Notes under the pieces: generated by a model
Database searches by the model: none
Seen by the model: the letters and a program-made list of their open reading frames with translations, nothing else
What the model was told of the DNA's origin: nothing
Position numbers and translations under genes: made by a program
DNA from: Thermococcus bergensis
GTDB taxonomy: Archaea; Methanobacteriota_B; Thermococci; Thermococcales; Thermococcaceae
Reading direction: 5' to 3'
Assembly: GCF_020386975.1 (NCBI RefSeq)
Contig: NZ_JABFNK010000005.1
Location: 372,001 to 436,000 of the forward strand
DNA: 64,000 nt
In this document: positions 1 to 64,000 of the stretch, one piece after another
How the letters are laid out: the number at the start of each line of letters is the position of its first letter
How positions within the stretch are numbered: the first letter of the stretch is position 1

Positions 1-555
1 AGCATAGTCCTTGACGTATTCATTTACAGCTCCGGGGATGTAGTTGTCAGCATCGATGAATCCTACGTATTTGGCTCCTATTGCCCTAGCAAGCATAATT
101 CCTATGAGCATGCCCTCTCCTTTTCCGCTTCTCACGAGTCCGTTTTCGTCTAAGATGTCTTCATATCCAGTCTCTCTGAACGCCTCCGCTAGTCCGGGGG
201 CTCTTTGGTGGATCATAATAACCTTCGAGTGCGTTAGGTTGCAGAAGTGTTTTACCAGATCTACTTCCTGCCTATATCTGTTGGGGCCCTCTCTCTTGCT
301 GTTGGAGACTATTATGATTGGCGATTTGTGGGGGATTGCCTTGAGAACACCATCAACCAAGTGAAGCTTTTCGTTTTTCATCGGCACAATTATTGCCATT
401 TCTCCAATGGTTCTGTAGATATCTTCCCTCGGGATATTTTGAACAGTGAACATGGGAACATCTTCAGTCTCTGTGTCCATCTTGATGACTTTTTGCAGTT
501 CGTAAATCTTCACAGCTCCAAAAATCTCTTTATAAACCGGGGCTTCTAAAAGCAT
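1..555 (-). CDS. mpgS: Mannosyl-3-phosphoglycerate synthase, partial (N-terminal 185 residues)
   Basis: Transfers mannose from GDP-mannose to 3-phosphoglycerate, the first step in making the compatible solute mannosylglycerate in the cytoplasm. Only the first 185 residues are here; the gene runs off the left edge. The start ([13 protein letters not shown]) follows a GGAGGTGG ribosome binding site. The segments [24 protein letters not shown] and [12 protein letters not shown] match the Pyrococcus enzyme as I remember it; the last holds the metal/nucleotide-sugar DxD-type motif. In relatives the phosphatase gene mpgP usually follows, which would lie off the window. I am confident of the family. 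Confidence 0.93.
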
Positions 556-667
556 ATTACCACCTCCTAAGTGATTAGAGCGAGCAGAATACTAAAAACA
601 CTCTGCCAGATACTTTTTTATTTTTTCTCATATATAAATTTTGCCCAAAATTAAAAAATAAAGGAGA

Positions 668-2074
<1,407 letters not shown>

Positions 2075-2075
2075 T

Positions 2076-2092
2076 TATCACCTCCAGTGTTA
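2076..2092 (-). promoter_or_regulatory. Probable Thermococcales glycolytic motif (TGM) upstream of glkA
   Basis: TATCAC-N5-GTGTTA differs from the described TATCAC-N5-GTGATA consensus at one base. It lies between the presumed TATA element (near 2105-2115, read on the minus strand) and the glkA start codon. That is the place where the TrmB-family regulator (Tgr in T. kodakarensis, TrmBL1 in Pyrococcus) represses glycolytic genes. The site overlaps the ribosome binding site, so part of the match could be chance. Confidence 0.55.
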
Positions 2093-2159
2093 GTTATGCA
2101 CTCAAAATTAATAAACCTTAGCTAAGACAAACTTCAAAAACTCCGGGCATAAACTATGG

Positions 2160-3026
2160 ATGATGATAATCAAAGGCATCGGGTTGGATTCTTCATCAAA
2201 AGTTGCCTTCCAAAGTCACGCCCACACAGATCATTTTGTTAGTGGGGACATCATAGTATCCACAAAACCCACAAAGTTTCTCAGCCACCTTAAAAAAGGC
2301 GGATTCTACAGGACTTACAGATTTGGAGAGAGCTTTTACATAGGAGATTACAAAGCAAAGCTTTATCCTGCAGGCCACATGTTAGGCTCCGCTCAAATCT
2401 ACATTAGATTCGATGGGTTTTCTCTGCTCTATACTGGGGATGTAAAGTGGTTTAAGCTCAGAACGGCTGAAAAAAGCAAATTCAGAAAGGCCGATATTTT
2501 GGTTATTGAGGCCACCTACGGTCTTCCAATGTACAACTTTCCGACACCCAGAGAAGCCGAAAAGAAGCTTATAGCATTTGTGGAAGAAGCATTAGACAGA
2601 AACAAGACTCCGACACTCTATGCTAATCAAATGGGGAAAGCTCAGGAACTGCTTAAAATTTTGGACGTTCATGGCTATTCTGCGAGGGTTTCGGGTGACA
2701 TAAGAAAAGTTGCCCGGATTTATGAAAAATTCGGGGTTAGGTTTAACAACATCTCAAAGGATGGGGAGGTGGTTATTAGGGGATTTAGAAGCCAAAAACC
2801 TGTGGATGGACTTCATCCCTCCGAATTATTCGTTTCAGGGTTTGGAAATCTAAAACTCAGCAACCATGCGGATTTCTGGGAGCTTATAAAAATAATTGAG
2901 AAGGTTAAGCCCGAAAAAATTTATACCCGATACGGTTATAATAGGGAATTTGCAAAGATTTTGAGAGGCTTGGGATATGAAGCGAGGCCGATAGAGGATG
3001 TTTTGCTTTCAGGAGAATTAATTTGA
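2160..3026 (+). CDS. Metallo-beta-lactamase fold exonuclease-like protein
   Basis: A 288-residue MBL-fold hydrolase related to the mRNA 3'-end processing/exonuclease group. It has the zinc motif SHAHTDHF near residue 19, the GHMLGSAQ histidine motif near 73, YTGDVKWF near 93 and a late SNHAD histidine near 240. It is shorter than full beta-CASP nucleases (about 420 residues or more), and I see no complete beta-CASP insert. It probably cuts RNA or DNA; the substrate is unknown. The start is the first of two overlapping ATGs. It is divergent from glkA and convergent with gcvH. Confidence 0.75.
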   Translation: MMIIKGIGLDSSSKVAFQSHAHTDHFVSGDIIVSTKPTKFLSHLKKGGFYRTYRFGESFYIGDYKAKLYPAGHMLGSAQIYIRFDGFSLLYTGDVKWFKLRTAEKSKFRKADILVIEATYGLPMYNFPTPREAEKKLIAFVEEALDRNKTPTLYANQMGKAQELLKILDVHGYSARVSGDIRKVARIYEKFGVRFNNISKDGEVVIRGFRSQKPVDGLHPSELFVSGFGNLKLSNHADFWELIKIIEKVKPEKIYTRYGYNREFAKILRGLGYEARPIEDVLLSGELI

Positions 3027-3039
3027 AAGAAGAAGGAAA

Positions 3040-3444
3040 TCAGAGTGATTTCAAGTATTCAGCATAAGCGTTGGCATCCATAAGCTCTTTTAACTCTTCT
3101 TCAAGGTTGGTTGGCTTTATCTTGGCAATCCAGGCTTCGTAGGGGTCTTCGTTGATTTTTTCTGGAGCGTCTTCAAGCTCTTCGTTAACTTCAATTATCT
3201 CGCCGCTGATTGGTGCGTAGACTTCGCTTACGGCTTTTACACTTTCCAGTTCGCACAGCACGTCTCCTTTTGCAACTTCTTTACCGACCTCTGGAAGCTC
3301 TACATAAGCTAAATCCCCAAGCTCCTTTTGAGCATAGTCGGTTATTCCAACTAAAACGGTACCGTCTTCAAGTACTTGAGCCCATTCGTGGTCCTTGGTA
3401 TAGTATAGGCCTTCTTTAATCTTGTATTCTCCGACCTCGATCAT
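3040..3444 (-). CDS. gcvH: Glycine cleavage system H protein
   Basis: The lipoyl carrier of the glycine cleavage system, which shuttles the aminomethyl group between the P, T and L proteins. About 134 residues, normal for the family. The lipoylated lysine is in LESVKAVSE near residue 63; YTKDHEWA near the N-terminus and the [12 protein letters not shown] segment are typical. The start is taken at 3444 because GGTGATTGTT directly precedes that ATG; an in-frame ATG four codons upstream lacks a good site. No other gcv gene is nearby. Confidence 0.95.
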
Positions 3445-3558
3445 AACAATCACCATAGCGTTTTATAGCTGAAAAACATTTAAAGCTTTTCCTACTTGCG
3501 GTCAGTTCTGAACAAAATTATTATTTGATGGCCACAAATCAACTTAATGGGGAGAGCA

Positions 3559-4833
3559 ATGAAGGACAATCGGAACTTTTGGCTCTATGCAATGGGTCGG
3601 TTTGTTTCCCTTGTGGGCAGCGGGGTTCAGGATGTGGCGTTGCCATTGTTTATCCTCGTAACGGGATCGGGCACTATAATGGGCATTTTTATGATAATTT
3701 CAATGCTTCCAAGGTTGATTCTTTATCCAATTGCTGGAGTGGTGGGAGATAAAATCAATAGAAAGTGGATAATGGTGTGGATGGACTTTGGTAGGGGAGC
3801 GGTTATTCTGTTTCTGGCCCTTCTGGCTTCAAGAAATTTGATAACAATCCCCATTCTTTTCGCGGCACAGTTTGTCGTCTCGCTCATGAACGCTCTCTTC
3901 GGGCCAGCAACCGGTGCCATGCTCCCGGATATAGTGGAAAAAGAGGAATTAATGAGAGCAAACTCGATTTTGATGAGTCTTAACAGCACAGCTTATATAG
4001 TGGGTCCGGCCCTTGGTGGAATAATTTATGGAGTAGGAGGGATAATGGCAGCGTTTCTTATTAATGGTGTATCTTTTATAGCCTCCGGTGTTAGTGAGCT
4101 TTTCATAAGATACGAACAAAAAGTGGAGAAGATAAAGAACATCGGTGAGATTGTTGATGGTTTAAGAGATGGTTTAAATTACATAAGAGTCCAGAGAGGG
4201 ATACTAATTTTAATGAGCTTTGTTTTGGTGGTGAACTTTCTTGCAGTCCCAATATTTGCGGTTCTTTACCCCTATGTAATGAGGGTGGTCATTAAGTTTT
4301 CCGCAGAACAGTACGGGTTTTTGGAGACATCCTTTATGGGTGGTATACTTCTTGGGAACCTTCTAATTGGAGCATTTTTCGCAAAGAAAAAGGCTGAAAA
4401 TCTTTTAGTTAAGGGCTTAATATTTGAAACTGTCTTCCTGCTGGTTTTTGCCATTTTAATGTTTCCACAAAGCATTGCCTTCTTTTTGGGTCCCAGCTGG
4501 AGGATGTTTGGAGCTATTGCTCTGGTATCTGTTTTGATGGGAATTTCAAATGCTTTTGTAACTACTCCATTAAACGTGGAATTCCAGCAGCTTGTTCCCA
4601 CAGAATACAGGGCAAGAGTGTTTTCAGTTGTGGAAGTTATGAGTCAAGGAATAGTTCCTATAGGCTACGGTATGGTGGGAATACTCCTTGATAAACTTCC
4701 AGCCCATTGGATAGCTTTTAGCCTGACGGTTCTAATACTTATCTCAGTCTTGCTGTTTGTAGCGAAATATTCAAGGGTTGTGTTTATGGAATTTGAAAAT
4801 AAGAAGAAAGAAGTTGAAATGAACCTTCCTTGA
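3559..4833 (+). CDS. MFS transporter (EntS/MFS_3-like exporter)
   Basis: A 424-residue integral membrane protein with about 12 hydrophobic segments. The MFS loop motif appears as GVVGDKINRKW near residue 62, and the N-terminus (NFWLYAMGRFVSLVGSGVQDVALPLF) is typical of the enterobactin-exporter-like MFS group. The substrate is unknown; drug or metabolite efflux is the usual role. The ATG at 3559 has GGGGAGAG just upstream; an alternative ATG at 3547 would add four residues. An IS element sits 20 bp past its stop codon. Confidence 0.8.
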   Translation: MKDNRNFWLYAMGRFVSLVGSGVQDVALPLFILVTGSGTIMGIFMIISMLPRLILYPIAGVVGDKINRKWIMVWMDFGRGAVILFLALLASRNLITIPILFAAQFVVSLMNALFGPATGAMLPDIVEKEELMRANSILMSLNSTAYIVGPALGGIIYGVGGIMAAFLINGVSFIASGVSELFIRYEQKVEKIKNIGEIVDGLRDGLNYIRVQRGILILMSFVLVVNFLAVPIFAVLYPYVMRVVIKFSAEQYGFLETSFMGGILLGNLLIGAFFAKKKAENLLVKGLIFETVFLLVFAILMFPQSIAFFLGPSWRMFGAIALVSVLMGISNAFVTTPLNVEFQQLVPTEYRARVFSVVEVMSQGIVPIGYGMVGILLDKLPAHWIAFSLTVLILISVLLFVAKYSRVVFMEFENKKKEVEMNLP

Positions 4834-4853
4834 GGTCTCCCTATCTTGTTCCA

Positions 4854-5722
4854 GGGCGTGTTTAGTTTCACCCCCTGTTATTTAAACAGTATTTGACTCT
4901 GAGGAGGATTTTCAGACCATAACACATTACCCCAAGCAGGATTCGGGTTACAGTAGTCTTTTTCAGAAAACAGGGGATCCTACTGCCAAACCACGTTGTA
5001 AACGCACCCCAGAACCCCTCATGAGGATTCCTATGCCTGTACTCTTCTTCAGAAAACACTCTGTCTCTCTTCTTACTACCAAAACCACCTGGAGCGTTCT
5101 TAGTTTTCTTAACAATCGGCCGATAACCCTTTTCCACCACAGTGTTCAGAACTTTCTTTGAATCATAAGCCCCATCAGCATAAAAATTCCCAGAACCCCC
5201 CGGCAGGAGTTCAATCAGCTCGTTCTCAGAAGTTGTGATCTTCACAGCAACCGGATACAGTAAACCCGGCAGGATTCTCGTTATTGCCTGAACTTCTATC
5301 CTGCCCTTTTTTTATTTGTAATAATGGTTGAGTCTGCTTGAGTGCTGGCGTAGGGTAATTTCTGGAGTTTTTTCAGGAGGTGGTTTGTCAGTTCTTCGAG
5401 GTTCAGCTTTTTCTCCCAGTTGTGGAGGGTTGAGTAGTGAATGTTTGCTCCGAAGAATTTTCTGCCGTAGTGCTGGGCGTCTCTGAGAGGTAGGTTGTAG
5501 TATTGTTTAAAGAGGAGTATTGCCAGTATTGTTTTTACTGGAAATTTTTTGGATTTTGGCAGGTTCTTCAGCTTTCCTTCTGATTCGAAGTCTGCTAAAA
5601 CGTCAAGAATTGCGAATGCCACGCTTTCAGGGTCTTTGAGTCTGTGATCCCATCTGGGGATCACGACAACCACCCGAAAGAATTCAGCAAAAACCCTAAT
5701 AAAGGTTACTATAAACACGCCC
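4854..5722 (-). mobile_element. 869-bp IS4/IS5-type insertion sequence, copy 1
   Basis: A complete element. Its ends form imperfect terminal inverted repeats (GGGCGTGTTTA) and it is flanked by a perfect 10-bp target duplication, TCTTGTTCCA, at 4844-4853 and 5723-5732. Two other copies of exactly 869 bp are at 17590-18458 and 28117-28985. This copy and the 28-kb copy look almost identical, whereas the 17.6-kb copy differs at several bases. It landed in the gap between an MFS gene and leuS, directly next to a promoter-like sequence. Confidence 0.95.
4868..5664 (-). CDS. Transposase of the 869-bp IS (two reading frames joined by -1 shift), copy 1
   Basis: A DDE transposase. The upstream frame (GTG at 5664 behind GGGTGG, closing at 5296) carries the helical N-terminal region and the first catalytic Asp in TQADSTII. 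The downstream frame, ending at 4868, carries the second Asp in YADGAYDSKK and the block YRHRNPHEGFWGAF. That block fits the IS4/IS5 Y-(2)-R-(3)-E-(6) signature, with Thr where Lys is usual. The frames meet at an A7-G run (5307-5313 on this strand as T7). A -1 slip there gives one protein of about 265 residues. I cannot name the IS subgroup. Confidence 0.8.
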
Positions 5723-5731
5723 TCTTGTTCC

Positions 5732-5746
5732 AAAAGATTTAAATAT
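5732..5746 (+). promoter_or_regulatory. BRE/TATA-like promoter abutting the IS
   Basis: AAAAGATTTAAATAT looks like a BRE plus TATA element and predicts transcription from about 5770, well upstream of leuS. It starts inside the right-hand target duplication of the IS. A second TATA-like element (TTTTAAAAG near 5875) is better placed for leuS itself. Confidence 0.4.
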
Positions 5747-5769
5747 CCTAATATTAAGATAAAAGGCGA

Positions 5770-5850
5770 TGCTTATGAGGGGGGATCGAGTTCTCCACAG
5801 CCTGGCACTCCTCTTATGCTGAGTCTATTAGCTGTCCCCCTAGCTTCGAT
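5770..5850 (+). ncRNA. Candidate structured RNA upstream of leuS
   Basis: The segment can fold into one long stem-loop. AGGGGG (5778-5783) pairs with CCCCCT (5836-5841), ACAGC (5797-5801) with GCTGT (5831-5835) and ACTC (5807-5810) with GAGT (5821-5824). The 5' side holds a larger internal loop. It begins at the position predicted for the upstream promoter and has no ORF. It could be an independent small RNA, an H/ACA-like RNA (I see no clear ACA box) or a leader. The pairing was read by eye only. Confidence 0.3.
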
Positions 5851-5915
5851 TCTGAATTATTCTGGTGGCAAACTCTTTTAAAAGACACTTTTAACAACTC
5901 CAAGGAGGTTAGAAT

Positions 5916-8807
5916 ATGGTAGACTTCAAAGCTATTGAAGAAAAATGGCAGCATAAGTGGCTAGAAGAAAAAGTATTTGAGCCGCAAATAGATGAGAAGA
6001 AACCAAAGTTCTACATAACAGTTGCATTCCCCTACTTATCGGGCCACCTTCACGTCGGCCACGCGAGGACTTACACGATTCCCGACGTCATAGCGCGCTT
6101 CAAGAGGATGCAGGGCTACAACGTCCTCTTCCCGATGGCGTGGCACATCACCGGCGCCCCGATAGTCGGGATTGCGGAGAGAATAAAGAACCGCGACCCG
6201 AAGACCATACACATTTACCGCGACGTCTACAAGGTTCCGGAGGAAATACTCTGGAAATTCGAAGACCCCAAGGAGATAGTCAAGTACTTCATGAAGGCCG
6301 CGAAGGAGACCTTCATAAGGGCCGGCTTCTCCGTTGACTGGACGCGCGAGTTCCACACGACAAGCCTCTTCCCGCCCTTCAGCAAGTTCATCGAGTGGCA
6401 GTTCTGGACGCTCAAGGATCTCGGTTTAGTCGTCAAGGGCGCCCACCGTGTCCGCTGGGACCCCGTCGTCGGGACGCCCCTCGGAGACCACGACATAATG
6501 GAGGGCGAGGACGTACAGATACTGGAGTACGTCATAATCAAGTTCATCCTTGAGGAAAACGGCGAGACAATCTACCTGCCAGCGGCGACTCTGAGGCCTG
6601 AGACTGTCTACGGCGTCACCAACATGTGGCTGAACCCCGAGGCCACTTACGTGAAGGCAAAGGTCAGGCAGGGCGACAAGGAAGAAACCTGGATAGTCAG
6701 CAAGGAGGCTGCTTACAAGCTCTCCTTCCAGGACAGGGAGATAGAGGTCATCGAGGAGTTCAAGGGCGAGAGGCTCATCGGAAAGTACGTGAAGAACCCG
6801 GTAACCGGGGACGAAGTCATAATCCTCCCGGCGGAGTTCGTTGACCCGGACAACGCCACCGGTGTCGTCATGAGCGTTCCTGCCCATGCGCCCTTCGACC
6901 ACATTGCCCTCGAAGACCTCAAGAAGGAGACCGAGATACTGCTCAAGTACGACATCGACCCGCGCGTTGTCGAGGAGATAAGCTACATCTCGCTGATAAG
7001 CCTTGAGGGCTATGGGGACTTCCCGGCCGTTGAGGAGGTCGAAAAACTCGGCGTGAAGAGCCAGAAGGACGTGGAGAAGCTTGAAGAAGCGACCAAGAAC
7101 ATCTACAAGGCCGAGTACCACAAGGGCATCTTCAAGATAGAGCCATACGCCGGAAAGCCCGTCCAGGAGGTCAAGGAGCTGATAGCGAAGGAGCTCCAGG
7201 AGAAGGGCATAGCGGAGATAATGTACGAGTTCGCCGAGAAGCCGGTCATCTCGAGGTTCGGCAACCAGGCGGTCATCAAGATAATCCACGACCAGTGGTT
7301 CATCGACTACGGCAACCCAGAGTGGAAGGCTAAGGCGAGGGAGGCCCTTGCGAACATGACGATATACCCGGAGAGCAGGAGAGCCCAGTTTGAGGCCATA
7401 ATCGACTGGCTCGACAAGAAGGCCTGCGCCAGGAAGGTCGGCCTCGGGACGCCGCTCCCGTGGGACCCCGAGTGGGTGATCGAGAGCCTGAGCGATTCAA
7501 CGATTTACATGGCCTACTACACGATAAGCAGGCACATAAACATGCTGAGGGACGAGGGCAAGCTCGACCCCGAGAAGCTCGACAGGGACTTCTTTGACTA
7601 CATCTTCCGCGAGCCCTTCAGCGAGGAGAGGGAGAAGGCGCTGGCCGAGAAGACCGGAATCCCGGCTGAGATAATACACGAGATGAAGGAGGAGTTCGAG
7701 TACTGGTACCCGCTCGACTGGCGCTGTTCAGCAAAAGACCTCATCCCAAACCACCTGACGTTCTTCATCTTCAACCACGTGGCCATCTTTGACAGAAAGC
7801 ACTGGCCGAAGGGCATCGCCGTGAACGGCTTTGGAACCCTCGAAGGCCAGAAGATGAGCAAGAGCAAGGGCAACGTGCTGAACTTCATCGACGCCATCGA
7901 GGAGAACGGGGCCGATGTCGTCAGGCTCTACATCATGGGCCTGGCAGAGCACGACAGCGACTTCGACTGGAGGAGAAAGGAGGTCGGAAAGCTCCGCAGG
8001 CAGGTCGAGAGGTTCTACGAGCTGGTAAGCGAGTTCGCCACCTACGAGGCCAAGGAAAGCGTTGAGCTGAAGGACATAGATAAGTGGATGCTCCACAGGC
8101 TGAACAAGGCCATTGACGGGGCGACCAAGGCCCTTGAGGAGTTCAGGACGAGGACTGCCGTGCAGTGGGCCTTCTACTCCGTCCTCAACGACCTCCGCTG
8201 GTACCTCAGGAGAACGGAGGGAAGGGATGACGATGCCAAGCGCTACGTCCTCAGGACGCTCGCCGACGTGTGGGTTAGACTAATGGCGCCGTTTACTCCA
8301 CACATCAGCGAGGAGCTGTGGGAGAAGCTCGGCGGAGAGGGGTTCGTCAGCCTCGCGCCCTGGCCTGAGCCGGTTGAGGAGTGGTGGAACGAGACCGTTG
8401 AGGCGGAAGAGGAGTTCGTCAAGAGCCTCATCGAAGACATCAAGGAGATCATCAGCGTCGCAAAGCTCGAAAACGCGAAGAGGGCCTACGTCTACACCGC
8501 CCCGGAGTGGAAGTGGAAGGTCGTTGAGGTCGTCGCCGAGAAGAGGGACTTCAAGGCGGCGATGGCCGAGCTGATGAAGGACCCGGAGATGAGGAAGCAC
8601 GGCAAGGAGGTCAGCAAGCTCATCCAGCGCCTGATAAAGGAGAGGGCCTTCGAGGTGAAGAGAATTAACGAGGAGAAGGCCCTGAGGGAGGCCAAGGACT
8701 TCATCGAGAAGGAGCTCGGCATCGAAATAGTCATCAACCCGGAGGAGGACAATGGAGGGAAGAAGAAGGCCGCGATGCCGCTGAAGCCCGCAATATTTGT
8801 GGAGTGA
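5916..8807 (+). CDS. leuS: Leucyl-tRNA synthetase
   Basis: Charges tRNA-Leu with leucine. The 963 residues are typical for the archaeal/eukaryotic class Ia enzyme. The HIGH motif is HVGHART near residue 47, the CP1 editing domain lies roughly at residues 190-400, and KMSKS is [10 protein letters not shown] near residue 645. The start follows AAGGAGGTTAGAAT. Base use is odd: the first ~40 codons are AT-rich like the neighbours, but from about position 6040, at the codons for the HIGH motif, codons become strongly GC-ending up to the stop. This suggests gene conversion with a high-GC Thermococcus relative (see findings). Confidence 0.97.
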
Positions 8808-8893
8808 GTTCTGCTTTTTTCTACCTCTTTTCTCTTAGGAGGTTCTAAAAAGGAGAAAAATCGACATTAACGACTAAGTTCAAAGTTTCCAAA

Positions 8894-9445
8894 TTAGGAA
8901 TTTACCCGAAGCTTTTTTATCGTGTCAATGTAAAACGGAGCTGTTGCAAATACAGAGACGAGCTCGGGGATTGCTACTCCCTTTGGAATATTGTATGCAA
9001 AATGAAGGAGCCATGCTAGTATTGCAACTGTCATGGCTGGAATGGGGAGATAGCTTCTAAAGTAGATTCCATAAGCAACAAGAAACAGCGCAAGTGAAAG
9101 GAAGAACGCCACCGAGACTTTGAAGTGCAGCCCACTGTAGATTTCATCAAAAACAGCCACAAGAGTTAATGTAAACCCAACTAAGAACCCCACAGCAGAG
9201 AAGACCTTGCTGCTTTTGTAAAGACACAGCGCGGAGGTGTAGATGATAAGAGCGCCTCCAAGACTTAAGCCAAAGTTAAATATCGGTGCAACTGAGCTTT
9301 TTGTGGCATGTCCAAGGTCGCTTAGGGCGTTGTTTGTGATGCTGAACCAATCTGAGAGAAGTATTGCTATTGCAATTGATATTAAAGGCACCGTTATTGA
9401 GAGTTCTGCCAAAAATAGGCAGGGGTTTTTGTTTATTGCTTTCAT
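8894..9445 (-). CDS. DUF998-family membrane protein
   Basis: A 183-residue protein with about six hydrophobic segments and no catalytic motif I recognise. The segment NALSDLGHATKS near residue 38 is characteristic of the DUF998 family of unknown function. No signal peptide other than the first membrane helix. It stands alone, convergent with leuS. Confidence 0.65.
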   Translation of the reverse strand: MKAINKNPCLFLAELSITVPLISIAIAILLSDWFSITNNALSDLGHATKSSVAPIFNFGLSLGGALIIYTSALCLYKSSKVFSAVGFLVGFTLTLVAVFDEIYSGLHFKVSVAFFLSLALFLVAYGIYFRSYLPIPAMTVAILAWLLHFAYNIPKGVAIPELVSVFATAPFYIDTIKKLRVNS

Positions 9446-9549
9446 GTTCTTAGTTTGTCGCTTAACATAAATAAGGTTTTTTCTGAGAAAGTTAGGGGAA
9501 CTTTATCATGGGGGAATGTTTAACACTACAGAAACGCCGGAGAAAGTTT

Positions 9550-9627
9550 TGGCGCCCGGGTCGGGATTTGAACCCGAGTCGCGGGAGTGACAGTCCCGCA
9601 TGATGGGCCTGGCTACACCACCCGGGC
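9550..9627 (-). tRNA. tRNA-Asp (GTC)
   Basis: Complete cloverleaf on the minus strand. The acceptor stem is GCCCGGG/CCCGGGC, with discriminator G and an encoded CCA. The anticodon arm is CGGGA-CTGTCAC-TCCCG, with GTC at positions 34-36, and the T-arm carries GGTTCAAATCC. It lies just downstream of the 5S rRNA gene, probably in the same transcript. Confidence 0.97.
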
Positions 9628-9636
9628 AATTTGAGT

Positions 9637-9760
9637 GGCCGGCGGCGTCCCCGGTTTCCCGCCCCCTCTCGGAGGGCAGTACACCCGGGATCGCTGGCGG
9701 GCTTAACTTCCGGGGTCGAAACGAGTCCGGGTGTGACCCCGCCGCTATGACCGCCGTACC
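9637..9760 (-). rRNA. rrf: 5S ribosomal RNA
   Basis: A 124-nt 5S rRNA. Its terminal helix pairs GGTACGGCGG-type and CGCCGGCC ends, and it holds the conserved internal segment GAAGTTAAGCCCGCCAGCGA. A TATA-like element (AAAATTTATAAACC, minus strand, near 9786-9800) lies about 30 bases before the 5' end. No 16S or 23S gene is in the window, in line with the unlinked 5S genes of Thermococcales. The exact ends are estimated to within 1-2 bases. Confidence 0.96.
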
Positions 9761-9909
9761 ACTAACAACTCCCAGTGTTGGGTTTATAAATTTTGCGGTG
9801 GTGCAGAAATCACAGCCTCTGCTTTTCAGGGTGCAATGTTTAGATACACTTCATTTAGTGAAAGACTTAAATAGTAAAAAGGCTTCTTACATAAAAGCGG
9901 TGATGAAAA

Positions 9910-10758
9910 ATGAAAGTTAAAAACCTTATGACTTCCAACCCAGTAGTAATTGAGCTTCCGGCAACGAGGAGCTATGCAATGGATCTTTTTAAAAAATATA
10001 GGGTTAGGTCTTTTCCTGTGGTGAAAAAAGGCACAAAAGAGCTTGTAGGTATAGTCAGCATAAAGAGTGTTCTTTTGCATCCTGATGAAGATCAGCTTGC
10101 AATGCTTGTTAAGAGGGATGTTCCTACTGTACGCCCCAATGATACTTTGAAAAAGGCCGTTAAGCTGATGCTTGAACATGATTACAGACGAGTTGTTGTG
10201 GTGGATGAGCAAAACCGTGTTGTTGGTATTCTGACGGTGGGGGATATAATAGGGGGATATCTCTCCAAAAACGAAAAAATGAAGAATATAGAAATTGAGC
10301 CGTATTATCAGAGATACGTGAGTGTTGTCTGGAAAGGAACACCTTTAAAGGCTGCGTTAAAATCACTTCTGCTTTCAAACGCTATGGCTTTGCCTGTAAT
10401 AGATGACGACGGAAACCTTGTAGGTATTGTTGATGAGACAGACCTCCTCAAGGACAGTGAAGTTGTAAGGGTTATGAAGAGTGCTGAGTTAGCGGCTTCC
10501 AGTGAAGAGGAGTGGATACTGGAGAGCCACCCGGTGCTTCTGTTTGAGAAAAAAGAACTTCAGCTCCCCAAGAAGCCAGTGGAACAAATCATGACAACCG
10601 AATTAAAGCTTGCGACTCCCCATATGAGTGTCTATGAAGTAGCAAACATAATGGCGAGGGAGCACATAGAACAGCTGCCCGTCGTCAAAGGAGAAGGGGA
10701 AATAATAGGATTAATCAGAGATATTGACCTCATAAAGGCAATAGTGAACAAGCCATGA
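9910..10758 (+). CDS. Four-CBS-domain protein
   Basis: 282 residues made of two Bateman modules, i.e. four CBS repeats, beginning near residues 1, 67, 136 and 220. Examples are MTSNPVVIELPATRSYAMDL, VPTVRPNDTLKKAV and MTTELKLATPHMSVYEVANI. CBS pairs usually bind adenine nucleotides or S-adenosylmethionine and regulate a partner. There is no catalytic domain. The stop codon overlaps the start of homoserine dehydrogenase by 4 bp, so the two are translationally coupled; a regulatory link is possible but inferred. Confidence 0.85.
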   Translation: MKVKNLMTSNPVVIELPATRSYAMDLFKKYRVRSFPVVKKGTKELVGIVSIKSVLLHPDEDQLAMLVKRDVPTVRPNDTLKKAVKLMLEHDYRRVVVVDEQNRVVGILTVGDIIGGYLSKNEKMKNIEIEPYYQRYVSVVWKGTPLKAALKSLLLSNAMALPVIDDDGNLVGIVDETDLLKDSEVVRVMKSAELAASSEEEWILESHPVLLFEKKELQLPKKPVEQIMTTELKLATPHMSVYEVANIMAREHIEQLPVVKGEGEIIGLIRDIDLIKAIVNKP

Positions 10759-11765
10759 GGGAAATTTCCCTCTCTCTTATTGGTTTTGGAAACGTTGGAA
10801 AAGGCGTTGCTGGGGTAGTCCTAAATAAGCAGCAGTACTTTAGAGAGAAATACGGGCTTGAGATTAAAGTAGTGAGCATTACTGATTCTACCGCCACGAT
10901 ATGGGATCCAAACGGAATAGACCTAAAAGAAGCCCTTGAAATTAAGAAAAGCGCTGGTTCTCTTAAATTCTGGGGAAATGAGTATGAGATTTATGAGCTG
11001 AAACCTTCCGAAGTGGTTAAAGAAGTCGATAGCGATGTGGTGGTTGATGTCACCAACGACAAAAATGCTGCAGAATGGCATTTGGAAGCTCTGAAGAATG
11101 AAAAAGCTGTTGTAACTTCTAACAAACCACCCGTGGTTTTTAGATATGGAGAACTCATCAAGGTATCATCTAAAAAAGATGTGCCCTACCTTTTTGAGGC
11201 CACAGTAATGGCAGGGACGCCTATAATACACCTCCTTAAAAGTGCTCTCCCCGCTGATTCTATAGAGAGGATCTGGGGAGTTCTCAACGGCACGACGACA
11301 TTCATTTTGAACGCTATGGAAGATGGCATGGGCTTTGAAGAGGCCCTTAAAAAAGCTCAAGAGCTCGGAATAGCGGAGAGAGACCCCTCAAATGACATTG
11401 AGGGAATTGATGCAGGCTACAAGGGGGTTATTTTGCACAACGTAGCATTTCACCAATTTGACTTCAAAAAGGCCCACATAGAAGGTATAGAGGGAATATC
11501 AGAGAAGAAGATCAGGGAGAACTTCAAAAGGGGAACAGTTACGCGACTTGTTGCTCTTGTGGAAGATGGAAGGGTGGAGATAAAGCCCAGAGAACTGCCC
11601 ATTAACAGTCCTTTAGCTGTCAGAGGCACTTCAAACGTTGCTTTGATAGAGAGCGATCTATTGGGGGAGTTAGTTATTAAGGGGGCTGGGGCAGGGATCA
11701 AAGAGACCGCTTCTGGAGTTGTGAGTGACATAATAAGGGCATCTCTAAAAACCAAATATTTATAA
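10755..11765 (+). CDS. hom: Homoserine dehydrogenase
   Basis: Reduces aspartate semialdehyde to homoserine for threonine and methionine synthesis. 336 residues, the short form without a C-terminal ACT domain. The Rossmann motif GFGNVGKGV starts near residue 10; VTSNKPPVV, GVLNGTTTFIL and EGIDAGYKG are the conserved catalytic-core segments. It overlaps the CBS-domain gene by ATGA. With no built-in ACT domain, feedback control would need a separate protein. Confidence 0.93.
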   Translation: MREISLSLIGFGNVGKGVAGVVLNKQQYFREKYGLEIKVVSITDSTATIWDPNGIDLKEALEIKKSAGSLKFWGNEYEIYELKPSEVVKEVDSDVVVDVTNDKNAAEWHLEALKNEKAVVTSNKPPVVFRYGELIKVSSKKDVPYLFEATVMAGTPIIHLLKSALPADSIERIWGVLNGTTTFILNAMEDGMGFEEALKKAQELGIAERDPSNDIEGIDAGYKGVILHNVAFHQFDFKKAHIEGIEGISEKKIRENFKRGTVTRLVALVEDGRVEIKPRELPINSPLAVRGTSNVALIESDLLGELVIKGAGAGIKETASGVVSDIIRASLKTKYL

Positions 11766-11796
11766 TTCATTCCCAGATTTTTGAGTCGGTGAGAGC

Positions 11797-12324
11797 GTGA
11801 AGCATGTAATAGCCCTTCATCAGGTCTATGGAGAGCTGATATTCAGAGGGCTTAAGTATCACGAGATAAGGAAAGCTCCTGTTTTTAGGGAGGGGGACAC
11901 TGTCTTTCTTTACATTGCGAGAGGAGACCTAGGTGTCTTAAGAAGGACTCTAGGGAAGCTTGGCCTTACTGAAGAACAGGTTTTGACCAAAAGGGGCAGC
12001 ATTGTGGGGGGATTTGAAGTTGGGGAGGTAATAAAAGCGGATTTTGAGACACTATGGGATTTAACGAAGGACACCAGCGGCCTTAGGTTTGTCTATGGGG
12101 AGGAAGAGGGTAAGAAATGGCTCAAGCAGTATATAAATGAGTACGGCTACGCCTTTACCATAGAAAAGCCGTTTCTCTTTAAAGAGCCCCTCACAAGAGA
12201 AAAAATGAAAGAGCTCTATGGAGTTCATGTTGAAGGGATAATCCACCTTTCAAACAGGACAAGGAAGCCGTGGGTTAAAAGCCTCCTTGAAGACCTTACG
12301 GCGAGAGAAGTTCAGTATATTTAG
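11797..12324 (+). CDS. ASCH-like/DUF365-type protein
   Basis: 175 residues beginning with GTG at 11797, behind GGTGAGAGC. The pattern HQVYGELIFRGLKYHEIRKAP followed by GDTVFLYIARGD resembles the PUA-related ASCH fold, which usually binds RNA. The function is not known. Its last four bases overlap the convergent ZPR1-like gene. Confidence 0.55.
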   Translation: MKHVIALHQVYGELIFRGLKYHEIRKAPVFREGDTVFLYIARGDLGVLRRTLGKLGLTEEQVLTKRGSIVGGFEVGEVIKADFETLWDLTKDTSGLRFVYGEEEGKKWLKQYINEYGYAFTIEKPFLFKEPLTREKMKELYGVHVEGIIHLSNRTRKPWVKSLLEDLTAREVQYI

Positions 12325-12941
12325 TTCTTCTCTTCACCTTCTTCGGGGTAATACACTACATAAGGCCCTGTGCTGAGCTTTTTGATTTCTTCTTTTGTGA
12401 GAAGCCTGCTCTTGACTTTTTCACCTATTAGCGCACTGTTTCCAAAGGGATCCATGATCTTTACTGTTAGAGGCTTTTTACCTTCCTTCACGTCTTCAAT
12501 ATAAGCGAGAAGCTCATCAATCTTTTTCACGCTTTCCTCATCATTTTCTTGGTTTTTAAAGTCCCTGGCCATTAGCAGGGTTTCTCTGGTTCTCTCAAGC
12601 ACACCCTCCACGTTCGTCACAAACCCCTGACTGGCAGGTCCGGGCTCTATTTTGACCCCAATCTCTTCGAGCTCAATGGTACCGCTTTTACTCCTCACAA
12701 CCCTGGTAAAGAGGTCTTTTTCTTCCTCGACCTTGACAGTGTAGAGCTTTGGCTCTTTCTCTTCGAGAACCATTACGTCTGCGTTTCTGTACCCGCACTT
12801 CTCGCATATTATTGTGGACTCCATTACCTTGCCAAAGTATGGGATCTCGTGAATGTGATTGAGAGCCTTTAATGTGTTCTTTCCCCCGCATATTGGACAA
12901 TCGCCAAGCTTAACCTCGTGTATCTCATTTGTCTCGTTCAT
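12321..12941 (-). CDS. ZPR1-like zinc finger protein
   Basis: 206 residues with a four-cysteine zinc finger, CPICGGKN near residue 15 and CEKCGYRNADVMV near 47, followed by the ZPR1-type beta domain containing ESTIICEKCGYRN and GIKIEPGP-like segments. Eukaryotic ZPR1 binds elongation factor 1A; archaeal proteins carry a single copy of the module. The role here is inferred from the family only. Confidence 0.8.
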   Translation of the reverse strand: MNETNEIHEVKLGDCPICGGKNTLKALNHIHEIPYFGKVMESTIICEKCGYRNADVMVLEEKEPKLYTVKVEEEKDLFTRVVRSKSGTIELEEIGVKIEPGPASQGFVTNVEGVLERTRETLLMARDFKNQENDEESVKKIDELLAYIEDVKEGKKPLTVKIMDPFGNSALIGEKVKSRLLTKEEIKKLSTGPYVVYYPEEGEEKN

Positions 12942-12995
12942 CCCAGCTCACCGGAACTAAAAAGAAGAATAGGATTTATAAAGGTTAAAGAAGCT

Positions 12996-13385
12996 TCAAC
13001 CTTTGTATATCTTAATGTCTGATGGAGTAATGAGAATCTTAATCTCGTGTTTTGCTATTTTTGCTGTCTCTCCACCAAGGGCATGGGCAATTCCCTTTAG
13101 TTGTTCAACGACTTTGGCAAGCACTTCTGGCTTTGATTCTAACGGCGTTAAATCGGCGATAATAATGTTACCTGCTTGTATTTCTTCAGAAATTTTTTCT
13201 AAATCAGTATAACTGGTGACAACAATCTTCTTAATATACCTGATCTCCGGCTCAACAATGGTCTTCGCTATAAGATCCTCCTCCAGAGGAACAACGTCAA
13301 TATCATGTCTAATATCTCTCTTTTTTCCTGTTCCAAGTTCTTTCTTTGTTTCTTCTTTCTTGATAATCTTGTCAAACAATCCCAT
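12996..13385 (-). CDS. sepF: SepF-like cell division protein
   Basis: 129 residues. An amphipathic membrane-targeting N-terminus (MGLFDKIIKKEETKK) is followed by the SepF fold: KIVVTSYTDLEKISEEIQAG, then IIADLTPLES. Archaeal SepF anchors FtsZ to the membrane. The start is set at 13385 because GAGGTGAAAAAT lies directly upstream; a longer frame upstream has no ribosome binding site. It is a single gene with no ftsZ nearby. Confidence 0.85.
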   Translation of the reverse strand: MGLFDKIIKKEETKKELGTGKKRDIRHDIDVVPLEEDLIAKTIVEPEIRYIKKIVVTSYTDLEKISEEIQAGNIIIADLTPLESKPEVLAKVVEQLKGIAHALGGETAKIAKHEIKILITPSDIKIYKG

Positions 13386-13803
13386 ATTTTTCACCTCAAA
13401 AACATTCTTGACTAAGTTATCTTTTCGTATTAGGTCTTTATATTTCTTATGGATGAGTTCGCTAATAAGTGGCGAAGAGGGGATGTACGAAATAGTAGAG
13501 GTACGTCTTTTGTCGATCAATAAATTAAAATAAAATATGTCCCCTAATGGACTATCAAAAAATCATTATGGGCAGTATGACGCATAGCACCCCCTACCTA
13601 GGTAAGCTCCCAGATTCTATTGAGTGTTCATATAGAAAAACAGTTTCGAAAGATATGACACATACCTTCTCCCATAGATAGTTCCAACGTATTTATGAGA
13701 AAATGGGGGATGAAAAGAGCCAAAACGACTGTTTTTATCGAAAGATTTATATACCTTTAATTCAAAAAATAAGAATGAAGAATTTCCTAAGGAGGTGTTG
13801 TGA
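13386..13803. other. 418-bp intergenic region between sepF and the histone gene
   Basis: AT-rich and without a convincing gene on either strand; the open frames here lack ribosome binding sites and overlap the histone gene. It contains two copies of TCGAAAGAT (13651-13659 region and 13738-13746), the second being part of the histone promoter. The rest shows no structure that I can interpret. Confidence 0.5.
13739..13753 (+). promoter_or_regulatory. Strong BRE/TATA promoter of the histone gene
   Basis: CGAAAGA directly followed by TTTATATA is close to the Thermococcales BRE plus TATA consensus. Transcription should start about 25 bases later, near 13778, giving a short leader with AAGGAGGTG ahead of the ATG at 13804. 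Confidence 0.75.
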
Positions 13804-14007
13804 ATGGCTGAGTTGCCAATTGCCCCAATTGACAGATTGATTAGAAAGGCTGGTGCTGAGAGAGTTAGTGAAGAGGCCGCCAAGATACTCGCCGAGTATC
13901 TCGAAGAATACGCAATTGAGCTCGGAAAGAAGGCTGTTGAGTTCGCCAGACACGCTGGCAGAAAGACCGTCAAGGCCGAGGACATTAAGCTCGCAATCAA
14001 GGCTTGA
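13804..14007 (+). CDS. Archaeal histone
   Basis: A 67-residue single histone fold that dimerises and wraps [23 protein letters not shown] and the C-terminal [16 protein letters not shown] are characteristic of the HMf/HPk family. There is no tail. A strong promoter and an AAGGAGGTG ribosome binding site fit an abundant protein. Downstream is the convergent phosphodiesterase gene. Confidence 0.97.
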
Positions 14008-14030
14008 AGGCCTTTCCCTTCTTTTTTCTA

Positions 14031-14546
14031 TTATGGATATCTCCACTGTGTTTCCCATGGCTTGTAAATGTTGAACCTGAAGCGTTCTCCCGTTATCTTG
14101 CCAACGAGAAACGTTGGGTCACTCATTCTTGGAACCGTTGGGGAGCCGGGATTGAGGAGGTGCACTTCTTTTCCCATGTACTCGTAGCTCTTGTAGAAGA
14201 ACCTGTGTGTATGGCCAAAAATTAGCAAATCAACGCCCATTTCGAGGGCTTTGTATTTGAGACCTTGCTCATCCAAGCTGAGAAATTGATGGCCATGGAT
14301 GATGCCCACTTTCAGATCTTCGATTTCTAAAACCTTCTCCTCTGGAAAAATTGGCTTGTCTAAGTTTCCCCTAACGATAACTACTGGCGCTATTTCTCTA
14401 AAAATATCAAAAAGCTCAGGGGATGTCAAATCCCCAGCGTGGATTATTAGCTCCACCCCTTCTTCCCTAAAAACATCAAAAATTAAATCGGGAAGATAGG
14501 AAGTTTTGTCGGGGTAGTGAGTATCGCTAAGTATTCCTATTTTCAT
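14031..14546 (-). CDS. MJ0936/YfcE-type metallophosphoesterase
   Basis: About 171 residues. The calcineurin-like metal motifs are in order: SDTHYPDK, HAGDLTSPE, VRGNLDKP, HGHQF and FGHTHR. Small archaeal members hydrolyse phosphodiesters in vitro; the natural substrate is unknown. The ATG at 14546 has GGGGGAAGAA upstream. The gene lies 16 bp after the end of tfb on the same strand, so it was probably in the gar1-tfb transcript before insertion sequences broke it up. Confidence 0.85.
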   Translation of the reverse strand: MKIGILSDTHYPDKTSYLPDLIFDVFREEGVELIIHAGDLTSPELFDIFREIAPVVIVRGNLDKPIFPEEKVLEIEDLKVGIIHGHQFLSLDEQGLKYKALEMGVDLLIFGHTHRFFYKSYEYMGKEVHLLNPGSPTVPRMSDPTFLVGKITGERFRFNIYKPWETQWRYP

Positions 14547-14829
14547 TTCTTCCCCCACTTGTTTAAGTGGGGATGCGTATATTAAGTTTGTCCACAAGTT
14601 CTTTATACCTGTTCCTTACCGTAACTTCTGTAACTCTCGCAACCTCAGCCACTTCTCTTTGGGTCATTTTCTCCCCTTCAAGAAGGCTCGCTATGTAAAT
14701 AGCAGCTGCAGCTATTCCTGTCGGACCTTTCCCACTTGTAAGCCCTTTTTCAATTGCCTGATTTAGTATCTTTACCGCCCTTCTTTTTGTCTTTTCACTT
14801 ATCCCGAGCTGATCTCCAAATCTTATAAC

Positions 14830-15761
14830 ACCCTAGTTCCCACCACCTGTGAAGTTGTATAATCTGTCCAGATTCACGGCCAGAATCGCCCCTAAAATCC
14901 TGACAGCTAACCCCCTCAAACTAACACTCCTGCTCGGCCTCAGAAGAAACTCAGAAAACTTCGAAAACAAAGTCTCAATCCTCCTGCGAAAGTCAGACAA
15001 GTACTTGTAAAACTTCTTCTCCTCCAGATTACTAACCTGATTCTCCCGCTTCACCGGCGTGTAAACAACGCCAAACTTCAGGAATTCCTCCTGAAGTTCT
15101 CTACTAACGTAACCCTTATCCAAAAACAGAAAACAGCCAGAAAACTCCTCAACAATCACCCAGAACTTTTCCCTGACAACACTCACATCATGCTTATTCG
15201 CCGGATCAACGGACAGCAAAGCCAGCAAATTTCCATCAGAGTAACAGGTCAGCTTGTACCCATAGTAAAACTTTTTTTAGAGGGAACAAACCCAACTGCG
15301 GGCTTTTCAGAGATGACTTCTGAAGAACCCTCCTTATCCTTCCTGTTTTTTCTGGCCAACTCCTTGGTCTGAATGGGCTTTGAGTCCAGTATTCTAACGT
15401 ATTCTCTGGCGTGTTTTTTGAATAATTCTTCCTGCGCTAGGAGCAGGAGTTTTTCGTGCCTGTTCAAGCGTTCTGTTAGTTTGTTGTACCTGATTTTGGG
15501 GAACAGCTTCATTTCTTCGATTAGGACTCTGTAAGCGTGCTTGTAAACTCCGTTAAAGTGCAAGTGTGCTAGTATTGCGAAGGTTATTAGGTCGTAGAGG
15601 CTGATTATTTCCCTGTGAGTGTTTTTCGGGTAGTGTTTGCTGATTATCGGATAGATTTCGGATTTTATGATCAGGATTTCCTGCTGAAAGTTCATAACAA
15701 CCACCAATCAACCAAAAGACTTAAGTGCTTATAACTCTAACGATCTAATGGGAACTAGGGT
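14830..15761 (-). mobile_element. 932-bp IS982-family element, copy A (inside tfb)
   Basis: A complete element with 13-bp terminal inverted repeats (ACCCTAGTTCCCA) and a 7-bp target duplication, TTATAAC, at 14823-14829 and 15762-15768. Its coding region appears the same as in copy B (29143-30074), which suggests recent movement. It interrupts tfb in the second cyclin repeat. Confidence 0.97.
14833..15695 (-). CDS. IS982 transposase (two frames joined by -1 shift), copy A
   Basis: A DDE transposase of the IS982 family. The first frame starts MNFQQEILIIKSEIY at 15695 behind GGTGGTTGTT and closes at 15249; it holds the first Asp in RILDSKPIQTKE. The second frame ends at 14833 and holds the second Asp in FLDKGYVSRE and the Glu in RRRIETLFSKF. 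The frames meet at an A7-G run (T7 at 15272-15278). A -1 slip gives SKKKFYYGYK and one protein of about 287 residues, the usual family length. Confidence 0.88.
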
Positions 15762-16428
15762 TTATAACGTAATCAATAGGGCTGGTTGGTTTTAGTCGAA
15801 GATTGAGCTCCCTAGCCAGATACCTATAACTTCTCCCAATCTCCTTTTTATCAACTTTTGACACATCCTCTATCTCGTCCAGGGTTCTCGGTGCATTTGC
15901 AATCCTACACGCTGCGTAAAGACAAGCGGAAACCATTCCCTCTATGGATCTTCCTCTAACTAGCTTGTTAATGACGGCCTTTCTGTACAAAACCGCCGCA
16001 ATTTCTCTTATGTTCCTAGGGAGTCCCAGCTGGGAACCCATTCTATCAAGCTCGCTCAAAGCGAACGCAAGATTTCTGTCTATAGCATCGCTTATTCTCA
16101 TCCTTCTCTGCCACATTCTAAGGCGGTATATCTTTGTTCTAATGCTCCCTGAGATATCACTCCCGTGGATGTCTTTGTTTCTCCAATCGATATCTGTAGA
16201 AAGTCCCTTATCATGAAGCATTACAGTTTCTGGTGCCCCCACTCTAGAACGCTTCTCCCTTTGTCCAGGCTCGAAAGCCCTCCACTCTGGCCCCAAATCC
16301 ATAATCTCTTCAGCTAAAACATATCCGCAGTTGGAACAAACAATCTCAGCCCTACTTGGGTCATAAATCAAGCTTTCCGAACCACAAATGGGACATCTCT
16401 TAATACCCCCAAGTTGAGTCAAAAGCTC

Positions 16429-16734
16429 TCACCCCCTCTTTTGGGGGGCAGGGCGCTTTTTCTTGACATTTCTCTTATGCTTTTTATCTTTAGAAGGAGA
16501 TTTTTTTCTGCGCTCATCGATGTATAAAACCTCTCCCACATATTTCTGAGGATCCTTAACACGAGGCTTTACGGCAACATATGGATGATTAACTGGACCA
16601 AAAACATCTTTGACAGTTCCAACAAGCTGAAGATTCTTATCTACTACAGGATCATTTAACGCAGGTGCGAATGTTGAACGGAGTATTAAGAAACCCTGTT
16701 TGGCATAATGAGAAACTTTGCCTAAACGCTTCAT
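16429..16734 (-). CDS. gar1: H/ACA RNA-protein complex protein Gar1
   Basis: 101 residues. Gar1 is a core protein of the H/ACA ribonucleoprotein that guides pseudouridine formation in rRNA. The beta-barrel core GFLILRSTFAPALNDPVVDK...LVGTVKDVFGPVNHPYVAVKP is clear, followed by a basic tail rich in Lys and Arg. It ends 6 bp before the tfb TTG start, the gar1-tfb order common in archaea. An IS6-type element lies 14 bp upstream of the start codon, so the native promoter has been moved away. Confidence 0.92.
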   Translation of the reverse strand: MKRLGKVSHYAKQGFLILRSTFAPALNDPVVDKNLQLVGTVKDVFGPVNHPYVAVKPRVKDPQKYVGEVLYIDERRKKSPSKDKKHKRNVKKKRPAPQKRG

Positions 16735-16748
16735 AGCCCCACCCCGAC

Positions 16749-17521
16749 ACTGTCAGGATAAGCAGTGGGACGTTAGGTTTAAGTTTCTGATACCTCTTCA
16801 GAAAAGGGGAGAGAAATGAGGACTGAAACCATTATTTACTTACTGGTTTCAGTCTTAAAAACCTTTCGCCGGAACAAAATCCCAGCAAAAAAGAAAACCA
16901 GGGCAATAAACCTGTACCTGCACGGACTAAGTTACAGACAGGTAGGAACAATCCTCGAAATCAGCCACACAACAGTCTGGGAAACAGTCCAAAAATTCGC
17001 GAAAGCAGTTTACCAGCCGAAAATCCTCGCAGTCAAAAAACAGAGAAACTTCATCGCAATTGACGAGACAGTGATAAAGATCAACGGCCAGAAGAGATTT
17101 CTCTGGGCTGCAATCGACGTTGAGAGCAAAGAAATCCTAGCAGTATGGATTACAAGCGTTAGGAACTGGTGGATTGCCAGGGACTTCATTCTAGTTGTTT
17201 TGAAATCCTGCGAGGGACAGCCAATTTTCCTGGTTGACAAAGGGCCGTGGTATAAATCAGCGTTTAAATCTCTCGGGCTGGATTATCTGCATGTGACTTT
17301 CGGGCCGAGGAACTGTGTTGAGCGCTGGTTTAGGACTGTTAAAGAGAGAACAAAGCGTTTCTGGAATAACTTCAGGGCTAGAGACTGGAGGAGGGTTCAC
17401 AGGTTTGTTTTTCTGTTTTCATTCTGGTATAATTTTGTTAGAATTCATTCTCGGTTTGGTGGACCGCCTGGTGATGTGACTGAATGGCTTCAGGAGGTGA
17501 TACCCCAGTTATCCTGACAGT
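16749..17521 (+). mobile_element. 773-bp IS6-type element upstream of gar1
   Basis: Terminal inverted repeats ACTGTCAGGATAA/TTATCCTGACAGT bound one full transposase gene. The 8 bases directly outside (ACCCCGAC and ATCCCCAC) agree at six positions only. A 9-bp direct repeat, CCCCACCCC, lies 3 and 2 bases outside the ends (16737-16745 and 17524-17532) and may be the real or slightly edited target duplication. It separates gar1 from its likely promoter at about 17566-17575. Confidence 0.85.
16816..17517 (+). CDS. IS6-family transposase
   Basis: A 233-residue DDE transposase with an N-terminal helix-turn-helix (LHGLSYRQVGTILEISHTTV near residues 32-51). The catalytic residues are Asp in IAIDETVIKI, Asp in FLVDKGPWYK and Glu in GPRNCVERWFRTVKERTKRF. 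It resembles the Pyrococcus IS6-type (ISPfu) transposases. The frame is intact, so the element may be active. Confidence 0.92.
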   Translation: MRTETIIYLLVSVLKTFRRNKIPAKKKTRAINLYLHGLSYRQVGTILEISHTTVWETVQKFAKAVYQPKILAVKKQRNFIAIDETVIKINGQKRFLWAAIDVESKEILAVWITSVRNWWIARDFILVVLKSCEGQPIFLVDKGPWYKSAFKSLGLDYLHVTFGPRNCVERWFRTVKERTKRFWNNFRARDWRRVHRFVFLFSFWYNFVRIHSRFGGPPGDVTEWLQEVIPQLS

Positions 17522-17539
17522 ATCCCCACCCCAATCGAA

Positions 17540-17580
17540 AACCTTTTAAATATATCCTCTTCGATCCTTTTAAACTTTTC
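17540..17580. promoter_or_regulatory. Stranded divergent promoters between two IS elements
   Basis: The short unique stretch between the IS6-type element and the 869-bp IS holds two facing TATA-like elements. CCTTTTAAAC (17566-17575) on the minus strand is best placed for gar1. CTTTTAAATATATCC (about 17542-17556) on the plus strand points towards the TIP49-like gene. Each is now separated from its presumed gene by an insertion. Confidence 0.45.
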
Positions 17581-17589
17581 GCAACACCA

Positions 17590-18458
17590 GGGCGTGTTTA
17601 TAGTAACCTTTATTAGGGTTTTTGCCGAATTCTTTCAGGTGGTTGCCGTGATCCCCAGATGGGATCACAGACTCAAAGACCCTGAAAGCGTGGCATTCAC
17701 AATTCTTGACGTTTTAGCAGACTTCGAATCAGAAGGAAAGCTGAAGAACCTGCCAAAATCCAAAAAATTTCCAGTAAAAACAATACTGGCAATACTCCTC
17801 TTTAAACAATACTACAACCTACCCCTCAGAGACGCCCAGCACTACGGCAGAAAATTCTTCGGAGCAAACATTCACTACTCAACCCTCCACAACTGGGAGA
17901 AAAAGCTGAACCTCGAAGAACTGACAAACCACCTCCTGAAAAAACTCCAGAAATTACCCTACGCCAGCACTCAAGCAGACTCAACCATTATCATAAATAA
18001 AAAAAGGGCAGGATAGAAGTTCAGGCAATAACGAGAATCCTGCCGGGTTTACTGTATCCGGTTGCTGTGAGGATCACAACTTCTGAGAACGAGCTGATTG
18101 AACTCCTGCCGGAGGGTTCTGGGAATTTTTATGCTGATGGGGCTTATGATTCAAAGAAAGTTCTGAACACTGTGGTGGAAAAGGGTTATCGGCCGATTGT
18201 TAAGAAAACTAAGAACCCTCCAGGTGGTTTTGGTAGTAAGAGGAGAGATAGAGTGTTTTCTGAAGAAGAGTACAGGCATAGGAATCCTCATGAGGGGTTC
18301 TGGGGTGCGTTTACAACGTGGTTTGGCAGTAGGATCCCCTGTTTTCTGAAAAAGACTACTGTAACCCGAATCCTGCTTGGGGTAATGTGTTATGGTCTGA
18401 AAATCCTCCTCAGAGTCAAATACTGTTTAAATAACAGGGGGTGAAACTAAACACGCCC
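17590..18458 (+). mobile_element. 869-bp IS4/IS5-type insertion sequence, copy 2
   Basis: Same element as at 4854-5722, in the opposite orientation. A perfect 10-bp target duplication, CGCAACACCA, lies at 17580-17589 and 18459-18468. It carries several base differences from the other two copies, some altering the protein (for example PPGG for APGG), so it is an older or separately acquired copy. Confidence 0.95.
17648..18444 (+). CDS. Transposase of the 869-bp IS (two frames, -1 shift), copy 2
   Basis: As for copy 1: GTG at 17648 behind AGGTGG, first Asp in TQADSTII, first frame closing at 18016. The A7-G run is at 17999-18006. After a -1 slip the frame runs KKGRIEVQAITRILPG and on to the stop at 18444, giving about 265 residues. 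The A7 run and the frame relation are kept even though this copy has diverged elsewhere. Confidence 0.8.
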
Positions 18459-18608
18459 CGCAACACCATAACGAGTGGTAAAAATCGGCAGAAAAGTTTT
18501 TAAGCATAAGCACCTTTTCCGGTGAAATTTCTTTCAACGTTAATCTTTTAAATTCTTGGTCATTTTAACTACAAACGGTTTCTAAAGAATTTGGGGGGTG
18601 AGGGGGAG

Positions 18609-19934
18609 ATGCCGCTTGTTGAAGAAGTTGCAACCCACAGATTTGAGAGAATCGGCAGTCATTCTCACATAAGAGGGCTCGGATTGGATGAAACTGGTAA
18701 GGCCAAGTTCATTGCAGACGGGATGGTAGGGCAAACAAAGGCGAGAGAAGCAGCAGGTATTGCCGTTAAGCTCATAAAGAAAGGAAAGCTGGCGGGCAAG
18801 GGAATTCTACTCGCTGGTCCAACAGGAAGTGGAAAAACTGCCATTGCAATGGGTATTGCGAGAGAGCTCGGAGAGGATGTACCATTTGTTCAAATCTCTG
18901 GAAGCGAAATATACTCCGCTGAGATCAAAAAGACTGAATTCCTAAAGCAGGCTTTGAGAAGGGCCATTGGAGTTAGAATAAGCGAAGAGAGGAAAGTTTA
19001 CGAAGGAAGGATAGAGAAGATACAGCTCAACAAGACGAAGCATCCCTTCAACCCGTACGTTGAAATCCCTGAATCCGTGGTACTTACCCTGAAAACCAAA
19101 GACGATGAGAAAACGATCAGGGCGGGGAGAGAGATAGCGTACCAACTTTTAGAAATGGGAGTAGAAGAGGGAGATGTCATTCAAATAGATGCCGAAACAG
19201 GCAGAATATCAAAACTCGGGACCACAAAGGAAGAAGAAGGGCTGTTCTTTAAGAAGAAAACAGAAATGCCAAGCGGGCCAGTGCTCAAGATTAAAGAGTT
19301 CACATACACAGTAACGCTCCATGATTTAGACCTCGTAAACAGCCGTGCTGGTGGAATATTCAGCCTCTTCTTTGGAGGGGGGCTTGAGATCACAGACGAA
19401 ATAAGAGAAAAAGTTGACGAGATGGTGAAGCAGTGGATAGATGAAGGAAAAGCTGTTCTCGTGCCGGGAGTTCTCTTCATAGACGAGTGCCACATGCTCG
19501 ACATAGAGGCGTTTTCTTTCCTCGCAAGGGCTATGGAGAACGAGTTATCACCTATTCTAATCCTGGCAACCAACAGAGGCATTACAAAAATAAGGGGAAC
19601 CGATTTGGAGTCGCCCCACGGAATACCGATAGACATGCTTGACAGACTGCTGATAATCAACACTGAGCCCTACAAGAAAGAAGAGATCAAGGAGATAGTG
19701 AAAATAAGGGCCAGAGAAGAGGGCATAGAGATTTCAGAGGAGGCTTTAGAGTATCTGGCAGAACTCGGAGAAAAGACAAGTTTAAGATACGCAGTTCAGC
19801 TTTTAGCTCCCGCAAGTATCTTGGCTGGTGATAAGAAGGTAGAAAAGGATCACATTAAAAAAGCAAGACAATATTTCGCCGACATAAAGAGAAGCATAGA
19901 ATATGTCCAAAATCTTGAGGGAATGCTTCGCTGA
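18609..19934 (+). CDS. TIP49/RuvBL-like AAA+ ATPase
   Basis: 441 residues, resembling eukaryotic RuvBL1/RuvBL2. The N-terminus has the TIP49 signature EEVATHRFERIGSHSHIRGLG. Walker A is GPTGSGKT near residue 70, an OB-like insertion follows, Walker B is VLFIDECHML near 290, and sensor 1 is LILATNRG. A role in chromatin or complex assembly is inferred from eukaryotes. The ATG at 18609 is chosen because GGGGTGAGGGGGAG precedes it. It lies upstream of the putative origin and cdc6. Confidence 0.9.
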   Translation: MPLVEEVATHRFERIGSHSHIRGLGLDETGKAKFIADGMVGQTKAREAAGIAVKLIKKGKLAGKGILLAGPTGSGKTAIAMGIARELGEDVPFVQISGSEIYSAEIKKTEFLKQALRRAIGVRISEERKVYEGRIEKIQLNKTKHPFNPYVEIPESVVLTLKTKDDEKTIRAGREIAYQLLEMGVEEGDVIQIDAETGRISKLGTTKEEEGLFFKKKTEMPSGPVLKIKEFTYTVTLHDLDLVNSRAGGIFSLFFGGGLEITDEIREKVDEMVKQWIDEGKAVLVPGVLFIDECHMLDIEAFSFLARAMENELSPILILATNRGITKIRGTDLESPHGIPIDMLDRLLIINTEPYKKEEIKEIVKIRAREEGIEISEEALEYLAELGEKTSLRYAVQLLAPASILAGDKKVEKDHIKKARQYFADIKRSIEYVQNLEGMLR

Positions 19935-20226
19935 GCTTTTCTCATTTATAAACCTTTTTCAAGTCTAAATATTTTTAAATACTTCATGAATTTTAGTCAT
20001 AAACTTGCTCAACAAAGCATATATACTCTGATTATAACTTATGAACTGCCCTTCCTCTGGATCATCTGCTTCCAGTGGAAACCTTTTAAACGATGTTAAA
20101 ATTATTCCGAATTAAGATGAAAAATATAGACAATAAGCACAAAATTTGTGCTATAATGAAAATAAGAAAAACCACAATTGGTCAAATTGTCAAGTCATTA
20201 ATGTATTTCCTATGGAGGGACAGGGA
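19935..20226. other. oriC: Putative replication origin region upstream of cdc6
   Basis: 292 bp, very AT-rich, directly before cdc6 and the two polymerase D genes, the arrangement of the Pyrococcus origin. It holds one element resembling an origin recognition box core, CTTCCAGTGGAAAC (20069-20082), with a TATA-like CCTTTTAAACG just after it. I find no second or third box, and the region is shorter than the Pyrococcus origin as I remember it. It may be a reduced or weak origin. Confidence 0.55.
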
Positions 20227-21489
20227 ATGTTACAAGAAGGCCAAACCAATTTAGGATCACTCTTTGAAAAATATCTCCACAAACAGCGAATCTTTAAGAA
20301 TAAGGATGTTTTGAGACATAGCTACACTCCCCGAGAGCTTCCGCACAGGAGGGAGCAGATAGAAACTCTCGTTCACATACTGGTTCCCGTCTTAAGGGGG
20401 GAGACACCTTCAAACATCTTTGTGTATGGGAAGACCGGAACTGGAAAGACGGTCACCGTTAGGTACGTAACTGAGGATCTGATAAAAATATCTCAGAAAT
20501 ATAATGTTCCAGTAGATGTTATCTATCTCAATTGTGAGATTGTCGATACTCAGTATAGGGTTCTGGCGAACATAGTTAACCACTTCAAGGAAGAGAGCGG
20601 AGTAGAGGTTCCTCTTGTAGGGTGGCCCACGGATGAAGTTTATGCGCAGTTAAAGAAAGTGCTGGACATGAGAGAGCGCTTTGTGATAATAGTTTTAGAC
20701 GAAATAGACAAGCTGGTGAAGAAGAGCGGCGATGATATACTGTATTCCCTAACAAGAATAAACACGGAGCTTAAGAAAGCGAAGGTGAGCATAATAGGTA
20801 TTTCAAACGACCTCAGGTTCAAAGAATACCTCGACCCTAGAGTTCTCTCAAGTCTAAGCGAGGAGGAGGTAGTCTTTCCGCCCTACGATGCCAACCAGCT
20901 GAGAGATATCCTTATGCAGAGAGCTCAAGAAGCATTTAATGAGGGTGTATTGGATGAGGCAGTCGTTCCTCTCTGTGCTGCTTTGGCAGCGAGGGAGCAT
21001 GGAGACGCAAGGAGAGCTCTCGACCTGCTCAGAGTTAGCGGGGAGATAGCAGAGAGAGAAATGGCTCCAAAGGTTACCGAAAAGCATGTATGGAAGGCTC
21101 AAGAAAAGATAGAGCAGGACACCATGGAAGAGGTAATTAAAACCCTTCCACTGCACTCGAAGATTCTGCTTTATGCAATAGTCCTCCTTGACGAAAACGG
21201 GGAATTGCCAGCAAACACGGGCGATGTTTACTCCGTCTATAAAGAGCTCTGTGATTATCTCGACTTTGAACCTCTAACTCAAAGGAGAATAAGCGACTTG
21301 ATAAACGAGCTGGATATGCTTGGTATCATCAATGCCAAGGTCGTCAGCAAGGGCAGATACGGAAGAACGAAAGAGATAAGGCTCAACATAACACCCTATA
21401 AAGTTAAAAACATCTACCGCTTTGAAGAGACATTGAGACCGTTAATATCTGTAAGCATGCTTAAGCAGAGGAGGTTGTTCTATGGATGA
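20227..21489 (+). CDS. cdc6: Orc1/Cdc6 origin-binding ATPase
   Basis: Initiator protein that binds origin recognition boxes and helps load MCM. 420 residues from the ATG at 20227, which has GGAGGG seven bases upstream; longer frames starting at 20212 or earlier are possible. Walker A is GKTGTGKT near residue 69, Walker B VIIVLDEIDKL near 158, sensor 1 IIGISNDL and a C-terminal winged helix ending in RYGRTKEIRL. It overlaps polB by 8 bp, indicating one transcript of initiator and replicative polymerase. Confidence 0.95.
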   Translation: MLQEGQTNLGSLFEKYLHKQRIFKNKDVLRHSYTPRELPHRREQIETLVHILVPVLRGETPSNIFVYGKTGTGKTVTVRYVTEDLIKISQKYNVPVDVIYLNCEIVDTQYRVLANIVNHFKEESGVEVPLVGWPTDEVYAQLKKVLDMRERFVIIVLDEIDKLVKKSGDDILYSLTRINTELKKAKVSIIGISNDLRFKEYLDPRVLSSLSEEEVVFPPYDANQLRDILMQRAQEAFNEGVLDEAVVPLCAALAAREHGDARRALDLLRVSGEIAEREMAPKVTEKHVWKAQEKIEQDTMEEVIKTLPLHSKILLYAIVLLDENGELPANTGDVYSVYKELCDYLDFEPLTQRRISDLINELDMLGIINAKVVSKGRYGRTKEIRLNITPYKVKNIYRFEETLRPLISVSMLKQRRLFYG

Positions 21490-23509
21490 ATTCGTGAGGG
21501 GATTGATGTCAAACAACTATCTGATAACTCCCCCGGCATATTTTCTTTTGTCTGAACACTACAATAGGGACTTCACACTCCCAGAGCTTATAAAATTCGC
21601 AAAGGCGAGAGGAACGTTCATAATAGATGATATTATTGCAGAAGAATTTCTGGAGTCTAAGGGAATTATAATAAGACCAAAACATCTTGAAAAGTTTATG
21701 ACTAGTAAAAAACCTGAAGAGCAGTACTCGAAAGAATCGGAAGAAGGGCAGACGCTAGAACTTCCAGAAGCTGAAGAAACCTCAGAAACTCCAGCGTTTG
21801 CGGGAGAAATTACAAGCGAAGTCGCGGAGGATAATGCAGAAGTTGAAATTTCTGAAAGCCAAGAAGCAGTGCCCTCTGAAATTCCTGCTGCCGAAGAGCC
21901 CCCAATAGAGGAGAAGGATGAAGACGCCGTAAGTGAATTTGCAGAAGAAGTTGTAGAAGAAGTGGAGACAGTAGAGGAAGACGAAGAAGCTGTAGAGGAA
22001 TTTGTAGAAGAAGAGTCAGAAGAGATGGAGGAGTCTTTTGACACCAACGGGGAAGAGAATGGAGAAAATGGGGAAGTTAAAAGGAAAGTCGTTTTTGAGG
22101 AGTATGGTGTTCCGCTCGTAGCTGAAGAAGAGGTGCCCGAAGAGGAAGAGAAGGCTTATTCTATTTATGCTGATTTTAAGGTTTCTCCAAAGGAAGGATT
22201 TGAGTTTATTGCCAAAGAGATAGAAGCGGACTTCAATGTTAAATTTGACGTAAGAAAAGTTAAGCTCAAGCCCCCAATGGTTAAAACCGGTACAACTAAA
22301 GAAGGAGAGATTATTGTTAGAGTTTATGAGAACTACTTCAAAAGCAGGCTGAAAAAGATAAGAAAAATACTGCGCGAGAATCCGGAGGTTTCTGGCGTTA
22401 TTGATATTGGAAAACTCAGCTACATAAACCCGGAGGGAGACGTAACAATCATAGGGCTTGTAAACTCAAAGAGGGAGACAAGAAACGGTTACATGTTTGA
22501 GGTTGAAGATGCAACAGGGATAGTAAAGGTCTTCATAGGAAAAGATAAGGAGGATTACAAAAAAGCCTTTGAAATAATGCCCGACAGCGTAGTGGCGTTT
22601 AAGGGAAGGTACTCAAAAAGAGGAATGTTTTTTGCAGAGCACATTTACCTCCCCGATGTGCCGATGTATAAGAGGGAAAAGCCTCCTCTCGAAGAGAAAG
22701 TGTACGCTGTTCTGATGAGCGATATACACGTTGGGAGCAACAAATTCTGTGAAAAAGCGTTCATGAAGTTTTTAGAGTGGCTAAACGGCAACGTGAACAC
22801 GAAGGAAGAAGAGGAAATAGTCAGCAGGATAAAATACATAATAATAGCCGGCGATGTTGTTGATGGAATCGGTATATATCCGGGCCAGTACAACGAACTA
22901 AGCATACCGGATATTTTTGACCAATACGAGGCCCTTGCTAACTTGCTCTCCAACGTTCCGGAGCATATAACCATGTTCATAGGGCCAGGAAATCACGATG
23001 CTGCAAGAACTGCTTTGCCGCAGCCAGAATTTTATAGGGAATACGCAAAGCCCATCTATGACCTTAAGAACGCTGTCATAATAAGCAACCCGGCCGTTAT
23101 AGATTTACATGGAAGAGAGTTTCTTATTGCCCATGGTAGAGGAATAGAAGACGTTGTGAGTTACGTTCCAAATATGAGCCACCACGAGCCTGTAAAGCCT
23201 ATGGTAGAGCTTTTGAAATTGAGACACCTGGCGCCAACTTTTGGAGGAAAAGTGCCCATAGCCCCGGACTCAGAGGATTTGCTTGTCATTGAGAGCGTTC
23301 CAGATGTGGTTCAGATGGGTCACGTCCACGTTTTGGACTATCAAATATATAGGGGAGTTTTCTTAATAAACTCGGCAACCTGGCAGGGTCAAACAGAATT
23401 CCAGAAGATGGTTAATATCGTCCCAACTCCGGCTAAAGTTCCGATTATAGATATCGATACCGCCCGGCTAAAGACGATAGTTGACTTTAGCAAGTGGTGT
23501 GATGTTTGA
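21482..23509 (+). CDS. polB: DNA polymerase D small subunit (DP1)
   Basis: The 3'-5' proofreading exonuclease subunit of the archaeal replicative polymerase D. 675 residues. The N-terminal domain is followed by a very acidic linker (about residues 75-200, mainly Glu), an OB fold (about 300-370) and a calcineurin-like nuclease with MSDIHVGS, IIAGDVVDG, GPGNHDAA and MGHVHV. It is translationally coupled to cdc6 and lies 11 bp before polC. Confidence 0.97.
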   Translation: MDEFVRGLMSNNYLITPPAYFLLSEHYNRDFTLPELIKFAKARGTFIIDDIIAEEFLESKGIIIRPKHLEKFMTSKKPEEQYSKESEEGQTLELPEAEETSETPAFAGEITSEVAEDNAEVEISESQEAVPSEIPAAEEPPIEEKDEDAVSEFAEEVVEEVETVEEDEEAVEEFVEEESEEMEESFDTNGEENGENGEVKRKVVFEEYGVPLVAEEEVPEEEEKAYSIYADFKVSPKEGFEFIAKEIEADFNVKFDVRKVKLKPPMVKTGTTKEGEIIVRVYENYFKSRLKKIRKILRENPEVSGVIDIGKLSYINPEGDVTIIGLVNSKRETRNGYMFEVEDATGIVKVFIGKDKEDYKKAFEIMPDSVVAFKGRYSKRGMFFAEHIYLPDVPMYKREKPPLEEKVYAVLMSDIHVGSNKFCEKAFMKFLEWLNGNVNTKEEEEIVSRIKYIIIAGDVVDGIGIYPGQYNELSIPDIFDQYEALANLLSNVPEHITMFIGPGNHDAARTALPQPEFYREYAKPIYDLKNAVIISNPAVIDLHGREFLIAHGRGIEDVVSYVPNMSHHEPVKPMVELLKLRHLAPTFGGKVPIAPDSEDLLVIESVPDVVQMGHVHVLDYQIYRGVFLINSATWQGQTEFQKMVNIVPTPAKVPIIDIDTARLKTIVDFSKWCDV

Positions 23510-23520
23510 GGTGAAATAAT

Positions 23521-26500
23521 ATGGAGCTTTACAGTGAAGAAATGAAAAAATATTTCGAATCCTTGCAGAGAGAGATTGATAAGGCCTATGAAATAGCTAA
23601 GCAAGCTAGAGCTCAAGGTAAAGACCCCGTGAGAGACATTGAGGTTCCCCAAGCGACCGATATGGCGGGAAGAGTTGAGAGTCTTGTGGGTCCAAAGGGT
23701 GTTGCGGAGAGGATAAGAGCGCTTGTGGAGGAATACGGGAAAGAGCTCGCTGCCCTCAAAGTTGTTGATGAAATAATAGAAGGAAAATTCGGAAAGTTTG
23801 AGAGCAAAGAGAAGCTTGCCGATCAATCCGTGAGAACCGCGTTGGCTATTCTTACTGAAGGTATTGTTTCCGCTCCGCTCGAAGGAATAGCTGATGTTAA
23901 AATAAAGAAAAATTCAGATGGAACTAATTACTTGGCAATCTATTATGCTGGGCCAATTAGAAGCAGCGGAGGAACGGCACAGGCTTTGAGTGTTCTTGTT
24001 GGAGACTACGTTAGAAGAAAGCTTGGTCTTGACAGGTTTAAGCCAACTGAAGAGCACGTGGAGAGATATGTTGAGGAGATAGACCTCTATCACAGGGCTG
24101 TTACAAGGCTGCAGTATCATCCATCACCGGATGAAGTTCGTTTAGCTGTTAGAAACATCCCAATAGAGATTACCGGAGAAGCCACGGATGATGTAGAGGT
24201 GAGTCACAGAAACGTCCCAGGAGTTGAAACAAATCATCTGAGGGGAGGAGCGATCCTTGTTTTGGCGGAGGGTGTCCTCCAGAAGGCAAAGAAGCTCGTA
24301 AAGTACATAGATAAAATGGGTATTGATGGCTGGGAATGGCTGAAGGAGTTCGTTGAGGCGAAGGAGAAGGGTGGCGAAGAAAAGAAAGAAGAAAGGAAAA
24401 GTGAAGAAATAAAACGGGAGACGACAGAAGAAAAGGCCTCTGTGAAAGTTGAGAAAGGCTTCTATTACGAACTCTACGAGAAGTTTAGAGCAAACATCGC
24501 TCCAAATTCAAAATATACAAAGGAGATAATAGGTGGAAGGCCTCTATTTGCTGAACCCTCAAGAAACGGTGGCTTCAGGCTTCGCTATGGAAGGAGCAGA
24601 GTAAGCGGATTCGCAACGTGGAGCATAAATCCAGCGGTCATGATAATGGTTGACGAGTTCCTAGCTGTAGGAACCCAAATGAAGACCGAAAGACCTGGAA
24701 AGGGCGCCGTTGTAACTCCAGCCACTACCATTGAAGGTCCTATTGTAAAGTTAAAAGATGGAAGCGTAGTGAGAGTTGACGATTATCACAAGGCCCTTGA
24801 GCTGAAGGATCAGGTGGAAGAGATTCTGTACCTTGGAGATGCGCTAATAGCTTTTGGAGACTTCGTGGAGAACAACCAGACACTTTTGCCTGCCAATTAT
24901 GTTGAAGAGTGGTGGATTCAGGAGTTCGTTGAAGCGGTAAACAAAGTTTATGAGCTTGACCTCAAGCCCTTCCAGGAAAACGAGCGGGAAACCGTGGAAG
25001 AAGCTGCAGATTACCTCGACCTAGACCCAGAATTTCTGGCAAATCTTCTTTATGACCCGATTACCGTTAGGCCCTCAATTGAAGATGCCATACATCTCTC
25101 TCGCATCCTCAAGATACCCCTCCACCCATACTACACCCTTTACTGGAATACCTTGGAGGCTGAGGAGCTAATTTCCCTTCAAAACGCTCTAGTAAATGCC
25201 AGCATAGAGTGGGGAGAGTATAGAGGGTTCAAATACGCAAAGAGGGTTGAAATTTCCATAGACTCCCTTGGAAAAGCCAAGAGGTACCTGGAGCTCCTTG
25301 GGGTTGAGCATAAAGTCTCTAATGGGCTTGTTATAATTGAATATCCGTGGTCAGCCGCGCTGCTAACTCCTCTGGCAAATTTAGAGAAAAAAATCGAATT
25401 CAAAGAGTTCCACACTCCCATAGACTTGATAAACGAGATAAGTGAGGTTAAACTCAGGGACAGGGGAATCAGCTGGATAGGAGCAAGAATGGGGAGGCCG
25501 GAAAAGGCAAAAGAGAGAAAAATGAAGCCCCCTGTCCATGTTCTCTTCCCGATAGGATTAGCGGGAGGAAGTTCGAGAGATATTTACAAAGCAGCCCAGG
25601 AAGGAAAAACAGCTGAAGTTGAAATAGCGCACTTCAAATGCACAAACTGCGGCCATGTGGATATCTACCCCACATGTCCTAAATGCGGAAGCGAGGCTAA
25701 GCTACTCTACCACTGTCCCAAATGCGGCTTTGAATCGACAATCGACACGGAATGTCCTAAGTGTAATATAGAGATGAGAGCATACCGCAAGAGAAAAATC
25801 AGCCCTTCAGAGCTTTTGAACAAGGCAATGCAGAATGTCGGAATTTATACCCTCGACAAGCTCAAGGGCGTAATGGGTATGAGCTCCGCCCATAAGATAG
25901 CAGAACCTCTCGAAAAAGGAATACTAAGGGCAAGAAACGACGTCTACGTCTTTAAAGACGGCACAATAAGGTTTGACGCCACGGATGCGCCAATAACCCA
26001 CTTCAAACCCAAGGAAATAGGGGTAAGCGTTGAGAAGCTAAGGGAGCTCGGTTATACACACGATTTTGAGGGCAAGCCCCTTGTAAGCGATGAACAAATA
26101 GTTGAGCTCAAGGTTCAGGATATAATCCTCTCAAAAGAGGCTGGAAACTACCTTGTCAAGGTTGCTAAGTTTGTTGATGATTTGCTCGAAAAGTTCTACG
26201 GACTGCCGAGGTTCTACAACGTTGAGAAGATGGAAGATCTAATAGGACATCTCGTGATTGGTTTAGCCCCTCACACTTCAGCCGGAATTATTGGACGGAT
26301 TATTGGGTTTGTTGACGCTCTTGTAGGCTATGCTCACCCGTATTATCACGCTGCAAAGAGGAGGAACTGCGACGGCGACGAGGACGCAGTTATGCTCCTC
26401 CTCGATGCTCTGCTCAACTTCTCGCGCTATTACTTGCCAGAGAAGCGCGGTGGAAAGATGGACGCTCCGCTGGTAGTTACGACGCGTTTAGACCCAAGGG

Positions 26501-27345
26501 AAGTTGATAGTGAAGTTCACAATATGGATGTAGCAAGGTACTACCCGTTAGAGTTTTACAGGGCAACTTACGAGCTCAAATCTCCAAAAGAGCTCGCTGG
26601 AGTCATTGAGAGGGTAGAGGATCGCTTAGGCAAGCCAGAGATGTACGAGGGGTTGAAGTTTACCCATGATACCGAGGACATAGCTTTAGGTCCAAAAATG
26701 AGCCTCTACAAGCAGTTGGGGGATATGGAAGATAAGGTGAGCAGACAGTTGGCTCTAGCGGAACGTATTAGAGCGGTAAACGAACATCACGTCGCTGAAA
26801 CTATAATAAACTCCCACATAGTGCCGGATTTAAGAGGAAACCTGAGGAGCTTTACAAGGCAGGAGTTCAGGTGTGTGAAATGCAACACCAAATACCGGAG
26901 ACCACCTCTGAGTGGAAAATGTCCGAAGTGCGGTGGTAAGATAGTGCTTACAGTCTCAAAGGGAGCTATTGAGAAATATCTCCCGACAGCAAAGATGCTG
27001 GTTACCCGCTACAATGTTATAGACTACACAAGACAGAGAATCTGCCTGACGGAGAAAGACATAAAGACGCTCTTCCAAAACGTCTTCCCGGAAACTCAAA
27101 GAACACTCTTTGGTTTTGGAGCTGACATTTGTGAGAGAATGATAGCGGAAAGAACGGGAAAGGTAATAAAGAAGAATGGATATCTCGATGAGCTAAAAGA
27201 AAACGGTAAATTAAACAACTCCAAAAAGGAAGAGAACAAAAAGGAAAAAGCTGCAAAACAAGAAAGAAAAGAGGAAAAAGAAAAGCCCAAGCTCAAGAAA
27301 AAGACCAAGAAGGTCATTAGCCTTGAGGAGTTTTTCGGCAGCTAA
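23521..27345 (+). CDS. polC: DNA polymerase D large subunit (DP2), intein-free
   Basis: The polymerase subunit of PolD. 1,274 residues, close to the intein-free length in Pyrococcus. Features in order: N-terminal GPIRSSGGTAQALSVLVGDY near residue 145, a charged linker near 285-310, a zinc-ribbon block (CTNCGHVDIYPTCPKCG and two more pairs) near 705, the catalytic segment RRNCDGDEDAVMLLLDAL near 950, another zinc finger CVKCNTKYRRPP near 1118, and a charged Lys/Glu tail ending SLEEFFGS, which looks like a PCNA-binding peptide. The sites where relatives carry inteins read through cleanly. Confidence 0.98.
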   Translation: MELYSEEMKKYFESLQREIDKAYEIAKQARAQGKDPVRDIEVPQATDMAGRVESLVGPKGVAERIRALVEEYGKELAALKVVDEIIEGKFGKFESKEKLADQSVRTALAILTEGIVSAPLEGIADVKIKKNSDGTNYLAIYYAGPIRSSGGTAQALSVLVGDYVRRKLGLDRFKPTEEHVERYVEEIDLYHRAVTRLQYHPSPDEVRLAVRNIPIEITGEATDDVEVSHRNVPGVETNHLRGGAILVLAEGVLQKAKKLVKYIDKMGIDGWEWLKEFVEAKEKGGEEKKEERKSEEIKRETTEEKASVKVEKGFYYELYEKFRANIAPNSKYTKEIIGGRPLFAEPSRNGGFRLRYGRSRVSGFATWSINPAVMIMVDEFLAVGTQMKTERPGKGAVVTPATTIEGPIVKLKDGSVVRVDDYHKALELKDQVEEILYLGDALIAFGDFVENNQTLLPANYVEEWWIQEFVEAVNKVYELDLKPFQENERETVEEAADYLDLDPEFLANLLYDPITVRPSIEDAIHLSRILKIPLHPYYTLYWNTLEAEELISLQNALVNASIEWGEYRGFKYAKRVEISIDSLGKAKRYLELLGVEHKVSNGLVIIEYPWSAALLTPLANLEKKIEFKEFHTPIDLINEISEVKLRDRGISWIGARMGRPEKAKERKMKPPVHVLFPIGLAGGSSRDIYKAAQEGKTAEVEIAHFKCTNCGHVDIYPTCPKCGSEAKLLYHCPKCGFESTIDTECPKCNIEMRAYRKRKISPSELLNKAMQNVGIYTLDKLKGVMGMSSAHKIAEPLEKGILRARNDVYVFKDGTIRFDATDAPITHFKPKEIGVSVEKLRELGYTHDFEGKPLVSDEQIVELKVQDIILSKEAGNYLVKVAKFVDDLLEKFYGLPRFYNVEKMEDLIGHLVIGLAPHTSAGIIGRIIGFVDALVGYAHPYYHAAKRRNCDGDEDAVMLLLDALLNFSRYYLPEKRGGKMDAPLVVTTRLDPREVDSEVHNMDVARYYPLEFYRATYELKSPKELAGVIERVEDRLGKPEMYEGLKFTHDTEDIALGPKMSLYKQLGDMEDKVSRQLALAERIRAVNEHHVAETIINSHIVPDLRGNLRSFTRQEFRCVKCNTKYRRPPLSGKCPKCGGKIVLTVSKGAIEKYLPTAKMLVTRYNVIDYTRQRICLTEKDIKTLFQNVFPETQRTLFGFGADICERMIAERTGKVIKKNGYLDELKENGKLNNSKKEENKKEKAAKQERKEEKEKPKLKKKTKKVISLEEFFGS

Positions 27346-27415
27346 TTATCCATTATTTTTTCAATGTCTAGACAAAAAGGATAAATACTTCAAGTGACAA
27401 TATCTTTTGAGAAAG

Positions 27416-28102
27416 ATGAAATTAGTGCCTAGTGTGGCTTACCTTAGAATCCAGCGGCAGTTTTATGTGGGTTATTCGATGGCATTAGCCGGATGGATAG
27501 GGGAGCATCTGGTTATTCGTAAGGCCCTTCCGAAGCCTTCTTTTGTTGACAGGGCTTTGAAAAAGCTTGGCTTTTCTCTCGTGGGTGAAGACATTGGTGA
27601 TGATGAATATTCCTATTTCTTTAAGAGAAAAGATATAGGAATTTCTGCATTTTTTGAACCCTCAAACGACCTGCTGTTTCTTCAGATATATCCCCTCAAA
27701 AAGAGGCTTTCCTCTGGTGTGAGCGTAAGGGCCCAGTACATAGAGTTCTACGACCAGTTCGTTGTTTCAATCGAGCCCGCACAAAAGCTTCCGGCTGGAA
27801 TACGAAGTCTGGGCATTAACCCCTTGATCCTTGAGGACTACTACCCGGTATCAACCCCCTATTGGGGGATGGTGCACGAGGACTGGGAAAACGACTTAAA
27901 GATGCTGGTTATGAGAGATGAGATATTCGAAGAGCTCGAGAGAAATGAGTACCGCTGTCCAATTTGCTTTTCTGAGCTGAGTGTGGAGGATGGTTATTTG
28001 AAATGCCACACCTGCGGATTCCTATATACGGCTGAAAGCGAGTTTGAGAATGTCATATCAAAGTTCTCATTGGGTATTGGGGAGGAAGAGATTATCTTTT
28101 AG
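27416..28102 (+). CDS. Uncharacterised zinc-ribbon protein downstream of polC
   Basis: 228 residues, not recognised. The first ~170 residues have no motif I know. The C-terminus has a four-cysteine ribbon, CPICFSELSVEDGYLKCHTCGF, near residue 182. A TATA-like GATAAATA around 27379 lies about 25 bases before the start region, suggesting a leaderless or near-leaderless transcript; an upstream TTG at 27407 would add three residues. Its place behind cdc6-polB-polC suggests, but does not show, a link to DNA metabolism. Confidence 0.6.
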   Translation: MKLVPSVAYLRIQRQFYVGYSMALAGWIGEHLVIRKALPKPSFVDRALKKLGFSLVGEDIGDDEYSYFFKRKDIGISAFFEPSNDLLFLQIYPLKKRLSSGVSVRAQYIEFYDQFVVSIEPAQKLPAGIRSLGINPLILEDYYPVSTPYWGMVHEDWENDLKMLVMRDEIFEELERNEYRCPICFSELSVEDGYLKCHTCGFLYTAESEFENVISKFSLGIGEEEIIF

Positions 28103-28116
28103 CTTTTCTTTTGCAG

Positions 28117-28985
28117 GGGCGTGTTTAGTTTCACCCCCTGTTATTTAAACAGTATTTGACTCTGAGGAGGATTTTCAGACCATAACACATTACCCCAAGC
28201 AGGATTCGGGTTACAGTAGTCTTTTTCAGAAAACAGGGGATCCTACTGCCAAACCACGTTGTAAACGCACCCCAGAACCCCTCATGAGGATTCCTATGCC
28301 TGTACTCTTCTTCAGAAAACACTCTGTCTCTCTTCTTACTACCAAAACCACCTGGAGCGTTCTTAGTTTTCTTAACAATCGGCCGATAACCCTTTTCCAC
28401 CACAGTGTTCAGAACTTTCTTTGAATCATAAGCCCCATCAGCATAAAAATTCCCAGAACCCCCCGGCAGGAGTTCAATCAGCTCGTTCTCAGAAGTTGTG
28501 ATCTTCACAGCAACCGGATACAGTAAACCCGGCAGGATTCTCGTTATTGCCTGAACTTCTATCCTGCCCTTTTTTTATTTGTAATAATGGTTGAGTCTGC
28601 TTGAGTGCTGGCGTAGGGTAATTTCTGGAGTTTTTTCAGGAGGTGGTTTGTCAGTTCTTCGAGGTTCAGCTTTTTCTCCCAGTTGTGGAGGGTTGAGTAG
28701 TGAATGTTTGCTCCGAAGAATTTTCTGCCGTAGTGCTGGGCGTCTCTGAGAGGTAGGTTGTAGTATTGTTTAAAGAGGAGTATTGCCAGTATTGTTTTTA
28801 CTGGAAATTTTTTGGATTTTGGCAGGTTCTTCAGCTTTCCTTCTGATTCGAAGTCTGCTAAAACGTCAAGAATTGCGAATGCCACGCTTTCAGGGTCTTT
28901 GAGTCTGTGATCCCATCTGGGGATCACGACAACCACCCGAAAGAATTCAGCAAAAACCCTAATAAAGGTTACTATAAACACGCCC
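28117..28985 (-). mobile_element. 869-bp IS4/IS5-type insertion sequence, copy 3
   Basis: Perfect 10-bp target duplication TCTTTTGCAG at 28107-28116 and 28986-28995. The sequence looks practically the same as copy 1 at 4854-5722, so these two moved recently. It lies 50 bp upstream of tRNA-Gln, right next to that gene's TATA element. Confidence 0.95.
28131..28927 (-). CDS. Transposase of the 869-bp IS (two frames, -1 shift), copy 3
   Basis: Same organisation as copy 1: GTG at 28927, first frame closing at 28559, T7 slip run at 28570-28576, second frame ending at 28131. An apparent extension of the first frame to 29131 is an artefact that reads through the IS end and the tRNA gene. Confidence 0.8.
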
Positions 28986-29035
28986 TCTTTTGCAGTAAAA
29001 TTTATAAATGAGACCATAAAGTAGTGATTGGGTAC

Positions 29036-29111
29036 AGCCCCGTGGTGTAGCGGCCAAGCATGCGGGACTTTGGATCCCGCGACCGGGGTTCGAATCCCCG
29101 CGGGGCTACCA
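29036..29111 (+). tRNA. tRNA-Gln (TTG)
   Basis: Complete cloverleaf with encoded CCA. The acceptor stem is AGCCCCG/CGGGGCT, the anticodon arm CGGGA-CTTTGGA-TCCCG with TTG at 34-36, and the T-arm GGTTCGAATCC. A TATA element (AAAATTTATAAATG, about 28998-29011) lies about 30 bases upstream. The gene is bounded by one IS 50 bp upstream and another 31 bp downstream, in its T-rich terminator. Confidence 0.97.
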
Positions 29112-29142
29112 TACCATGGGCTCCAGACCAAACCTTTTTTTA

Positions 29143-30074
29143 ACCCTAGTTCCCACCACCTGTGAAGTTGTATAATCTGTCCAGATTCACGGCCAGAATC
29201 GCCCCTAAAATCCTGACAGCTAACCCCCTCAAACTAACACTCCTGCTCGGCCTCAGAAGAAACTCAGAAAACTTCGAAAACAAAGTCTCAATCCTCCTGC
29301 GAAAGTCAGACAAGTACTTGTAAAACTTCTTCTCCTCCAGATTACTAACCTGATTCTCCCGCTTCACCGGCGTGTAAACAACGCCAAACTTCAGGAATTC
29401 CTCCTGAAGTTCTCTACTAACGTAACCCTTATCCAAAAACAGAAAACAGCCAGAAAACTCCTCAACAATCACCCAGAACTTTTCCCTGACAACACTCACA
29501 TCATGCTTATTCGCCGGATCAACGGACAGCAAAGCCAGCAAATTTCCATCAGAGTAACAGGTCAGCTTGTACCCATAGTAAAACTTTTTTTAGAGGGAAC
29601 AAACCCAACTGCGGGCTTTTCAGAGATGACTTCTGAAGAACCCTCCTTATCCTTCCTGTTTTTTCTGGCCAACTCCTTGGTCTGAATGGGCTTTGAGTCC
29701 AGTATTCTAACGTATTCTCTGGCGTGTTTTTTGAATAATTCTTCCTGCGCTAGGAGCAGGAGTTTTTCGTGCCTGTTCAAGCGTTCTGTTAGTTTGTTGT
29801 ACCTGATTTTGGGGAACAGCTTCATTTCTTCGATTAGGACTCTGTAAGCGTGCTTGTAAACTCCGTTAAAGTGCAAGTGTGCTAGTATTGCGAAGGTTAT
29901 TAGGTCGTAGAGGCTGATTATTTCCCTGTGAGTGTTTTTCGGGTAGTGTTTGCTGATTATCGGATAGATTTCGGATTTTATGATCAGGATTTCCTGCTGA
30001 AAGTTCATAACAACCACCAATCAACCAAAAGACTTAAGTGCTTATAACTCTAACGATCTAATGGGAACTAGGGT
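29143..30074 (-). mobile_element. 932-bp IS982-family element, copy B
   Basis: 13-bp terminal inverted repeats as in copy A. An 8-bp duplication, TTTTTTTA, lies at 29135-29142 and 30075-30082, so it inserted into the oligo-T terminator of tRNA-Gln. Its coding sequence looks identical to copy A. Confidence 0.96.
29146..30008 (-). CDS. IS982 transposase (two frames, -1 shift), copy B
   Basis: Same as copy A: start at 30008 behind GGTGGTTGTT, first frame closing at 29562, T7 slip run at 29585-29591, second frame ending at 29146. The predicted frameshift product is about 287 residues. Confidence 0.88.
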
Positions 30075-30206
30075 TTTTTTTAAAACAATTATCACACGAA
30101 GTTTTCCTATGAATGAACTTTTCACTTGCAATACCTTTAAGTTAATTCTTCGTCTCATATGGCAAATTTATTAATCTCTATCTTCAATATCCTCAAGGTG
30201 GTAGCA

Positions 30207-30896
30207 ATGGTAAGGCTAATCTCCTTCGATGTCTGGAACACCCTTCTTGACATAAACGTTATGATTGAAAACCTTGTAAAAGCCCTATCAGAGCTTCTGG
30301 GAGTTTCTGAGAAGGAGATTATGGAAAATATCCTCAAAACAAGGGAGGAAATAAAAAAGATTAGAAAGTCCCAAAGCGGCAACCCGGAAAAAGCCCTTGA
30401 AGAAAGTCAGGAGCTCCTTGCAAAGGCCCTCGGAGTCGACGTTGAAATAGTGAAGAGGGCTGCGGCAAAAGCAACTCTGACCGTTGATGAAAGCATAGTG
30501 CTCCCGGGCGTTAAAGAGGCCCTTAAAGAGCTCCACGGAAAGTACATTATAACAACAACGGGCAACGTAATGTTCTGGCCCTCCTCGTACACAAGGCTCA
30601 TTTTAGAGAAGTTTGGATTAGCCAATTACATAACCAAGCAGTTCTACTCCGACGAGATTAAAGCCTACAAGCCCATGAAAGAAGCCTTCTTAGCTCCATT
30701 GAAATATTTCAACGTCTCTCCAAGCGAGGCAATACACATCGGTGACACCAAAGCAGAGGACTTCGAAGGAGCATTAAAGGCTGGAATGTATGCATGCTGG
30801 ATAAATCCAGAAGCAGAAAAAGTCGAGAGGATTCACGAGAGGGGCTTTGTAGTTAGAGAAACGAAGGATTTGCTGAAAGTGCTCTCTCAACTTTGA
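30207..30896 (+). CDS. HAD-superfamily hydrolase
   Basis: 229 residues. HAD motif I is SFDVWNTLLD near residue 6 (nucleophile Asp; Trp at a position often occupied by Phe or small residues), motif II is TTTGNVMFWPS, and motif IV is HIGDTKAEDFEGA near 180. A helical cap follows motif I. It is probably a phosphatase of a small metabolite, substrate unknown. The ATG at 30207 is chosen for GGTGGTAGCA just upstream. Confidence 0.82.
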   Translation: MVRLISFDVWNTLLDINVMIENLVKALSELLGVSEKEIMENILKTREEIKKIRKSQSGNPEKALEESQELLAKALGVDVEIVKRAAAKATLTVDESIVLPGVKEALKELHGKYIITTTGNVMFWPSSYTRLILEKFGLANYITKQFYSDEIKAYKPMKEAFLAPLKYFNVSPSEAIHIGDTKAEDFEGALKAGMYACWINPEAEKVERIHERGFVVRETKDLLKVLSQL

Positions 30897-30976
30897 TCTT
30901 TTAATATTGTTGCCAATTCCCCGGTATTTTTCAGCAATTTAAACTAAAAAGCACAAAGAGAAAAAGAATAGAAATT

Positions 30977-31924
30977 TCAAACCTTTATGCCGCCCATTAT
31001 AAGAGCCATGGCTGCCTTTTGAGCATGTAACCTGTTCTCTGCTTGATCCCAGACCACGCTGTTTGGTGAGTCTATGACGTCGTCGGTGACTTCCTCTCCC
31101 CTGTGTGCCGGGAGGCAGTGCATAAAGATGTAGTCCTTCTTTGCATGCTTTACGAGCTCTTTGTTAACTTGGAATGGCATGAATATCTTTCTCCTCTGCT
31201 CAGCCTCCGCTTCCTGTCCCATTGAGGCCCAGACATCGGTGTAGATTACATCGGCATCTTTAACAGCTTTAATCGGGTCGTGGAGGAGCTCAAAGCTCCC
31301 ACCGCTTTCGGCGGAATTTTCCTCAGCCCACTTGATAACTTTTGGATCTGGCTCGTAGCCCTCTGGGGTGGCAACCACCACATTAGCCCCAAGCTTGGTT
31401 CCGGCTATCATTAGGGAGTGAGCGACGTTGTTTCCATCGCCAACGTAGACAACTTTGAGACCTTCAATTCTTCCCTTCTTTTCTTTTATGGTCATGTAGT
31501 CAGCCAAAGCCTGGCATGGGTGTGCAAAGTCGCTGAGACCGTTTATGACTGGAACACTAGCGTATTTTGCAAGGTCAACAACGTCCTGGTGGTCAAAAAC
31601 TCTCGCCATTATTCCGTCCACATATCTGCTTAGAACTCTCGCGGTGTCTGCTATCGTTTCTCCCCTTCTCAACTGCAAATCTTGGGCATTTAGATATAAC
31701 CCATATCCACCAAGTTGGTAGATTCCAACCTCAAAGCTTATTCTTGTTCTTGTGGAAGGCTTCTGGAAGATCATAGCGAGGGTTTTACCCTCAAGAACGC
31801 GATGTGGCTTTCCAATCTTGTTCCAGATTTTCATCATTTCAGCTGTTTTGAGAATTGTCTCAATTTCTTCTCTTGTAAAGTCTTGAAGGCAGAGGATATC
31901 CCTTCCGGCTAAGCTCACTACCAT
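30977..31924 (-). CDS. argF: Ornithine carbamoyltransferase
   Basis: Forms citrulline from ornithine and carbamoyl phosphate. 315 residues. The carbamoyl phosphate site KPSTRTRISFE is near residue 52, HPCQALAD near 133, the ornithine-binding region near DVWASMGQE, and HCLPAHRGEEV near 263. The start at 31924 follows GGTGATGCAC. In Thermococcales this enzyme can work in carbamoyl phosphate use as well as arginine synthesis. No other arg gene is nearby. Confidence 0.95.
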   Translation of the reverse strand: MVVSLAGRDILCLQDFTREEIETILKTAEMMKIWNKIGKPHRVLEGKTLAMIFQKPSTRTRISFEVGIYQLGGYGLYLNAQDLQLRRGETIADTARVLSRYVDGIMARVFDHQDVVDLAKYASVPVINGLSDFAHPCQALADYMTIKEKKGRIEGLKVVYVGDGNNVAHSLMIAGTKLGANVVVATPEGYEPDPKVIKWAEENSAESGGSFELLHDPIKAVKDADVIYTDVWASMGQEAEAEQRRKIFMPFQVNKELVKHAKKDYIFMHCLPAHRGEEVTDDVIDSPNSVVWDQAENRLHAQKAAMALIMGGIKV

Positions 31925-32113
31925 GTGCATCACCGTCTAAAGTTGGCATTTCCGTTAATAACTATTTCGTCGTTAAAAAATATCCGGCGGCGAAAATTTT
32001 CAAAAAATTTCTGAAAACTAGTGGATAAACGTAAACTCAAACAGGGGTATGCTTTGCTAAAGTTTTCAACAAGGCTAATAAGGAGAGTCCCCTTTCTATT
32101 CCGGGTGTGTGTG

Positions 32114-32845
32114 ATGGACGGTTTGAAAGTCAAGCTAGTGAACTATACCCCAAAACCCTTAGAAACAGTAACCTGGGCTGCGTTGATAAGCTACTGGGAA
32201 GAGTGGGAAAGTGAAGCTTTTGAAAGAGTAACGAGGACAGACGTGGAGAATCATTTGCCGAGAGTTCTGGGCTACGGGCATGAGTCGATTTTGGAGCATG
32301 CTGTTTTTACCTTTGCGATTGAAGGGATAAGCAGAGTTGCCTCGCATCAGCTAATCCGCCACAGGATAGCCAGCTACACACAGCAGAGCCAACGCTATAT
32401 CAAGCTTAACCCTGAGGATGTTGAAGAGACGTTTGTTATCCCGGAGGGAGTTAAAGAAAATCCAGAGCTGTATGAAAAATGGAAAAAGCTTATGCGAGAA
32501 GCGATAGAACTTTACGAGGAGACTTACGCCAGGGGTATACATCAGGAAGATGCACGCTTCATTCTGCCTCAGGCAGTGAGAACTAAAATCGTAGTCACTA
32601 TGAACCTTAGAGAGCTCAAGCATTTTCTGGGTCTTAGAGCGTGTGAAAGAGCACAGTGGGAAATAAGAGAGGTTGCGTGGAAAATGCTCGAAGAAATAGC
32701 TAAAAGGGATGACCTGAGGCCAATAATAAAATGGGCAAAGCTTGGGCCGAGGTGTATTTCCTTAGGTTACTGTCCGGAAAGGGAGCTAATGCCCTCCGGC
32801 TGCTGGAAGAGAACAAGGGAGAAGTGGAGGAAACTGGCAGAGTGA
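32114..32845 (+). CDS. thyX: FAD-dependent thymidylate synthase
   Basis: Makes dTMP from dUMP using methylene-tetrahydrofolate (or an archaeal equivalent) and FAD. 243 residues. The ThyX motif RHRxxSxxxxSxR is present as RHRIASYTQQSQRY near residue 83, and HESILEHAVFTF precedes it. The ATG at 32114 fits relatives; a longer frame upstream overlaps the divergent argF promoter region. Confidence 0.95.
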   Translation: MDGLKVKLVNYTPKPLETVTWAALISYWEEWESEAFERVTRTDVENHLPRVLGYGHESILEHAVFTFAIEGISRVASHQLIRHRIASYTQQSQRYIKLNPEDVEETFVIPEGVKENPELYEKWKKLMREAIELYEETYARGIHQEDARFILPQAVRTKIVVTMNLRELKHFLGLRACERAQWEIREVAWKMLEEIAKRDDLRPIIKWAKLGPRCISLGYCPERELMPSGCWKRTREKWRKLAE

Positions 32846-32904
32846 AGAGCGTTAGGATCCTCAATTTTGTGCCATTTTAATAAGATGCATCCGGGGGAAA
32901 CCGC

Positions 32905-33561
32905 ATGGGTGCTGAAAAGAAGAGCATAATGGAGATCGTCCGCGAGGAAATAATGAGGAGGCCCGTTATCCAGGAGTGCATCCGTCTGGGGATCGTCAAC
33001 TACAGCGCCCTTGCGAGGCTCCTCATCGGGGAACTCGGCCTGGCCTTTTCGGTTCCTGCGGTTAAGATGGCGCTGATACGGCTCGGCGAGGAGCTCAAGG
33101 GCGAAAAGTCTGTCTTGGAGAGCCGGGTTAGGAAGGTCATCGGGGGTAGCATCATAGAGCTCCAGTCTGACGTGAGCGTGGTAACCCTCCCAAAGGAGGG
33201 GGTCTCCGGGATAATGGAGAAAATCTCGGCCATAATGGGGGAATCAAGGTTCTTCCAGCTGACCCAGGGAAGGGAAACGTTTACGGTAGTCATTTCAAGT
33301 GAGGACGAGGAAAAGGTGCTCAGCCTCGCAAGGGATGTCATCGAGATACTGAGGGAGCAGACCGCCCTCACCATAGTGAGTCCGGAGGGCATAATCAGCA
33401 CCCCTGGCGTTGTCGCCTTCATGGCCTCGGCGCTCTCCCTGAACGGCATAAACATAACACAAGTAATCTCGTGCTACAAGGACACGATTTTTGTGATCGA
33501 CCGCAGAGACGCCCCCCGTGCCTACCAGCTCCTCGAAGAGCTGATAAGGAGGATGCGATGA
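32905..33561 (+). CDS. ACT-domain regulatory protein, GC-rich
   Basis: 218 residues. An N-terminal helical part (IVREEIMRRPVIQECIRLGIVNYSAL) looks DNA- or partner-binding. Two ACT-like halves follow, from about 80 and about 150 (TALTIVSPEGIISTPGVVAF; ALSLNGINITQVISCYKDTIFVI). ACT domains sense amino acids. It resembles the family once predicted to control homoserine dehydrogenase, but I cannot confirm that. Its codons are strongly GC-ending, unlike thyX and nhaC on either side, suggesting recent transfer from a high-GC relative. Confidence 0.65.
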   Translation: MGAEKKSIMEIVREEIMRRPVIQECIRLGIVNYSALARLLIGELGLAFSVPAVKMALIRLGEELKGEKSVLESRVRKVIGGSIIELQSDVSVVTLPKEGVSGIMEKISAIMGESRFFQLTQGRETFTVVISSEDEEKVLSLARDVIEILREQTALTIVSPEGIISTPGVVAFMASALSLNGINITQVISCYKDTIFVIDRRDAPRAYQLLEELIRRMR

Positions 33562-33678
33562 TCTGTTCTATTTAGAACAAATTTCTGATATTTTGCTATT
33601 TTTGTTACAAAAAGAATAAAAACGTTTTCCTATTCTTTTCGACTGCGGAATTCAAATTCGAAGTAAGGAGGAGTGAAC

Positions 33679-35361
33679 ATGTCAGACTTTGGTGTGCTAT
33701 CATTGCTGCCTCCGCTGGTGGCCATTGGACTAGCAATATTGACGAAAAGAGTGCTCTTTGCTTTGTTCTTTGGAGTCTGGGTTGGAGGACTGTTAGTTGC
33801 AGGCGGAGACCCAGTAGGAGCAACGACGCAGACATTGAAGTGGATAGTGTTCAACATAGCCTCCGCATGGGAAGAGAACGGCCAGATAGTGACCGACCTA
33901 TGGAACACGAGAATACTGCTCTTTGATGCGTTGATCGGTGCGGGTGTTGCACTAATTTACAAATCCGGCGGAATGAACGCCATCGCGAAAGCCGTTACAA
34001 GGAAGATTAGAACCAGCAGAGCTGCTTCATTAATGGCCGCAATTTTCGGAACCATAATCTTCTTTGACGACTATACCAACACCATCATCGTTGGAAATAC
34101 AATGAGGCCGATAACAGATAGGGCGAGAGTCTCAAGAGAGTTCTTAGCCTATGCTGATGATTCCACGGCTGCACCAGTGGCGGTTTTGGCTGTTGTTTCT
34201 ACATGGATAGGCTATGAGCTCGGACTTCTAAAGGATGCAATCGCAAGTGTCGGAGAAAGCATAAGTGCGTACTCTGCTTGGTTTGCAAGCTGGCCCTACA
34301 GGTTTTACCCAATCTTAGCTATAATTCTTGTTTATCTGGTAGCAATTACCCACAGGCACTACGGTCCGATGCTCAAAGCAGAATACAGGGCAAGAAAAGA
34401 GGGTAAAGTCCTTCGTGATGGGGCACAGCCAATGATGACTACTGAAATTGACGTGGGAATGCCCATTGAAGGCAAGGAAAGCGTGTGGACATTCATACTT
34501 CCGGTGCTAACACTGGTAGCATTGACATTCATCGGTTTATGGGTTACCGGTGGGGGAAGTGCCACCTATGCCGAAGGAGGCTTCCAGGCAGTTCTGTCTA
34601 ACGCAGACTCAACATGGGCACTTGTTTGGGGTTCCTTTGGAATGGTCGTCGTGGCGATGGCACTCGTGATTGGAATGAAAATAATGAGCCTTAAGGAAGT
34701 CGAGGAGACTGTAGTTGCGGGTATGAAGCAGATGCACTTTGCAATGATGATACTTATTTTAGCATGGAGCATTAAGAGCGCGTGCGATGCCGTTGGAACA
34801 GCAGACTATGTAGTAAGCGTTGCATCAAAAGTCCTTTCTCCGGGATTGGTTCCACTGGTGGTCTTCCTGGTGGCAGCGTTCATCTCATTCACAACAGGAA
34901 CATCCTGGGGAACCTTTGCCATAATGATGCCGATTGCCGTCCCGCTGGCCTATGAGTTGAGTGGAAGCTTTGGTCCTGTGGTCTATGCGAGCATCGCCTC
35001 TGTCTTTGCCGGAGGTGTTTTCGGTGACCACTGCTCGCCGATAAGCGACACCACGATCATGAGCTCAATGTTCTCTGGCTGTGACCACATAGACCACGTG
35101 AGCACCCAGATTCCATACGCGCTCACAGCGGCGGCCGTCGGTGCTTTAATGCTCGTGCTGTTTGCCACTGGCCTGACTAATGGATGGATACTTTTGATAA
35201 TAGCAGTGCCCCTCCTGATAGTGGCCCATCACGTCCTAAGCGAGTGGTATGGGGCAAAAGTTGGAATCCCACACGGCAAAGTGCCGATATATGTTGTGGA
35301 GGAAAATATCGAAAGAACTGGTGGGGCAACTCCGAGAGGAGCTGTTCTCGGAGAGGAATGA
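33679..35361 (+). CDS. NhaC-family Na+/H+ antiporter
   Basis: 560-residue integral membrane protein with about 11-13 hydrophobic segments. FFDDYTNTIIVGNTMRPITD near residue 133, TGTSWGTFAIMMPIA near 410 and GDHCSPISDTTIMSS near 450 are characteristic of the NhaC/YuiF-type antiporter family. It exchanges sodium (or an organic substrate) for protons at the membrane. The ATG at 33679 has AAGGAGGAGTG upstream. Confidence 0.85.
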   Translation: MSDFGVLSLLPPLVAIGLAILTKRVLFALFFGVWVGGLLVAGGDPVGATTQTLKWIVFNIASAWEENGQIVTDLWNTRILLFDALIGAGVALIYKSGGMNAIAKAVTRKIRTSRAASLMAAIFGTIIFFDDYTNTIIVGNTMRPITDRARVSREFLAYADDSTAAPVAVLAVVSTWIGYELGLLKDAIASVGESISAYSAWFASWPYRFYPILAIILVYLVAITHRHYGPMLKAEYRARKEGKVLRDGAQPMMTTEIDVGMPIEGKESVWTFILPVLTLVALTFIGLWVTGGGSATYAEGGFQAVLSNADSTWALVWGSFGMVVVAMALVIGMKIMSLKEVEETVVAGMKQMHFAMMILILAWSIKSACDAVGTADYVVSVASKVLSPGLVPLVVFLVAAFISFTTGTSWGTFAIMMPIAVPLAYELSGSFGPVVYASIASVFAGGVFGDHCSPISDTTIMSSMFSGCDHIDHVSTQIPYALTAAAVGALMLVLFATGLTNGWILLIIAVPLLIVAHHVLSEWYGAKVGIPHGKVPIYVVEENIERTGGATPRGAVLGEE

Positions 35362-35409
35362 GCCCTTTTCTATTTTTCCATTTTAAAAAGTTAAAGCTTT
35401 AGAGAAAAG

Positions 35410-35901
35410 TCACTCTTTTAAAACCTCCTCCAGAGTCTTTTTCAACTCCCTATATGCTTCTTCGAGGGACTCTGGAATGACTTTCGTGTCTGCTATTACA
35501 GGCATAAAGTTAGTATCGCCGTTCCACCTCGGCACGATGTGGAGGTGAACGTGGTCGTCTATGCCAGCTCCCGCCACTCTTCCAAGATTTACTCCCATAT
35601 TAAACCCGTCTGGATTCATAGCTTTCTTCAAAACCTTTATCATAAGTTGGGAAAGCTTCATAATATCCAGAAGCTCCTCATCGGTGAGGTCTTCCCATTT
35701 TCCAACGTGTCTGTAAGGGGCTATCATAACGTGGCCGGGATTATAGGGATAGTTGTTCATGATAACGAAGGCATGCTCGCCCCTGTACAGGATTAGCCTC
35801 TCTTCATCGCGGTTTTCTTTTGGGAAATCACAAAATATGCAGCCGTTGTGTTTTGGGGAACGGATGTACTCGATGCGCCACGGTGCCCAGAGTATCTTCA
35901 T
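35410..35901 (-). CDS. HIT-family nucleotide hydrolase/transferase
   Basis: 163 residues. The histidine triad is HVHLHIVPRW near residue 107, and an N-terminal CIFCDFPKE zinc site is present, as in archaeal HIT proteins related to Ap4A phosphorylase. It likely acts on dinucleoside polyphosphates or adenylylated compounds. Divergent from the phosphoglycerate mutase gene. Confidence 0.88.
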   Translation of the reverse strand: MKILWAPWRIEYIRSPKHNGCIFCDFPKENRDEERLILYRGEHAFVIMNNYPYNPGHVMIAPYRHVGKWEDLTDEELLDIMKLSQLMIKVLKKAMNPDGFNMGVNLGRVAGAGIDDHVHLHIVPRWNGDTNFMPVIADTKVIPESLEEAYRELKKTLEEVLKE

Positions 35902-35994
35902 GCTCTCACCTCAATTGGGGGAAAACACTGGGATTAAAAAAGTTTCTCATAAACTTTTTAATTCTCCTTGGATATTCACTTCAGGTGGTATTGT

Positions 35995-37227
35995 ATGAAA
36001 AGAAAAGGGATTCTTATTATTCTCGATGGGCTCGGAGATAGACCGGTAAAGGAACTCGGTGGAAAAACGCCACTTGAGTATGCAAACACCCCAAACATGG
36101 ATAAGCTCGCAAAAATGGGGATTCTGGGCCAGCAAGACCCAATAGCTCCGGGCAAGCCCGCAGGAAGTGATACCGCACATCTTGCCATCTTTGGCTACGA
36201 CCCCTATCAAACCTACAGAGGAAGGGGCTTCTTTGAAGCTCTTGGCGTAGGACTGGACTTGGATGAAGACGACCTGGCATTTAGGGTTAACTTTGCCACA
36301 ATCGAGAACGGAATAATAACTGACAGGAGAGCTGGAAGGATAAGTACGGAAGAGGCCCACGAGCTTGCGAGAGCCATTCAGGAGAACGTTAAGATACCAG
36401 TGGAGTTCGTATTTGTCGGAGCAACAGGCCACAGAGCAGTTCTCGTGCTCAAAGGCATGGCCAAGGGATATAAGGTTGGAGAAAACGACCCACACGAAGC
36501 TGGAAAGCCACCGCACAGGTTTGAGTATGCCGATGAGGAGAGCAAAAAAGTTGCAGAAATTTTAGAAGAATTCGTGCAGAAAGCCCATGGGGTTCTTGAG
36601 AAGCACCCTATAAACGAGAAGCGCAGAAAAGAAGGAAAACCAGTCGCAAACTACCTCCTCATCAGAGGGGCTGGAACATATCCAAACATCCCGATGAAGT
36701 TCACCGAGGAGTGGAAGGTTAAAGCTGCTGCCGTTGTTGCGACTGCCCTAGTTAAAGGCGTTGCGAGGGCTATAGGCTTTGACGTCTATACTCCAGAGGG
36801 AGCTACCGGTGAGTACAACACCGACCCGATGGCCAAGGCAAAGAAAGTCGTTGAGCTCCTGAATGACTACGACTTTGTGTTCCTCCACTTCAAGCCAACC
36901 GATGCAGCAGGTCACGACAACAACCCCACGAAAAAGGTTGAAATGATAGAAAAAGCCGATGAAATGATAGGGTACATAATTGAGAATATCGACCTTGAGA
37001 ATACCGTAATAGCAATCACTGGCGATCACTCAACACCTTGCGAAGTTAAAAACCACAGCGGCGATCCCGTGCCTCTCCTAATTGCCGGTGGAGGAGTTAG
37101 GGCAGATTACGCGGAGAGCTTTGGCGAAAGGGAGTGCATGCGCGGAGGAATAGGAAGGGTCAGAGGAAAATACATAGTGCCAATGATGATGGACTTAATG
37201 GGGAGAACTGAAAAGTTTGGAGCTTAG
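35995..37227 (+). CDS. apgM: 2,3-bisphosphoglycerate-independent phosphoglycerate mutase (archaeal type)
   Basis: Interconverts 3- and 2-phosphoglycerate in glycolysis. 410 residues of the alkaline phosphatase superfamily. LIILDGLGDRP holds metal-binding Asp, AGSDTAHLAIFGY the active-site Ser, HFKPTDAAGHDN and TGDHSTPCEVKNHSGDPVP the metal ligands. The ATG at 35995 follows AGGTGGT. A weak TGM-like sequence lies just before the start, consistent with sugar-dependent control but not convincing. Confidence 0.94.
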   Translation: MKRKGILIILDGLGDRPVKELGGKTPLEYANTPNMDKLAKMGILGQQDPIAPGKPAGSDTAHLAIFGYDPYQTYRGRGFFEALGVGLDLDEDDLAFRVNFATIENGIITDRRAGRISTEEAHELARAIQENVKIPVEFVFVGATGHRAVLVLKGMAKGYKVGENDPHEAGKPPHRFEYADEESKKVAEILEEFVQKAHGVLEKHPINEKRRKEGKPVANYLLIRGAGTYPNIPMKFTEEWKVKAAAVVATALVKGVARAIGFDVYTPEGATGEYNTDPMAKAKKVVELLNDYDFVFLHFKPTDAAGHDNNPTKKVEMIEKADEMIGYIIENIDLENTVIAITGDHSTPCEVKNHSGDPVPLLIAGGGVRADYAESFGERECMRGGIGRVRGKYIVPMMMDLMGRTEKFGA

Positions 37228-37345
37228 CTTCTTTTTACTCTTCCTTGATTTTTGAAAGCCCTCCTCTTGTCGTCGATATCTTCATTTAGCAGCTTTGACT
37301 TGTATTGTATTCCATAGTTTCTAGTAGTCTTTAAGAGGTTATTTC

Positions 37346-37519
37346 TTAATTTCTCCTCATCCTTGCTTCCCAGCGAAGGAAAATAAACAGAAATATCATA
37401 AAAATCGTGATATAGTAGCTGATAGCAAAAGGCAGAACACCCATAATTCCCAATGTGTAGAGGGTAGCCAGAATTATAACAACTGGGAGCAACAACCTAT
37501 AGAGGCGTTTCCTCTCCAT
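37346..37519 (-). CDS. Small two-helix membrane protein
   Basis: 57 residues from the ATG at 37519, which has GGAGTGAAAGGA upstream. Two hydrophobic segments (about 10-30 and 33-50) are flanked by basic residues (MERKRLYR... and RWEARMRRN). No family recognised. A further 40-odd codons of charged sequence in another frame follow immediately (to about 37228) without a clear start, so a frameshift or a second small gene is possible. Confidence 0.5.
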   Translation of the reverse strand: MERKRLYRLLLPVVIILATLYTLGIMGVLPFAISYYITIFMIFLFIFLRWEARMRRN

Positions 37520-37602
37520 TCCTTTCACTCCGTGTTGGTATTCTCCTTGATTTTTAAACGTTTTGGAAAAAGAGTATAAAATCAGCTAACATTGGACTTC
37601 CT

Positions 37603-38568
37603 TCACTTGTCGAGGTGCTTTAAAGCCTCTATTAGTTTGTCATTTTCCTCTTTTTTCCGAATGCTGAATCTTATGTGGCCAGGCAATCCAAAACTTGAGC
37701 AGTCTCTAACGAGTATCCTCTTCTCCACAAGCTTCTCAACCGTGGTTTTTGCATCTCCAACGTATTTGATAAAGAAGTTTGCATCGCTTTTTACGTTCAA
37801 TTCACGTTCTACTCGCTCTTTTTCTTCCCAGATTAGTGGCATTGTTCGTTTTAAGTGTTCAAATTCATCCGCTATGACAAACTCTAAAAACGCATAGCCA
37901 AGGGACCCAATGCTCCAAGGCATCCTTACACTTTTGAAGGCCTCCTCAAACCCAACAACATAGCCAACTCTAATTCCTGGCAAGCCATAGCTCTTTGTAA
38001 ATGTTCTCAGCTTTACTATGTTTTCACTTTCGGGACTTTCTGCATCTTTCACGAAATCTATAAAAGCCTCATCTAGAACGAGAAGTGAATTTTCATCCTC
38101 CACTGCTTGGATTAAGGGCTTAAGATCTTTCACCCCATAGAATTTCCCATCAGGGTTGTTGGGATTGCAGAAGAAGATAATACTACCTTTATCAACTTTC
38201 TCAGCCATTGTTCTTGGATCATTTGGAGTCTTTATGATCTCAGCCCCAAAAATTTTTGCAATTCTCTCGTATTCTCCGTAGGTGTGCTCTGGAATGATCA
38301 CTTTTCTTTTTCCTTTCATTGCGAGGATGCCAACTAGGTATAAAGCTTCGGTTATTCCAGCCGTGACCGTTAATGGTTCCCCCACAATGCTCGAAAGTTC
38401 TTCTTCAAGCCCTTCCCAGTAGAGGTAGCGATTGCTTAGGGTTTTAGCACGCTCAACCATCTCATCTATCCATTCTGGAAGATAGGGGTTCAATGAGGCT
38501 GAAAAGTCCAACAATCCCTCCCTTCTAGCGCCTCCATGCTGAGCTTTAAATTTAACAGGCTTAAGCAT
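37603..38568 (-). CDS. cobD: CobD/HisC-like threonine-phosphate decarboxylase
   Basis: PLP-dependent class I/II aminotransferase fold, 321 residues. HGGARREGLLDFSASLNPY at the N-terminus is typical of CobD, and the PLP lysine is in FTKSYGLPGIRVGY near residue 195. CobD makes aminopropanol phosphate for the cobamide side chain. The start lies 2 bp before the cbiB stop region, so the two are one operon (cbiB-cobD) behind a shared palindromic operator. A role as HisC is the alternative but is less likely in this context. Confidence 0.88.
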   Translation of the reverse strand: MLKPVKFKAQHGGARREGLLDFSASLNPYLPEWIDEMVERAKTLSNRYLYWEGLEEELSSIVGEPLTVTAGITEALYLVGILAMKGKRKVIIPEHTYGEYERIAKIFGAEIIKTPNDPRTMAEKVDKGSIIFFCNPNNPDGKFYGVKDLKPLIQAVEDENSLLVLDEAFIDFVKDAESPESENIVKLRTFTKSYGLPGIRVGYVVGFEEAFKSVRMPWSIGSLGYAFLEFVIADEFEHLKRTMPLIWEEKERVERELNVKSDANFFIKYVGDAKTTVEKLVEKRILVRDCSSFGLPGHIRFSIRKKEENDKLIEALKHLDK

Positions 38569-38569
38569 T

Positions 38570-39430
38570 CTACCACCTCCACATAGCCAAAGCAGATATA
38601 AGTATCCATTCACCCACAACAATCCAGTAGATTCTAAGAGCTCGTTTTATATCCTCAAGTTCTGGTGCTTTGCCATCAAAATGGTATGCCCCGTATTTCT
38701 CAAGCCAGACTCCTAAAACGGCGCTCATTGCCGCAATCGGTTTATCCCCATTTATTTTGAATTTGGCCTTTTTATAATGAGACAACACCTTTCTAGGGCC
38801 GAAAGGAAGAAACAAAAGAACGGTAAAACGTGCAGGAATAAAGTTTACAAGGTCGTCCATTCTAGCTGCAAACTTTCCAAAAAACTCGTATCTCTCATTC
38901 CTATATCCAATCATGGCATCGAGAGTGTTTATGGCTCTATACACCAATGCCCCGCTTAACCCAAAGAGGAGAAAATAGAAAATTGGAGCAACCACACTAT
39001 CCACGATGTTCTCGGCGAGGCTCTCGATTGCTGCTGAGTTAAGATGATACCTATCTAGGCTTTTCACATCTCTGCTCACAATCAAACCAACGTACTTTCG
39101 CTGTTCTTCGATGTCTTCTCTTATGGTGTTCTTTACATGCCAGGCAAGGCTTTTTATAGCAAAGGAGGTCTTTAAAAGGTAAGCACCCAAGGCAATGCTA
39201 AGCCATCTAGGCAAAAAGTAAGGAAGTTTTGAAAGGAAAAAGGCAAAGCCAATCACAGCCATCGCCCCTAAAGACCCTATAACAAGGTCTAGAGCTGGAC
39301 TTCTCCTTCTGTAATGTTTATCAAAAAATTCAATGAGCTTGCCAAACCACACTACAGGGTGAATTAAGGCAGGTGGTTCTCCTATCATCAAGTCCCACAC
39401 CAAAGCAAGGAGAAAGATTATCGGCTTCAT
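38570..39430 (-). CDS. cbiB: Adenosylcobinamide-phosphate synthase
   Basis: Membrane enzyme that joins cobyric acid to aminopropanol (phosphate). 286 residues with several hydrophobic segments. Conserved CbiB segments: [21 protein letters not shown] near residue 14, [19 protein letters not shown] near 126 and [17 protein letters not shown] near 170. First gene of the cbiB-cobD operon. Confidence 0.92.
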
Positions 39431-39447
39431 TTCGGCATCAACAGTGT

Positions 39448-39462
39448 TGGATATTTTATCCT
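39448..39462 (-). promoter_or_regulatory. Cobamide-cluster palindrome at the cbiB-cobD promoter
   Basis: TGGATATTTTATCCT matches the palindrome TGGAYAAWTTRTCCA at 13 of 15 positions. It sits 18 bp upstream of the cbiB start, just downstream of a TATA-like GTTAAAAGG on the minus strand, a position where a bound repressor would block transcription. Confidence 0.6.
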
Positions 39463-39537
39463 TTTAACTCTTTCCGGAGCTCAATTTAGGGAGAACTAGA
39501 ATTATCAAAAACTTTGATGGCAATATTTTGCCACGTT

Positions 39538-40293
39538 TCAAAATACTCCACCATGAATTGAGACAAATGCCTTTCTTATCTCTTCATACTCTTCAAGAAT
39601 ATCCTCATTTGGTTCTTTTATTCCTCTCCTAACGTACCAGGCTGGATGTCTAAGGTAAATTGCACCAAGGCCAAGCTTTTTCAGGGCTTTCTGAGCAGTT
39701 CTGCCGACGGCAAAAATAGTTTTAGGCTTGAGGATATCGAGTTCCCTCCCCAAAAGCCCTAGCTCCTTTTCCCCAAATCCTTTCAGCTTGTTTTCCGGAG
39801 GATTGCACTTAACAACATTGGTGATGTACACAAAATCCGGGTTTATGCCGAGAGAAAAGAGGGTCTTCCTAAGAAGCATTCCCGAGGCATCTCTGTAGAA
39901 GCATATTCCCGTTAATCCGCACCCCTTTCTGCCCGGCGCTTCACCTATTAAAGCAATTTTTGAACCCACCCATCCGTTTGCAAAGGGCAAGCCTTCAAAG
40001 GCTTTTATTTTCATCTGGTATTCATAGTTTTCTCTACTGCAGAACCTCAAGGGAGATCTAAGAAATTCATGATAAAGCTTAACAAGCTCATAAGCCTTTT
40101 TCTCATCCTTCTCATCTTTGACCAGAAACCTTTCCTTCGGGTTGTATAGGGTTTTAGCATAAACCCCATAGGTTTTCTCATCCAGAGAAAGAAGGTCTCT
40201 CCACGTCTTTAAGAATAACGGCATGGTTTTGAAGTTTTTTGGATTTATATAAACTTCGCCAATCCTTTTAAGGCTCTCAAACCTCAGCAGCAT
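39538..40293 (-). CDS. Uracil-DNA glycosylase superfamily protein
   Basis: 251 residues. Motifs: GEAPGRKGCGLTGICFYRDASG near residue 126 (motif A with an inserted cysteine segment), TNVVKCNPPEN near 166 and a late LRHPAW (motif B region). This fits the family 4/5-like thermophilic glycosylases, but the long N-terminal extension is unusual. The ATG at 40293 has no ribosome binding site, yet a TATA element (AATTATAAATC) lies about 25 bases upstream, so the mRNA is probably leaderless. Confidence 0.75.
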   Translation of the reverse strand: MLLRFESLKRIGEVYINPKNFKTMPLFLKTWRDLLSLDEKTYGVYAKTLYNPKERFLVKDEKDEKKAYELVKLYHEFLRSPLRFCSRENYEYQMKIKAFEGLPFANGWVGSKIALIGEAPGRKGCGLTGICFYRDASGMLLRKTLFSLGINPDFVYITNVVKCNPPENKLKGFGEKELGLLGRELDILKPKTIFAVGRTAQKALKKLGLGAIYLRHPAWYVRRGIKEPNEDILEEYEEIRKAFVSIHGGVF

Positions 40294-40295
40294 AA

Positions 40296-40310
40296 AGGAT
40301 AAAATGTCCA
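40296..40310 (+). promoter_or_regulatory. Cobamide-cluster palindrome upstream of the 40336-41643 operon
   Basis: AGGATAAAATGTCCA matches the palindrome at 13 of 15 positions. It overlaps the TATA-like ATAAAAT that would serve the rightward operon ending in cobZ, and also lies at the start of the leftward glycosylase transcript. Confidence 0.6.
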
Positions 40311-40335
40311 ATAGATTTATAATTTTGGTGGTGGC

Positions 40336-40575
40336 ATGGAGACAAAATTTTGTGAGGGAATAATTGTAAAAGGAAAAAGCCCACAAGAAAGCTGCGCCCT
40401 CCACTTCTGGAAGGCTCCATGGAAAAGGGGATTTAAAGGAGCAATTAGCGGAGCTATAAGAGCTTATCCATGGCTATGCCTTAACTGTGGTGCGATAATT
40501 CCTTACGTGGAGGAGGCAGAGCTTCAAAAAGTCAAAGAGGAATACGAAGAGGCAAAGCTGGAGGGAAGGCTTTGA
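40336..40575 (+). CDS. Small CxxC protein of unknown function in the cobamide cluster
   Basis: 79 residues, not recognised. A CxxC pair is in YPWLCLNCGAIIPYVEEAEL near residue 45, a possible half zinc site; the C-terminus is a charged helix (LQKVKEEYEEAKLEGRL). The start has GGTGGTGGC. It overlaps the next gene by TTGA, so it belongs to the operon ending in cobZ. Confidence 0.6.
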   Translation: METKFCEGIIVKGKSPQESCALHFWKAPWKRGFKGAISGAIRAYPWLCLNCGAIIPYVEEAELQKVKEEYEEAKLEGRL

Positions 40576-41216
40576 GGGGTGTAACTTTTTTCTCAGGTGG
40601 AAAGGATGGATTATACGCCCTCTATCTTGCCGAAAAGAGAGGTATCAAAGTTCCCTATTTACTTGCCCTCAAGACTTCAATTGGACTATCTCCCCACTGG
40701 GAAAATTTTGATGCCCTTAAGATCATTGCAAATGCCATGGGGAAAACTCTCCTTACCTTTGACATGGCAGAAGGAGGAGATTCTTTAGCCAGATTCATAG
40801 CATCCCTTGAAGTTGATTATCTCATAGCAGGGGACATATTCCTAGAAGAACACCTAAAGTGGGTGGAGTGGCTTGCTGAAAAAGCCGGTGTTAGAAGCTT
40901 AGAACCCCTGTGGGGACGAAATACGCTTGAGCTAGCCGAAGAGATTCTTAATACTGGCTTTGAATATGCAATAATTGCAGTAAATAAGGAAAAACTTGGA
41001 AAAGACTGGTTAGGATATAAGTTTTCCTCCCTGGAAGATTTAGATGTATTCTTAGACAAGAACCCCGCCGTAGATCCGCTCGGTGAAAGGGGAGAGTTCC
41101 ACACGGTAACACTCTCCGGCCCACTCTTTAGGGAGCGTTTTAAGCTTGAAAAGCTTTCCATTGAGAAAAGCGAAAAGTATTGGTGGTTAAGGTTTAAGGT
41201 GATGAGGGATGATTGA
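40572..41216 (+). CDS. PP-loop ATPase of the diphthine-ammonia ligase (Dph6) family
   Basis: 214 residues. N-terminal ATP pyrophosphatase loop FFSGGKDGLYAL, then the family segments DYLIAGDIFLEEHLKWVEWL and GEFHTVTLSGPLF. Dph6 amidates diphthine on elongation factor 2. Here the gene is coupled (TTG start overlapping the previous stop) to a small CxxC gene and to cobZ behind a cobamide operator, so a paralogous role in cobamide metabolism is possible. I cannot decide between the two from sequence. Confidence 0.78.
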   Translation: MRGVTFFSGGKDGLYALYLAEKRGIKVPYLLALKTSIGLSPHWENFDALKIIANAMGKTLLTFDMAEGGDSLARFIASLEVDYLIAGDIFLEEHLKWVEWLAEKAGVRSLEPLWGRNTLELAEEILNTGFEYAIIAVNKEKLGKDWLGYKFSSLEDLDVFLDKNPAVDPLGERGEFHTVTLSGPLFRERFKLEKLSIEKSEKYWWLRFKVMRDD

Positions 41217-41643
41217 AAAGCTTAATTCCAAGGGAATAACCCTTGAAAAAATGCTCGATACTGCCCTGGAGCTCTACATCGGAGAAGAGAGAGAAAAGGT
41301 CAAAGAAAAACTCAAGGAAATCATGCTCCACTATCTAAACGATATAAATATCCAAGCACTTTTGACAGCTGCTCTGCTCTTGGAAGAGGACTTCAAAGTT
41401 GAAGGTGATCCGATAAACCTAGTTGCCGATGAGCTCATCGGGATTAACATAGCTGAGTATATTGGGGGCAAGATGGCTCTGTTCAACTTCTTTTACTACG
41501 ACACAAAAAAGCCCGGGATTTTAAAGGAGCTCCCTCCTTTCCTAGATGATGCCATAGGAGGATTCATTGCCGGATGCATGACAAAGCTCTTCGAGCTCAC
41601 TTCATCCGGGACTCCCAACGAAGGGGGAGGAATAACAATCTAA
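41209..41643 (+). CDS. cobZ: Alpha-ribazole phosphatase, CobZ type
   Basis: 144 residues. The ending DDAIGGFIAGCMTKLFEL matches the phosphatidylglycerophosphatase A-like fold used by CobZ, the archaeal replacement for CobC. CobZ removes the phosphate from alpha-ribazole phosphate or the cobamide phosphate in the last steps of assembly. It overlaps the previous gene by 8 bp and the convergent ABC permease by 4 bp. PgpA itself is the alternative, but context favours CobZ. Confidence 0.72.
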   Translation: MIEKLNSKGITLEKMLDTALELYIGEEREKVKEKLKEIMLHYLNDINIQALLTAALLLEEDFKVEGDPINLVADELIGINIAEYIGGKMALFNFFYYDTKKPGILKELPPFLDDAIGGFIAGCMTKLFELTSSGTPNEGGGITI

Positions 41644-42338
41644 TCTTCCCTGAACTCGATGGTAAGAATCAATACCAAGCACAAAACTAGCCAGAACACT
41701 AATGATGCCATAGACAAACCCCCATATTGCGGATGCTCATATGCTATCAGGTGGGAAGCACTGACGGTGGGTATCAGGAGGAGAACATAGCGTAGTTTCT
41801 CGGGTGCGAGAGTTATGGGGTAATAAACCGGAAGAAAAACCGTTAGTATGGTTGTTAAAACCGTTGACAGCCTCATAACCGTAAGGGGTTCCCTCATTTT
41901 GACACCGATGTACATTCCAATGGTCGTGCTCCATATCCACAGAGAAACCACACCGAAGGCTACATATCTTATGTGAGAAAGCCCAAACTTTGCGAGGAGA
42001 GTGAGGATGAGTATCGCCAAGTAAGGCGTAGCCGGCAAACTCATGCCTATCGATATTCCGAGCATCTTCTCTGCTGAATTCCCAGGTAAAGACATCATTA
42101 TATCGTAAAATTTTGAACGAACTTTCATCCCCACCAGCTCTATTGGAAGATCTGCCATCCCAACCCCAATGATGAAGCTGATGATGGCTCCTGCAATGGC
42201 AGATGAAAGAAATCTGCCCTCACTAATCACATAGACGATAAAAATAAACGAAAGTGGTTGTATGGCAAAACTTAAGATTGAGCTTTTGCTCTTCATTAAT
42301 GCGTTCCCATAATACTCAATTATTGCCCAGAGGTTCAT
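41640..42338 (-). CDS. ABC-2 type permease of the radical SAM operon
   Basis: 232 residues with six hydrophobic segments, the ABC-2 exporter pattern. No ligand motif. It overlaps the ATPase gene by 4 bp (ATGA), so the pair makes one exporter. With the radical SAM gene and the small peptide gene upstream, it would be the export step of a modified-peptide system. Confidence 0.82.
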   Translation of the reverse strand: MNLWAIIEYYGNALMKSKSSILSFAIQPLSFIFIVYVISEGRFLSSAIAGAIISFIIGVGMADLPIELVGMKVRSKFYDIMMSLPGNSAEKMLGISIGMSLPATPYLAILILTLLAKFGLSHIRYVAFGVVSLWIWSTTIGMYIGVKMREPLTVMRLSTVLTTILTVFLPVYYPITLAPEKLRYVLLLIPTVSASHLIAYEHPQYGGLSMASLVFWLVLCLVLILTIEFRED

Positions 42339-43216
42339 CTCAAATCCCCCACAAGGAATATATCTTCTATGGTCAGTTCCTCTCTTTTAAAAGGGATTCC
42401 AGTATCTTTTAGCTCCTCAATCACCTCTCTTTCCTCTGATTTTGACTTGGTATAGACGAAAGTGTTCTTCCCTGCCCTCCTTGTTGTATAGTCCTCCTTG
42501 GTAAACTCCCCAAAAACAACTATCTTCGAATGGAACTGTGATAGATACTGCCGTGCAATTTTCTCGGGTTTACCAAAAGCAACCACCCTTCCTTTTTTAA
42601 GGAGAAGCACGTTGTCGCATACGCTGGAAATTTCGTTCAAATAGTGGCTTGTTATTACTACGGTGGAGTTCTTGCTTTTTTCTCTCAATATTTCCCACAA
42701 CTTCAGGCGATTTTCAACGTCGAGCCCCACAGTAGGCTCATCCAGATAGTAGATTTTAGCATCAGCCGACAAAATCATGGCGAGCAGAGTTTTCCTCACC
42801 ATGCCACCCGAAAGCGTTGACATTATCTTATCGGCATAGTCAATGCCAAACTCCTCCACAGCCTTTCCAGCCCGAATCTTGGCATCTTTCCTTGAAAATC
42901 CACGCATCCTGAGGTAGTGGTAAATGTACTCGAAAGGCGTGAGGGTGTAAAAATGGGACTTTGCCTCTTGAGGCAGGAGCGCAAAGAGGTTTTTAATTTC
43001 GCTTTTGCGGGAATTAACCTCATGACCGTACAGGAGTATTCTGCCCTTGTCCGGTTTAAGCAGTAAACTGAGAATTCTCACTAAGGTTGTTTTTCCCGCA
43101 CCGTTCGGCCCAATAATCCCGAGAATGCCCCCTTCCTGCACTGAAAAAGTTAAGGAATCGAGGGCTTTGATTTCTCCATAGCTCTTGGTGAGATCTTCAA
43201 CTGCTATTGCTTCCAT
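42335..43216 (-). CDS. ABC transporter ATPase of the radical SAM operon
   Basis: 293 residues. Walker A GPNGAGKTT near residue 36, signature LSGGM near 133, Walker B IYYLDEPTVGLD near 150 and the switch HYLNE near 190. The ABC-2 exporter subclass (CcmA-like) has a C-terminal extension. The start at 43216 overlaps the end of the radical SAM gene by 13 bp, so the proteins are made in a coupled manner. It has no peptidase domain, so any leader peptide would have to be cut by another enzyme. Confidence 0.9.
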   Translation of the reverse strand: MEAIAVEDLTKSYGEIKALDSLTFSVQEGGILGIIGPNGAGKTTLVRILSLLLKPDKGRILLYGHEVNSRKSEIKNLFALLPQEAKSHFYTLTPFEYIYHYLRMRGFSRKDAKIRAGKAVEEFGIDYADKIMSTLSGGMVRKTLLAMILSADAKIYYLDEPTVGLDVENRLKLWEILREKSKNSTVVITSHYLNEISSVCDNVLLLKKGRVVAFGKPEKIARQYLSQFHSKIVVFGEFTKEDYTTRRAGKNTFVYTKSKSEEREVIEELKDTGIPFKREELTIEDIFLVGDLR

Positions 43217-44610
43217 TCTTCCCCCTCCAACTTGGAGGTGTACAATTGGTTTAATGGGGAGCCTGGAATATCTTTTGTGCAATACAGTTCTCGGGGTATG
43301 GCCTTGCAAAACGTGTTGCAATATCCTTTCTTATAAAGAACGCATTGTCTGCATTCAGGAGCAACCAAGTTGAATTTATCCTTTTCAGGATCATCAATGC
43401 CGATCCTGAAGTATTCTGCAAGGGGAGATGCCAATATGTCTTTTAAAGAGTTTTGAAAAATATTGCCTAATTTAAACTTTTGATCCCTAAGAAAGACGCA
43501 AGGATATACATCCCCATTTGTATGTATTTGTATTTGAAAATTAACTGCGCCGCATCTGGCAGTTGGTTTTGTAGGGGGCGGATTAAGGGGTGTCACACCC
43601 GCTAAAGACTTCAACACAGTTACATTTTTTGCTTGTTTTGATCCTTGAAGTATCAAGTGGTATGCCTCTACTAGTTCGTTAAGGGAGAGCCCTTCGGATT
43701 TTATGAATTTTCCTCTACCAATAGGGATTAATGCTCCATAAACCCAGCTATCCGCTCCTAATGAATCAACGAGTTTAATAATATCGGGCAATTCATGCAA
43801 GTTTCTTTTACCTATGGTAGTGCCAACAACGATCATTGTTCTATGATGGTTCTTATCTCTGGCAAGGTTTTTGATAGCCCAAATTACTTTATCATAAGTC
43901 CCATACCCCCGATAAAATTCGTGAGTGTCTCGTGTTGCTCCATCCAATGCTATCTGGATTTCATCAACATACTCCTTAACAATGGACAACAATTTTTGAT
44001 TCTTATACAATGGAGTTCCATTAGTGGCAACTATCACATAAAATCCACGATCTTGAGCATCTTTTAGTATTTTGTCAATCTCTGGATGAAGAAGGGGTTC
44101 TCCTCCAGTAACCCATAAAATTGGGATTCTAAGAGTTTCAAGTTCGTCAAACACATGCAAAACTTCATCAAAACTCATGTACAGATTTGTGTGAGGTCCA
44201 GAATTAGCATAACAGTATTTGCAAGCCAAATTACAGTAGGATGTAATCTCTACTGCTGCTAGATGAGGAGCAGAGTATGAGTATGGGTGTGCTTGGGGAT
44301 ATGGAGAAAGGAATTCTGTAGTAAATCCCAGCAATTTGCTTAGGCGTTCGTAGAGCATAGCCTCGGCATTTTCTCGAGTCATTCCAAAAGCATTTTGCAT
44401 CATTGAAACAATTTTTTCATAAGGTACATGTGACTTAGCAAGTTCAAGTAGTGCAATAGTTCCAAGGTCTGTGTAAACTTCAAAACCTTTTGTATCCTTT
44501 TTGCTACTAATCTTGTGAAGTACTAATCCCCGTCCTTCCTCTTTTCTCCAGTAGAAAACTCCTGAGTCAACAAGCCTCTGAAGCTTCAAATACAAATCTT
44601 CAGTGTTCAT
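43204..44610 (-). CDS. Radical SAM/SPASM peptide-modifying enzyme with PqqD-like N-terminus
   Basis: 468 residues in three parts. Residues 1-100 resemble a PqqD-type RiPP recognition element (DLGTIALLELAKSHVPYEKI followed by helices). Residues 112-330 are a radical SAM barrel with CNLACKYCYA binding the 4Fe-4S cluster and VTGGEPLLHPE. The C-terminus is a SPASM region with cysteines in CGAVNF, VYPCVF, CRQCVLYKKGYCNTFC and LYC. Enzymes with this build cross-link or otherwise modify ribosomal peptides, or modify cofactors. AGGAGGG precedes the start. It follows a 51-codon peptide gene and precedes an ABC exporter. Confidence 0.88.
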   Translation of the reverse strand: MNTEDLYLKLQRLVDSGVFYWRKEEGRGLVLHKISSKKDTKGFEVYTDLGTIALLELAKSHVPYEKIVSMMQNAFGMTRENAEAMLYERLSKLLGFTTEFLSPYPQAHPYSYSAPHLAAVEITSYCNLACKYCYANSGPHTNLYMSFDEVLHVFDELETLRIPILWVTGGEPLLHPEIDKILKDAQDRGFYVIVATNGTPLYKNQKLLSIVKEYVDEIQIALDGATRDTHEFYRGYGTYDKVIWAIKNLARDKNHHRTMIVVGTTIGKRNLHELPDIIKLVDSLGADSWVYGALIPIGRGKFIKSEGLSLNELVEAYHLILQGSKQAKNVTVLKSLAGVTPLNPPPTKPTARCGAVNFQIQIHTNGDVYPCVFLRDQKFKLGNIFQNSLKDILASPLAEYFRIGIDDPEKDKFNLVAPECRQCVLYKKGYCNTFCKAIPRELYCTKDIPGSPLNQLYTSKLEGEEWKQ

Positions 44611-44660
44611 TTTACTCCCTCCTTTGACTCATACACAAAAATTAAAAATACAATAGGGGA

Positions 44661-44816
44661 TCAAAAACCACTTATTGACCATGCCCTTGAGTTGCACTGT
44701 CTGCCTGCACACAATGGGGGGATTTGGGAGTAGTTGAATTCTGGCTTGGTCTCGACTATGTTTTTAACAAGTTCCAAAATTTCCGCTTCTTGCTTGGCGT
44801 CCGCCGCGCAAATCAC
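44661..44816 (-). CDS. Candidate RiPP precursor peptide (51 residues)
   Basis: Open frame from GTG at 44816 to TGA at 44661, 50 bp ahead of the radical SAM gene on the same strand. It begins VICAADAKQEAEILELVKNI, a helical leader-like part. It ends in a short tail with two cysteines, LCAGRQCNSRAWSISGF, which looks like a core peptide. A TTG at 44837 would add seven hydrophobic residues. A TATA-like element (AAATTTATAATT, minus strand, about 44839-44850) fits a nearly leaderless start at the GTG; there is no clear ribosome binding site. It could instead be a gene remnant cut by the MITE just upstream. Confidence 0.5.
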   Translation of the reverse strand: MICAADAKQEAEILELVKNIVETKPEFNYSQIPPLCAGRQCNSRAWSISGF

Positions 44817-44867
44817 CAGTAGTATATTTAAACACAAAAATTATAAATTTTACTTTTGATACTTCAA

Positions 44868-45063
44868 TATTGTCCAGGATAATCAGTAGGACGTTAGAGT
44901 TAGACTATCTTAAGTTAAGATTCCATAAAAAAGATGAAAAAAGATTAAGACTGAACCCACCTAGTAAACAATGATTTCAGCCTTTATATTCCCCTCAACT
45001 TTTTCTGATTTTCTCAAGTAGTATTAGTGATTTAAATCGCCCCTACTGCTTATCCTGGCAGTA
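44868..45063. mobile_element. IS6-derived MITE, about 196 bp
   Basis: Both ends carry inverted copies of the left end of the IS6-type element at 16749: the motif CAGGATAAKCAGTRGGRCG is on each side, facing inward. Read on the minus strand, the interior follows the IS6 left end as far as the palindromic segment around its transposase start (GCTGAAATCATTGTTTACT compared with ACTGAAACCATTATTTACT). No transposase remains. The 8-bp flanks do not match. It lies between the radical SAM operon and cobS. Confidence 0.75.
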
Positions 45064-45101
45064 TTCGTACATGGGGCAGACTTTTTAAGCTTTCTTGCAA
45101 T

Positions 45102-45116
45102 TGGATTAATTAGCCA
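45102..45116 (+). promoter_or_regulatory. Cobamide-cluster palindrome at the cobS-cobY promoter
   Basis: TGGATTAATTAGCCA matches the palindrome TGGAYAAWTTRTCCA at 13 of 15 positions and is itself nearly symmetric. A TATA-like CTTTTTAAGC (45081-45090) puts the predicted transcription start inside this site. Confidence 0.55.
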
Positions 45117-45125
45117 GGTGGTTGC

Positions 45126-45821
45126 ATGAGAAACATCATCCCGTTTATGACAAGAGTCCCAATAAGGGGAGACTTCGAAAAAGCTAGGAATGAAATATGG
45201 GCCTTTCCTCTGCTTGCTACCCTTACCTCCTCTCTGCCCACTTTGATTTTATACCTTGACCTTCCTATGAAAAACATCTTAGCAATTCTCTCGCTTTACT
45301 CCACAATAGGCCTACTCCACTTGGACGGGCTAGCCGATTGGGCCGATGGAATTATGGTTAAAGGAGACAGAGAAAGGAAAATTGAAGCCATGAAAGATCT
45401 GAACACGGGTATAGCTGGAATTTTTGCTGTTGTAATGGTACTTTTTGTTCAGATATACTCTCTAAACTATCTCCCATTTTATGCAATATTTCTAGCTGAG
45501 CTGAACTCAAAGTATGCAATGCTCCTTGCTTTAGCCACCAAAAAACCACTTGGATCAGGATTAGGATGGTATTTTATGGAAAAGATGAACAAAAGGCAAT
45601 TGGCTGTTGGCACCTTGTTATACTCGATCCTCATCTTCCCTATAGGATTTTATAACCCAAAGGCCATTTTTTCAGTTGTTGGACTTTTGGTTAGTGCATA
45701 CGTCATGAAGGTTAGTATAGACAATTTCGGAGGTTTAAATGGGGACTGCATTGGAGCAATAGCAGAGATAACAAGAGCCGGAACACTTTTACTTATGGCT
45801 TTTGTCTGGTGGTGTCTATGA
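45126..45821 (+). CDS. cobS: Cobalamin synthase (adenosylcobinamide-GDP ribazoletransferase)
   Basis: Membrane enzyme joining adenosylcobinamide-GDP to alpha-ribazole (phosphate). 231 residues, about six hydrophobic segments. [11 protein letters not shown] at the N-terminus and [17 protein letters not shown] near residue 60 (the Asp-rich active site) are diagnostic, as is [14 protein letters not shown] near the end. Its stop codon overlaps the cobY start (ATGA). Confidence 0.94.
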
Positions 45822-46369
45822 TAATCATCTTAGCGGGTGGAAAATCTACCAGAATGGGAAAAGAAAAACCAGTATTGAAAATAGCAGATAAAGAAATGCT
45901 CCTCTGGGTTTACAATGAGAGCTCAAAGATAGATGAAACCCTTGTTGCTCTCTCGAAGAACACACCAAAAACCAGGGAACTATGCCTCCGGGAGAGGATT
46001 CCCTTCGTCAACACGCCAGGAAGAGGATATGTTGAAGACGTTCAGTGGCTCTTGAAGGAGTTTGGGCCATTTGTAAGCGTCTCAGCCGATCTGCCTTTCG
46101 TAAAGGCGTGTGATATTGCCCTCATAAGAAGCGAGCTTGAAAAGAAAAAAACCAGCATCACTGGAGTTTTACCTTTAAACATAGTCCCAAAAGACCTTGG
46201 AGTTGCAACTTACAGAGGATACGCAATTGTAGGAATTAATGGAGTTTCCTATGAGGGAGAAGAATTCGTTAAGCTAAGAAACCCTCTTTTGGCAATAAAC
46301 GTGAACACACCAAGAGAGCTTGAACTTGCAAACAGAATTGCCAAGCTCCTACACTCCAAGTTCACTTAG
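45818..46369 (+). CDS. cobY: Adenosylcobinamide-phosphate guanylyltransferase, archaeal CobY
   Basis: Adds GMP from GTP to adenosylcobinamide phosphate; the archaeal substitute for bacterial CobU. 183 residues with the nucleotidyltransferase motif [17 protein letters not shown] at the start and SADLPFVK near residue 90. Translationally coupled to cobS. Its end overlaps the convergent cobQ by 21 bp. Confidence 0.9.
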
Positions 46370-47800
46370 GATGTAATTGAGGTCTAAGTTTTCTTCCACA
46401 ACTCTGGAAAATCTTTCAATTTCCTCCTCTAGACTCCACTCCTTGAGGCTTAAGGACTCAAGACCCTTCTCCAAGCGAAGCATGTTTAAAAGCCGCTCTG
46501 TGAATGCGAAGTTGTGAAAGATTCCGTGGAGATACGTTCCAAAGCTTCTCTCACCTATAGCTCCCTCGGGCTCGAAGGCTTTGGCACCGTTTATCTCCTT
46601 TATTATTGAGAACGGCCTCTCACTTGTGGAACGTCCCATCCTTATCTCGTAGCCCTCAACTTCCATTTCCTTGGCTTGCTCCCACAGTATTTTCGATTTC
46701 AGGTGGTTGGTTCTCTTTTCCATCGTGAAGATCGTTTTAGCTGGCAGAAGACCGATGCCCCTAACCTTGCCTCTCTTTGACTCGACATTGTCTATTATCT
46801 CCTTCCCAAGCATCTGAAAGCCGCCGCAGATTCCCACAACGAATGAACCCTCGCGGTGGGCCTGAATTATGGCATCTTCAATCCCATTCTCCCTCATCCA
46901 GAGCAAATCTTCCACCGTGTTTTTGCTCCCTGGAATAATTATTAAATCTCCTTCAATCTCGTCGGCTTTTGTTACATAATCAACACCGTTGGCCCACTGA
47001 AGGGGCTCGAAATCGGTGAAGTTGCTTATATGTGGAAGCTTGATGATCTGTATGTGCAGGTCACCTTTAACTTTAGGAAACTCTGCTAAGGAATCTTCCT
47101 CTGGCAGTTTGTGATCCACATAGGGGATAACTCCCAAGACCCTCTTCCTATATCTCTGCTCCAAATATCCAAAGCCGGGTTCAAGGAGAGATTTATCGCC
47201 CCTAAACTTGTTAAAAACAAATCCCATAACTAGCTCCCTTTCCTCCTCGCTTAAAAGCTCCATCGTGCCTACTATTGAAGCAAAACTACCTCCCCTATCT
47301 ATGTCAGCCACGAGAATAACTTTGGCATTTGCATGCCTTGCAACCCGCATATTTGCAATATCATAATCCTTCAAGTTTATCTCCACAGGGGAACCCGCTC
47401 CCTCAATTACTACAACATCATGACTATGCATAAGCTCATCTAGAACCCTCATGGCTCTTTTAAAGAGCTCCTCCTTGGTGGAAAGCATGTATTCTCTGGC
47501 TGAGACACTTCCGATGGGCTTTCCCATAAAAACTACTTGACTTCTCATGTTCCCCTCAGGTTTTAGAAGAATGGGGTTGAACCTCACAGAAGGTTTCTTC
47601 TTACATGCCAAAGCTTGCAAATATTGAGCCCTGCTTATTTCTCCCCCTTCAATGCTTGGAGCAGAATTTAAACTCATGTTCTGGCTTTTAAATGGAACCA
47701 CATCATAGCCGAGATTTGTAAGACTCCTGCACAGTGCAAGGGCCAATAAAGATTTTCCGGCTCCTGAAGAAGTACCTTGAATCATCAAAGCTCTACCCAT
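46349..47800 (-). CDS. cobQ: Adenosylcobyric acid synthase (CobQ/CbiP)
   Basis: Amidates cobyrinic acid a,c-diamide four times using glutamine and ATP. 483 residues. The N-terminal dethiobiotin-synthetase-like domain has [19 protein letters not shown]; the C-terminal class I amidotransferase has the catalytic Cys in [11 protein letters not shown] near residue 332 and a late His in [10 protein letters not shown]. The start at 47800 follows GGTGATGATT. It lies 28 bp after btuF on the same strand, so the two are one operon. Confidence 0.93.
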
Positions 47801-47828
47801 AATCATCACCAAAAAGAGAAAAAAAGAA

Positions 47829-48848
47829 TCAGCCTGCCGTAGCTTCACATACGAGAGGCTGATATGTGAAGTTAAACACATCTGGATGTAAGAACTTTGC
47901 GATTTCCTCCAATCCCTCGACTATCCTTGGAGTTGGCCTTGAGACAATGTCATCACTGCTTAGAGTGTAAACTCTCCCAGTTTTTACGGCATCAGTGTTC
48001 ACAAGCTGAGTATTGCAGAGATCCTCTGCATTCATTCCCGCATGTGGAGGAAGGATTATTACTTCCGGATTTCTTGCCAAGACTTCTTCAACACTTACTT
48101 GCGGCCAGCCCTGAGTATCTCCAAAGATGTTTTCTCCCCCTGCCAATGTTATGAGATCGTTGATGAAAGTACCGTTACCAGCGGTCATCAGAGGATCGCT
48201 CCAGACTATATAAAAGACCTTTACCCTCTGTGCGTCTTGAACCTTGCTCTCTATTTCCTCAATTTTGTCCTTCATTTCAGCTACAACTTCATTTGCTTTC
48301 TCTTCTTTATTCGTAACTTCCCCCAAAAGTTCAACTGCTTTGTAGATTTCATCTATACTCTTTGGGTCAATGATTATAACTGGGGCTATCTTTTCAAGTT
48401 GTTCTAAGTATTTGAGATGCATTGACGTACCAACTATAAGGTCTGGATTCAAAGATGCTATCACCTCTATATTGGGATCAGAAAATCCCCCGACAACGGT
48501 TCTTCCTTCCTGAACATTCTCCGGGTAGTTGTCGAATTTTGTCACTCCAACAACTTTGTCAAGAGCACCTATAAAGTAAAGGGTTTCCGTGATACTAGGA
48601 GCTAAAGATACTATTTTTTGAGGCTCTTTCTCTATGGTGACTTCCCTTCCGGCAAAATCAACTATAGTTAATGGATATTTAGGAGCAGGAGTTTGGGTTT
48701 CGCTTACTGTATTTGTTGTGGTTGTCGCGGATGTCACTTTTTCTTCAGTAGTTTCTGTTGTGGTAGGGGTGGTTTGAGTTTGCCCGATGCAACCTGCTAT
48801 AACAACTCCAAACATAAGCAGTACCAGCACAATGGCTACCTTTCTCAT
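47829..48848 (-). CDS. btuF: Cobamide-binding ABC transporter lipoprotein (BtuF-like)
   Basis: 339 residues. A lipoprotein-type signal peptide ends at IAGC near residue 19, followed by a Thr/Glu-rich linker and the class III binding fold: [26 protein letters not shown] at the start of the domain and [12 protein letters not shown] as the joining helix. It captures corrinoids outside the membrane. The matching BtuC/BtuD genes are not in the window. The start at 48848 has GGTGAGGTAC. Context makes corrinoid more likely than iron-siderophore. Confidence 0.85.
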
Positions 48849-48858
48849 GTACCTCACC

Positions 48859-48873
48859 TGGATAATTTGTCCA
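48859..48873 (-). promoter_or_regulatory. Cobamide-cluster palindrome at the btuF-cobQ promoter
   Basis: TGGATAATTTGTCCA, a full match to the palindrome, 11 bp before the btuF start and overlapping the expected transcription start and ribosome binding site on the minus strand. An identical copy lies 48 bp away on the cobT side. Confidence 0.7.
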
Positions 48874-48906
48874 GCAATAATAAAAGGGGAAGGTATATAA
48901 ACCTAT

Positions 48907-48921
48907 TGGATAATTTGTCCA
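48907..48921 (+). promoter_or_regulatory. Cobamide-cluster palindrome at the cobT promoter
   Basis: TGGATAATTTGTCCA, identical to the copy at 48859. A TATA element GGTATATAAACC (48892-48903) puts the cobT transcription start within or just after this site, so the two copies sit symmetrically over two divergent promoters. Confidence 0.7.
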
Positions 48922-48932
48922 AGGTGATATCT

Positions 48933-49925
48933 ATGATGCTTGTTGTATTGGGAAACACCGAGGTGTCTCTAATACCAGGAATAAGCATGGCAGGAGCAAC
49001 ACCGGAGCTAACAAAACTAACTCCACCGGCAGATGCGGAATACCTTTTTTACGAAAGGCCGAAAATAATAGATGCAATACCCGTAACTCCTGAGGGACAT
49101 CCAACCCCTGCTATAATCACGAAAGCCGCAAAAGAACTTGCAAACTTTCCGATTATTGTTGTAAGGGGAGGTACTTATTTAGCCCCTCTCGTCCCCCATG
49201 TGCACATAAGCAGCTATGTGGGAAGAGATTTTAGAAAAGAGAAAGCTTTACCAGAAACTAGGGAAATAATAGACAGAGCAGCCCTTTTTGGGGAAGAACT
49301 AAACAAGCTAAATCTGGGAGAAGTAGTTATTGGAGAATCAACACCGGGAGGAACAACAACAGCTCAAGCGGTTTTGTGGGCTCTTGGATACGATGCAAAA
49401 ACTTCCTCGGCTTCTCCCGACAATCCTCAACCCTTAAAAGAGAAAGTAATAGCAGAGGGGTTCAAAAGGGCGGGTATAAAAGAGGGAGAGCTTAAGGACA
49501 AACCATTAACAGCCTTGGAAGAGTTTGGCGACCCGATGATGGCCACGGTTGTAGGGATTGCCCGAGGATTCAAAGGAAGAGTAATACTTGCTGGTGGAAC
49601 ACAAATGCTGGCTGTTGCAGCATTGTTAAGAGCTATGGGGGGAGAACTCGAAAGGTTCACGATTGTAACAACAAAGTGGGTAATAAAAGATAAAAGCTCA
49701 ACTTTTAGGGAAACAGCAAAGGAACTAGAGATAGAGTACCAATATGCAAACTTGGACTTTTCAAAGAGCAGATTCAAGGGGCTTAGAGACTACGAAAAGG
49801 GCTACGTGAAAGAAGGGGTTGGAGCCGGGGGAGCTGCATGGCTAGCACTAAAGAGGGGATTCACTGAGATAGATATCGAGAGGAAAGTAGAAGAGCTCTA
49901 CGAAAAACTCACAAAGAGTCCTTAG
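48933..49925 (+). CDS. cobT: CobT-like nicotinate-nucleotide:base phosphoribosyltransferase
   Basis: Activates the lower-ligand base to alpha-ribazole phosphate. 330 residues of the archaeal CobT-related group. [23 protein letters not shown] near residue 8 and [22 protein letters not shown] near 134 are characteristic. The ATG at 48933 follows AAGGTGAT; reading further upstream would run back through the btuF promoter. It is convergent with, and overlaps by 17 bp, the broken cbiZ gene. Confidence 0.87.
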
Positions 49926-50180
49926 TTTTTTCCCACTTCTTCAAACTTTCTTTCAGAGCTTTCCTAACTGCCCTGCCTATGTCTATTCCAAGCCTTGTGG
50001 CGGTTCCTGCCCACTCCTGTTCTCCCTCGAAGGCAAACACCCCTATTCCATCGCTTGTTGTTCCAGTGGCATTATAGCCGAGATCCAATAGCGTGTATGT
50101 TTTTGCTTCTGTGGCCGTCATTATTGCATTTGCCATAGCCCCAAGAGTGAGCCCTTCTTTAATAACCAAAGCTATGTTGA

Positions 50181-51112
50181 ACCCTAGTTCCCACCATCTG
50201 TGAAGTTGTATAATCTGTCCAGATTCACGGCCAGAATCGCCCCTAAAATCCTGACAGCTAACCCCCTCAAACTAACACTCCTGCTCGGCCTCAGAAGAAA
50301 CTCAGAAAACTTCGAAAACAAAGTCTCAATCCTCCTGCGAAAGTCAGACAAGTACTTGTAAAACTTCTTCTCCTCCAGATTACTAACCTGATTCTCCCGC
50401 TTCACCGGCGTGTAAACAACGCCAAACCTCAGAAATTCCTCCTGAAGTTCTCTACTAACGTAACCCTTATCCAAAAACAGAAAACAGCCAGAAAACTCCT
50501 CAACAATCACCCAGAACTTTTCCCTGACAACACTCACATCATGCTTATTCGCCGGATCAACAGACAGTAAAGCCAGCAAATTTCCATCAGAGTAACAGGT
50601 CAGCTTGTACCCATAGTAAAACTTTTTTTAGAGGGAACAAACCCAACTGCGGGCTTTTCAGAGATGATTTCTGAAGAACCCTTCTTCTCCTTCCTGTTTT
50701 TTCTGGCCAACTCCTTGGTCTGAATGGGCTTTGAGTCCAGTATTCTAACGTATTCTCTGGCGTGTTTTTTGAATAATTCTTCCTGCGCTAGGAGCAGGAG
50801 TTTTTCGTGCCTGTTCAAGCGTTCTGTTAGTTTGTTGTACCTGATTTTTGGGAACAGCTTCATTTCTTCGATTAGGACTCTGTAAGCGTGCTTGTAAACT
50901 CCTCCGAAGTGCAGGTGGGCTAGTATTGCGAAGGTTATCAGGTCGTAGAGGCTGATTACTTCCCTGCGAGTGTTTTTCGGGTAGTGTTTGCTGATTATCG
51001 GATAGATTTCGGATTTTATGATCAGGATTTCCTGCTGAAAGTTCATAACAACCACCAATCAACCAAAAGACTTAAGTGCTTATAACTCTAACGATCTAAT
51101 GGGAACTAGGGT
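50181..51112 (-). mobile_element. 932-bp IS982-family element, copy C (inside cbiZ)
   Basis: 13-bp terminal inverted repeats and a perfect 8-bp duplication TATGTTGA at 50173-50180 and 51113-51120. It differs from copies A and B at roughly 20 positions (for example near 50400, 50690 and 50900), so it is a distinct lineage, yet the two-frame layout with T7 at 50623-50629 is unchanged. Confidence 0.96.
50184..51046 (-). CDS. IS982 transposase (two frames, -1 shift), copy C
   Basis: Start at 51046, first frame closing at 50600, second ending at 50184, about 287 residues after a -1 slip at the A7-G run. Several amino acid changes relative to copies A and B (for example FGGVYKH for FNGVYKH, and Arg for Lys in EEFLRFGVV), none touching the catalytic Asp and Glu residues. 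Confidence 0.87.
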
Positions 51113-51474
51113 TATGTTGATTGTTTTGCTTAAAAATCGGGGAGGCTCATCTCCAGCTATTGCAGGATTAGTTATTCCAGCTGTGATGTAGGCCCTAACG
51201 TTTCCAGACTCTGCAATAGAGAGAACCTTTTCTATATCCGCAGCAGTCATGAAACCTACAAAATTCTTCAGCCCATTTGCCCTCTCAAATTCAAGACAGT
51301 CCTTCTTGTAATCGCCATCATAATTTCTGTGAACCTGCATGAAAAAGAACCCGTTAGCTCTGAAAACTCCACCATTATGGGGCGCATTACTGAGAGAAAT
51401 CATTTGAGACTTAAAAGGGTGTACAAATGCCCTCATGAAAGAAAAGGGAAAATTAAGGTTAATAAGCTTTTACC

Positions 51475-52017
51475 TCAAAGTGTTGATAGTACTTTGGTTG
51501 TTATGTCGTTTCCTTGCTTGTCGTAGATTCTGTAGTAGCACTTGCATGGGAACTTCATGCTTGCTCTCTTCATAGCTTCTAGTGCAAATTTTAAGTGCTG
51601 TCTGTTGACTCTGACTGTGATGATTTTTTGGTCTTTCTTAAGTCTTGCAGCAAGTCCAATTGGCTTTCCAAAGGGCCTTATCATACCGTTACCATAACGG
51701 TCAGCTTTTCTTCCTGTAGCCATTGGGTTCTCTCTAAGTACCTGGAATGGGTAAACCCTTATCTTGAAGTGGAAGTTGCTTCTACCAACGTTTTTGGTAA
51801 GGTATCTGTTGACTTGGGTTCTCGCAGCTTCGAGGGCGTTTTGTCTGATCTGGACTGGTTCAGCTGTGTGAAGGCTAACTTCAAATTCGAAGTCTCCGGC
51901 AGGGTTTCCCATGTCGAATATGGTAATCCTTGGACCGGGAGCACCTCTAATGTATTCCCTTCTTGTGTAAGCCGGCTTGTCAACGTATCTGTCAATCTTA
52001 GCTGGTCTCAAAGCCAT
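51475..52017 (-). CDS. rpl10e: Ribosomal protein L10e (uL16)
   Basis: Large-subunit ribosomal protein of the uL16 family, near the peptidyl transferase centre and 5S RNA. 180 residues. [20 protein letters not shown] at the N-terminus and [20 protein letters not shown] near the C-terminus are highly conserved. The start at 52017 follows GGAGGTGAGAGAT. A BRE/TATA-like CCAAAACTTTTATAAGCC lies upstream on the minus strand at about 52067-52084. Confidence 0.96.
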
Positions 52018-52332
52018 ATCTCTCACCTCCCAAATGAGCGCAATCTAAAAGTAAGCACTTTGCTTGGCTTATAAAAGTTTTGGATTCTTGACTTGAAAGC
52101 TTTTCGGGTGTGGATATATAAATGTTTTGTAGTTGGGCTAATGGGTTAACAACTTTTCGAGACGCTCAATAAGACGATTTGATAAGATCATGAGCTCTTT
52201 CAGCTTGTGTAGGATATCACAGGACAGCTCCTTTTTCTTGTAGGCTGGTTATATTTTAGACTTCTCTTGCTGAAAATGTCGAAAGATAAACCTTTTTATA
52301 TTTTTAAGTCAAAGTATTTCTGGCGAATTAAC
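52018..52332. other. 315-bp intergenic region between L10e and a TauE-like gene
   Basis: It holds the leftward L10e promoter (about 52067-52084) and a rightward TATA-like CTTTTTATATTTTTA (about 52292-52306). Between them, on the minus strand (about 52146-52253), is a short open stretch encoding a helical peptide such as LHKLKELMILSNRLIERLEK with no good start codon; it may be a remnant of a lost gene. Confidence 0.4.
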
Positions 52333-53061
52333 ATGAGAGAAGCCCTTCTCTTACTCGTGACGGGATTTGGGGGGTTCATAGGTTCTTTAATGAGCGGGGG
52401 GAGTTTAATAACCCTATTTATCCTTACACTTTTTGAGATTCCCACAAAGACTGCCATAGGGACATTAAAAATGGTTATTGCGGTATTAACCCTCGTGTCT
52501 TCTCTTACATACCTTAAAGCGGGCATCTTAAATTTGAAGATGGCTTTTACTGTTGTGTTCTTTTCCTTAATTGGCTCCTACGTTGGTAGTGCTTTCCTGC
52601 TTAGTATGTCTGAGGAGACTGCAAATTTTATCGTAATGGCGTTTCTCCTAATAGGAACGTATTTTGTGCTAAAAGAGCCACAGGGGGAGCCTGTGTTTAG
52701 TGGTAAGCTGGCTCAGTCTATTGTTGGTCTGGCAATCGGTATCTACATAGGTGTTTTGGGAATAGAATCGACTCTTGTGGTAATTTCTCTCCTGAGAATG
52801 TTCTTTAGACTGGATATTTTAAGGGCAAACGCAGTGGCGAAGGCGATCATTTTCTTTAACAACCTTGTTGCCTTCATAACCTATGCAGAAAGCGGCAGCG
52901 TTGATTATTCTATCGGACTGCTTCTTATGTTCCCCGTCATTATAGGTTCATGGTTGGGGGCCAAGACTGCCCTTAAAATGGATTCCAAACACCTCAAGGG
53001 AATGTTCATTGGTATTTCTCTGCTGACTCTGGCTAATCTCTTGAGAAATTTAATAGATTAA
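52333..53061 (+). CDS. TauE/SafE-family membrane permease
   Basis: 242 residues with about eight hydrophobic segments. GGFIGSLMSGGSLITLFILT near the N-terminus and its second-half counterpart GIYIGVLGIESTLV show the duplicated TauE/SafE (DUF81) pattern. Members export sulfite or organosulfur anions; the substrate here is unknown. The ATG at 52333 lies about 30 bases after a TATA element and has no ribosome binding site, so the mRNA is probably near-leaderless. Confidence 0.78.
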   Translation: MREALLLLVTGFGGFIGSLMSGGSLITLFILTLFEIPTKTAIGTLKMVIAVLTLVSSLTYLKAGILNLKMAFTVVFFSLIGSYVGSAFLLSMSEETANFIVMAFLLIGTYFVLKEPQGEPVFSGKLAQSIVGLAIGIYIGVLGIESTLVVISLLRMFFRLDILRANAVAKAIIFFNNLVAFITYAESGSVDYSIGLLLMFPVIIGSWLGAKTALKMDSKHLKGMFIGISLLTLANLLRNLID

Positions 53062-53112
53062 ACGTAAATGTTAATAACATCAAAATCGAAAGATGGGTAG
53101 AGGTGAATAAAT

Positions 53113-54573
53113 ATGAAGAGGGCTTTGGGTTTTGTAATGGTGTTGTTGTTTTTGTCCAGTGTGGGAATTGCCAATGCATACAGCTTTTCAATAGACTCGA
53201 CGAACGCAGTCATTGTGCTTCCCACTACAAAGGTTGTAAACAATCAGCCCCTGCACATAAACGAAGATGCAATCGCTGGAGCACGGTTGGGAGCATTCTT
53301 AGTTCTTAAGGGAATAAGACCAAGCTCATACTCCACATACGTTGAGGTTCCCGTGAAGTACAGAAGTGTGATTATCCCGGATAACGACCAATACTATAAG
53401 TTAAGCGAGACTGACATGCCTGACGTGGGCTTAGCCCTTGGAGAAGCTCCAGAGGGGGATAAAATTGTTATTGCAGTGAACTTTTCGAAGGTTCTCTACA
53501 ATTCAACGTTAAAGAAGGCACAATTTGGGGATAGAAGTGTAGAGATAGTATTTAACGAAAACACAACACCTCTAAGCCTTGGGGGACAGAACTCAAAACT
53601 TGTATCAACAGTTGAAGATGGAAGGGATACCCTTTACATATACTCCTACGAAAAGGAAAGTGACTCAAGGGCTCTTGGGAGCACGTTAACAGTAAATGGA
53701 TGGAGGATTTATTTTATTGACATTGATACCGAGCAGAAGAAAACACTTGTGGAGATAACATATCCGAGCGGAATGGAAAAGACTCAAACACTTTACAAAG
53801 AGAAGTACTACGTTATGTATATAGACTCTCAAGGTCAGGAAGACTTTGAGATTTATGATGCTTATCCCGACGGAAGGATTGAGACTCTGCTGAAAGAAGG
53901 TGTTCAAAAAGTCCTCGTGTTCACTCCTTCGGACTTCTTCGTAGGTATTGGCGGTACCAAGCAGGTTACTTATGAGTACGAATACTATGAAAAAACCACA
54001 AGATATCAGGATGGGGACGAGTATAAAGGTCAGTGGGTATGGGATATTGATCCCTCAAACTACATATTTACCCTCTATCTCCATATTGACCCTGAAAATG
54101 GATTCCCAGTCGTAACTTTAGGGGAAGGGGATTCCTTGGATCTTCCTATGTTCTCCCTCAGCATCTTGCCAGAATTTGAAAAAGACAACGAGGGAGCTAT
54201 AACTGGAGTAAAAGGATATAGATTTTTGAAAACCACGACAGTAAAGCAGAAGATCACCGTAGAAACGACAAAAGCCAATGTTGTAAGCGACGTTAACTCC
54301 CTCATAATCACCGATGAAGAGCTTTCGAGCCTTCCAAGTGATAAACATGTAATAATAATCGGAGGATGGGTCAGCAACAAAGCTTGGAAGGTCTTAGAAC
54401 AAAATTACAATTCAGGAGCGATAGAGAGTCTCAAAAACGACATAATGAACAATGGCTATGTCGTTGCGATTCTGGACAATCCAAACAATCCGAACTTTAA
54501 GGTCATAATCCTGGCAGGGAAGGATTACATACACACAAAGAAAGCCGTAGATGAATTTATGTCCAAGGCTTAG
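53113..54573 (+). CDS. Secreted S-layer-like protein
   Basis: 486 residues. A signal peptide (MKRALGFVMVLLFLSSVGI, cut after NAYS or similar) leads into a beta-rich protein. The segments STNAVIVLPTTKVVNNQPLH and the C-terminal HVIIIGGWVSNKAWKVLEQN resemble the S-layer domain families of Thermococcales and methanogens. It has no C-terminal membrane anchor. It is probably a cell-surface protein related to, but not the main, S-layer protein. The start has AGGTGAATAAAT. Confidence 0.68.
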   Translation: MKRALGFVMVLLFLSSVGIANAYSFSIDSTNAVIVLPTTKVVNNQPLHINEDAIAGARLGAFLVLKGIRPSSYSTYVEVPVKYRSVIIPDNDQYYKLSETDMPDVGLALGEAPEGDKIVIAVNFSKVLYNSTLKKAQFGDRSVEIVFNENTTPLSLGGQNSKLVSTVEDGRDTLYIYSYEKESDSRALGSTLTVNGWRIYFIDIDTEQKKTLVEITYPSGMEKTQTLYKEKYYVMYIDSQGQEDFEIYDAYPDGRIETLLKEGVQKVLVFTPSDFFVGIGGTKQVTYEYEYYEKTTRYQDGDEYKGQWVWDIDPSNYIFTLYLHIDPENGFPVVTLGEGDSLDLPMFSLSILPEFEKDNEGAITGVKGYRFLKTTTVKQKITVETTKANVVSDVNSLIITDEELSSLPSDKHVIIIGGWVSNKAWKVLEQNYNSGAIESLKNDIMNNGYVVAILDNPNNPNFKVIILAGKDYIHTKKAVDEFMSKA

Positions 54574-54750
54574 TCTATTCCTTTAATTTTTAAATTTTTG
54601 AAGAAATGGCACTTATTTTACCGAGTTCTGATTATAGCGCGATTAAGTTGGCTTCTCTTATTTTACCTGTCTGAGGCATGTCGAGAGTGTATTTAAAGCT
54701 TTCTACTTCATTTCGATAAACTTATAAACGCTATGATATATAATTCAACC

Positions 54751-55923
54751 ATGCTCCGGAACTACAACAGAGACGCAAAATTGTTAATAGCTGCCAATGC
54801 AGCAGGTCAGCTGTTTCTCCAGTTCTCTATATTCATCATGCCGTTTTACCTTCAGGCTTTGGGTTATGGGATGGATAAGATGGGAATTTTCTTCTCAATT
54901 CAAACCTTTGTTGGTGGACTTTTCTTCTTGGTCTCTGGGCTAATATCCCTCAGGCTTGGATATAAGAAAACTCTGCTCCTTGGAGCGTTTCTTGGACTTA
55001 TTGGAAGAATACTTCAGGTTTTGGCGTTCAATTTCTATGTCCTCGCTTTGGGGTTCTTCTTAATAGGTGCCAATATGGGGATAAGACAACCCAACTTTTA
55101 CGCTCTACTCAGTGAAGAAGTGGACGAAAAGCAGAGGCACCATGCATTTTCTATAAGCTTTGGAATTGGGACGATTCTAAATGCTTTAGGGGTTTTAATT
55201 GCAGGATTTGCCCCGGATTTCCTTGTGGAGACCCTTGGGATAACAAATGAAGTTGCTTACAGGCTTGTTATCTCCCTGGCAGTCCTTCAGTTTGCCCTTG
55301 TGATTCCAATCCTTTTGATAATCAAAGATGTCCCCGTAAAAAACCCGCGCATAAACTGGAGAAAAGAGCTTGTTGTAAAGATACTCAAGTTCTCTCTCCC
55401 CTCGGCTATGATAGGTCTGGGAGCAGGGATAACGATTCCCTACATGAGCCTCTACTTTAACCTCCGCTTTGGGCAAACATTAGCAGTTATAAGCGGGGTT
55501 TTCTTTGCCCAGCAGCTTGTTATGGGCGTTGGTTCCTTCGTACTTCCGAAGCTTGTGGACAAAATTGGTCCCGTAAAGACAATTTCCCTCTTTCAAAGCA
55601 CCGCCGCTTTTCTCTTTGCGATATTTCCGTCATTGGAGCTATTTCTTCTCGCTGCCTTTGTTTACATAATTAGGTCGATCCTCATGAACATAGTCTGGCC
55701 CATAAACGATGCTTTTATGATGGGATTCTTTACAACAGAAGAAAAGGCAACGGCAGCTGGAATAAGAAGGGCTTTTTCTACCTTCATGAGGGGATTGGGG
55801 AACTACATTGGAGGGGTGCTGTTTTCAATATCCCTCAGCTATCCCTTCTACGCTACAGCATTTCTCTATGTGGCGGCAACTTTAATCTTCTACCTATTCT
55901 TCTCCAGATATAACGAGGTTTAA
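54751..55923 (+). CDS. MFS transporter, tandem paralogue 1
   Basis: 390 residues, about 12 hydrophobic segments. The MFS loop appears as SGLISLRLGYKKTLLLGAF. The start is set at 54751 (MLRNYNRDAKLLIAAN) by alignment with the next gene (NYRGFSRDAKLVIVYS). The upstream TATA element TTCGATAAACTTATAAACG is shared almost exactly with the next gene's promoter, pointing to a duplication of gene plus promoter. The substrate is unknown. Confidence 0.8.
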   Translation: MLRNYNRDAKLLIAANAAGQLFLQFSIFIMPFYLQALGYGMDKMGIFFSIQTFVGGLFFLVSGLISLRLGYKKTLLLGAFLGLIGRILQVLAFNFYVLALGFFLIGANMGIRQPNFYALLSEEVDEKQRHHAFSISFGIGTILNALGVLIAGFAPDFLVETLGITNEVAYRLVISLAVLQFALVIPILLIIKDVPVKNPRINWRKELVVKILKFSLPSAMIGLGAGITIPYMSLYFNLRFGQTLAVISGVFFAQQLVMGVGSFVLPKLVDKIGPVKTISLFQSTAAFLFAIFPSLELFLLAAFVYIIRSILMNIVWPINDAFMMGFFTTEEKATAAGIRRAFSTFMRGLGNYIGGVLFSISLSYPFYATAFLYVAATLIFYLFFSRYNEV

Positions 55924-55967
55924 GCGTTTCGATAAATTTATAAACAAAGCCAAATGATAAAAGAAGT

Positions 55968-57131
55968 ATGTCACTTCAAAATTATAGGGGATTCAGCAGA
56001 GATGCTAAACTTGTCATTGTTTATTCCTTCTTGTCTCGGTTAGGGAGTAATATAGCTTATTTCATCCTACCTTTCTATTATTCTTCTCTTGGGATGAGTT
56101 TTTCCAAAATAGGAATTCTCTTTTCGGTCTCTACTGCAGCTGAGGCAATTGTTCTTTTGGTTTCTGGACATTTAAGCGTTAAACTTGGATATAAAAGGAC
56201 AATATTGGTTGCAGTTGGCATATATTTTGTTGCAAGACTTATTCAGGTTTTTATTCCGGAATTTTGGGCTCTTGCTCTTGCATCTGCTCTGCTGGGAGCG
56301 GGAATGGCACTTGAAAGTCCAGCACTGATGTCTCTCTTAAGTGAAGAAGCAAGTGAGAAGAAGAGGCATTACCTGTTTAGTCTAAATGCGGCCCTCGGGA
56401 CAATAGGTTCTGCACTGGGAATGTATTTGGGAGGAGCACTACCTAGCTTTTTCGATAGCACCAATCCATATAAAATGACTCTTCTTTTTTCAGCATTGCT
56501 TATTCCAGTTCAGGGAATTTTTATCTTTCTAGTTTCTCCAGTTCTAAAAAGAGAAGAAAAGAAACTTAAACTCGAAAGGGAACTTTTGATAAAAATTGCC
56601 AAGTTCTCATTTCCTTCAGCCTTAATAGGCTTAGGGGCTGGAGTTACAATACCATATATGGGATTGTGGTTCAATAAGCGATTTGGAACCAGTTTAGAAA
56701 GTATTGGTGGCCTTTTTGCTATTCAACAGTTTATAATGGGTGTTGGAACGTTCACTCTTCCTATGATAGCTGACAAAGTTGGAAGTGTTAAGACGGTAGT
56801 TGGCTTCAATGGAAGTGGAACTCTCTTAATACTTTCAATGCCATTTTCACCTGTTTTTCCAATTGCGGCAGTTGTTTATACCATTAGAACTATACTCATG
56901 AATATCGTCAACCCAATATGGGATTCCTTTATGATGCGCTTTTTCACTAAGGAGGAAAGAGCAACCGCCGTATCATTGAGAAGTTTCTCATGGACGGTCA
57001 CCTTTGGTATCGGCCAGTTTATAGGTGGAAAAATTTTTGATTTTTCCCTTGTGATACCGTTCTTCATAACCGGAATCCTGTACGGTTTCTCTATGATAGC
57101 TTTCTGGATACTTTTCTCAAAGGAGGAATAA
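55968..57131 (+). CDS. MFS transporter, tandem paralogue 2
   Basis: 387 residues, clearly related to the previous gene along its length (for example FSFPSALIGLGAGVTIPYMGL against FSLPSAMIGLGAGITIPYMSL). It has its own TATA element, TTTCGATAAATTTATAAAC, in the 44-bp gap, so it may be transcribed separately. The substrate is unknown. Confidence 0.8.
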   Translation: MSLQNYRGFSRDAKLVIVYSFLSRLGSNIAYFILPFYYSSLGMSFSKIGILFSVSTAAEAIVLLVSGHLSVKLGYKRTILVAVGIYFVARLIQVFIPEFWALALASALLGAGMALESPALMSLLSEEASEKKRHYLFSLNAALGTIGSALGMYLGGALPSFFDSTNPYKMTLLFSALLIPVQGIFIFLVSPVLKREEKKLKLERELLIKIAKFSFPSALIGLGAGVTIPYMGLWFNKRFGTSLESIGGLFAIQQFIMGVGTFTLPMIADKVGSVKTVVGFNGSGTLLILSMPFSPVFPIAAVVYTIRTILMNIVNPIWDSFMMRFFTKEERATAVSLRSFSWTVTFGIGQFIGGKIFDFSLVIPFFITGILYGFSMIAFWILFSKEE

Positions 57132-57197
57132 AAGAAAGAGTTATAAGCTTAGCTCGGTCTCATTCATTAGTCTACTTTTGTGAGAGAGGTGTGAGAG

Positions 57198-59420
57198 ATG
57201 GCAGTGAAAGATTGTCCTGAATGTCATGGAAGCGGGAAAATAAAGAATGGCGAGAAGGAATGTGAGGTGTGTAACGGCTGGGGTTACGTTTCAGCTGATT
57301 TTAAGCTGGAAGATAAGCTTAAAGGATACAGGAATTTGGATTATTTTGGGGTAGAAGATGAGGTAGATGAGATTCCTTGCCCGGAGTGCCATGGCAAAGG
57401 GACTGTTCCCGTTTACGATACCTGTCCAACCTGCGGAGGAACGGGTAGAGTGTTGGTTTGTGATATCTGTGGAAAGGTTAAAGAGCCCTGGGAACCCGGA
57501 ATGGAGACTTCATGGGTATGTTCAGAGTGTGAGAGGAAGTATAAAGTGGTTTACGTTCTTGACAAGACCTGTGACTATGAGGACGTAGAGATAGGGAAGG
57601 TTTACAAGGGTGTTATCGACAGGGTAGAGCGCTTTGGAGTGTTTGTAAGGCTTAACCCCCATGTAGTGGGATTAATAAAAAGGAAAGACCTCCTTGGGAA
57701 GAGGGAATACACTCCTGGGGAAGAAATTCTTGTTCAGGTTTTAGATGTCAGGCCTGAGAAGAAGGAAATAGACCTCATAGAGTCTGCTTTGAGACAGTAC
57801 AAAGAAGTGGTTGTTAAGAAGGAGCTTCCGGTTACGGATATTGGGGCGTTGACCCAAGAAATGGCAGGAAAGACTGTGAGAATCAGGGGTAAGGTAACTC
57901 AAATACAGGTGACTGGAGGCCCAACTGTCTTCACGATAACCGATGGCACGGGCATAACTTGGGCAGCTGCCTTTGATGCCCCCGGCGTTAGGGCTTACCC
58001 CAATATTGAAGTTGGAGACATAGTGGAGGTCATTGGAAAGGTTTCGTTCCATGCAGGCGAGATTCAGATAGAAATAAGCGATATGTCCCGTCTCTGGGGG
58101 CCAGAGGCTGCGGAGGTTAAAAGAAAAATAGAGGAGGAACTCAACAAGAGGGCACAGCCCGAGGATGTTGGTTTCCTTGTTGAAAGCGAAGTTCTGGAGA
58201 AGCTCAAGCCGAAGATCATGAAAGCTGCATTCATAATAAGGAAGGCAATATTCGAAGGAAGGCCTATAATCGTGAGACACCACGCAGATACCGATGGTTA
58301 TACGGCTGGTTTGGCTCTTGAATACGCTATAGTGCCGCTTTTAGAGGAAATTTCTCCAGATCCACAGGCAAGGTGGAAGTTCTTTAAGAGAAGACCAAGC
58401 AGGGCTCCGTTTTATGAGCTTGAGGACGTCCTTAAGGACATAATCTTTATGATAGAGGACCACGAGCGCTTTGGAGACCCCCTTCCGCTCCTTGTGATAG
58501 TAGATAACGGAGGCACAACTGAAGATATTCCGGCTTACAGGCGTATAAAGGCTTACGGAATCCCAATAGTTGTCATTGACCACCACGATCCAAGAGATTT
58601 CATAAGCGAGGACAAGGCTGCGGTAGATGAGTACGTGGACGTTCATGTCAATCCTCACCTTGTAAAGAGGGGCTACTATGAGCTAACGGCGGGAATGCTT
58701 GCAACTGAAATAGCTCGCTTCATCTATCCACCGGTTGAGGACAAAATAAAGCACCTTCCGGCTATAGCTGGAACTGGGGATAGAAGCGACGCTCCAGAGT
58801 TCCAACAGTACCTCAAGATAGCCAAAGAAAGCAAAGGTCTTGAGGAAGAGGATTTGAAGAAGATAGCAGAGGTAGTTGACCACGAAGCCTACTACTGGAA
58901 GTTCATGGATGGACATGGCATTATAGATGAGATCCTTCTCCTCACTGGCAACCTGCAGAGGCATAGGAAGCTAGTAGACTCAATCTACCCAGAGGTAAAG
59001 GCCAAGCAGGAGAAAGCCCTCAAGGCATCTCTGCCTCATGTTAAGAGCATTGTATTGCCAAATGGAATAAGATTCAACACCATTGATGTAGAGCTCTATG
59101 CTCCAAAGTTTGAGTATCCGGCTCCAGGAAAGCTCAGCGGGCTGATCCATGATTACTTCAAGGAACAGTATGGAGAAGATTCTCCAATTCTAACCCTAGC
59201 TTACGGTCCAGATTTTGCGGTTGTTAGGGCAAGCGATGGAATGCAGGCGTACAACTTTGATCTCAATGAGATAATAAAAATACTCCAAGAAAAGCTCCCG
59301 GATGCCGGAGTTGAAGGCGGTGGGCATAGCTTTGCAGGTTCAATAAAATTCTTTGAGGGCAAGAGAAAGGAAGTTCTTGAGGAGTTTGCAAAGCAAGTTG
59401 TGAAGCTGAAGAGAAGTTAA
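57198..59420 (+). CDS. Archaeal RecJ-like DHH phosphoesterase with DnaJ-type zinc finger
   Basis: 740 residues in four parts. A DnaJ-like zinc domain (CPECHGSG, CEVCNGWG, CPECHGKG, CPTCGGTG) occupies about residues 5-95. An S1 RNA-binding domain lies near 130-200 and an OB fold near 220-300. The DHH nuclease has VRHHADTDGYTAG near 355, VDNGG near 435, VIDHHDPRD near 457 and the DHHA1-type GGGHSFAG near 715. It probably degrades single-stranded nucleic acid; an RNA role is suggested by the S1 domain. AGAGGTGTGAGAG precedes the start. Confidence 0.88.
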   Translation: MAVKDCPECHGSGKIKNGEKECEVCNGWGYVSADFKLEDKLKGYRNLDYFGVEDEVDEIPCPECHGKGTVPVYDTCPTCGGTGRVLVCDICGKVKEPWEPGMETSWVCSECERKYKVVYVLDKTCDYEDVEIGKVYKGVIDRVERFGVFVRLNPHVVGLIKRKDLLGKREYTPGEEILVQVLDVRPEKKEIDLIESALRQYKEVVVKKELPVTDIGALTQEMAGKTVRIRGKVTQIQVTGGPTVFTITDGTGITWAAAFDAPGVRAYPNIEVGDIVEVIGKVSFHAGEIQIEISDMSRLWGPEAAEVKRKIEEELNKRAQPEDVGFLVESEVLEKLKPKIMKAAFIIRKAIFEGRPIIVRHHADTDGYTAGLALEYAIVPLLEEISPDPQARWKFFKRRPSRAPFYELEDVLKDIIFMIEDHERFGDPLPLLVIVDNGGTTEDIPAYRRIKAYGIPIVVIDHHDPRDFISEDKAAVDEYVDVHVNPHLVKRGYYELTAGMLATEIARFIYPPVEDKIKHLPAIAGTGDRSDAPEFQQYLKIAKESKGLEEEDLKKIAEVVDHEAYYWKFMDGHGIIDEILLLTGNLQRHRKLVDSIYPEVKAKQEKALKASLPHVKSIVLPNGIRFNTIDVELYAPKFEYPAPGKLSGLIHDYFKEQYGEDSPILTLAYGPDFAVVRASDGMQAYNFDLNEIIKILQEKLPDAGVEGGGHSFAGSIKFFEGKRKEVLEEFAKQVVKLKRS

Positions 59421-59461
59421 ACCTTTTATACCCACACTCCAATTTTTATTTGGTGGTAACC

Positions 59462-59680
59462 ATGTACATGGCGGAGTTCAAACTTAGGTATGGGGAAATG
59501 AAATGGTACGTAAGGAGAATCGTTGAGGCTGATTCTTTTGAAAAAGCAAAAGAACTTGCGGAGCGCTATGTTAAAGCCATAAACAAAGGGGAAGTCATTT
59601 GGGAGCTTAATGACATCTATGAAGTTGAGAAGCCCCTTACGATAACTGAAGAGATGGTCGAAAAGCTCGAAAAAGCTTAA
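59462..59680 (+). CDS. Small conserved-looking protein of unknown function
   Basis: 72 residues, not recognised. A compact alpha/beta pattern: EFKLRYGEMKWYVRRIVEAD then FEKAKELAERYVKAINKG. GGTGGTAACC precedes the ATG at 59462. It lies 41 bp after the RecJ-like gene and overlaps the convergent asparaginase gene by 4 bp. Confidence 0.65.
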   Translation: MYMAEFKLRYGEMKWYVRRIVEADSFEKAKELAERYVKAINKGEVIWELNDIYEVEKPLTITEEMVEKLEKA

Positions 59681-60672
59681 CCCTCTATTTCATCGGCGTA
59701 GTTTGTGTGCATTATCTCTTTCACTTCTTCAACGTTTTTTGTATGTCCCAGAGCCCACATGAGCTTTGTTATTGTTGTTTCCTTTGTCATGTCCTTTGCT
59801 GGAATAATCCCTGCCTCAAGGGCTTTTCTCCCAACTTCATATTTAGTCAGATCAACCCCATCGTAAAGGGCTTGTGTGGTCATAACTACTGGGATTTTGG
59901 GGGTAATTTCCTTTATCTTGCTTAGGATGTCTCTCTTTCTATAAGGAATTCCCCCAGCCCCGTAACCTTCGAGCACTATGCCTCTGTATCCAGCTTTTAC
60001 AATGGCATCTATTGCATCTCCATCTAATCCCGGAGTGAGTCTAATAAAGACCACCTTTGGGTCGTATTTTGTATCAAGCATGGGTTCTCCTTTTGGTTTG
60101 AATCTCTTTTGGGGAAGGTTGTAAATAACTTCTTCTCCTTTTACATAAGCAACATCAGGATAATTTATGCTCATAAAGGCATTTAAGCCGAGAGCTCTTA
60201 TTTTAGAAGTTCTGCATCCGAGCATTATCTTATCCATAAAAGCCACAAAAATTCCTGAAACATCTTCCATTGCAAATCTTATAGCGGCCTTCAGATTTCT
60301 TGGGGCGTCACTTTCTTCTTCAGTAACTGGACGCATTGAACCAGTTAAAACCACGGGTTTGTTAATGCCCCTAATCATAAAAGTGAGCATGGAGGCGGTA
60401 TAAGCTAAGGTATCAGTCCCGTGCGTTATGACTATTCCATCGTAATCGTCTAGAGCTTTGTATACTTCTTTTGCTATTCTCTCCCAGTCTTCGGGCTGAA
60501 TAAGGGTGCTGTCGATATTTAAAATGTTCCTCGTGTCTATTTCATAACCGTTTTTCAGCTTTATCTCAGCTTTTTCAAGAATCTCATCTATTGTGAGGAC
60601 GCTTTTAAATCCGGCATCGGTTTTTGCGCTCGCTATAGTTCCTCCAGTTCCGATGATTAGAATCCTCTTCAT
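59677..60672 (-). CDS. L-asparaginase
   Basis: Hydrolyses asparagine to aspartate and ammonia. 331 residues. The first catalytic Thr is in IIGTGGTIASAK near residue 12, the second in THGTDTLAYT near 88, followed by LTGSMRPVTEEESDAPRNL. This fits the cytoplasmic type I Thermococcus enzymes. The start at 60672 is chosen because MKRILIIGTGG is the family N-terminus; a longer frame adds 14 residues. Confidence 0.92.
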   Translation of the reverse strand: MKRILIIGTGGTIASAKTDAGFKSVLTIDEILEKAEIKLKNGYEIDTRNILNIDSTLIQPEDWERIAKEVYKALDDYDGIVITHGTDTLAYTASMLTFMIRGINKPVVLTGSMRPVTEEESDAPRNLKAAIRFAMEDVSGIFVAFMDKIMLGCRTSKIRALGLNAFMSINYPDVAYVKGEEVIYNLPQKRFKPKGEPMLDTKYDPKVVFIRLTPGLDGDAIDAIVKAGYRGIVLEGYGAGGIPYRKRDILSKIKEITPKIPVVMTTQALYDGVDLTKYEVGRKALEAGIIPAKDMTKETTITKLMWALGHTKNVEEVKEIMHTNYADEIEG

Positions 60673-60810
60673 ATCCTCAGCCCCTCTGCGTTCTAACTTT
60701 CTTTTCTTGCTCATAGCTTTTTAGTCTTTCTGACAAAAAATTGTGCATTTTCCCTCTAAATATTAACATATCTCTAACAAATTTGAAAAATAAAAGAAAA
60801 TTGACAAATC

Positions 60811-61986
60811 TCAGTCTTTGACAAGGAAAGCCATTAGGAGCATTGCCACAATATTAATGATGGCGGCATAAAGGAAGCCCACTTTTAGGGAGTACGCCTG
60901 CCATAGATAGCCAACTATTACAGATGCAGGGAAAACAAAAATCCCAAAGACCGTGTGGTATGCCCCTATTACTGTTCCCTTTTCGAATTCTCCTGCCAGG
61001 TCTGCCATATATGCCCTTGGAATTGTATCTTCGATTGCTATGTAAATCCCATAGAATACAAAAGCGAGAAGAAGCATCGGCAAACTCTTGGAATATGCAA
61101 AAAGAAGTGATGCCAATGCTGCAACTCCAAACCCTACTGTTATAACGGCTTTTTTGCTGACCTTATCTGAGTAATAGCCTATAGGGTACGCTGATAGGGC
61201 ATAGATTGCATTAAACACAGCATAGAATCCCAGTCCTTGGAGAACACTGTAGCCGAGTTCTTTAGCTTTCCATAGGGTAAAAGCATAGCTGTATCTCCCA
61301 AGGGCAGCTAAGGCAACAATAACTAAGAACATTCTAAGGTTTCTGCTCTTTAGGGCTGATATCCCTTTTATCTTCTTTTTAACCTCTTCTCCCTTATCTT
61401 TGACTAAAAACAGCACAAGAAGAACTCCCACAATACCTGGGACTGCTGAGAGCAGAAATACATAGCGGTATGCCGTCTTTATTGGGTAGCTTTTTAAGAG
61501 CGCTAATAAACCTATAGCAACTAAAGGGCCGGCAACTGCTCCAAGTGTATCCATCATCCTGTGGAAGCCAAAGGATTTGCCGCTCTTTCCTTTTTCACTC
61601 GATTCTGCTATTAGGGCATCTCTGGGAGCAGTTCTTATGCCTTTTCCAACTCTATCCAGAACCCTAAGAGTTAAAAAGTCCCACCATGAACGTGTAAAAG
61701 CTAAAGCTCCCTTTGAAATCGTTGAGAGGAGGTATCCAAGGGCGACGAAGATTTTTCTCTTTCTGAATACATCGCTTACATAACCAAACAGAACCTTAAA
61801 AAGGGAACTTAGGCTCTCTATAAGCCCCATAATTGAGCCGCTTGCCGCTTTTCCAATCCCCAATACATCGGTCAGGTAAGTAGGCACTATCGGTGCTATC
61901 ATCTCACTGCTCATATCGTTGAGAAAGCTGACAATTCCAAGGAGAAAAACATTCCAGCTTATTCCAAAGATTTTTCTTTCTTTCAT
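60811..61986 (-). CDS. MFS transporter coupled to a PadR regulator
   Basis: 391 residues, about 12 hydrophobic segments. FLNDMSSEMIAPIVPTYLTD near the N-terminus and DRVGKGIRTAPRDALIAESS near residue 110 are hallmarks of a widespread MFS subgroup. Its start overlaps the PadR-type regulator by 4 bp, so it is probably an efflux pump controlled by that regulator. Confidence 0.85.
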   Translation of the reverse strand: MKERKIFGISWNVFLLGIVSFLNDMSSEMIAPIVPTYLTDVLGIGKAASGSIMGLIESLSSLFKVLFGYVSDVFRKRKIFVALGYLLSTISKGALAFTRSWWDFLTLRVLDRVGKGIRTAPRDALIAESSEKGKSGKSFGFHRMMDTLGAVAGPLVAIGLLALLKSYPIKTAYRYVFLLSAVPGIVGVLLVLFLVKDKGEEVKKKIKGISALKSRNLRMFLVIVALAALGRYSYAFTLWKAKELGYSVLQGLGFYAVFNAIYALSAYPIGYYSDKVSKKAVITVGFGVAALASLLFAYSKSLPMLLLAFVFYGIYIAIEDTIPRAYMADLAGEFEKGTVIGAYHTVFGIFVFPASVIVGYLWQAYSLKVGFLYAAIINIVAMLLMAFLVKD

Positions 61987-62297
61987 TTTTCATCACCCAA
62001 AATTTCCCTGCAGAGTTCTCTAACTTTCTTTTTCCCTTCTTCCAATACTTCAATCCCCGCTTGGGTTATTTCGTAGAGCCTTACCCTTTTTCCATTCTGG
62101 ACTTCCCATCTGCTCTTGAGAAGTCCCATTTTTTCCATTTTTTGAAGCAGAGGATAAAGCGTTCCCGGACTTACTTTGTAACCATGAGATTCGAGCTCTT
62201 TCATCATGAAAGCTCCGGTTATGGGCTCTTTGCTCGCATGGTGGAGTATGTGTAACCCCATAAAGCCGAGGATAATGCGTCGCATCATATCGAGCAC
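61983..62297 (-). CDS. PadR-family transcriptional regulator
   Basis: 104 residues. A winged helix is in PITGAFMMKELESHGYKVSP followed by GTLYPLLQKMEKMGLLKSRW, the PadR signature, then a C-terminal dimerising helix. A GTG at 62297 lies about 25 bases after the TATA element; an ATG at 62288 is the alternative. Coupled to the downstream MFS gene. Confidence 0.88.
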   Translation of the reverse strand: MLDMMRRIILGFMGLHILHHASKEPITGAFMMKELESHGYKVSPGTLYPLLQKMEKMGLLKSRWEVQNGKRVRLYEITQAGIEVLEEGKKKVRELCREILGDEK

Positions 62298-62328
62298 CGA
62301 TATCGAATTTCGAGTTCAACTATAAAAA
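62287..62328 (-). promoter_or_regulatory. Promoter and likely operator of the PadR-MFS operon
   Basis: A TATA element TTTTTATAGTTG (minus strand, 62317-62328) is followed by overlapping symmetric elements: TCGAATTTCGA (62303-62313), CGATATCG (62298-62305) and two ATATCGA repeats (62287-62293, 62300-62306). PadR regulators often bind such sites in their own promoter. Confidence 0.5.
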
Positions 62329-62339
62329 TTTTTTGAAGG

Positions 62340-62726
62340 TTATTCAAGAACGTGCTTTTCCAATACATAACAGTAGAATTTGCCCTCAAGGACTTTTTCT
62401 CCCTTCTGATTGAAGACTTCAACAAATACAATCTTTTTCTTTCCTTGATCTTCCTCTACTTTTGCCTTGGCAAGGAGTTCATCTCCAACTTTTACCGGCT
62501 TTGTGAACCTCACTTCTGCTTTTCCAAGCACCACAGTAGGCTCGTTAACGGCTAGCATTGCGGCATAATCGGCTAAACCAAATGTAAAGCCACCGTGAAC
62601 TAGACCGTATTCATCGACCTTCATCTCTTCTCTTGTCTTGAGTTTTACCTCCGCATAGCCCTCTTCGATTTTTACAGGCTCTCCAACAAGCCCTTTGGAA
62701 GTTAATAGGTGGGTTCTCTGTTCCAT
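62340..62726 (-). CDS. PaaI/YiiD-like hotdog-fold thioesterase
   Basis: 128 residues. The hotdog motif is YGLVHGGFTFGLADYAAMLAVN near residue 42, followed by the beta strands KAEVRFTKPVKVGDELLAKA. It probably hydrolyses an acyl-CoA or similar thioester. GGTGGTGATA precedes the ATG at 62726. Confidence 0.8.
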   Translation of the reverse strand: MEQRTHLLTSKGLVGEPVKIEEGYAEVKLKTREEMKVDEYGLVHGGFTFGLADYAAMLAVNEPTVVLGKAEVRFTKPVKVGDELLAKAKVEEDQGKKKIVFVEVFNQKGEKVLEGKFYCYVLEKHVLE

Positions 62727-62890
62727 TATCACCACCAAAGTACGTATATCTTCACCGGAATATAAACTTTCACGTTATCTAAATTTGATGGTGCCATCTG
62801 TTGAAAGATGCTCCTCCGGGGCAAATGAGCGAGCCTTAATCTGGCAAACGTTTTTATTTTTTGAGTTCCTATTTATCCTTGGTGAGATTT

Positions 62891-63289
62891 GTGGAGGCTT
62901 TGAGGCATGCAATCCTCTATAAGGGTTCGAACGAATTTTCAAAGCCTGAGTTAATAGGAACCATTGTGCTTAAACTCCGTCTCATGGATTATAACGAAGC
63001 TAAAATCTTGATTGAAGAAGCCATAAAAAGAGGTATTATCGAGCAAAAAGAGGAGAAGCTAATAATTAGGGAGGACCTTCTTAAAGAAGAGGAAACGAGA
63101 GAAGATGTTTTTGGTGAGATGGTAGACTACATTGCCAAAAAACTCGGGTGGAGCCACCTGGAAGTCCTCGAAGACCTGGAAAAGTTTTCTGAAAGGTATG
63201 GGGATTTAGACAAGAAAATAATCGCCTACCTTTATGGTCTGGACAAAGGGATTGATATGTCAAAGTTTAAGGATAAACTAGAGGTGTGA
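62891..63289 (+). CDS. DUF2240-family protein
   Basis: 132 residues from GTG at 62891, chosen because GGTGAG lies five bases upstream; a TTG at 62861 would add ten residues. Helical, with a winged-helix-like first part (FSKPELIGTIVLKLRLMDYN) and a later YIAKKLGWSHLEVLEDLEKF. It resembles the archaeal DUF2240 family; function unknown. Its stop overlaps the leader of the nicotinamidase gene, so they form an operon. Confidence 0.6.
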   Translation: MEALRHAILYKGSNEFSKPELIGTIVLKLRLMDYNEAKILIEEAIKRGIIEQKEEKLIIREDLLKEEETREDVFGEMVDYIAKKLGWSHLEVLEDLEKFSERYGDLDKKIIAYLYGLDKGIDMSKFKDKLEV

Positions 63290-63291
63290 AA

Positions 63292-63837
63292 ATGGAGGCG
63301 TTGATAATAGTTGACATGCAGAGAGATTTCATGCCCGGCGGAGCCCTCCCAGTTCCGGAGGGAGACAAGATAATTCCGGCGATTGAAGAGCTTATTAAAA
63401 AGTTCAAGAAGAAAGGGGGCCTTATCATTGCAACAAGGGACTGGCATCCTCCGGATCACATAAGCTTTAAGGAACAGGGTGGGCCTTGGCCGAGGCATTG
63501 CGTTCAAAACACCGAGGGGGCTGAGATAGTCGTCAGCCTCCCTGAAGATGCAATAATTATCTCAAAAGCGGACAGGCCTGACAAGGAGGCCTATTCCGGT
63601 TTTGAAGGCACAGGGCTGGCAGAAATACTGAAGGAAAAGGGAGTCAAGAGAGTTTACATCTGTGGGGTTGCCACGGAATACTGCGTCAGGGCAACAGCTT
63701 TGGATGCCCTGGAGCATGGCTTTGAAGTTTACCTCATTAGAGATGCCGTCAAAGGAATAAACCCTGAAGATGAGGAAAAAGTCCTCAAAGAGTTAAAAGA
63801 AAGCGGGGCAAAGATAATCAGCTCTGCTGAGCTTTAA
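63292..63837 (+). CDS. pncA: Nicotinamidase
   Basis: Converts nicotinamide to nicotinic acid for NAD salvage. 181 residues of the isochorismatase-like fold. The catalytic triad is Asp in IVDMQRDFMPGGALP near residue 9, Lys in IISKADRPDKEAYSGF near 93 and Cys in GVATEYCVRATALDAL near 132; the metal site is in RDWHPPDHISF. Very similar to the Pyrococcus horikoshii enzyme as I recall it. The ATG at 63292 follows GAGGTGTG. Confidence 0.95.
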   Translation: MEALIIVDMQRDFMPGGALPVPEGDKIIPAIEELIKKFKKKGGLIIATRDWHPPDHISFKEQGGPWPRHCVQNTEGAEIVVSLPEDAIIISKADRPDKEAYSGFEGTGLAEILKEKGVKRVYICGVATEYCVRATALDALEHGFEVYLIRDAVKGINPEDEEKVLKELKESGAKIISSAEL

Positions 63838-64000
63838 TTCTTTTCCACTCTTTCAGCAGTGCGGATACAAGGTTGAGGACTATCGGGCCGATTATTAGGC
63901 CTTTAACTCCAAATGCCCATGCCCCACCGATCATTCCAACCAAGACCATTATCTCGTCTAGCTTGGCTTCTTTTGCGACTAATTTTGGCCTTATTGTAAA
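63818..64000 (-). CDS. AI-2E/PerM-family membrane transporter, C-terminal fragment
   Basis: The last 60 residues of a protein that enters from the right edge. VGMIGGAWAFGVKGLIIGPI followed by VLNLVSALLKEWKR is the conserved C-terminal end of the AI-2E exporter/PerM family of membrane proteins. It overlaps the end of pncA by 20 bp on the opposite strand. Confidence 0.75.
   Translation of the reverse strand, partial: FTIRPKLVAKEAKLDEIMVLVGMIGGAWAFGVKGLIIGPIVLNLVSALLKEWKRIKAQQS

Follow-up and report, generated by a model that had tools for sequence, protein, structure and literature searches.

The window, a stretch of 64,000 nucleotides of Thermococcus bergensis DNA, carries four genes on the minus strand, within the region 41640-44837, in the order peptide, radical SAM/SPASM enzyme, ABC transporter ATPase and membrane permease (Table 1). 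The peptide and radical SAM genes are separated by exactly 50 bp, followed by overlaps of 13 bp (radical SAM/ATPase) and 4 bp (ATPase/permease). A four-gene operon with this gap and these overlaps had been described in a first-pass annotation of the DNA, and all of its coordinates were confirmed. The peptide frame remains open upstream of its GTG codon as far as a TTG at 44837, and the TATA-like box is the likely promoter of the operon, judging by its sequence. ABC-2 permease models matched two of eight aligned relatives of the permease, although the window permease itself yielded no Pfam match. No protease gene was found within the cassette.

Table 1. Coordinates of the peptide operon and its borders in the window.
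Feature	Position	Strand	Details and basis
Precursor peptide gene	44661-44816	minus	GTG start (44814-44816), 51 codons; core homologue in G030, 4/4 co-occurrence with the enzyme
Precursor peptide parts			Leader ~1-31, conserved core 33-51; PPLCAGRQCNSRAWSISGF
Radical SAM/SPASM maturase, predicted N-terminal RRE (residues ~17-101)	43204-44610	minus	468 aa; Pfam, 7-Cys SPASM region, AlphaFold2 and Foldseek
ABC transporter ATPase	42335-43216	minus	293 aa; Pfam ABC_tran 3.1e-27; Walker A, LSGG and Walker B present
ABC-2-type membrane permease, divergent	41640-42338	minus	232 aa; hydropathy and ABC-2 model matches of relatives
TATA-like box TTTATAAT	44838-44850	minus	~29 nt upstream of the peptide GTG; read from the sequence
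Inserted segment	41625-45072		Homology to empty-site relatives ends at 41624 and restarts at ~45073
MITE-like element	44866-45065		17-nt terminal inverted repeats 44874-44890 / 45042-45058

The cassette could be compared in two divergent versions, those of the window and of a genome of another genus (G030). In G030 a frame of the same size lies directly before an enzyme of approximately 75-76% identity, and its product matches the window peptide with a blastp E-value of 3e-19. The two peptides align without gaps; 15 of the final 19 residues are identical (PPLCAGRxCNSxAWxIxGF), whereas the leader has diverged, with 10 of 32 residues kept. The conserved core extends to the extreme C-terminus and contains two conserved cysteines, C36 and C41, and one conserved Trp. 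Five of the 19 core codons are identical between the two genomes, ten carry silent changes and four carry replacements; it is therefore the protein sequence that is kept, and this comparison of codons identifies the 51-codon frame as a real gene with its core under purifying selection. A search of 94 Thermococcaceae genomes with a model of the peptide matched exactly the four carriers of the enzyme, the next best match having an E-value of 0.006. Peptide and enzyme thus occurred together in all four cases and never apart, so that the small gene noted ahead of the enzyme proved to be always and only beside it. A second match to LCAGRQC, at 31104 on the plus strand, was dismissed as a coincidence, being antisense to HCLPAHRG, a conserved ornithine carbamoyltransferase motif.

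The CxxxCxxC motif and the cysteine-rich C-terminal SPASM region reported previously were both verified in the enzyme. The former lies at residues 126-133, followed by GGEP at 169-172, and the SPASM region has seven cysteines (C353, C371, C420, C423, C431, C435 and C444); Pfam matches were obtained to Radical_SAM (5.7e-24) and SPASM (1.1e-12). The locus has two features by which radical-SAM RiPP systems are recognised, namely CxxxCxxC with a SPASM auxiliary-cluster domain and an adjacent precursor with a conserved core and a diverging leader. Among the genomes searched, the only divergent homologue of the enzyme is that of G030, and a scan of 115 genomes from the phylum at a threshold of E 1e-40 found the enzyme in the four carriers and in none of the remaining 111. 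Close relatives were absent from viral contigs, plasmid matches were all generic radical SAM proteins of less than 60% identity, and among genome contigs a single other close record was found, a Thermococcales MAG. Thermococcaceae enzymes of 33% identity (L042-L046) were set aside as a different family, lying beside B12-type radical SAM genes and without a peptide.

No NCBIfam family model reached its cut-off with the enzyme. The highest score was that of the mycofactocin maturase (TIGR03962; 118.2 bits, cut-off 265), and the tungsten-enzyme maturase model W_rSAM_matur (TIGR04317) gave 107.7 bits against 380. Scores were likewise below cut-off for the sactipeptide maturases AlbA (97 against 850 bits) and StsB (110 against 625) and for the ranthipeptide models SCIFF (63.6 against 425) and PapB (76.4 against 340). 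A predicted model of the whole enzyme (pLDDT 67) matched CteB, SuiB and SkfB best in Foldseek, with alignments that span almost the entire enzyme. In a simple sequence search CteB (1e-12) and SkfB (1e-11) likewise came first. All three of these proteins are RiPP maturases.

The resemblance of the enzyme N-terminus to PqqD, claimed in the first-pass annotation, was examined by structure prediction. Residues 1-110, modelled with AlphaFold2 from an alignment of two sequences (mean pLDDT 77), comprise, in this order, a helix, three beta strands (19-24, 28-33 and 43-45) and three alpha helices (49-59, 64-75 and 79-101). Against 350,542 PDB chains the top Foldseek match was a leader-bound lasso-peptide B1 protein (6jx3, probability 0.97). 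Among the matches listed, only leader-bound TbiB1 (5v1u; 0.69 and 0.66) otherwise exceeded 0.5, the remainder being at or below 0.18. The E-values of these matches were weak (0.19 and up), and weight was placed on their specificity rather than on their significance. On sequence alone no Pfam RRE model matched the enzyme, and profile comparison with PqqD gave nothing usable. The fold predicted for residues 1-110 is that of a RiPP recognition element (RRE), in agreement with the earlier claim.

Further radical SAM loci were observed elsewhere in the same genome (G000). A second cassette of like layout, with overlapping genes and IS elements at its borders (L148; G000:C3:58000-72000, 4519-8685), encodes an ApyD-like B12 radical SAM protein, the gene of which is apparently truncated beside an IS, a CefB-like radical SAM/SPASM enzyme, an ABC ATPase and a DrrB-like permease. 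At L053 (G000:C5:1095000-1110000, 5065-8044) the gene of a PapB-like radical SAM enzyme (159 bits, short of the cut-off) overlaps that of a 551-aa ABC protein of the peptide-exporter type, and an IS lies just upstream, at the position expected of a precursor gene. A stand-alone PqqD-like protein precedes a ScmF-like radical SAM enzyme and an MFS-like transporter at L054 (G000:C5:592000-605000, 3981-7039), and a PqqD-like/radical SAM pair near two contig ends (G000:C4:82296-83990 and G000:C5:1379-3083) perhaps represents a duplication or an assembly overlap.

The operon splits a cobamide salvage cluster, with cobZ on one side and cobS on the other, as had been noted. In two genomes that are 96-98% identical around the site (G004 and G002) cobZ and cobS are adjacent, separated by approximately 150 unrelated bases. 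Since homology to these empty sites breaks at both borders, the window has gained a segment of 3.4-3.45 kb by insertion or replacement. At the right end of this segment lies the MITE-like element, which is related (approximately 67% identity) to repeats at some 15 other sites in the genome; a MITE had previously been placed at this border of the cassette. Elsewhere in the window, at 28131-30020, transposase genes are fragmented, and their types recur many times across the genome.

Between the window genome and G007, which belongs to a different species, the cassette shows two differences in 3.4 kb, while genes a few kb away differ by 10-14%. Divergence rises gradually on either side; in an alignment of window positions 40000-48000 with the G007 locus (L041) it falls from 10-14% to near zero and returns across approximately 6 kb, a recombination tract with the cassette at its centre. 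A near-identical cassette amid such flanks indicates recent interspecies exchange, and the pattern in the sequences is the mark of homologous recombination that included flanking DNA. Together with the empty sites in close relatives, this near-identity between species bears out the suggestion that the cassette was acquired.

The exporter has a separate history. Members of its family occur in 41 of the 94 genomes, usually without peptide or enzyme and often beside the thermosome gene. In G062, G064, G068 and G073 the genes follow the same order as in G030 (S9 peptidase, ATPase, permease), and the gap ahead of the ATPase is only about 40 bp. Trees group the exporter of G030 with that of G064. 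From this shared S9-peptidase locus and the trees it follows that the peptide and enzyme of G030 precede a resident exporter. Identity between the window and G030 declines from the enzyme (75%) to the ATPase (65%) and the permease (59%). The closest relative of the window exporter is in a third genus (G020), where approximately 90 codons of a broken enzyme lie directly upstream. The simplest account of these sequences would be that a peptide-plus-maturase module has joined one exporter family at least twice, with one decayed case; alternatively, the module may have been lost from several lineages. The window genome encodes another exporter of this family (L060; G000:C5:158000-174000, 4531-8542), in which the permease homology ends early and which lies directly beside pieces of transposase genes.

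We consider it likely that the operon is a mobile, SKF-like radical-SAM RiPP cassette, in which modification, leader removal and export or protection would proceed as follows. The 51-residue precursor would be made, and the N-terminal recognition domain of the enzyme would bind its leader; the enzyme would then modify the conserved C-terminal core. Since the core has two conserved cysteines, the likeliest modification is thioether cross-linking from C36, C41 or both; in sactipeptides such as SKF and subtilosin, cysteine sulphur is linked to an alpha-carbon. The conserved Trp might instead take part in a carbon-carbon link. The leader would be cut off by an unlinked host peptidase, and the ABC-2 pair may export the product, protect the producer, or both, after the example of SkfE/SkfF in the SKF system of Bacillus. 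The product could serve in antagonism or signalling between Thermococcales. The first-pass annotation had proposed a cross-linked and exported peptide; the RiPP layout stands, whereas cross-linking is a step that we infer, as is export by the ABC pair, since the exporter family is usually found without the peptide.

On a rival reading the enzyme does modify the peptide, whereas the exporter is unrelated, being a resident multidrug- or lipid-type ABC-2 pump that lies downstream by chance or serves in immunity only. The occurrence of the exporter family in 41 of the 94 genomes, usually apart from the other two genes, speaks for this, as does the G030 exporter, which belongs to a local S9-peptidase locus and is sister to exporters without the enzyme. 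Enzyme and exporter genes overlap in both genera, however, and three lineages have the enzyme or its remnant directly before the same exporter family. This reading is judged unlikely.

Readings that assign the peptide or the enzyme another role fare worse. A peptide that served as precursor of a small redox cofactor, like PqqA or the mycofactocin precursor, would not be secreted, and such a role could accord with a mycofactocin maturase as the best sub-threshold model and with a conserved part that reaches the extreme C-terminus. The score of 118 bits is nevertheless far under the cut-off of 265, mycofactocin partner genes do not adjoin the enzyme, and a sporadic presence (4/94) with recent interspecies exchange is ill-suited to a core cofactor; we regard this role as improbable. 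It is more improbable still that the enzyme serves to mature a different protein, such as a tungsten enzyme, with the small frame as a by-product. The W_rSAM_matur score of 107.7 bits might hint at such a function, but the cut-off of that model is 380, no tungsten enzyme gene adjoins the enzyme in either genus, and the peptide frame, which goes with the enzyme, is conserved by purifying selection. The RiPP reading of the first-pass annotation was likewise upheld on the two points that could have told against it, as an RRE fold is predicted and a peptide gene, with no tungsten enzyme, lies beside the homologue.

Radical-SAM systems that pair a peptide with an exporter are well known in bacteria. 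A 2025 survey by genome mining reported radical-SAM RiPP clusters (ranthipeptides and sactipeptides) widely in archaea, including Euryarchaeota; it characterised only lanthipeptides and none of the radical-SAM products, and Thermococcales are unmentioned in its text (PMC12144867). No described RiPP or sactipeptide system of Thermococcales was found in the literature searched, which largely excluded subscription journals. To our knowledge, peptide antagonism and signalling in hyperthermophilic archaea are little explored. The Thermococcales are an order with working genetics, and a compact system with a defined core makes it testable whether they produce radical-SAM cross-linked peptides that survive approximately 85-100°C, and what the targets of these are. 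Recent interspecies exchange of the cassette suggests a trait under current selection. More speculatively, such cassettes might encode antagonistic peptides, cross-linked by radical SAM enzymes and exported, that would be the first class of their kind in the hyperthermophilic Thermococcales, with a mobile peptide-maturase module that plugs into any resident member of the exporter family; this wider proposal is advanced tentatively.

The skf cluster of Bacillus subtilis resembles the window cassette in its short precursor, RRE-bearing radical SAM maturase and two-gene ABC transporter for export or resistance (PMC8172795), and SkfB ranks with the top hits of the window enzyme in both structure and sequence. 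The window cassette differs in having no skfC protease, skfG or skfH, its precursor is unrelated and its host is archaeal; the enzyme has a full seven-Cys SPASM region as opposed to the twitch domain of SkfB. An N-terminal RRE is carried by both SkfB and CteB (PMC8172795). CteB of the SCIFF (ranthipeptide) system is the closest solved relative by sequence and fold (5wgg), with RRE, radical SAM and SPASM domains common to both enzymes, whereas SCIFF precursors contain six Cys in 45 residues and the window precursor two conserved cysteines. SuiB (5v1s) matches the fold of the window enzyme over its full length, and its product, streptide, contains a Lys-Trp carbon-carbon link. The window core also has a conserved Trp, but the Lys-Trp pair of the SuiB substrate does not occur in the conserved core. 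With the window cassette, a new family of precursor and maturase is added to the known radical-SAM RiPP type.

Follow-up and report, generated by a model that had tools for sequence, protein, structure and literature searches.

Among described peptide-modifying systems, the sactipeptides (subtilosin/AlbA, SKF/SkfB and thurincin H/ThnB) pair a small precursor with a neighbouring radical SAM/SPASM enzyme that carries an N-terminal RRE, and add an ABC exporter, an arrangement resembled by the locus described here. CteB and SkfB, which are among the solved sequences closest to the enzyme of this locus, are thioether-forming peptide maturases. In the archaea, according to the main text of PMC12144867, radical SAM-modified RiPP clusters are predicted across the domain, and the survey itself characterises haloarchaeal lanthipeptides only; two haloarchaeal lanthipeptides were the only experimentally validated archaeal RiPPs before that work, and archaeal radical SAM clusters are described there as still unexplored.

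The locus lies in a 64,000-nucleotide stretch of the Thermococcus bergensis genome (contig NZ_JABFNK010000005.1, positions 372,001 to 436,000), here called the window. A preliminary description of these letters had proposed that a short frame with two cysteines in its tail encodes a substrate of a radical SAM enzyme, sactipeptide-type or other. Our analysis bears this out: both cysteines are conserved and the same radical SAM neighbour is present in another genus. The frame very probably encodes the precursor of a RiPP and belongs to an archaeal cassette of four genes; the peptide would dock on an RRE-like domain, be cross-linked in its tail, lose its leader, and be exported or protected against. 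We favor this reading because the peptide recurs directly upstream of the same enzyme in the second genus (genome G030) and because the first 100 residues of the enzyme resemble an RRE in their predicted fold. The features of the cassette are as follows.

44661-44837, minus strand: precursor frame, TTG to stop (58 aa from the TTG start, 51 aa from the GTG start)
44661..44807, minus strand: precursor gene starting at codon 4 (48 codons and a stop); indel-free match in G030 (E 3e-16), pN far below pS
43204..44610, minus strand: radical SAM/SPASM enzyme, predicted to modify the peptide, 468 aa; Pfam PF04055 and PF13186, CX3CX2C and seven SPASM cysteines
44320..44610, minus strand: RRE-like N-terminal domain, enzyme residues 1-97; AF2 pLDDT 81; best re-aligned chains 6jx3_B, 5sxy and 6m7y
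42335..43216, minus strand: ABC transporter ATPase; PF00005, with Walker A, signature and Walker B present; 65% identical in the G030 cassette
41640..42338, minus strand: 232-aa membrane permease of ABC-2 type with several hydrophobic stretches; 59% identical in the G030 cassette

The peptide frame ends 50 nt upstream of the start of the radical SAM gene, which in turn overlaps the start of the ABC ATPase gene; the permease gene, which has no Pfam match, comes next, and the cassette contains no protease gene. Plus-strand cobalamin genes, cobZ and cobS, flank the cassette, and four congeners (G002, G004, G009 and G011) have the cobZ-cobS site without it. The G030 cassette has these four genes in identical order beside an unrelated upstream neighbour gene, and the G030 peptide, MDRGPTTENEKYIVKLVRDLAESRMEFYQSQLPPLCAGRECNSSAWAIFGF, sits directly upstream of the radical SAM gene. 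The enzyme is carried by 4 of the 94 family genomes, three with near-identical cassettes and G030 as the fourth; the G030 enzyme is 76% identical to that of the window, while the best match in any other genome reaches at most 36%. Gene order and conservation thus compared indicate that the peptide travels with the enzyme, the pair being inherited together in both genera and at two different genomic sites. Other radical SAM matches (L016-L024, 30-36% identity) were set aside, as they have different neighbours and no comparable cassette. A genome-contig scan with narrow patterns, the sole probe of other phyla, yielded the near-identical LGET01000020.1, a Thermosipho radical SAM match at 22% and nothing else, and searches of plasmid, phage and viral sequences found no orthologue.

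Comparison of the two genera confirms that the frame is real. A tblastn search with the window peptide matches the G030 cassette with 24 identities in 45 positions (E 3e-16), and the two frames align without gaps over 51 codons to the same end residue, free of stops and frameshifts in the relatives. Mismatches by codon position number 25/11/36 of 51. Synonymous sites are saturated between the two copies (pS 0.98) against a pN of 0.33 overall, falling to 0.16 in residues 31-51; the substitution pattern therefore marks the frame as protein-coding and subject to purifying selection and, judged by the same rates, the tail is the constrained part of the peptide, where this selection is strongest. 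The other five frames are each interrupted by stops in one or both species. The gene is short and without a family model, as would fit a non-coding RNA or a frame open by chance, but amino-acid conservation across genera at saturated synonymous sites, and an Rfam search of the locus in which no family came near threshold, leave that explanation a negligible probability. No longer parent gene with the peptide as its C-terminal end was found. Within the genus the peptide matches only G007 and G008, and these matches carry little evidence, since the loci are nearly identical to the window. Weak matches elsewhere in the Thermococcales (E 0.006-0.5) were rejected, two of them (L004 and L010) on inspection, being antisense to a CoA-binding-protein-like gene, and the remainder as chance on their scores alone.

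From codon 4 the peptide reads (A/M)ADAKQEAEILELVKNIVETKPEFNYSQIPPLCAGRQCNSRAWSISGF, with a leader of approximately residues 1-31 followed by the conserved tail. The window and G030 peptides share the tail motif PPLCAGRxCNSxAWxIxGF, in which the individual conserved columns are poorly resolved, the family consisting of two divergent sequences. In this two-sequence alignment both tail cysteines are kept, and the C-terminus reads SISGF or AIFGF with an invariant final Phe. Neither Pfam nor NCBIfam has a model that matches the precursor, so that the gene is missed by both databases and was found by reading the sequence by eye.

The position at which translation begins required closer comparison of the sequence upstream, where the following signals are found.

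44840..44847, minus strand: TATA-like TTTATAAT, a candidate promoter read from the sequence, approximately 26 nt upstream of the Shine-Dalgarno
44812..44817, minus strand: Shine-Dalgarno GGTGAT, 4 nt before codon 4, with identical spacing in G007, G008 and G030
44814..44816, minus strand: GTG, codon 1 of the 51-residue peptide, overlapping the Shine-Dalgarno; this strain may start here
44806, minus strand: single-base difference between the window and G007 and G008, changing codon 4 from GTG to GCG

The near relatives G007 and G008 (= LGET01000020.1) read GGTGAT-TTGC-GTG, with the GTG at codon 4, while G030 reads GGTGGT-CGTC-ATG, the ATG again following the Shine-Dalgarno after 4 nt. Since this spacing agrees in all three genomes, codon 4 is most likely the conserved start. 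Shine-Dalgarno spacing is 4-5 nt in 12 of the 15 long window ORFs with a GGTGA motif. The GTG proposed in the preliminary description as the start is probably not ancestral, and the alternative raised there, a secreted or membrane peptide beginning at the earlier TTG, fares worse. The TTG frame (MCLNILLVICAADA) does give a hydrophobic N-terminus; however, nothing is conserved upstream of codon 1, G030 has neither matching sequence nor a start there, its ATG following the Shine-Dalgarno instead, and the TTG lies inside the TATA-like stretch, so that we consider a peptide of this kind very improbable.

In the window the conserved start codon reads GCG, and the precursor is therefore possibly untranslated in this strain. 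The remaining starts are the GTG three codons upstream, which overlaps the Shine-Dalgarno, and the earlier TTG. Three options present themselves: translation from this GTG, on a nearly leaderless message; a silent copy; or an assembly error at the base in question. Over the 3.6-kb tract the window and G007 differ at just two positions, and over 6 kb the window and L025 likewise differ at two; the GCG is among them in both comparisons. This raises the alternative that the gene is decaying in the window strain, its start lost and its peptide no longer made, with the transporter kept, for example, as immunity. We regard this as a serious contender with a probability somewhat short of even: an in-frame GTG survives three codons upstream and the remaining frame is intact, and the GCG is possibly a base error of the window assembly, in which a contig-end copy of another locus has indels. 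Decay in one strain is compatible with the RiPP explanation for the family. The start-codon difference between near-identical cassettes also offers a natural comparison of a producer with a possible non-producer.

The near-identity to G007 spans one tract, in which the whole cassette lies.

41545..45184, no strand assigned: tract nearly identical to G007, whole cassette inside; 2 differences, with flanks differing by several percent

The surrounding 10-kb alignment with G007 shows 95.4% identity and 467 differences; because only two differences fall in the tract, the cassette was probably exchanged recently between the window and G007 lineages. This putative exchange between two species (41545-45184) would also have taken approximately 100 bp of cobZ and the cobS start. 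Between the peptide and cobS (window 44874-45058) are two 17-nt inverted repeats, CCAGGATAATCAGTAGG and CCTACTGCTTATCCTGG, 151 nt apart. This pair, which accompanies the cassette and is unaligned in G002 and G004, was taken for a MITE in the preliminary description; it occurs as a single copy in the assembly, and the name reduces to an inverted repeat pair.

The enzyme has exactly ten cysteines, comprising C126, C130 and C133 of the CX3CX2C motif and the seven of the SPASM domain, and all are kept in G030. An AF2 model of the full-length enzyme from its single sequence was unusable (pLDDT 36), and the N-terminal domain was used by itself: residues 1-100 folded alone gave a fairly confident model (pLDDT 81). 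After re-alignment of the Foldseek candidates, the top three chains, with middling Z scores, were 6jx3_B (Z 6.6), a lasso-peptide RRE whose structure includes its leader; 5sxy (PqqD, Z 5.5); and residues 135-222 of NisB (Z 4.3), which we take to be the NisB RRE. As all three are RRE chains, the predicted fold supports a resemblance of the N-terminal ~100 residues to an RRE. By Foldseek's own E-values no match to the domain reached significance (best E 0.43, with 6jx3_B at rank 7), sequence profiles detected no RRE in the enzyme N-terminus, and hhalign against the PqqD alignment gave a probability of 0.2 with a query profile of two sequences only.

From the conserved coding frame, its co-inheritance with the enzyme, the RRE-like predicted fold, the complete set of radical SAM and SPASM cysteines and the transporter pair, we infer the following model of docking, linkage, cleavage, export and biological role. 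The helical N-terminal half of the peptide would act as a leader and dock on the fused RRE-like domain with which the radical SAM/SPASM enzyme begins. This enzyme would then oxidatively cross-link the tail LCAGRxCNSxAWxIxGF, most likely by joining C36 and C41 (51-residue numbering) to downstream residues in NSxAWxIxGF to form a thioether hairpin. As the cassette encodes no protease of its own, the leader would be trimmed by a host protease, and the ABC ATPase/permease pair would either export the product or protect the cell from it.

A search with the PqqD domain identified a second unit of radical SAM, ABC ATPase and permease genes in G005, with relatives in G059 and in the window's genome (G000).

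L096 (G005:C1 ~1772400-1775300), L097 (G000:C4), L098 (G000:C5 start) and L101 (G059:C69), no strand assigned: second cassette, RiPP-like, with a PqqD-domain radical SAM gene

Directly upstream of its enzyme is a conserved peptide of 37 aa, MEQTKPVYDMSLKVGGGI(V/I)EPYD(K/R)WCA(Q/L)CLINIPLPF. Alignment thus characterises the second cassette as distantly related and similar in layout, with its own conserved two-cysteine peptide, the transporter genes having been read in G005 and G000 only. Its enzyme is 25% identical to that of the window, which implies that the same layout exists at least twice in the Thermococcales, with different precursors. In the window's genome the second enzyme gene is split by a transposase-like insertion. 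The copies at G000:C4 78000-86000 and G000:C5 1-6000 are nearly identical and lie close to the ends of contigs; small indels in the C5 copy suggest a contig-end overlap and not a true duplication. Two further small PqqD-family ORFs lie approximately 5 kb apart (G000:C5:593588-593752 and 598757-598948; L061 and L064), and similar PqqD-family matches occur in 39 of the 61 Thermococcales genomes searched.

The locus provides a concrete precursor-enzyme pair from hyperthermophiles, of a size that can be reconstituted and with conserved candidate cross-link residues. A broader proposal, which we put forward as speculation with the odds well against it as a whole, is that the Thermococcales carry horizontally moving four-gene radical SAM RiPP cassettes, of which two or more have unrelated precursors, and that their cross-linked products, stable to heat, would serve competition or signalling among hyperthermophilic archaea; the cross-link chemistry would fall outside known families, and production could be dropped by loss of the precursor start codon with the transporter kept as immunity.

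How the locus relates to each described class can be followed through its enzyme, its peptide and its neighbours. Mycofactocin (MftA/MftC) supplies the best-scoring enzyme model and shares a conserved aromatic C-terminus, and this resemblance underlies a further alternative, in which the product stays inside the cell as a cofactor or redox carrier, mycofactocin- or PQQ-like, and the enzyme acts on the C-terminal aromatic (IxGF) without forming cysteine thioethers. The mycofactocin maturase is indeed the best NCBIfam score of the window enzyme, and the invariant terminal Phe recalls the CGVY in which mycofactocin precursors end (PMC3023750). However, the score of 118 bits is far below the cut-off of 265 (TIGR03962); the peptide ends in SISGF or AIFGF and not CGVY; the RRE-like domain is fused, with no separate MftB; the other mycofactocin genes are absent from the cassette; and the dedicated ABC pair, together with the sporadic presence of the cassette, better fits an exported product. 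We therefore consider a cofactor improbable and retain the RiPP precursor reading. The main text of PMC12144867 names no Thermococcales or Pyrococcus among its archaeal clusters, and our literature search, which covered mainly open-access papers, found no Thermococcales example of a radical SAM RiPP. The ranthipeptides (SCIFF/CteB and PapB) have SPASM enzymes related in sequence, CteB being among the best solved matches, but the window peptide has two cysteines as opposed to six in SCIFF, and the enzyme scores 63.6 bits against 425 for the SCIFF maturase model and 76.4 against 340 for PapB. With the sactipeptides the peptide shares, besides the overall layout, cysteines early in the core with possible acceptors downstream; it differs in a precursor sequence unrelated to any model, in being archaeal and in a cassette without a protease, and the enzyme scores 97 bits against 850 for AlbA and 110 against 625 for StsB. 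What the locus has in common with radical SAM/SPASM RiPP systems in general is a conserved short gene beside the enzyme in independent contexts and an enzyme with both the CX3CX2C motif and the SPASM cysteines. On the strength of these alignments and model scores, we regard the peptide as a new family of precursors within a known class.
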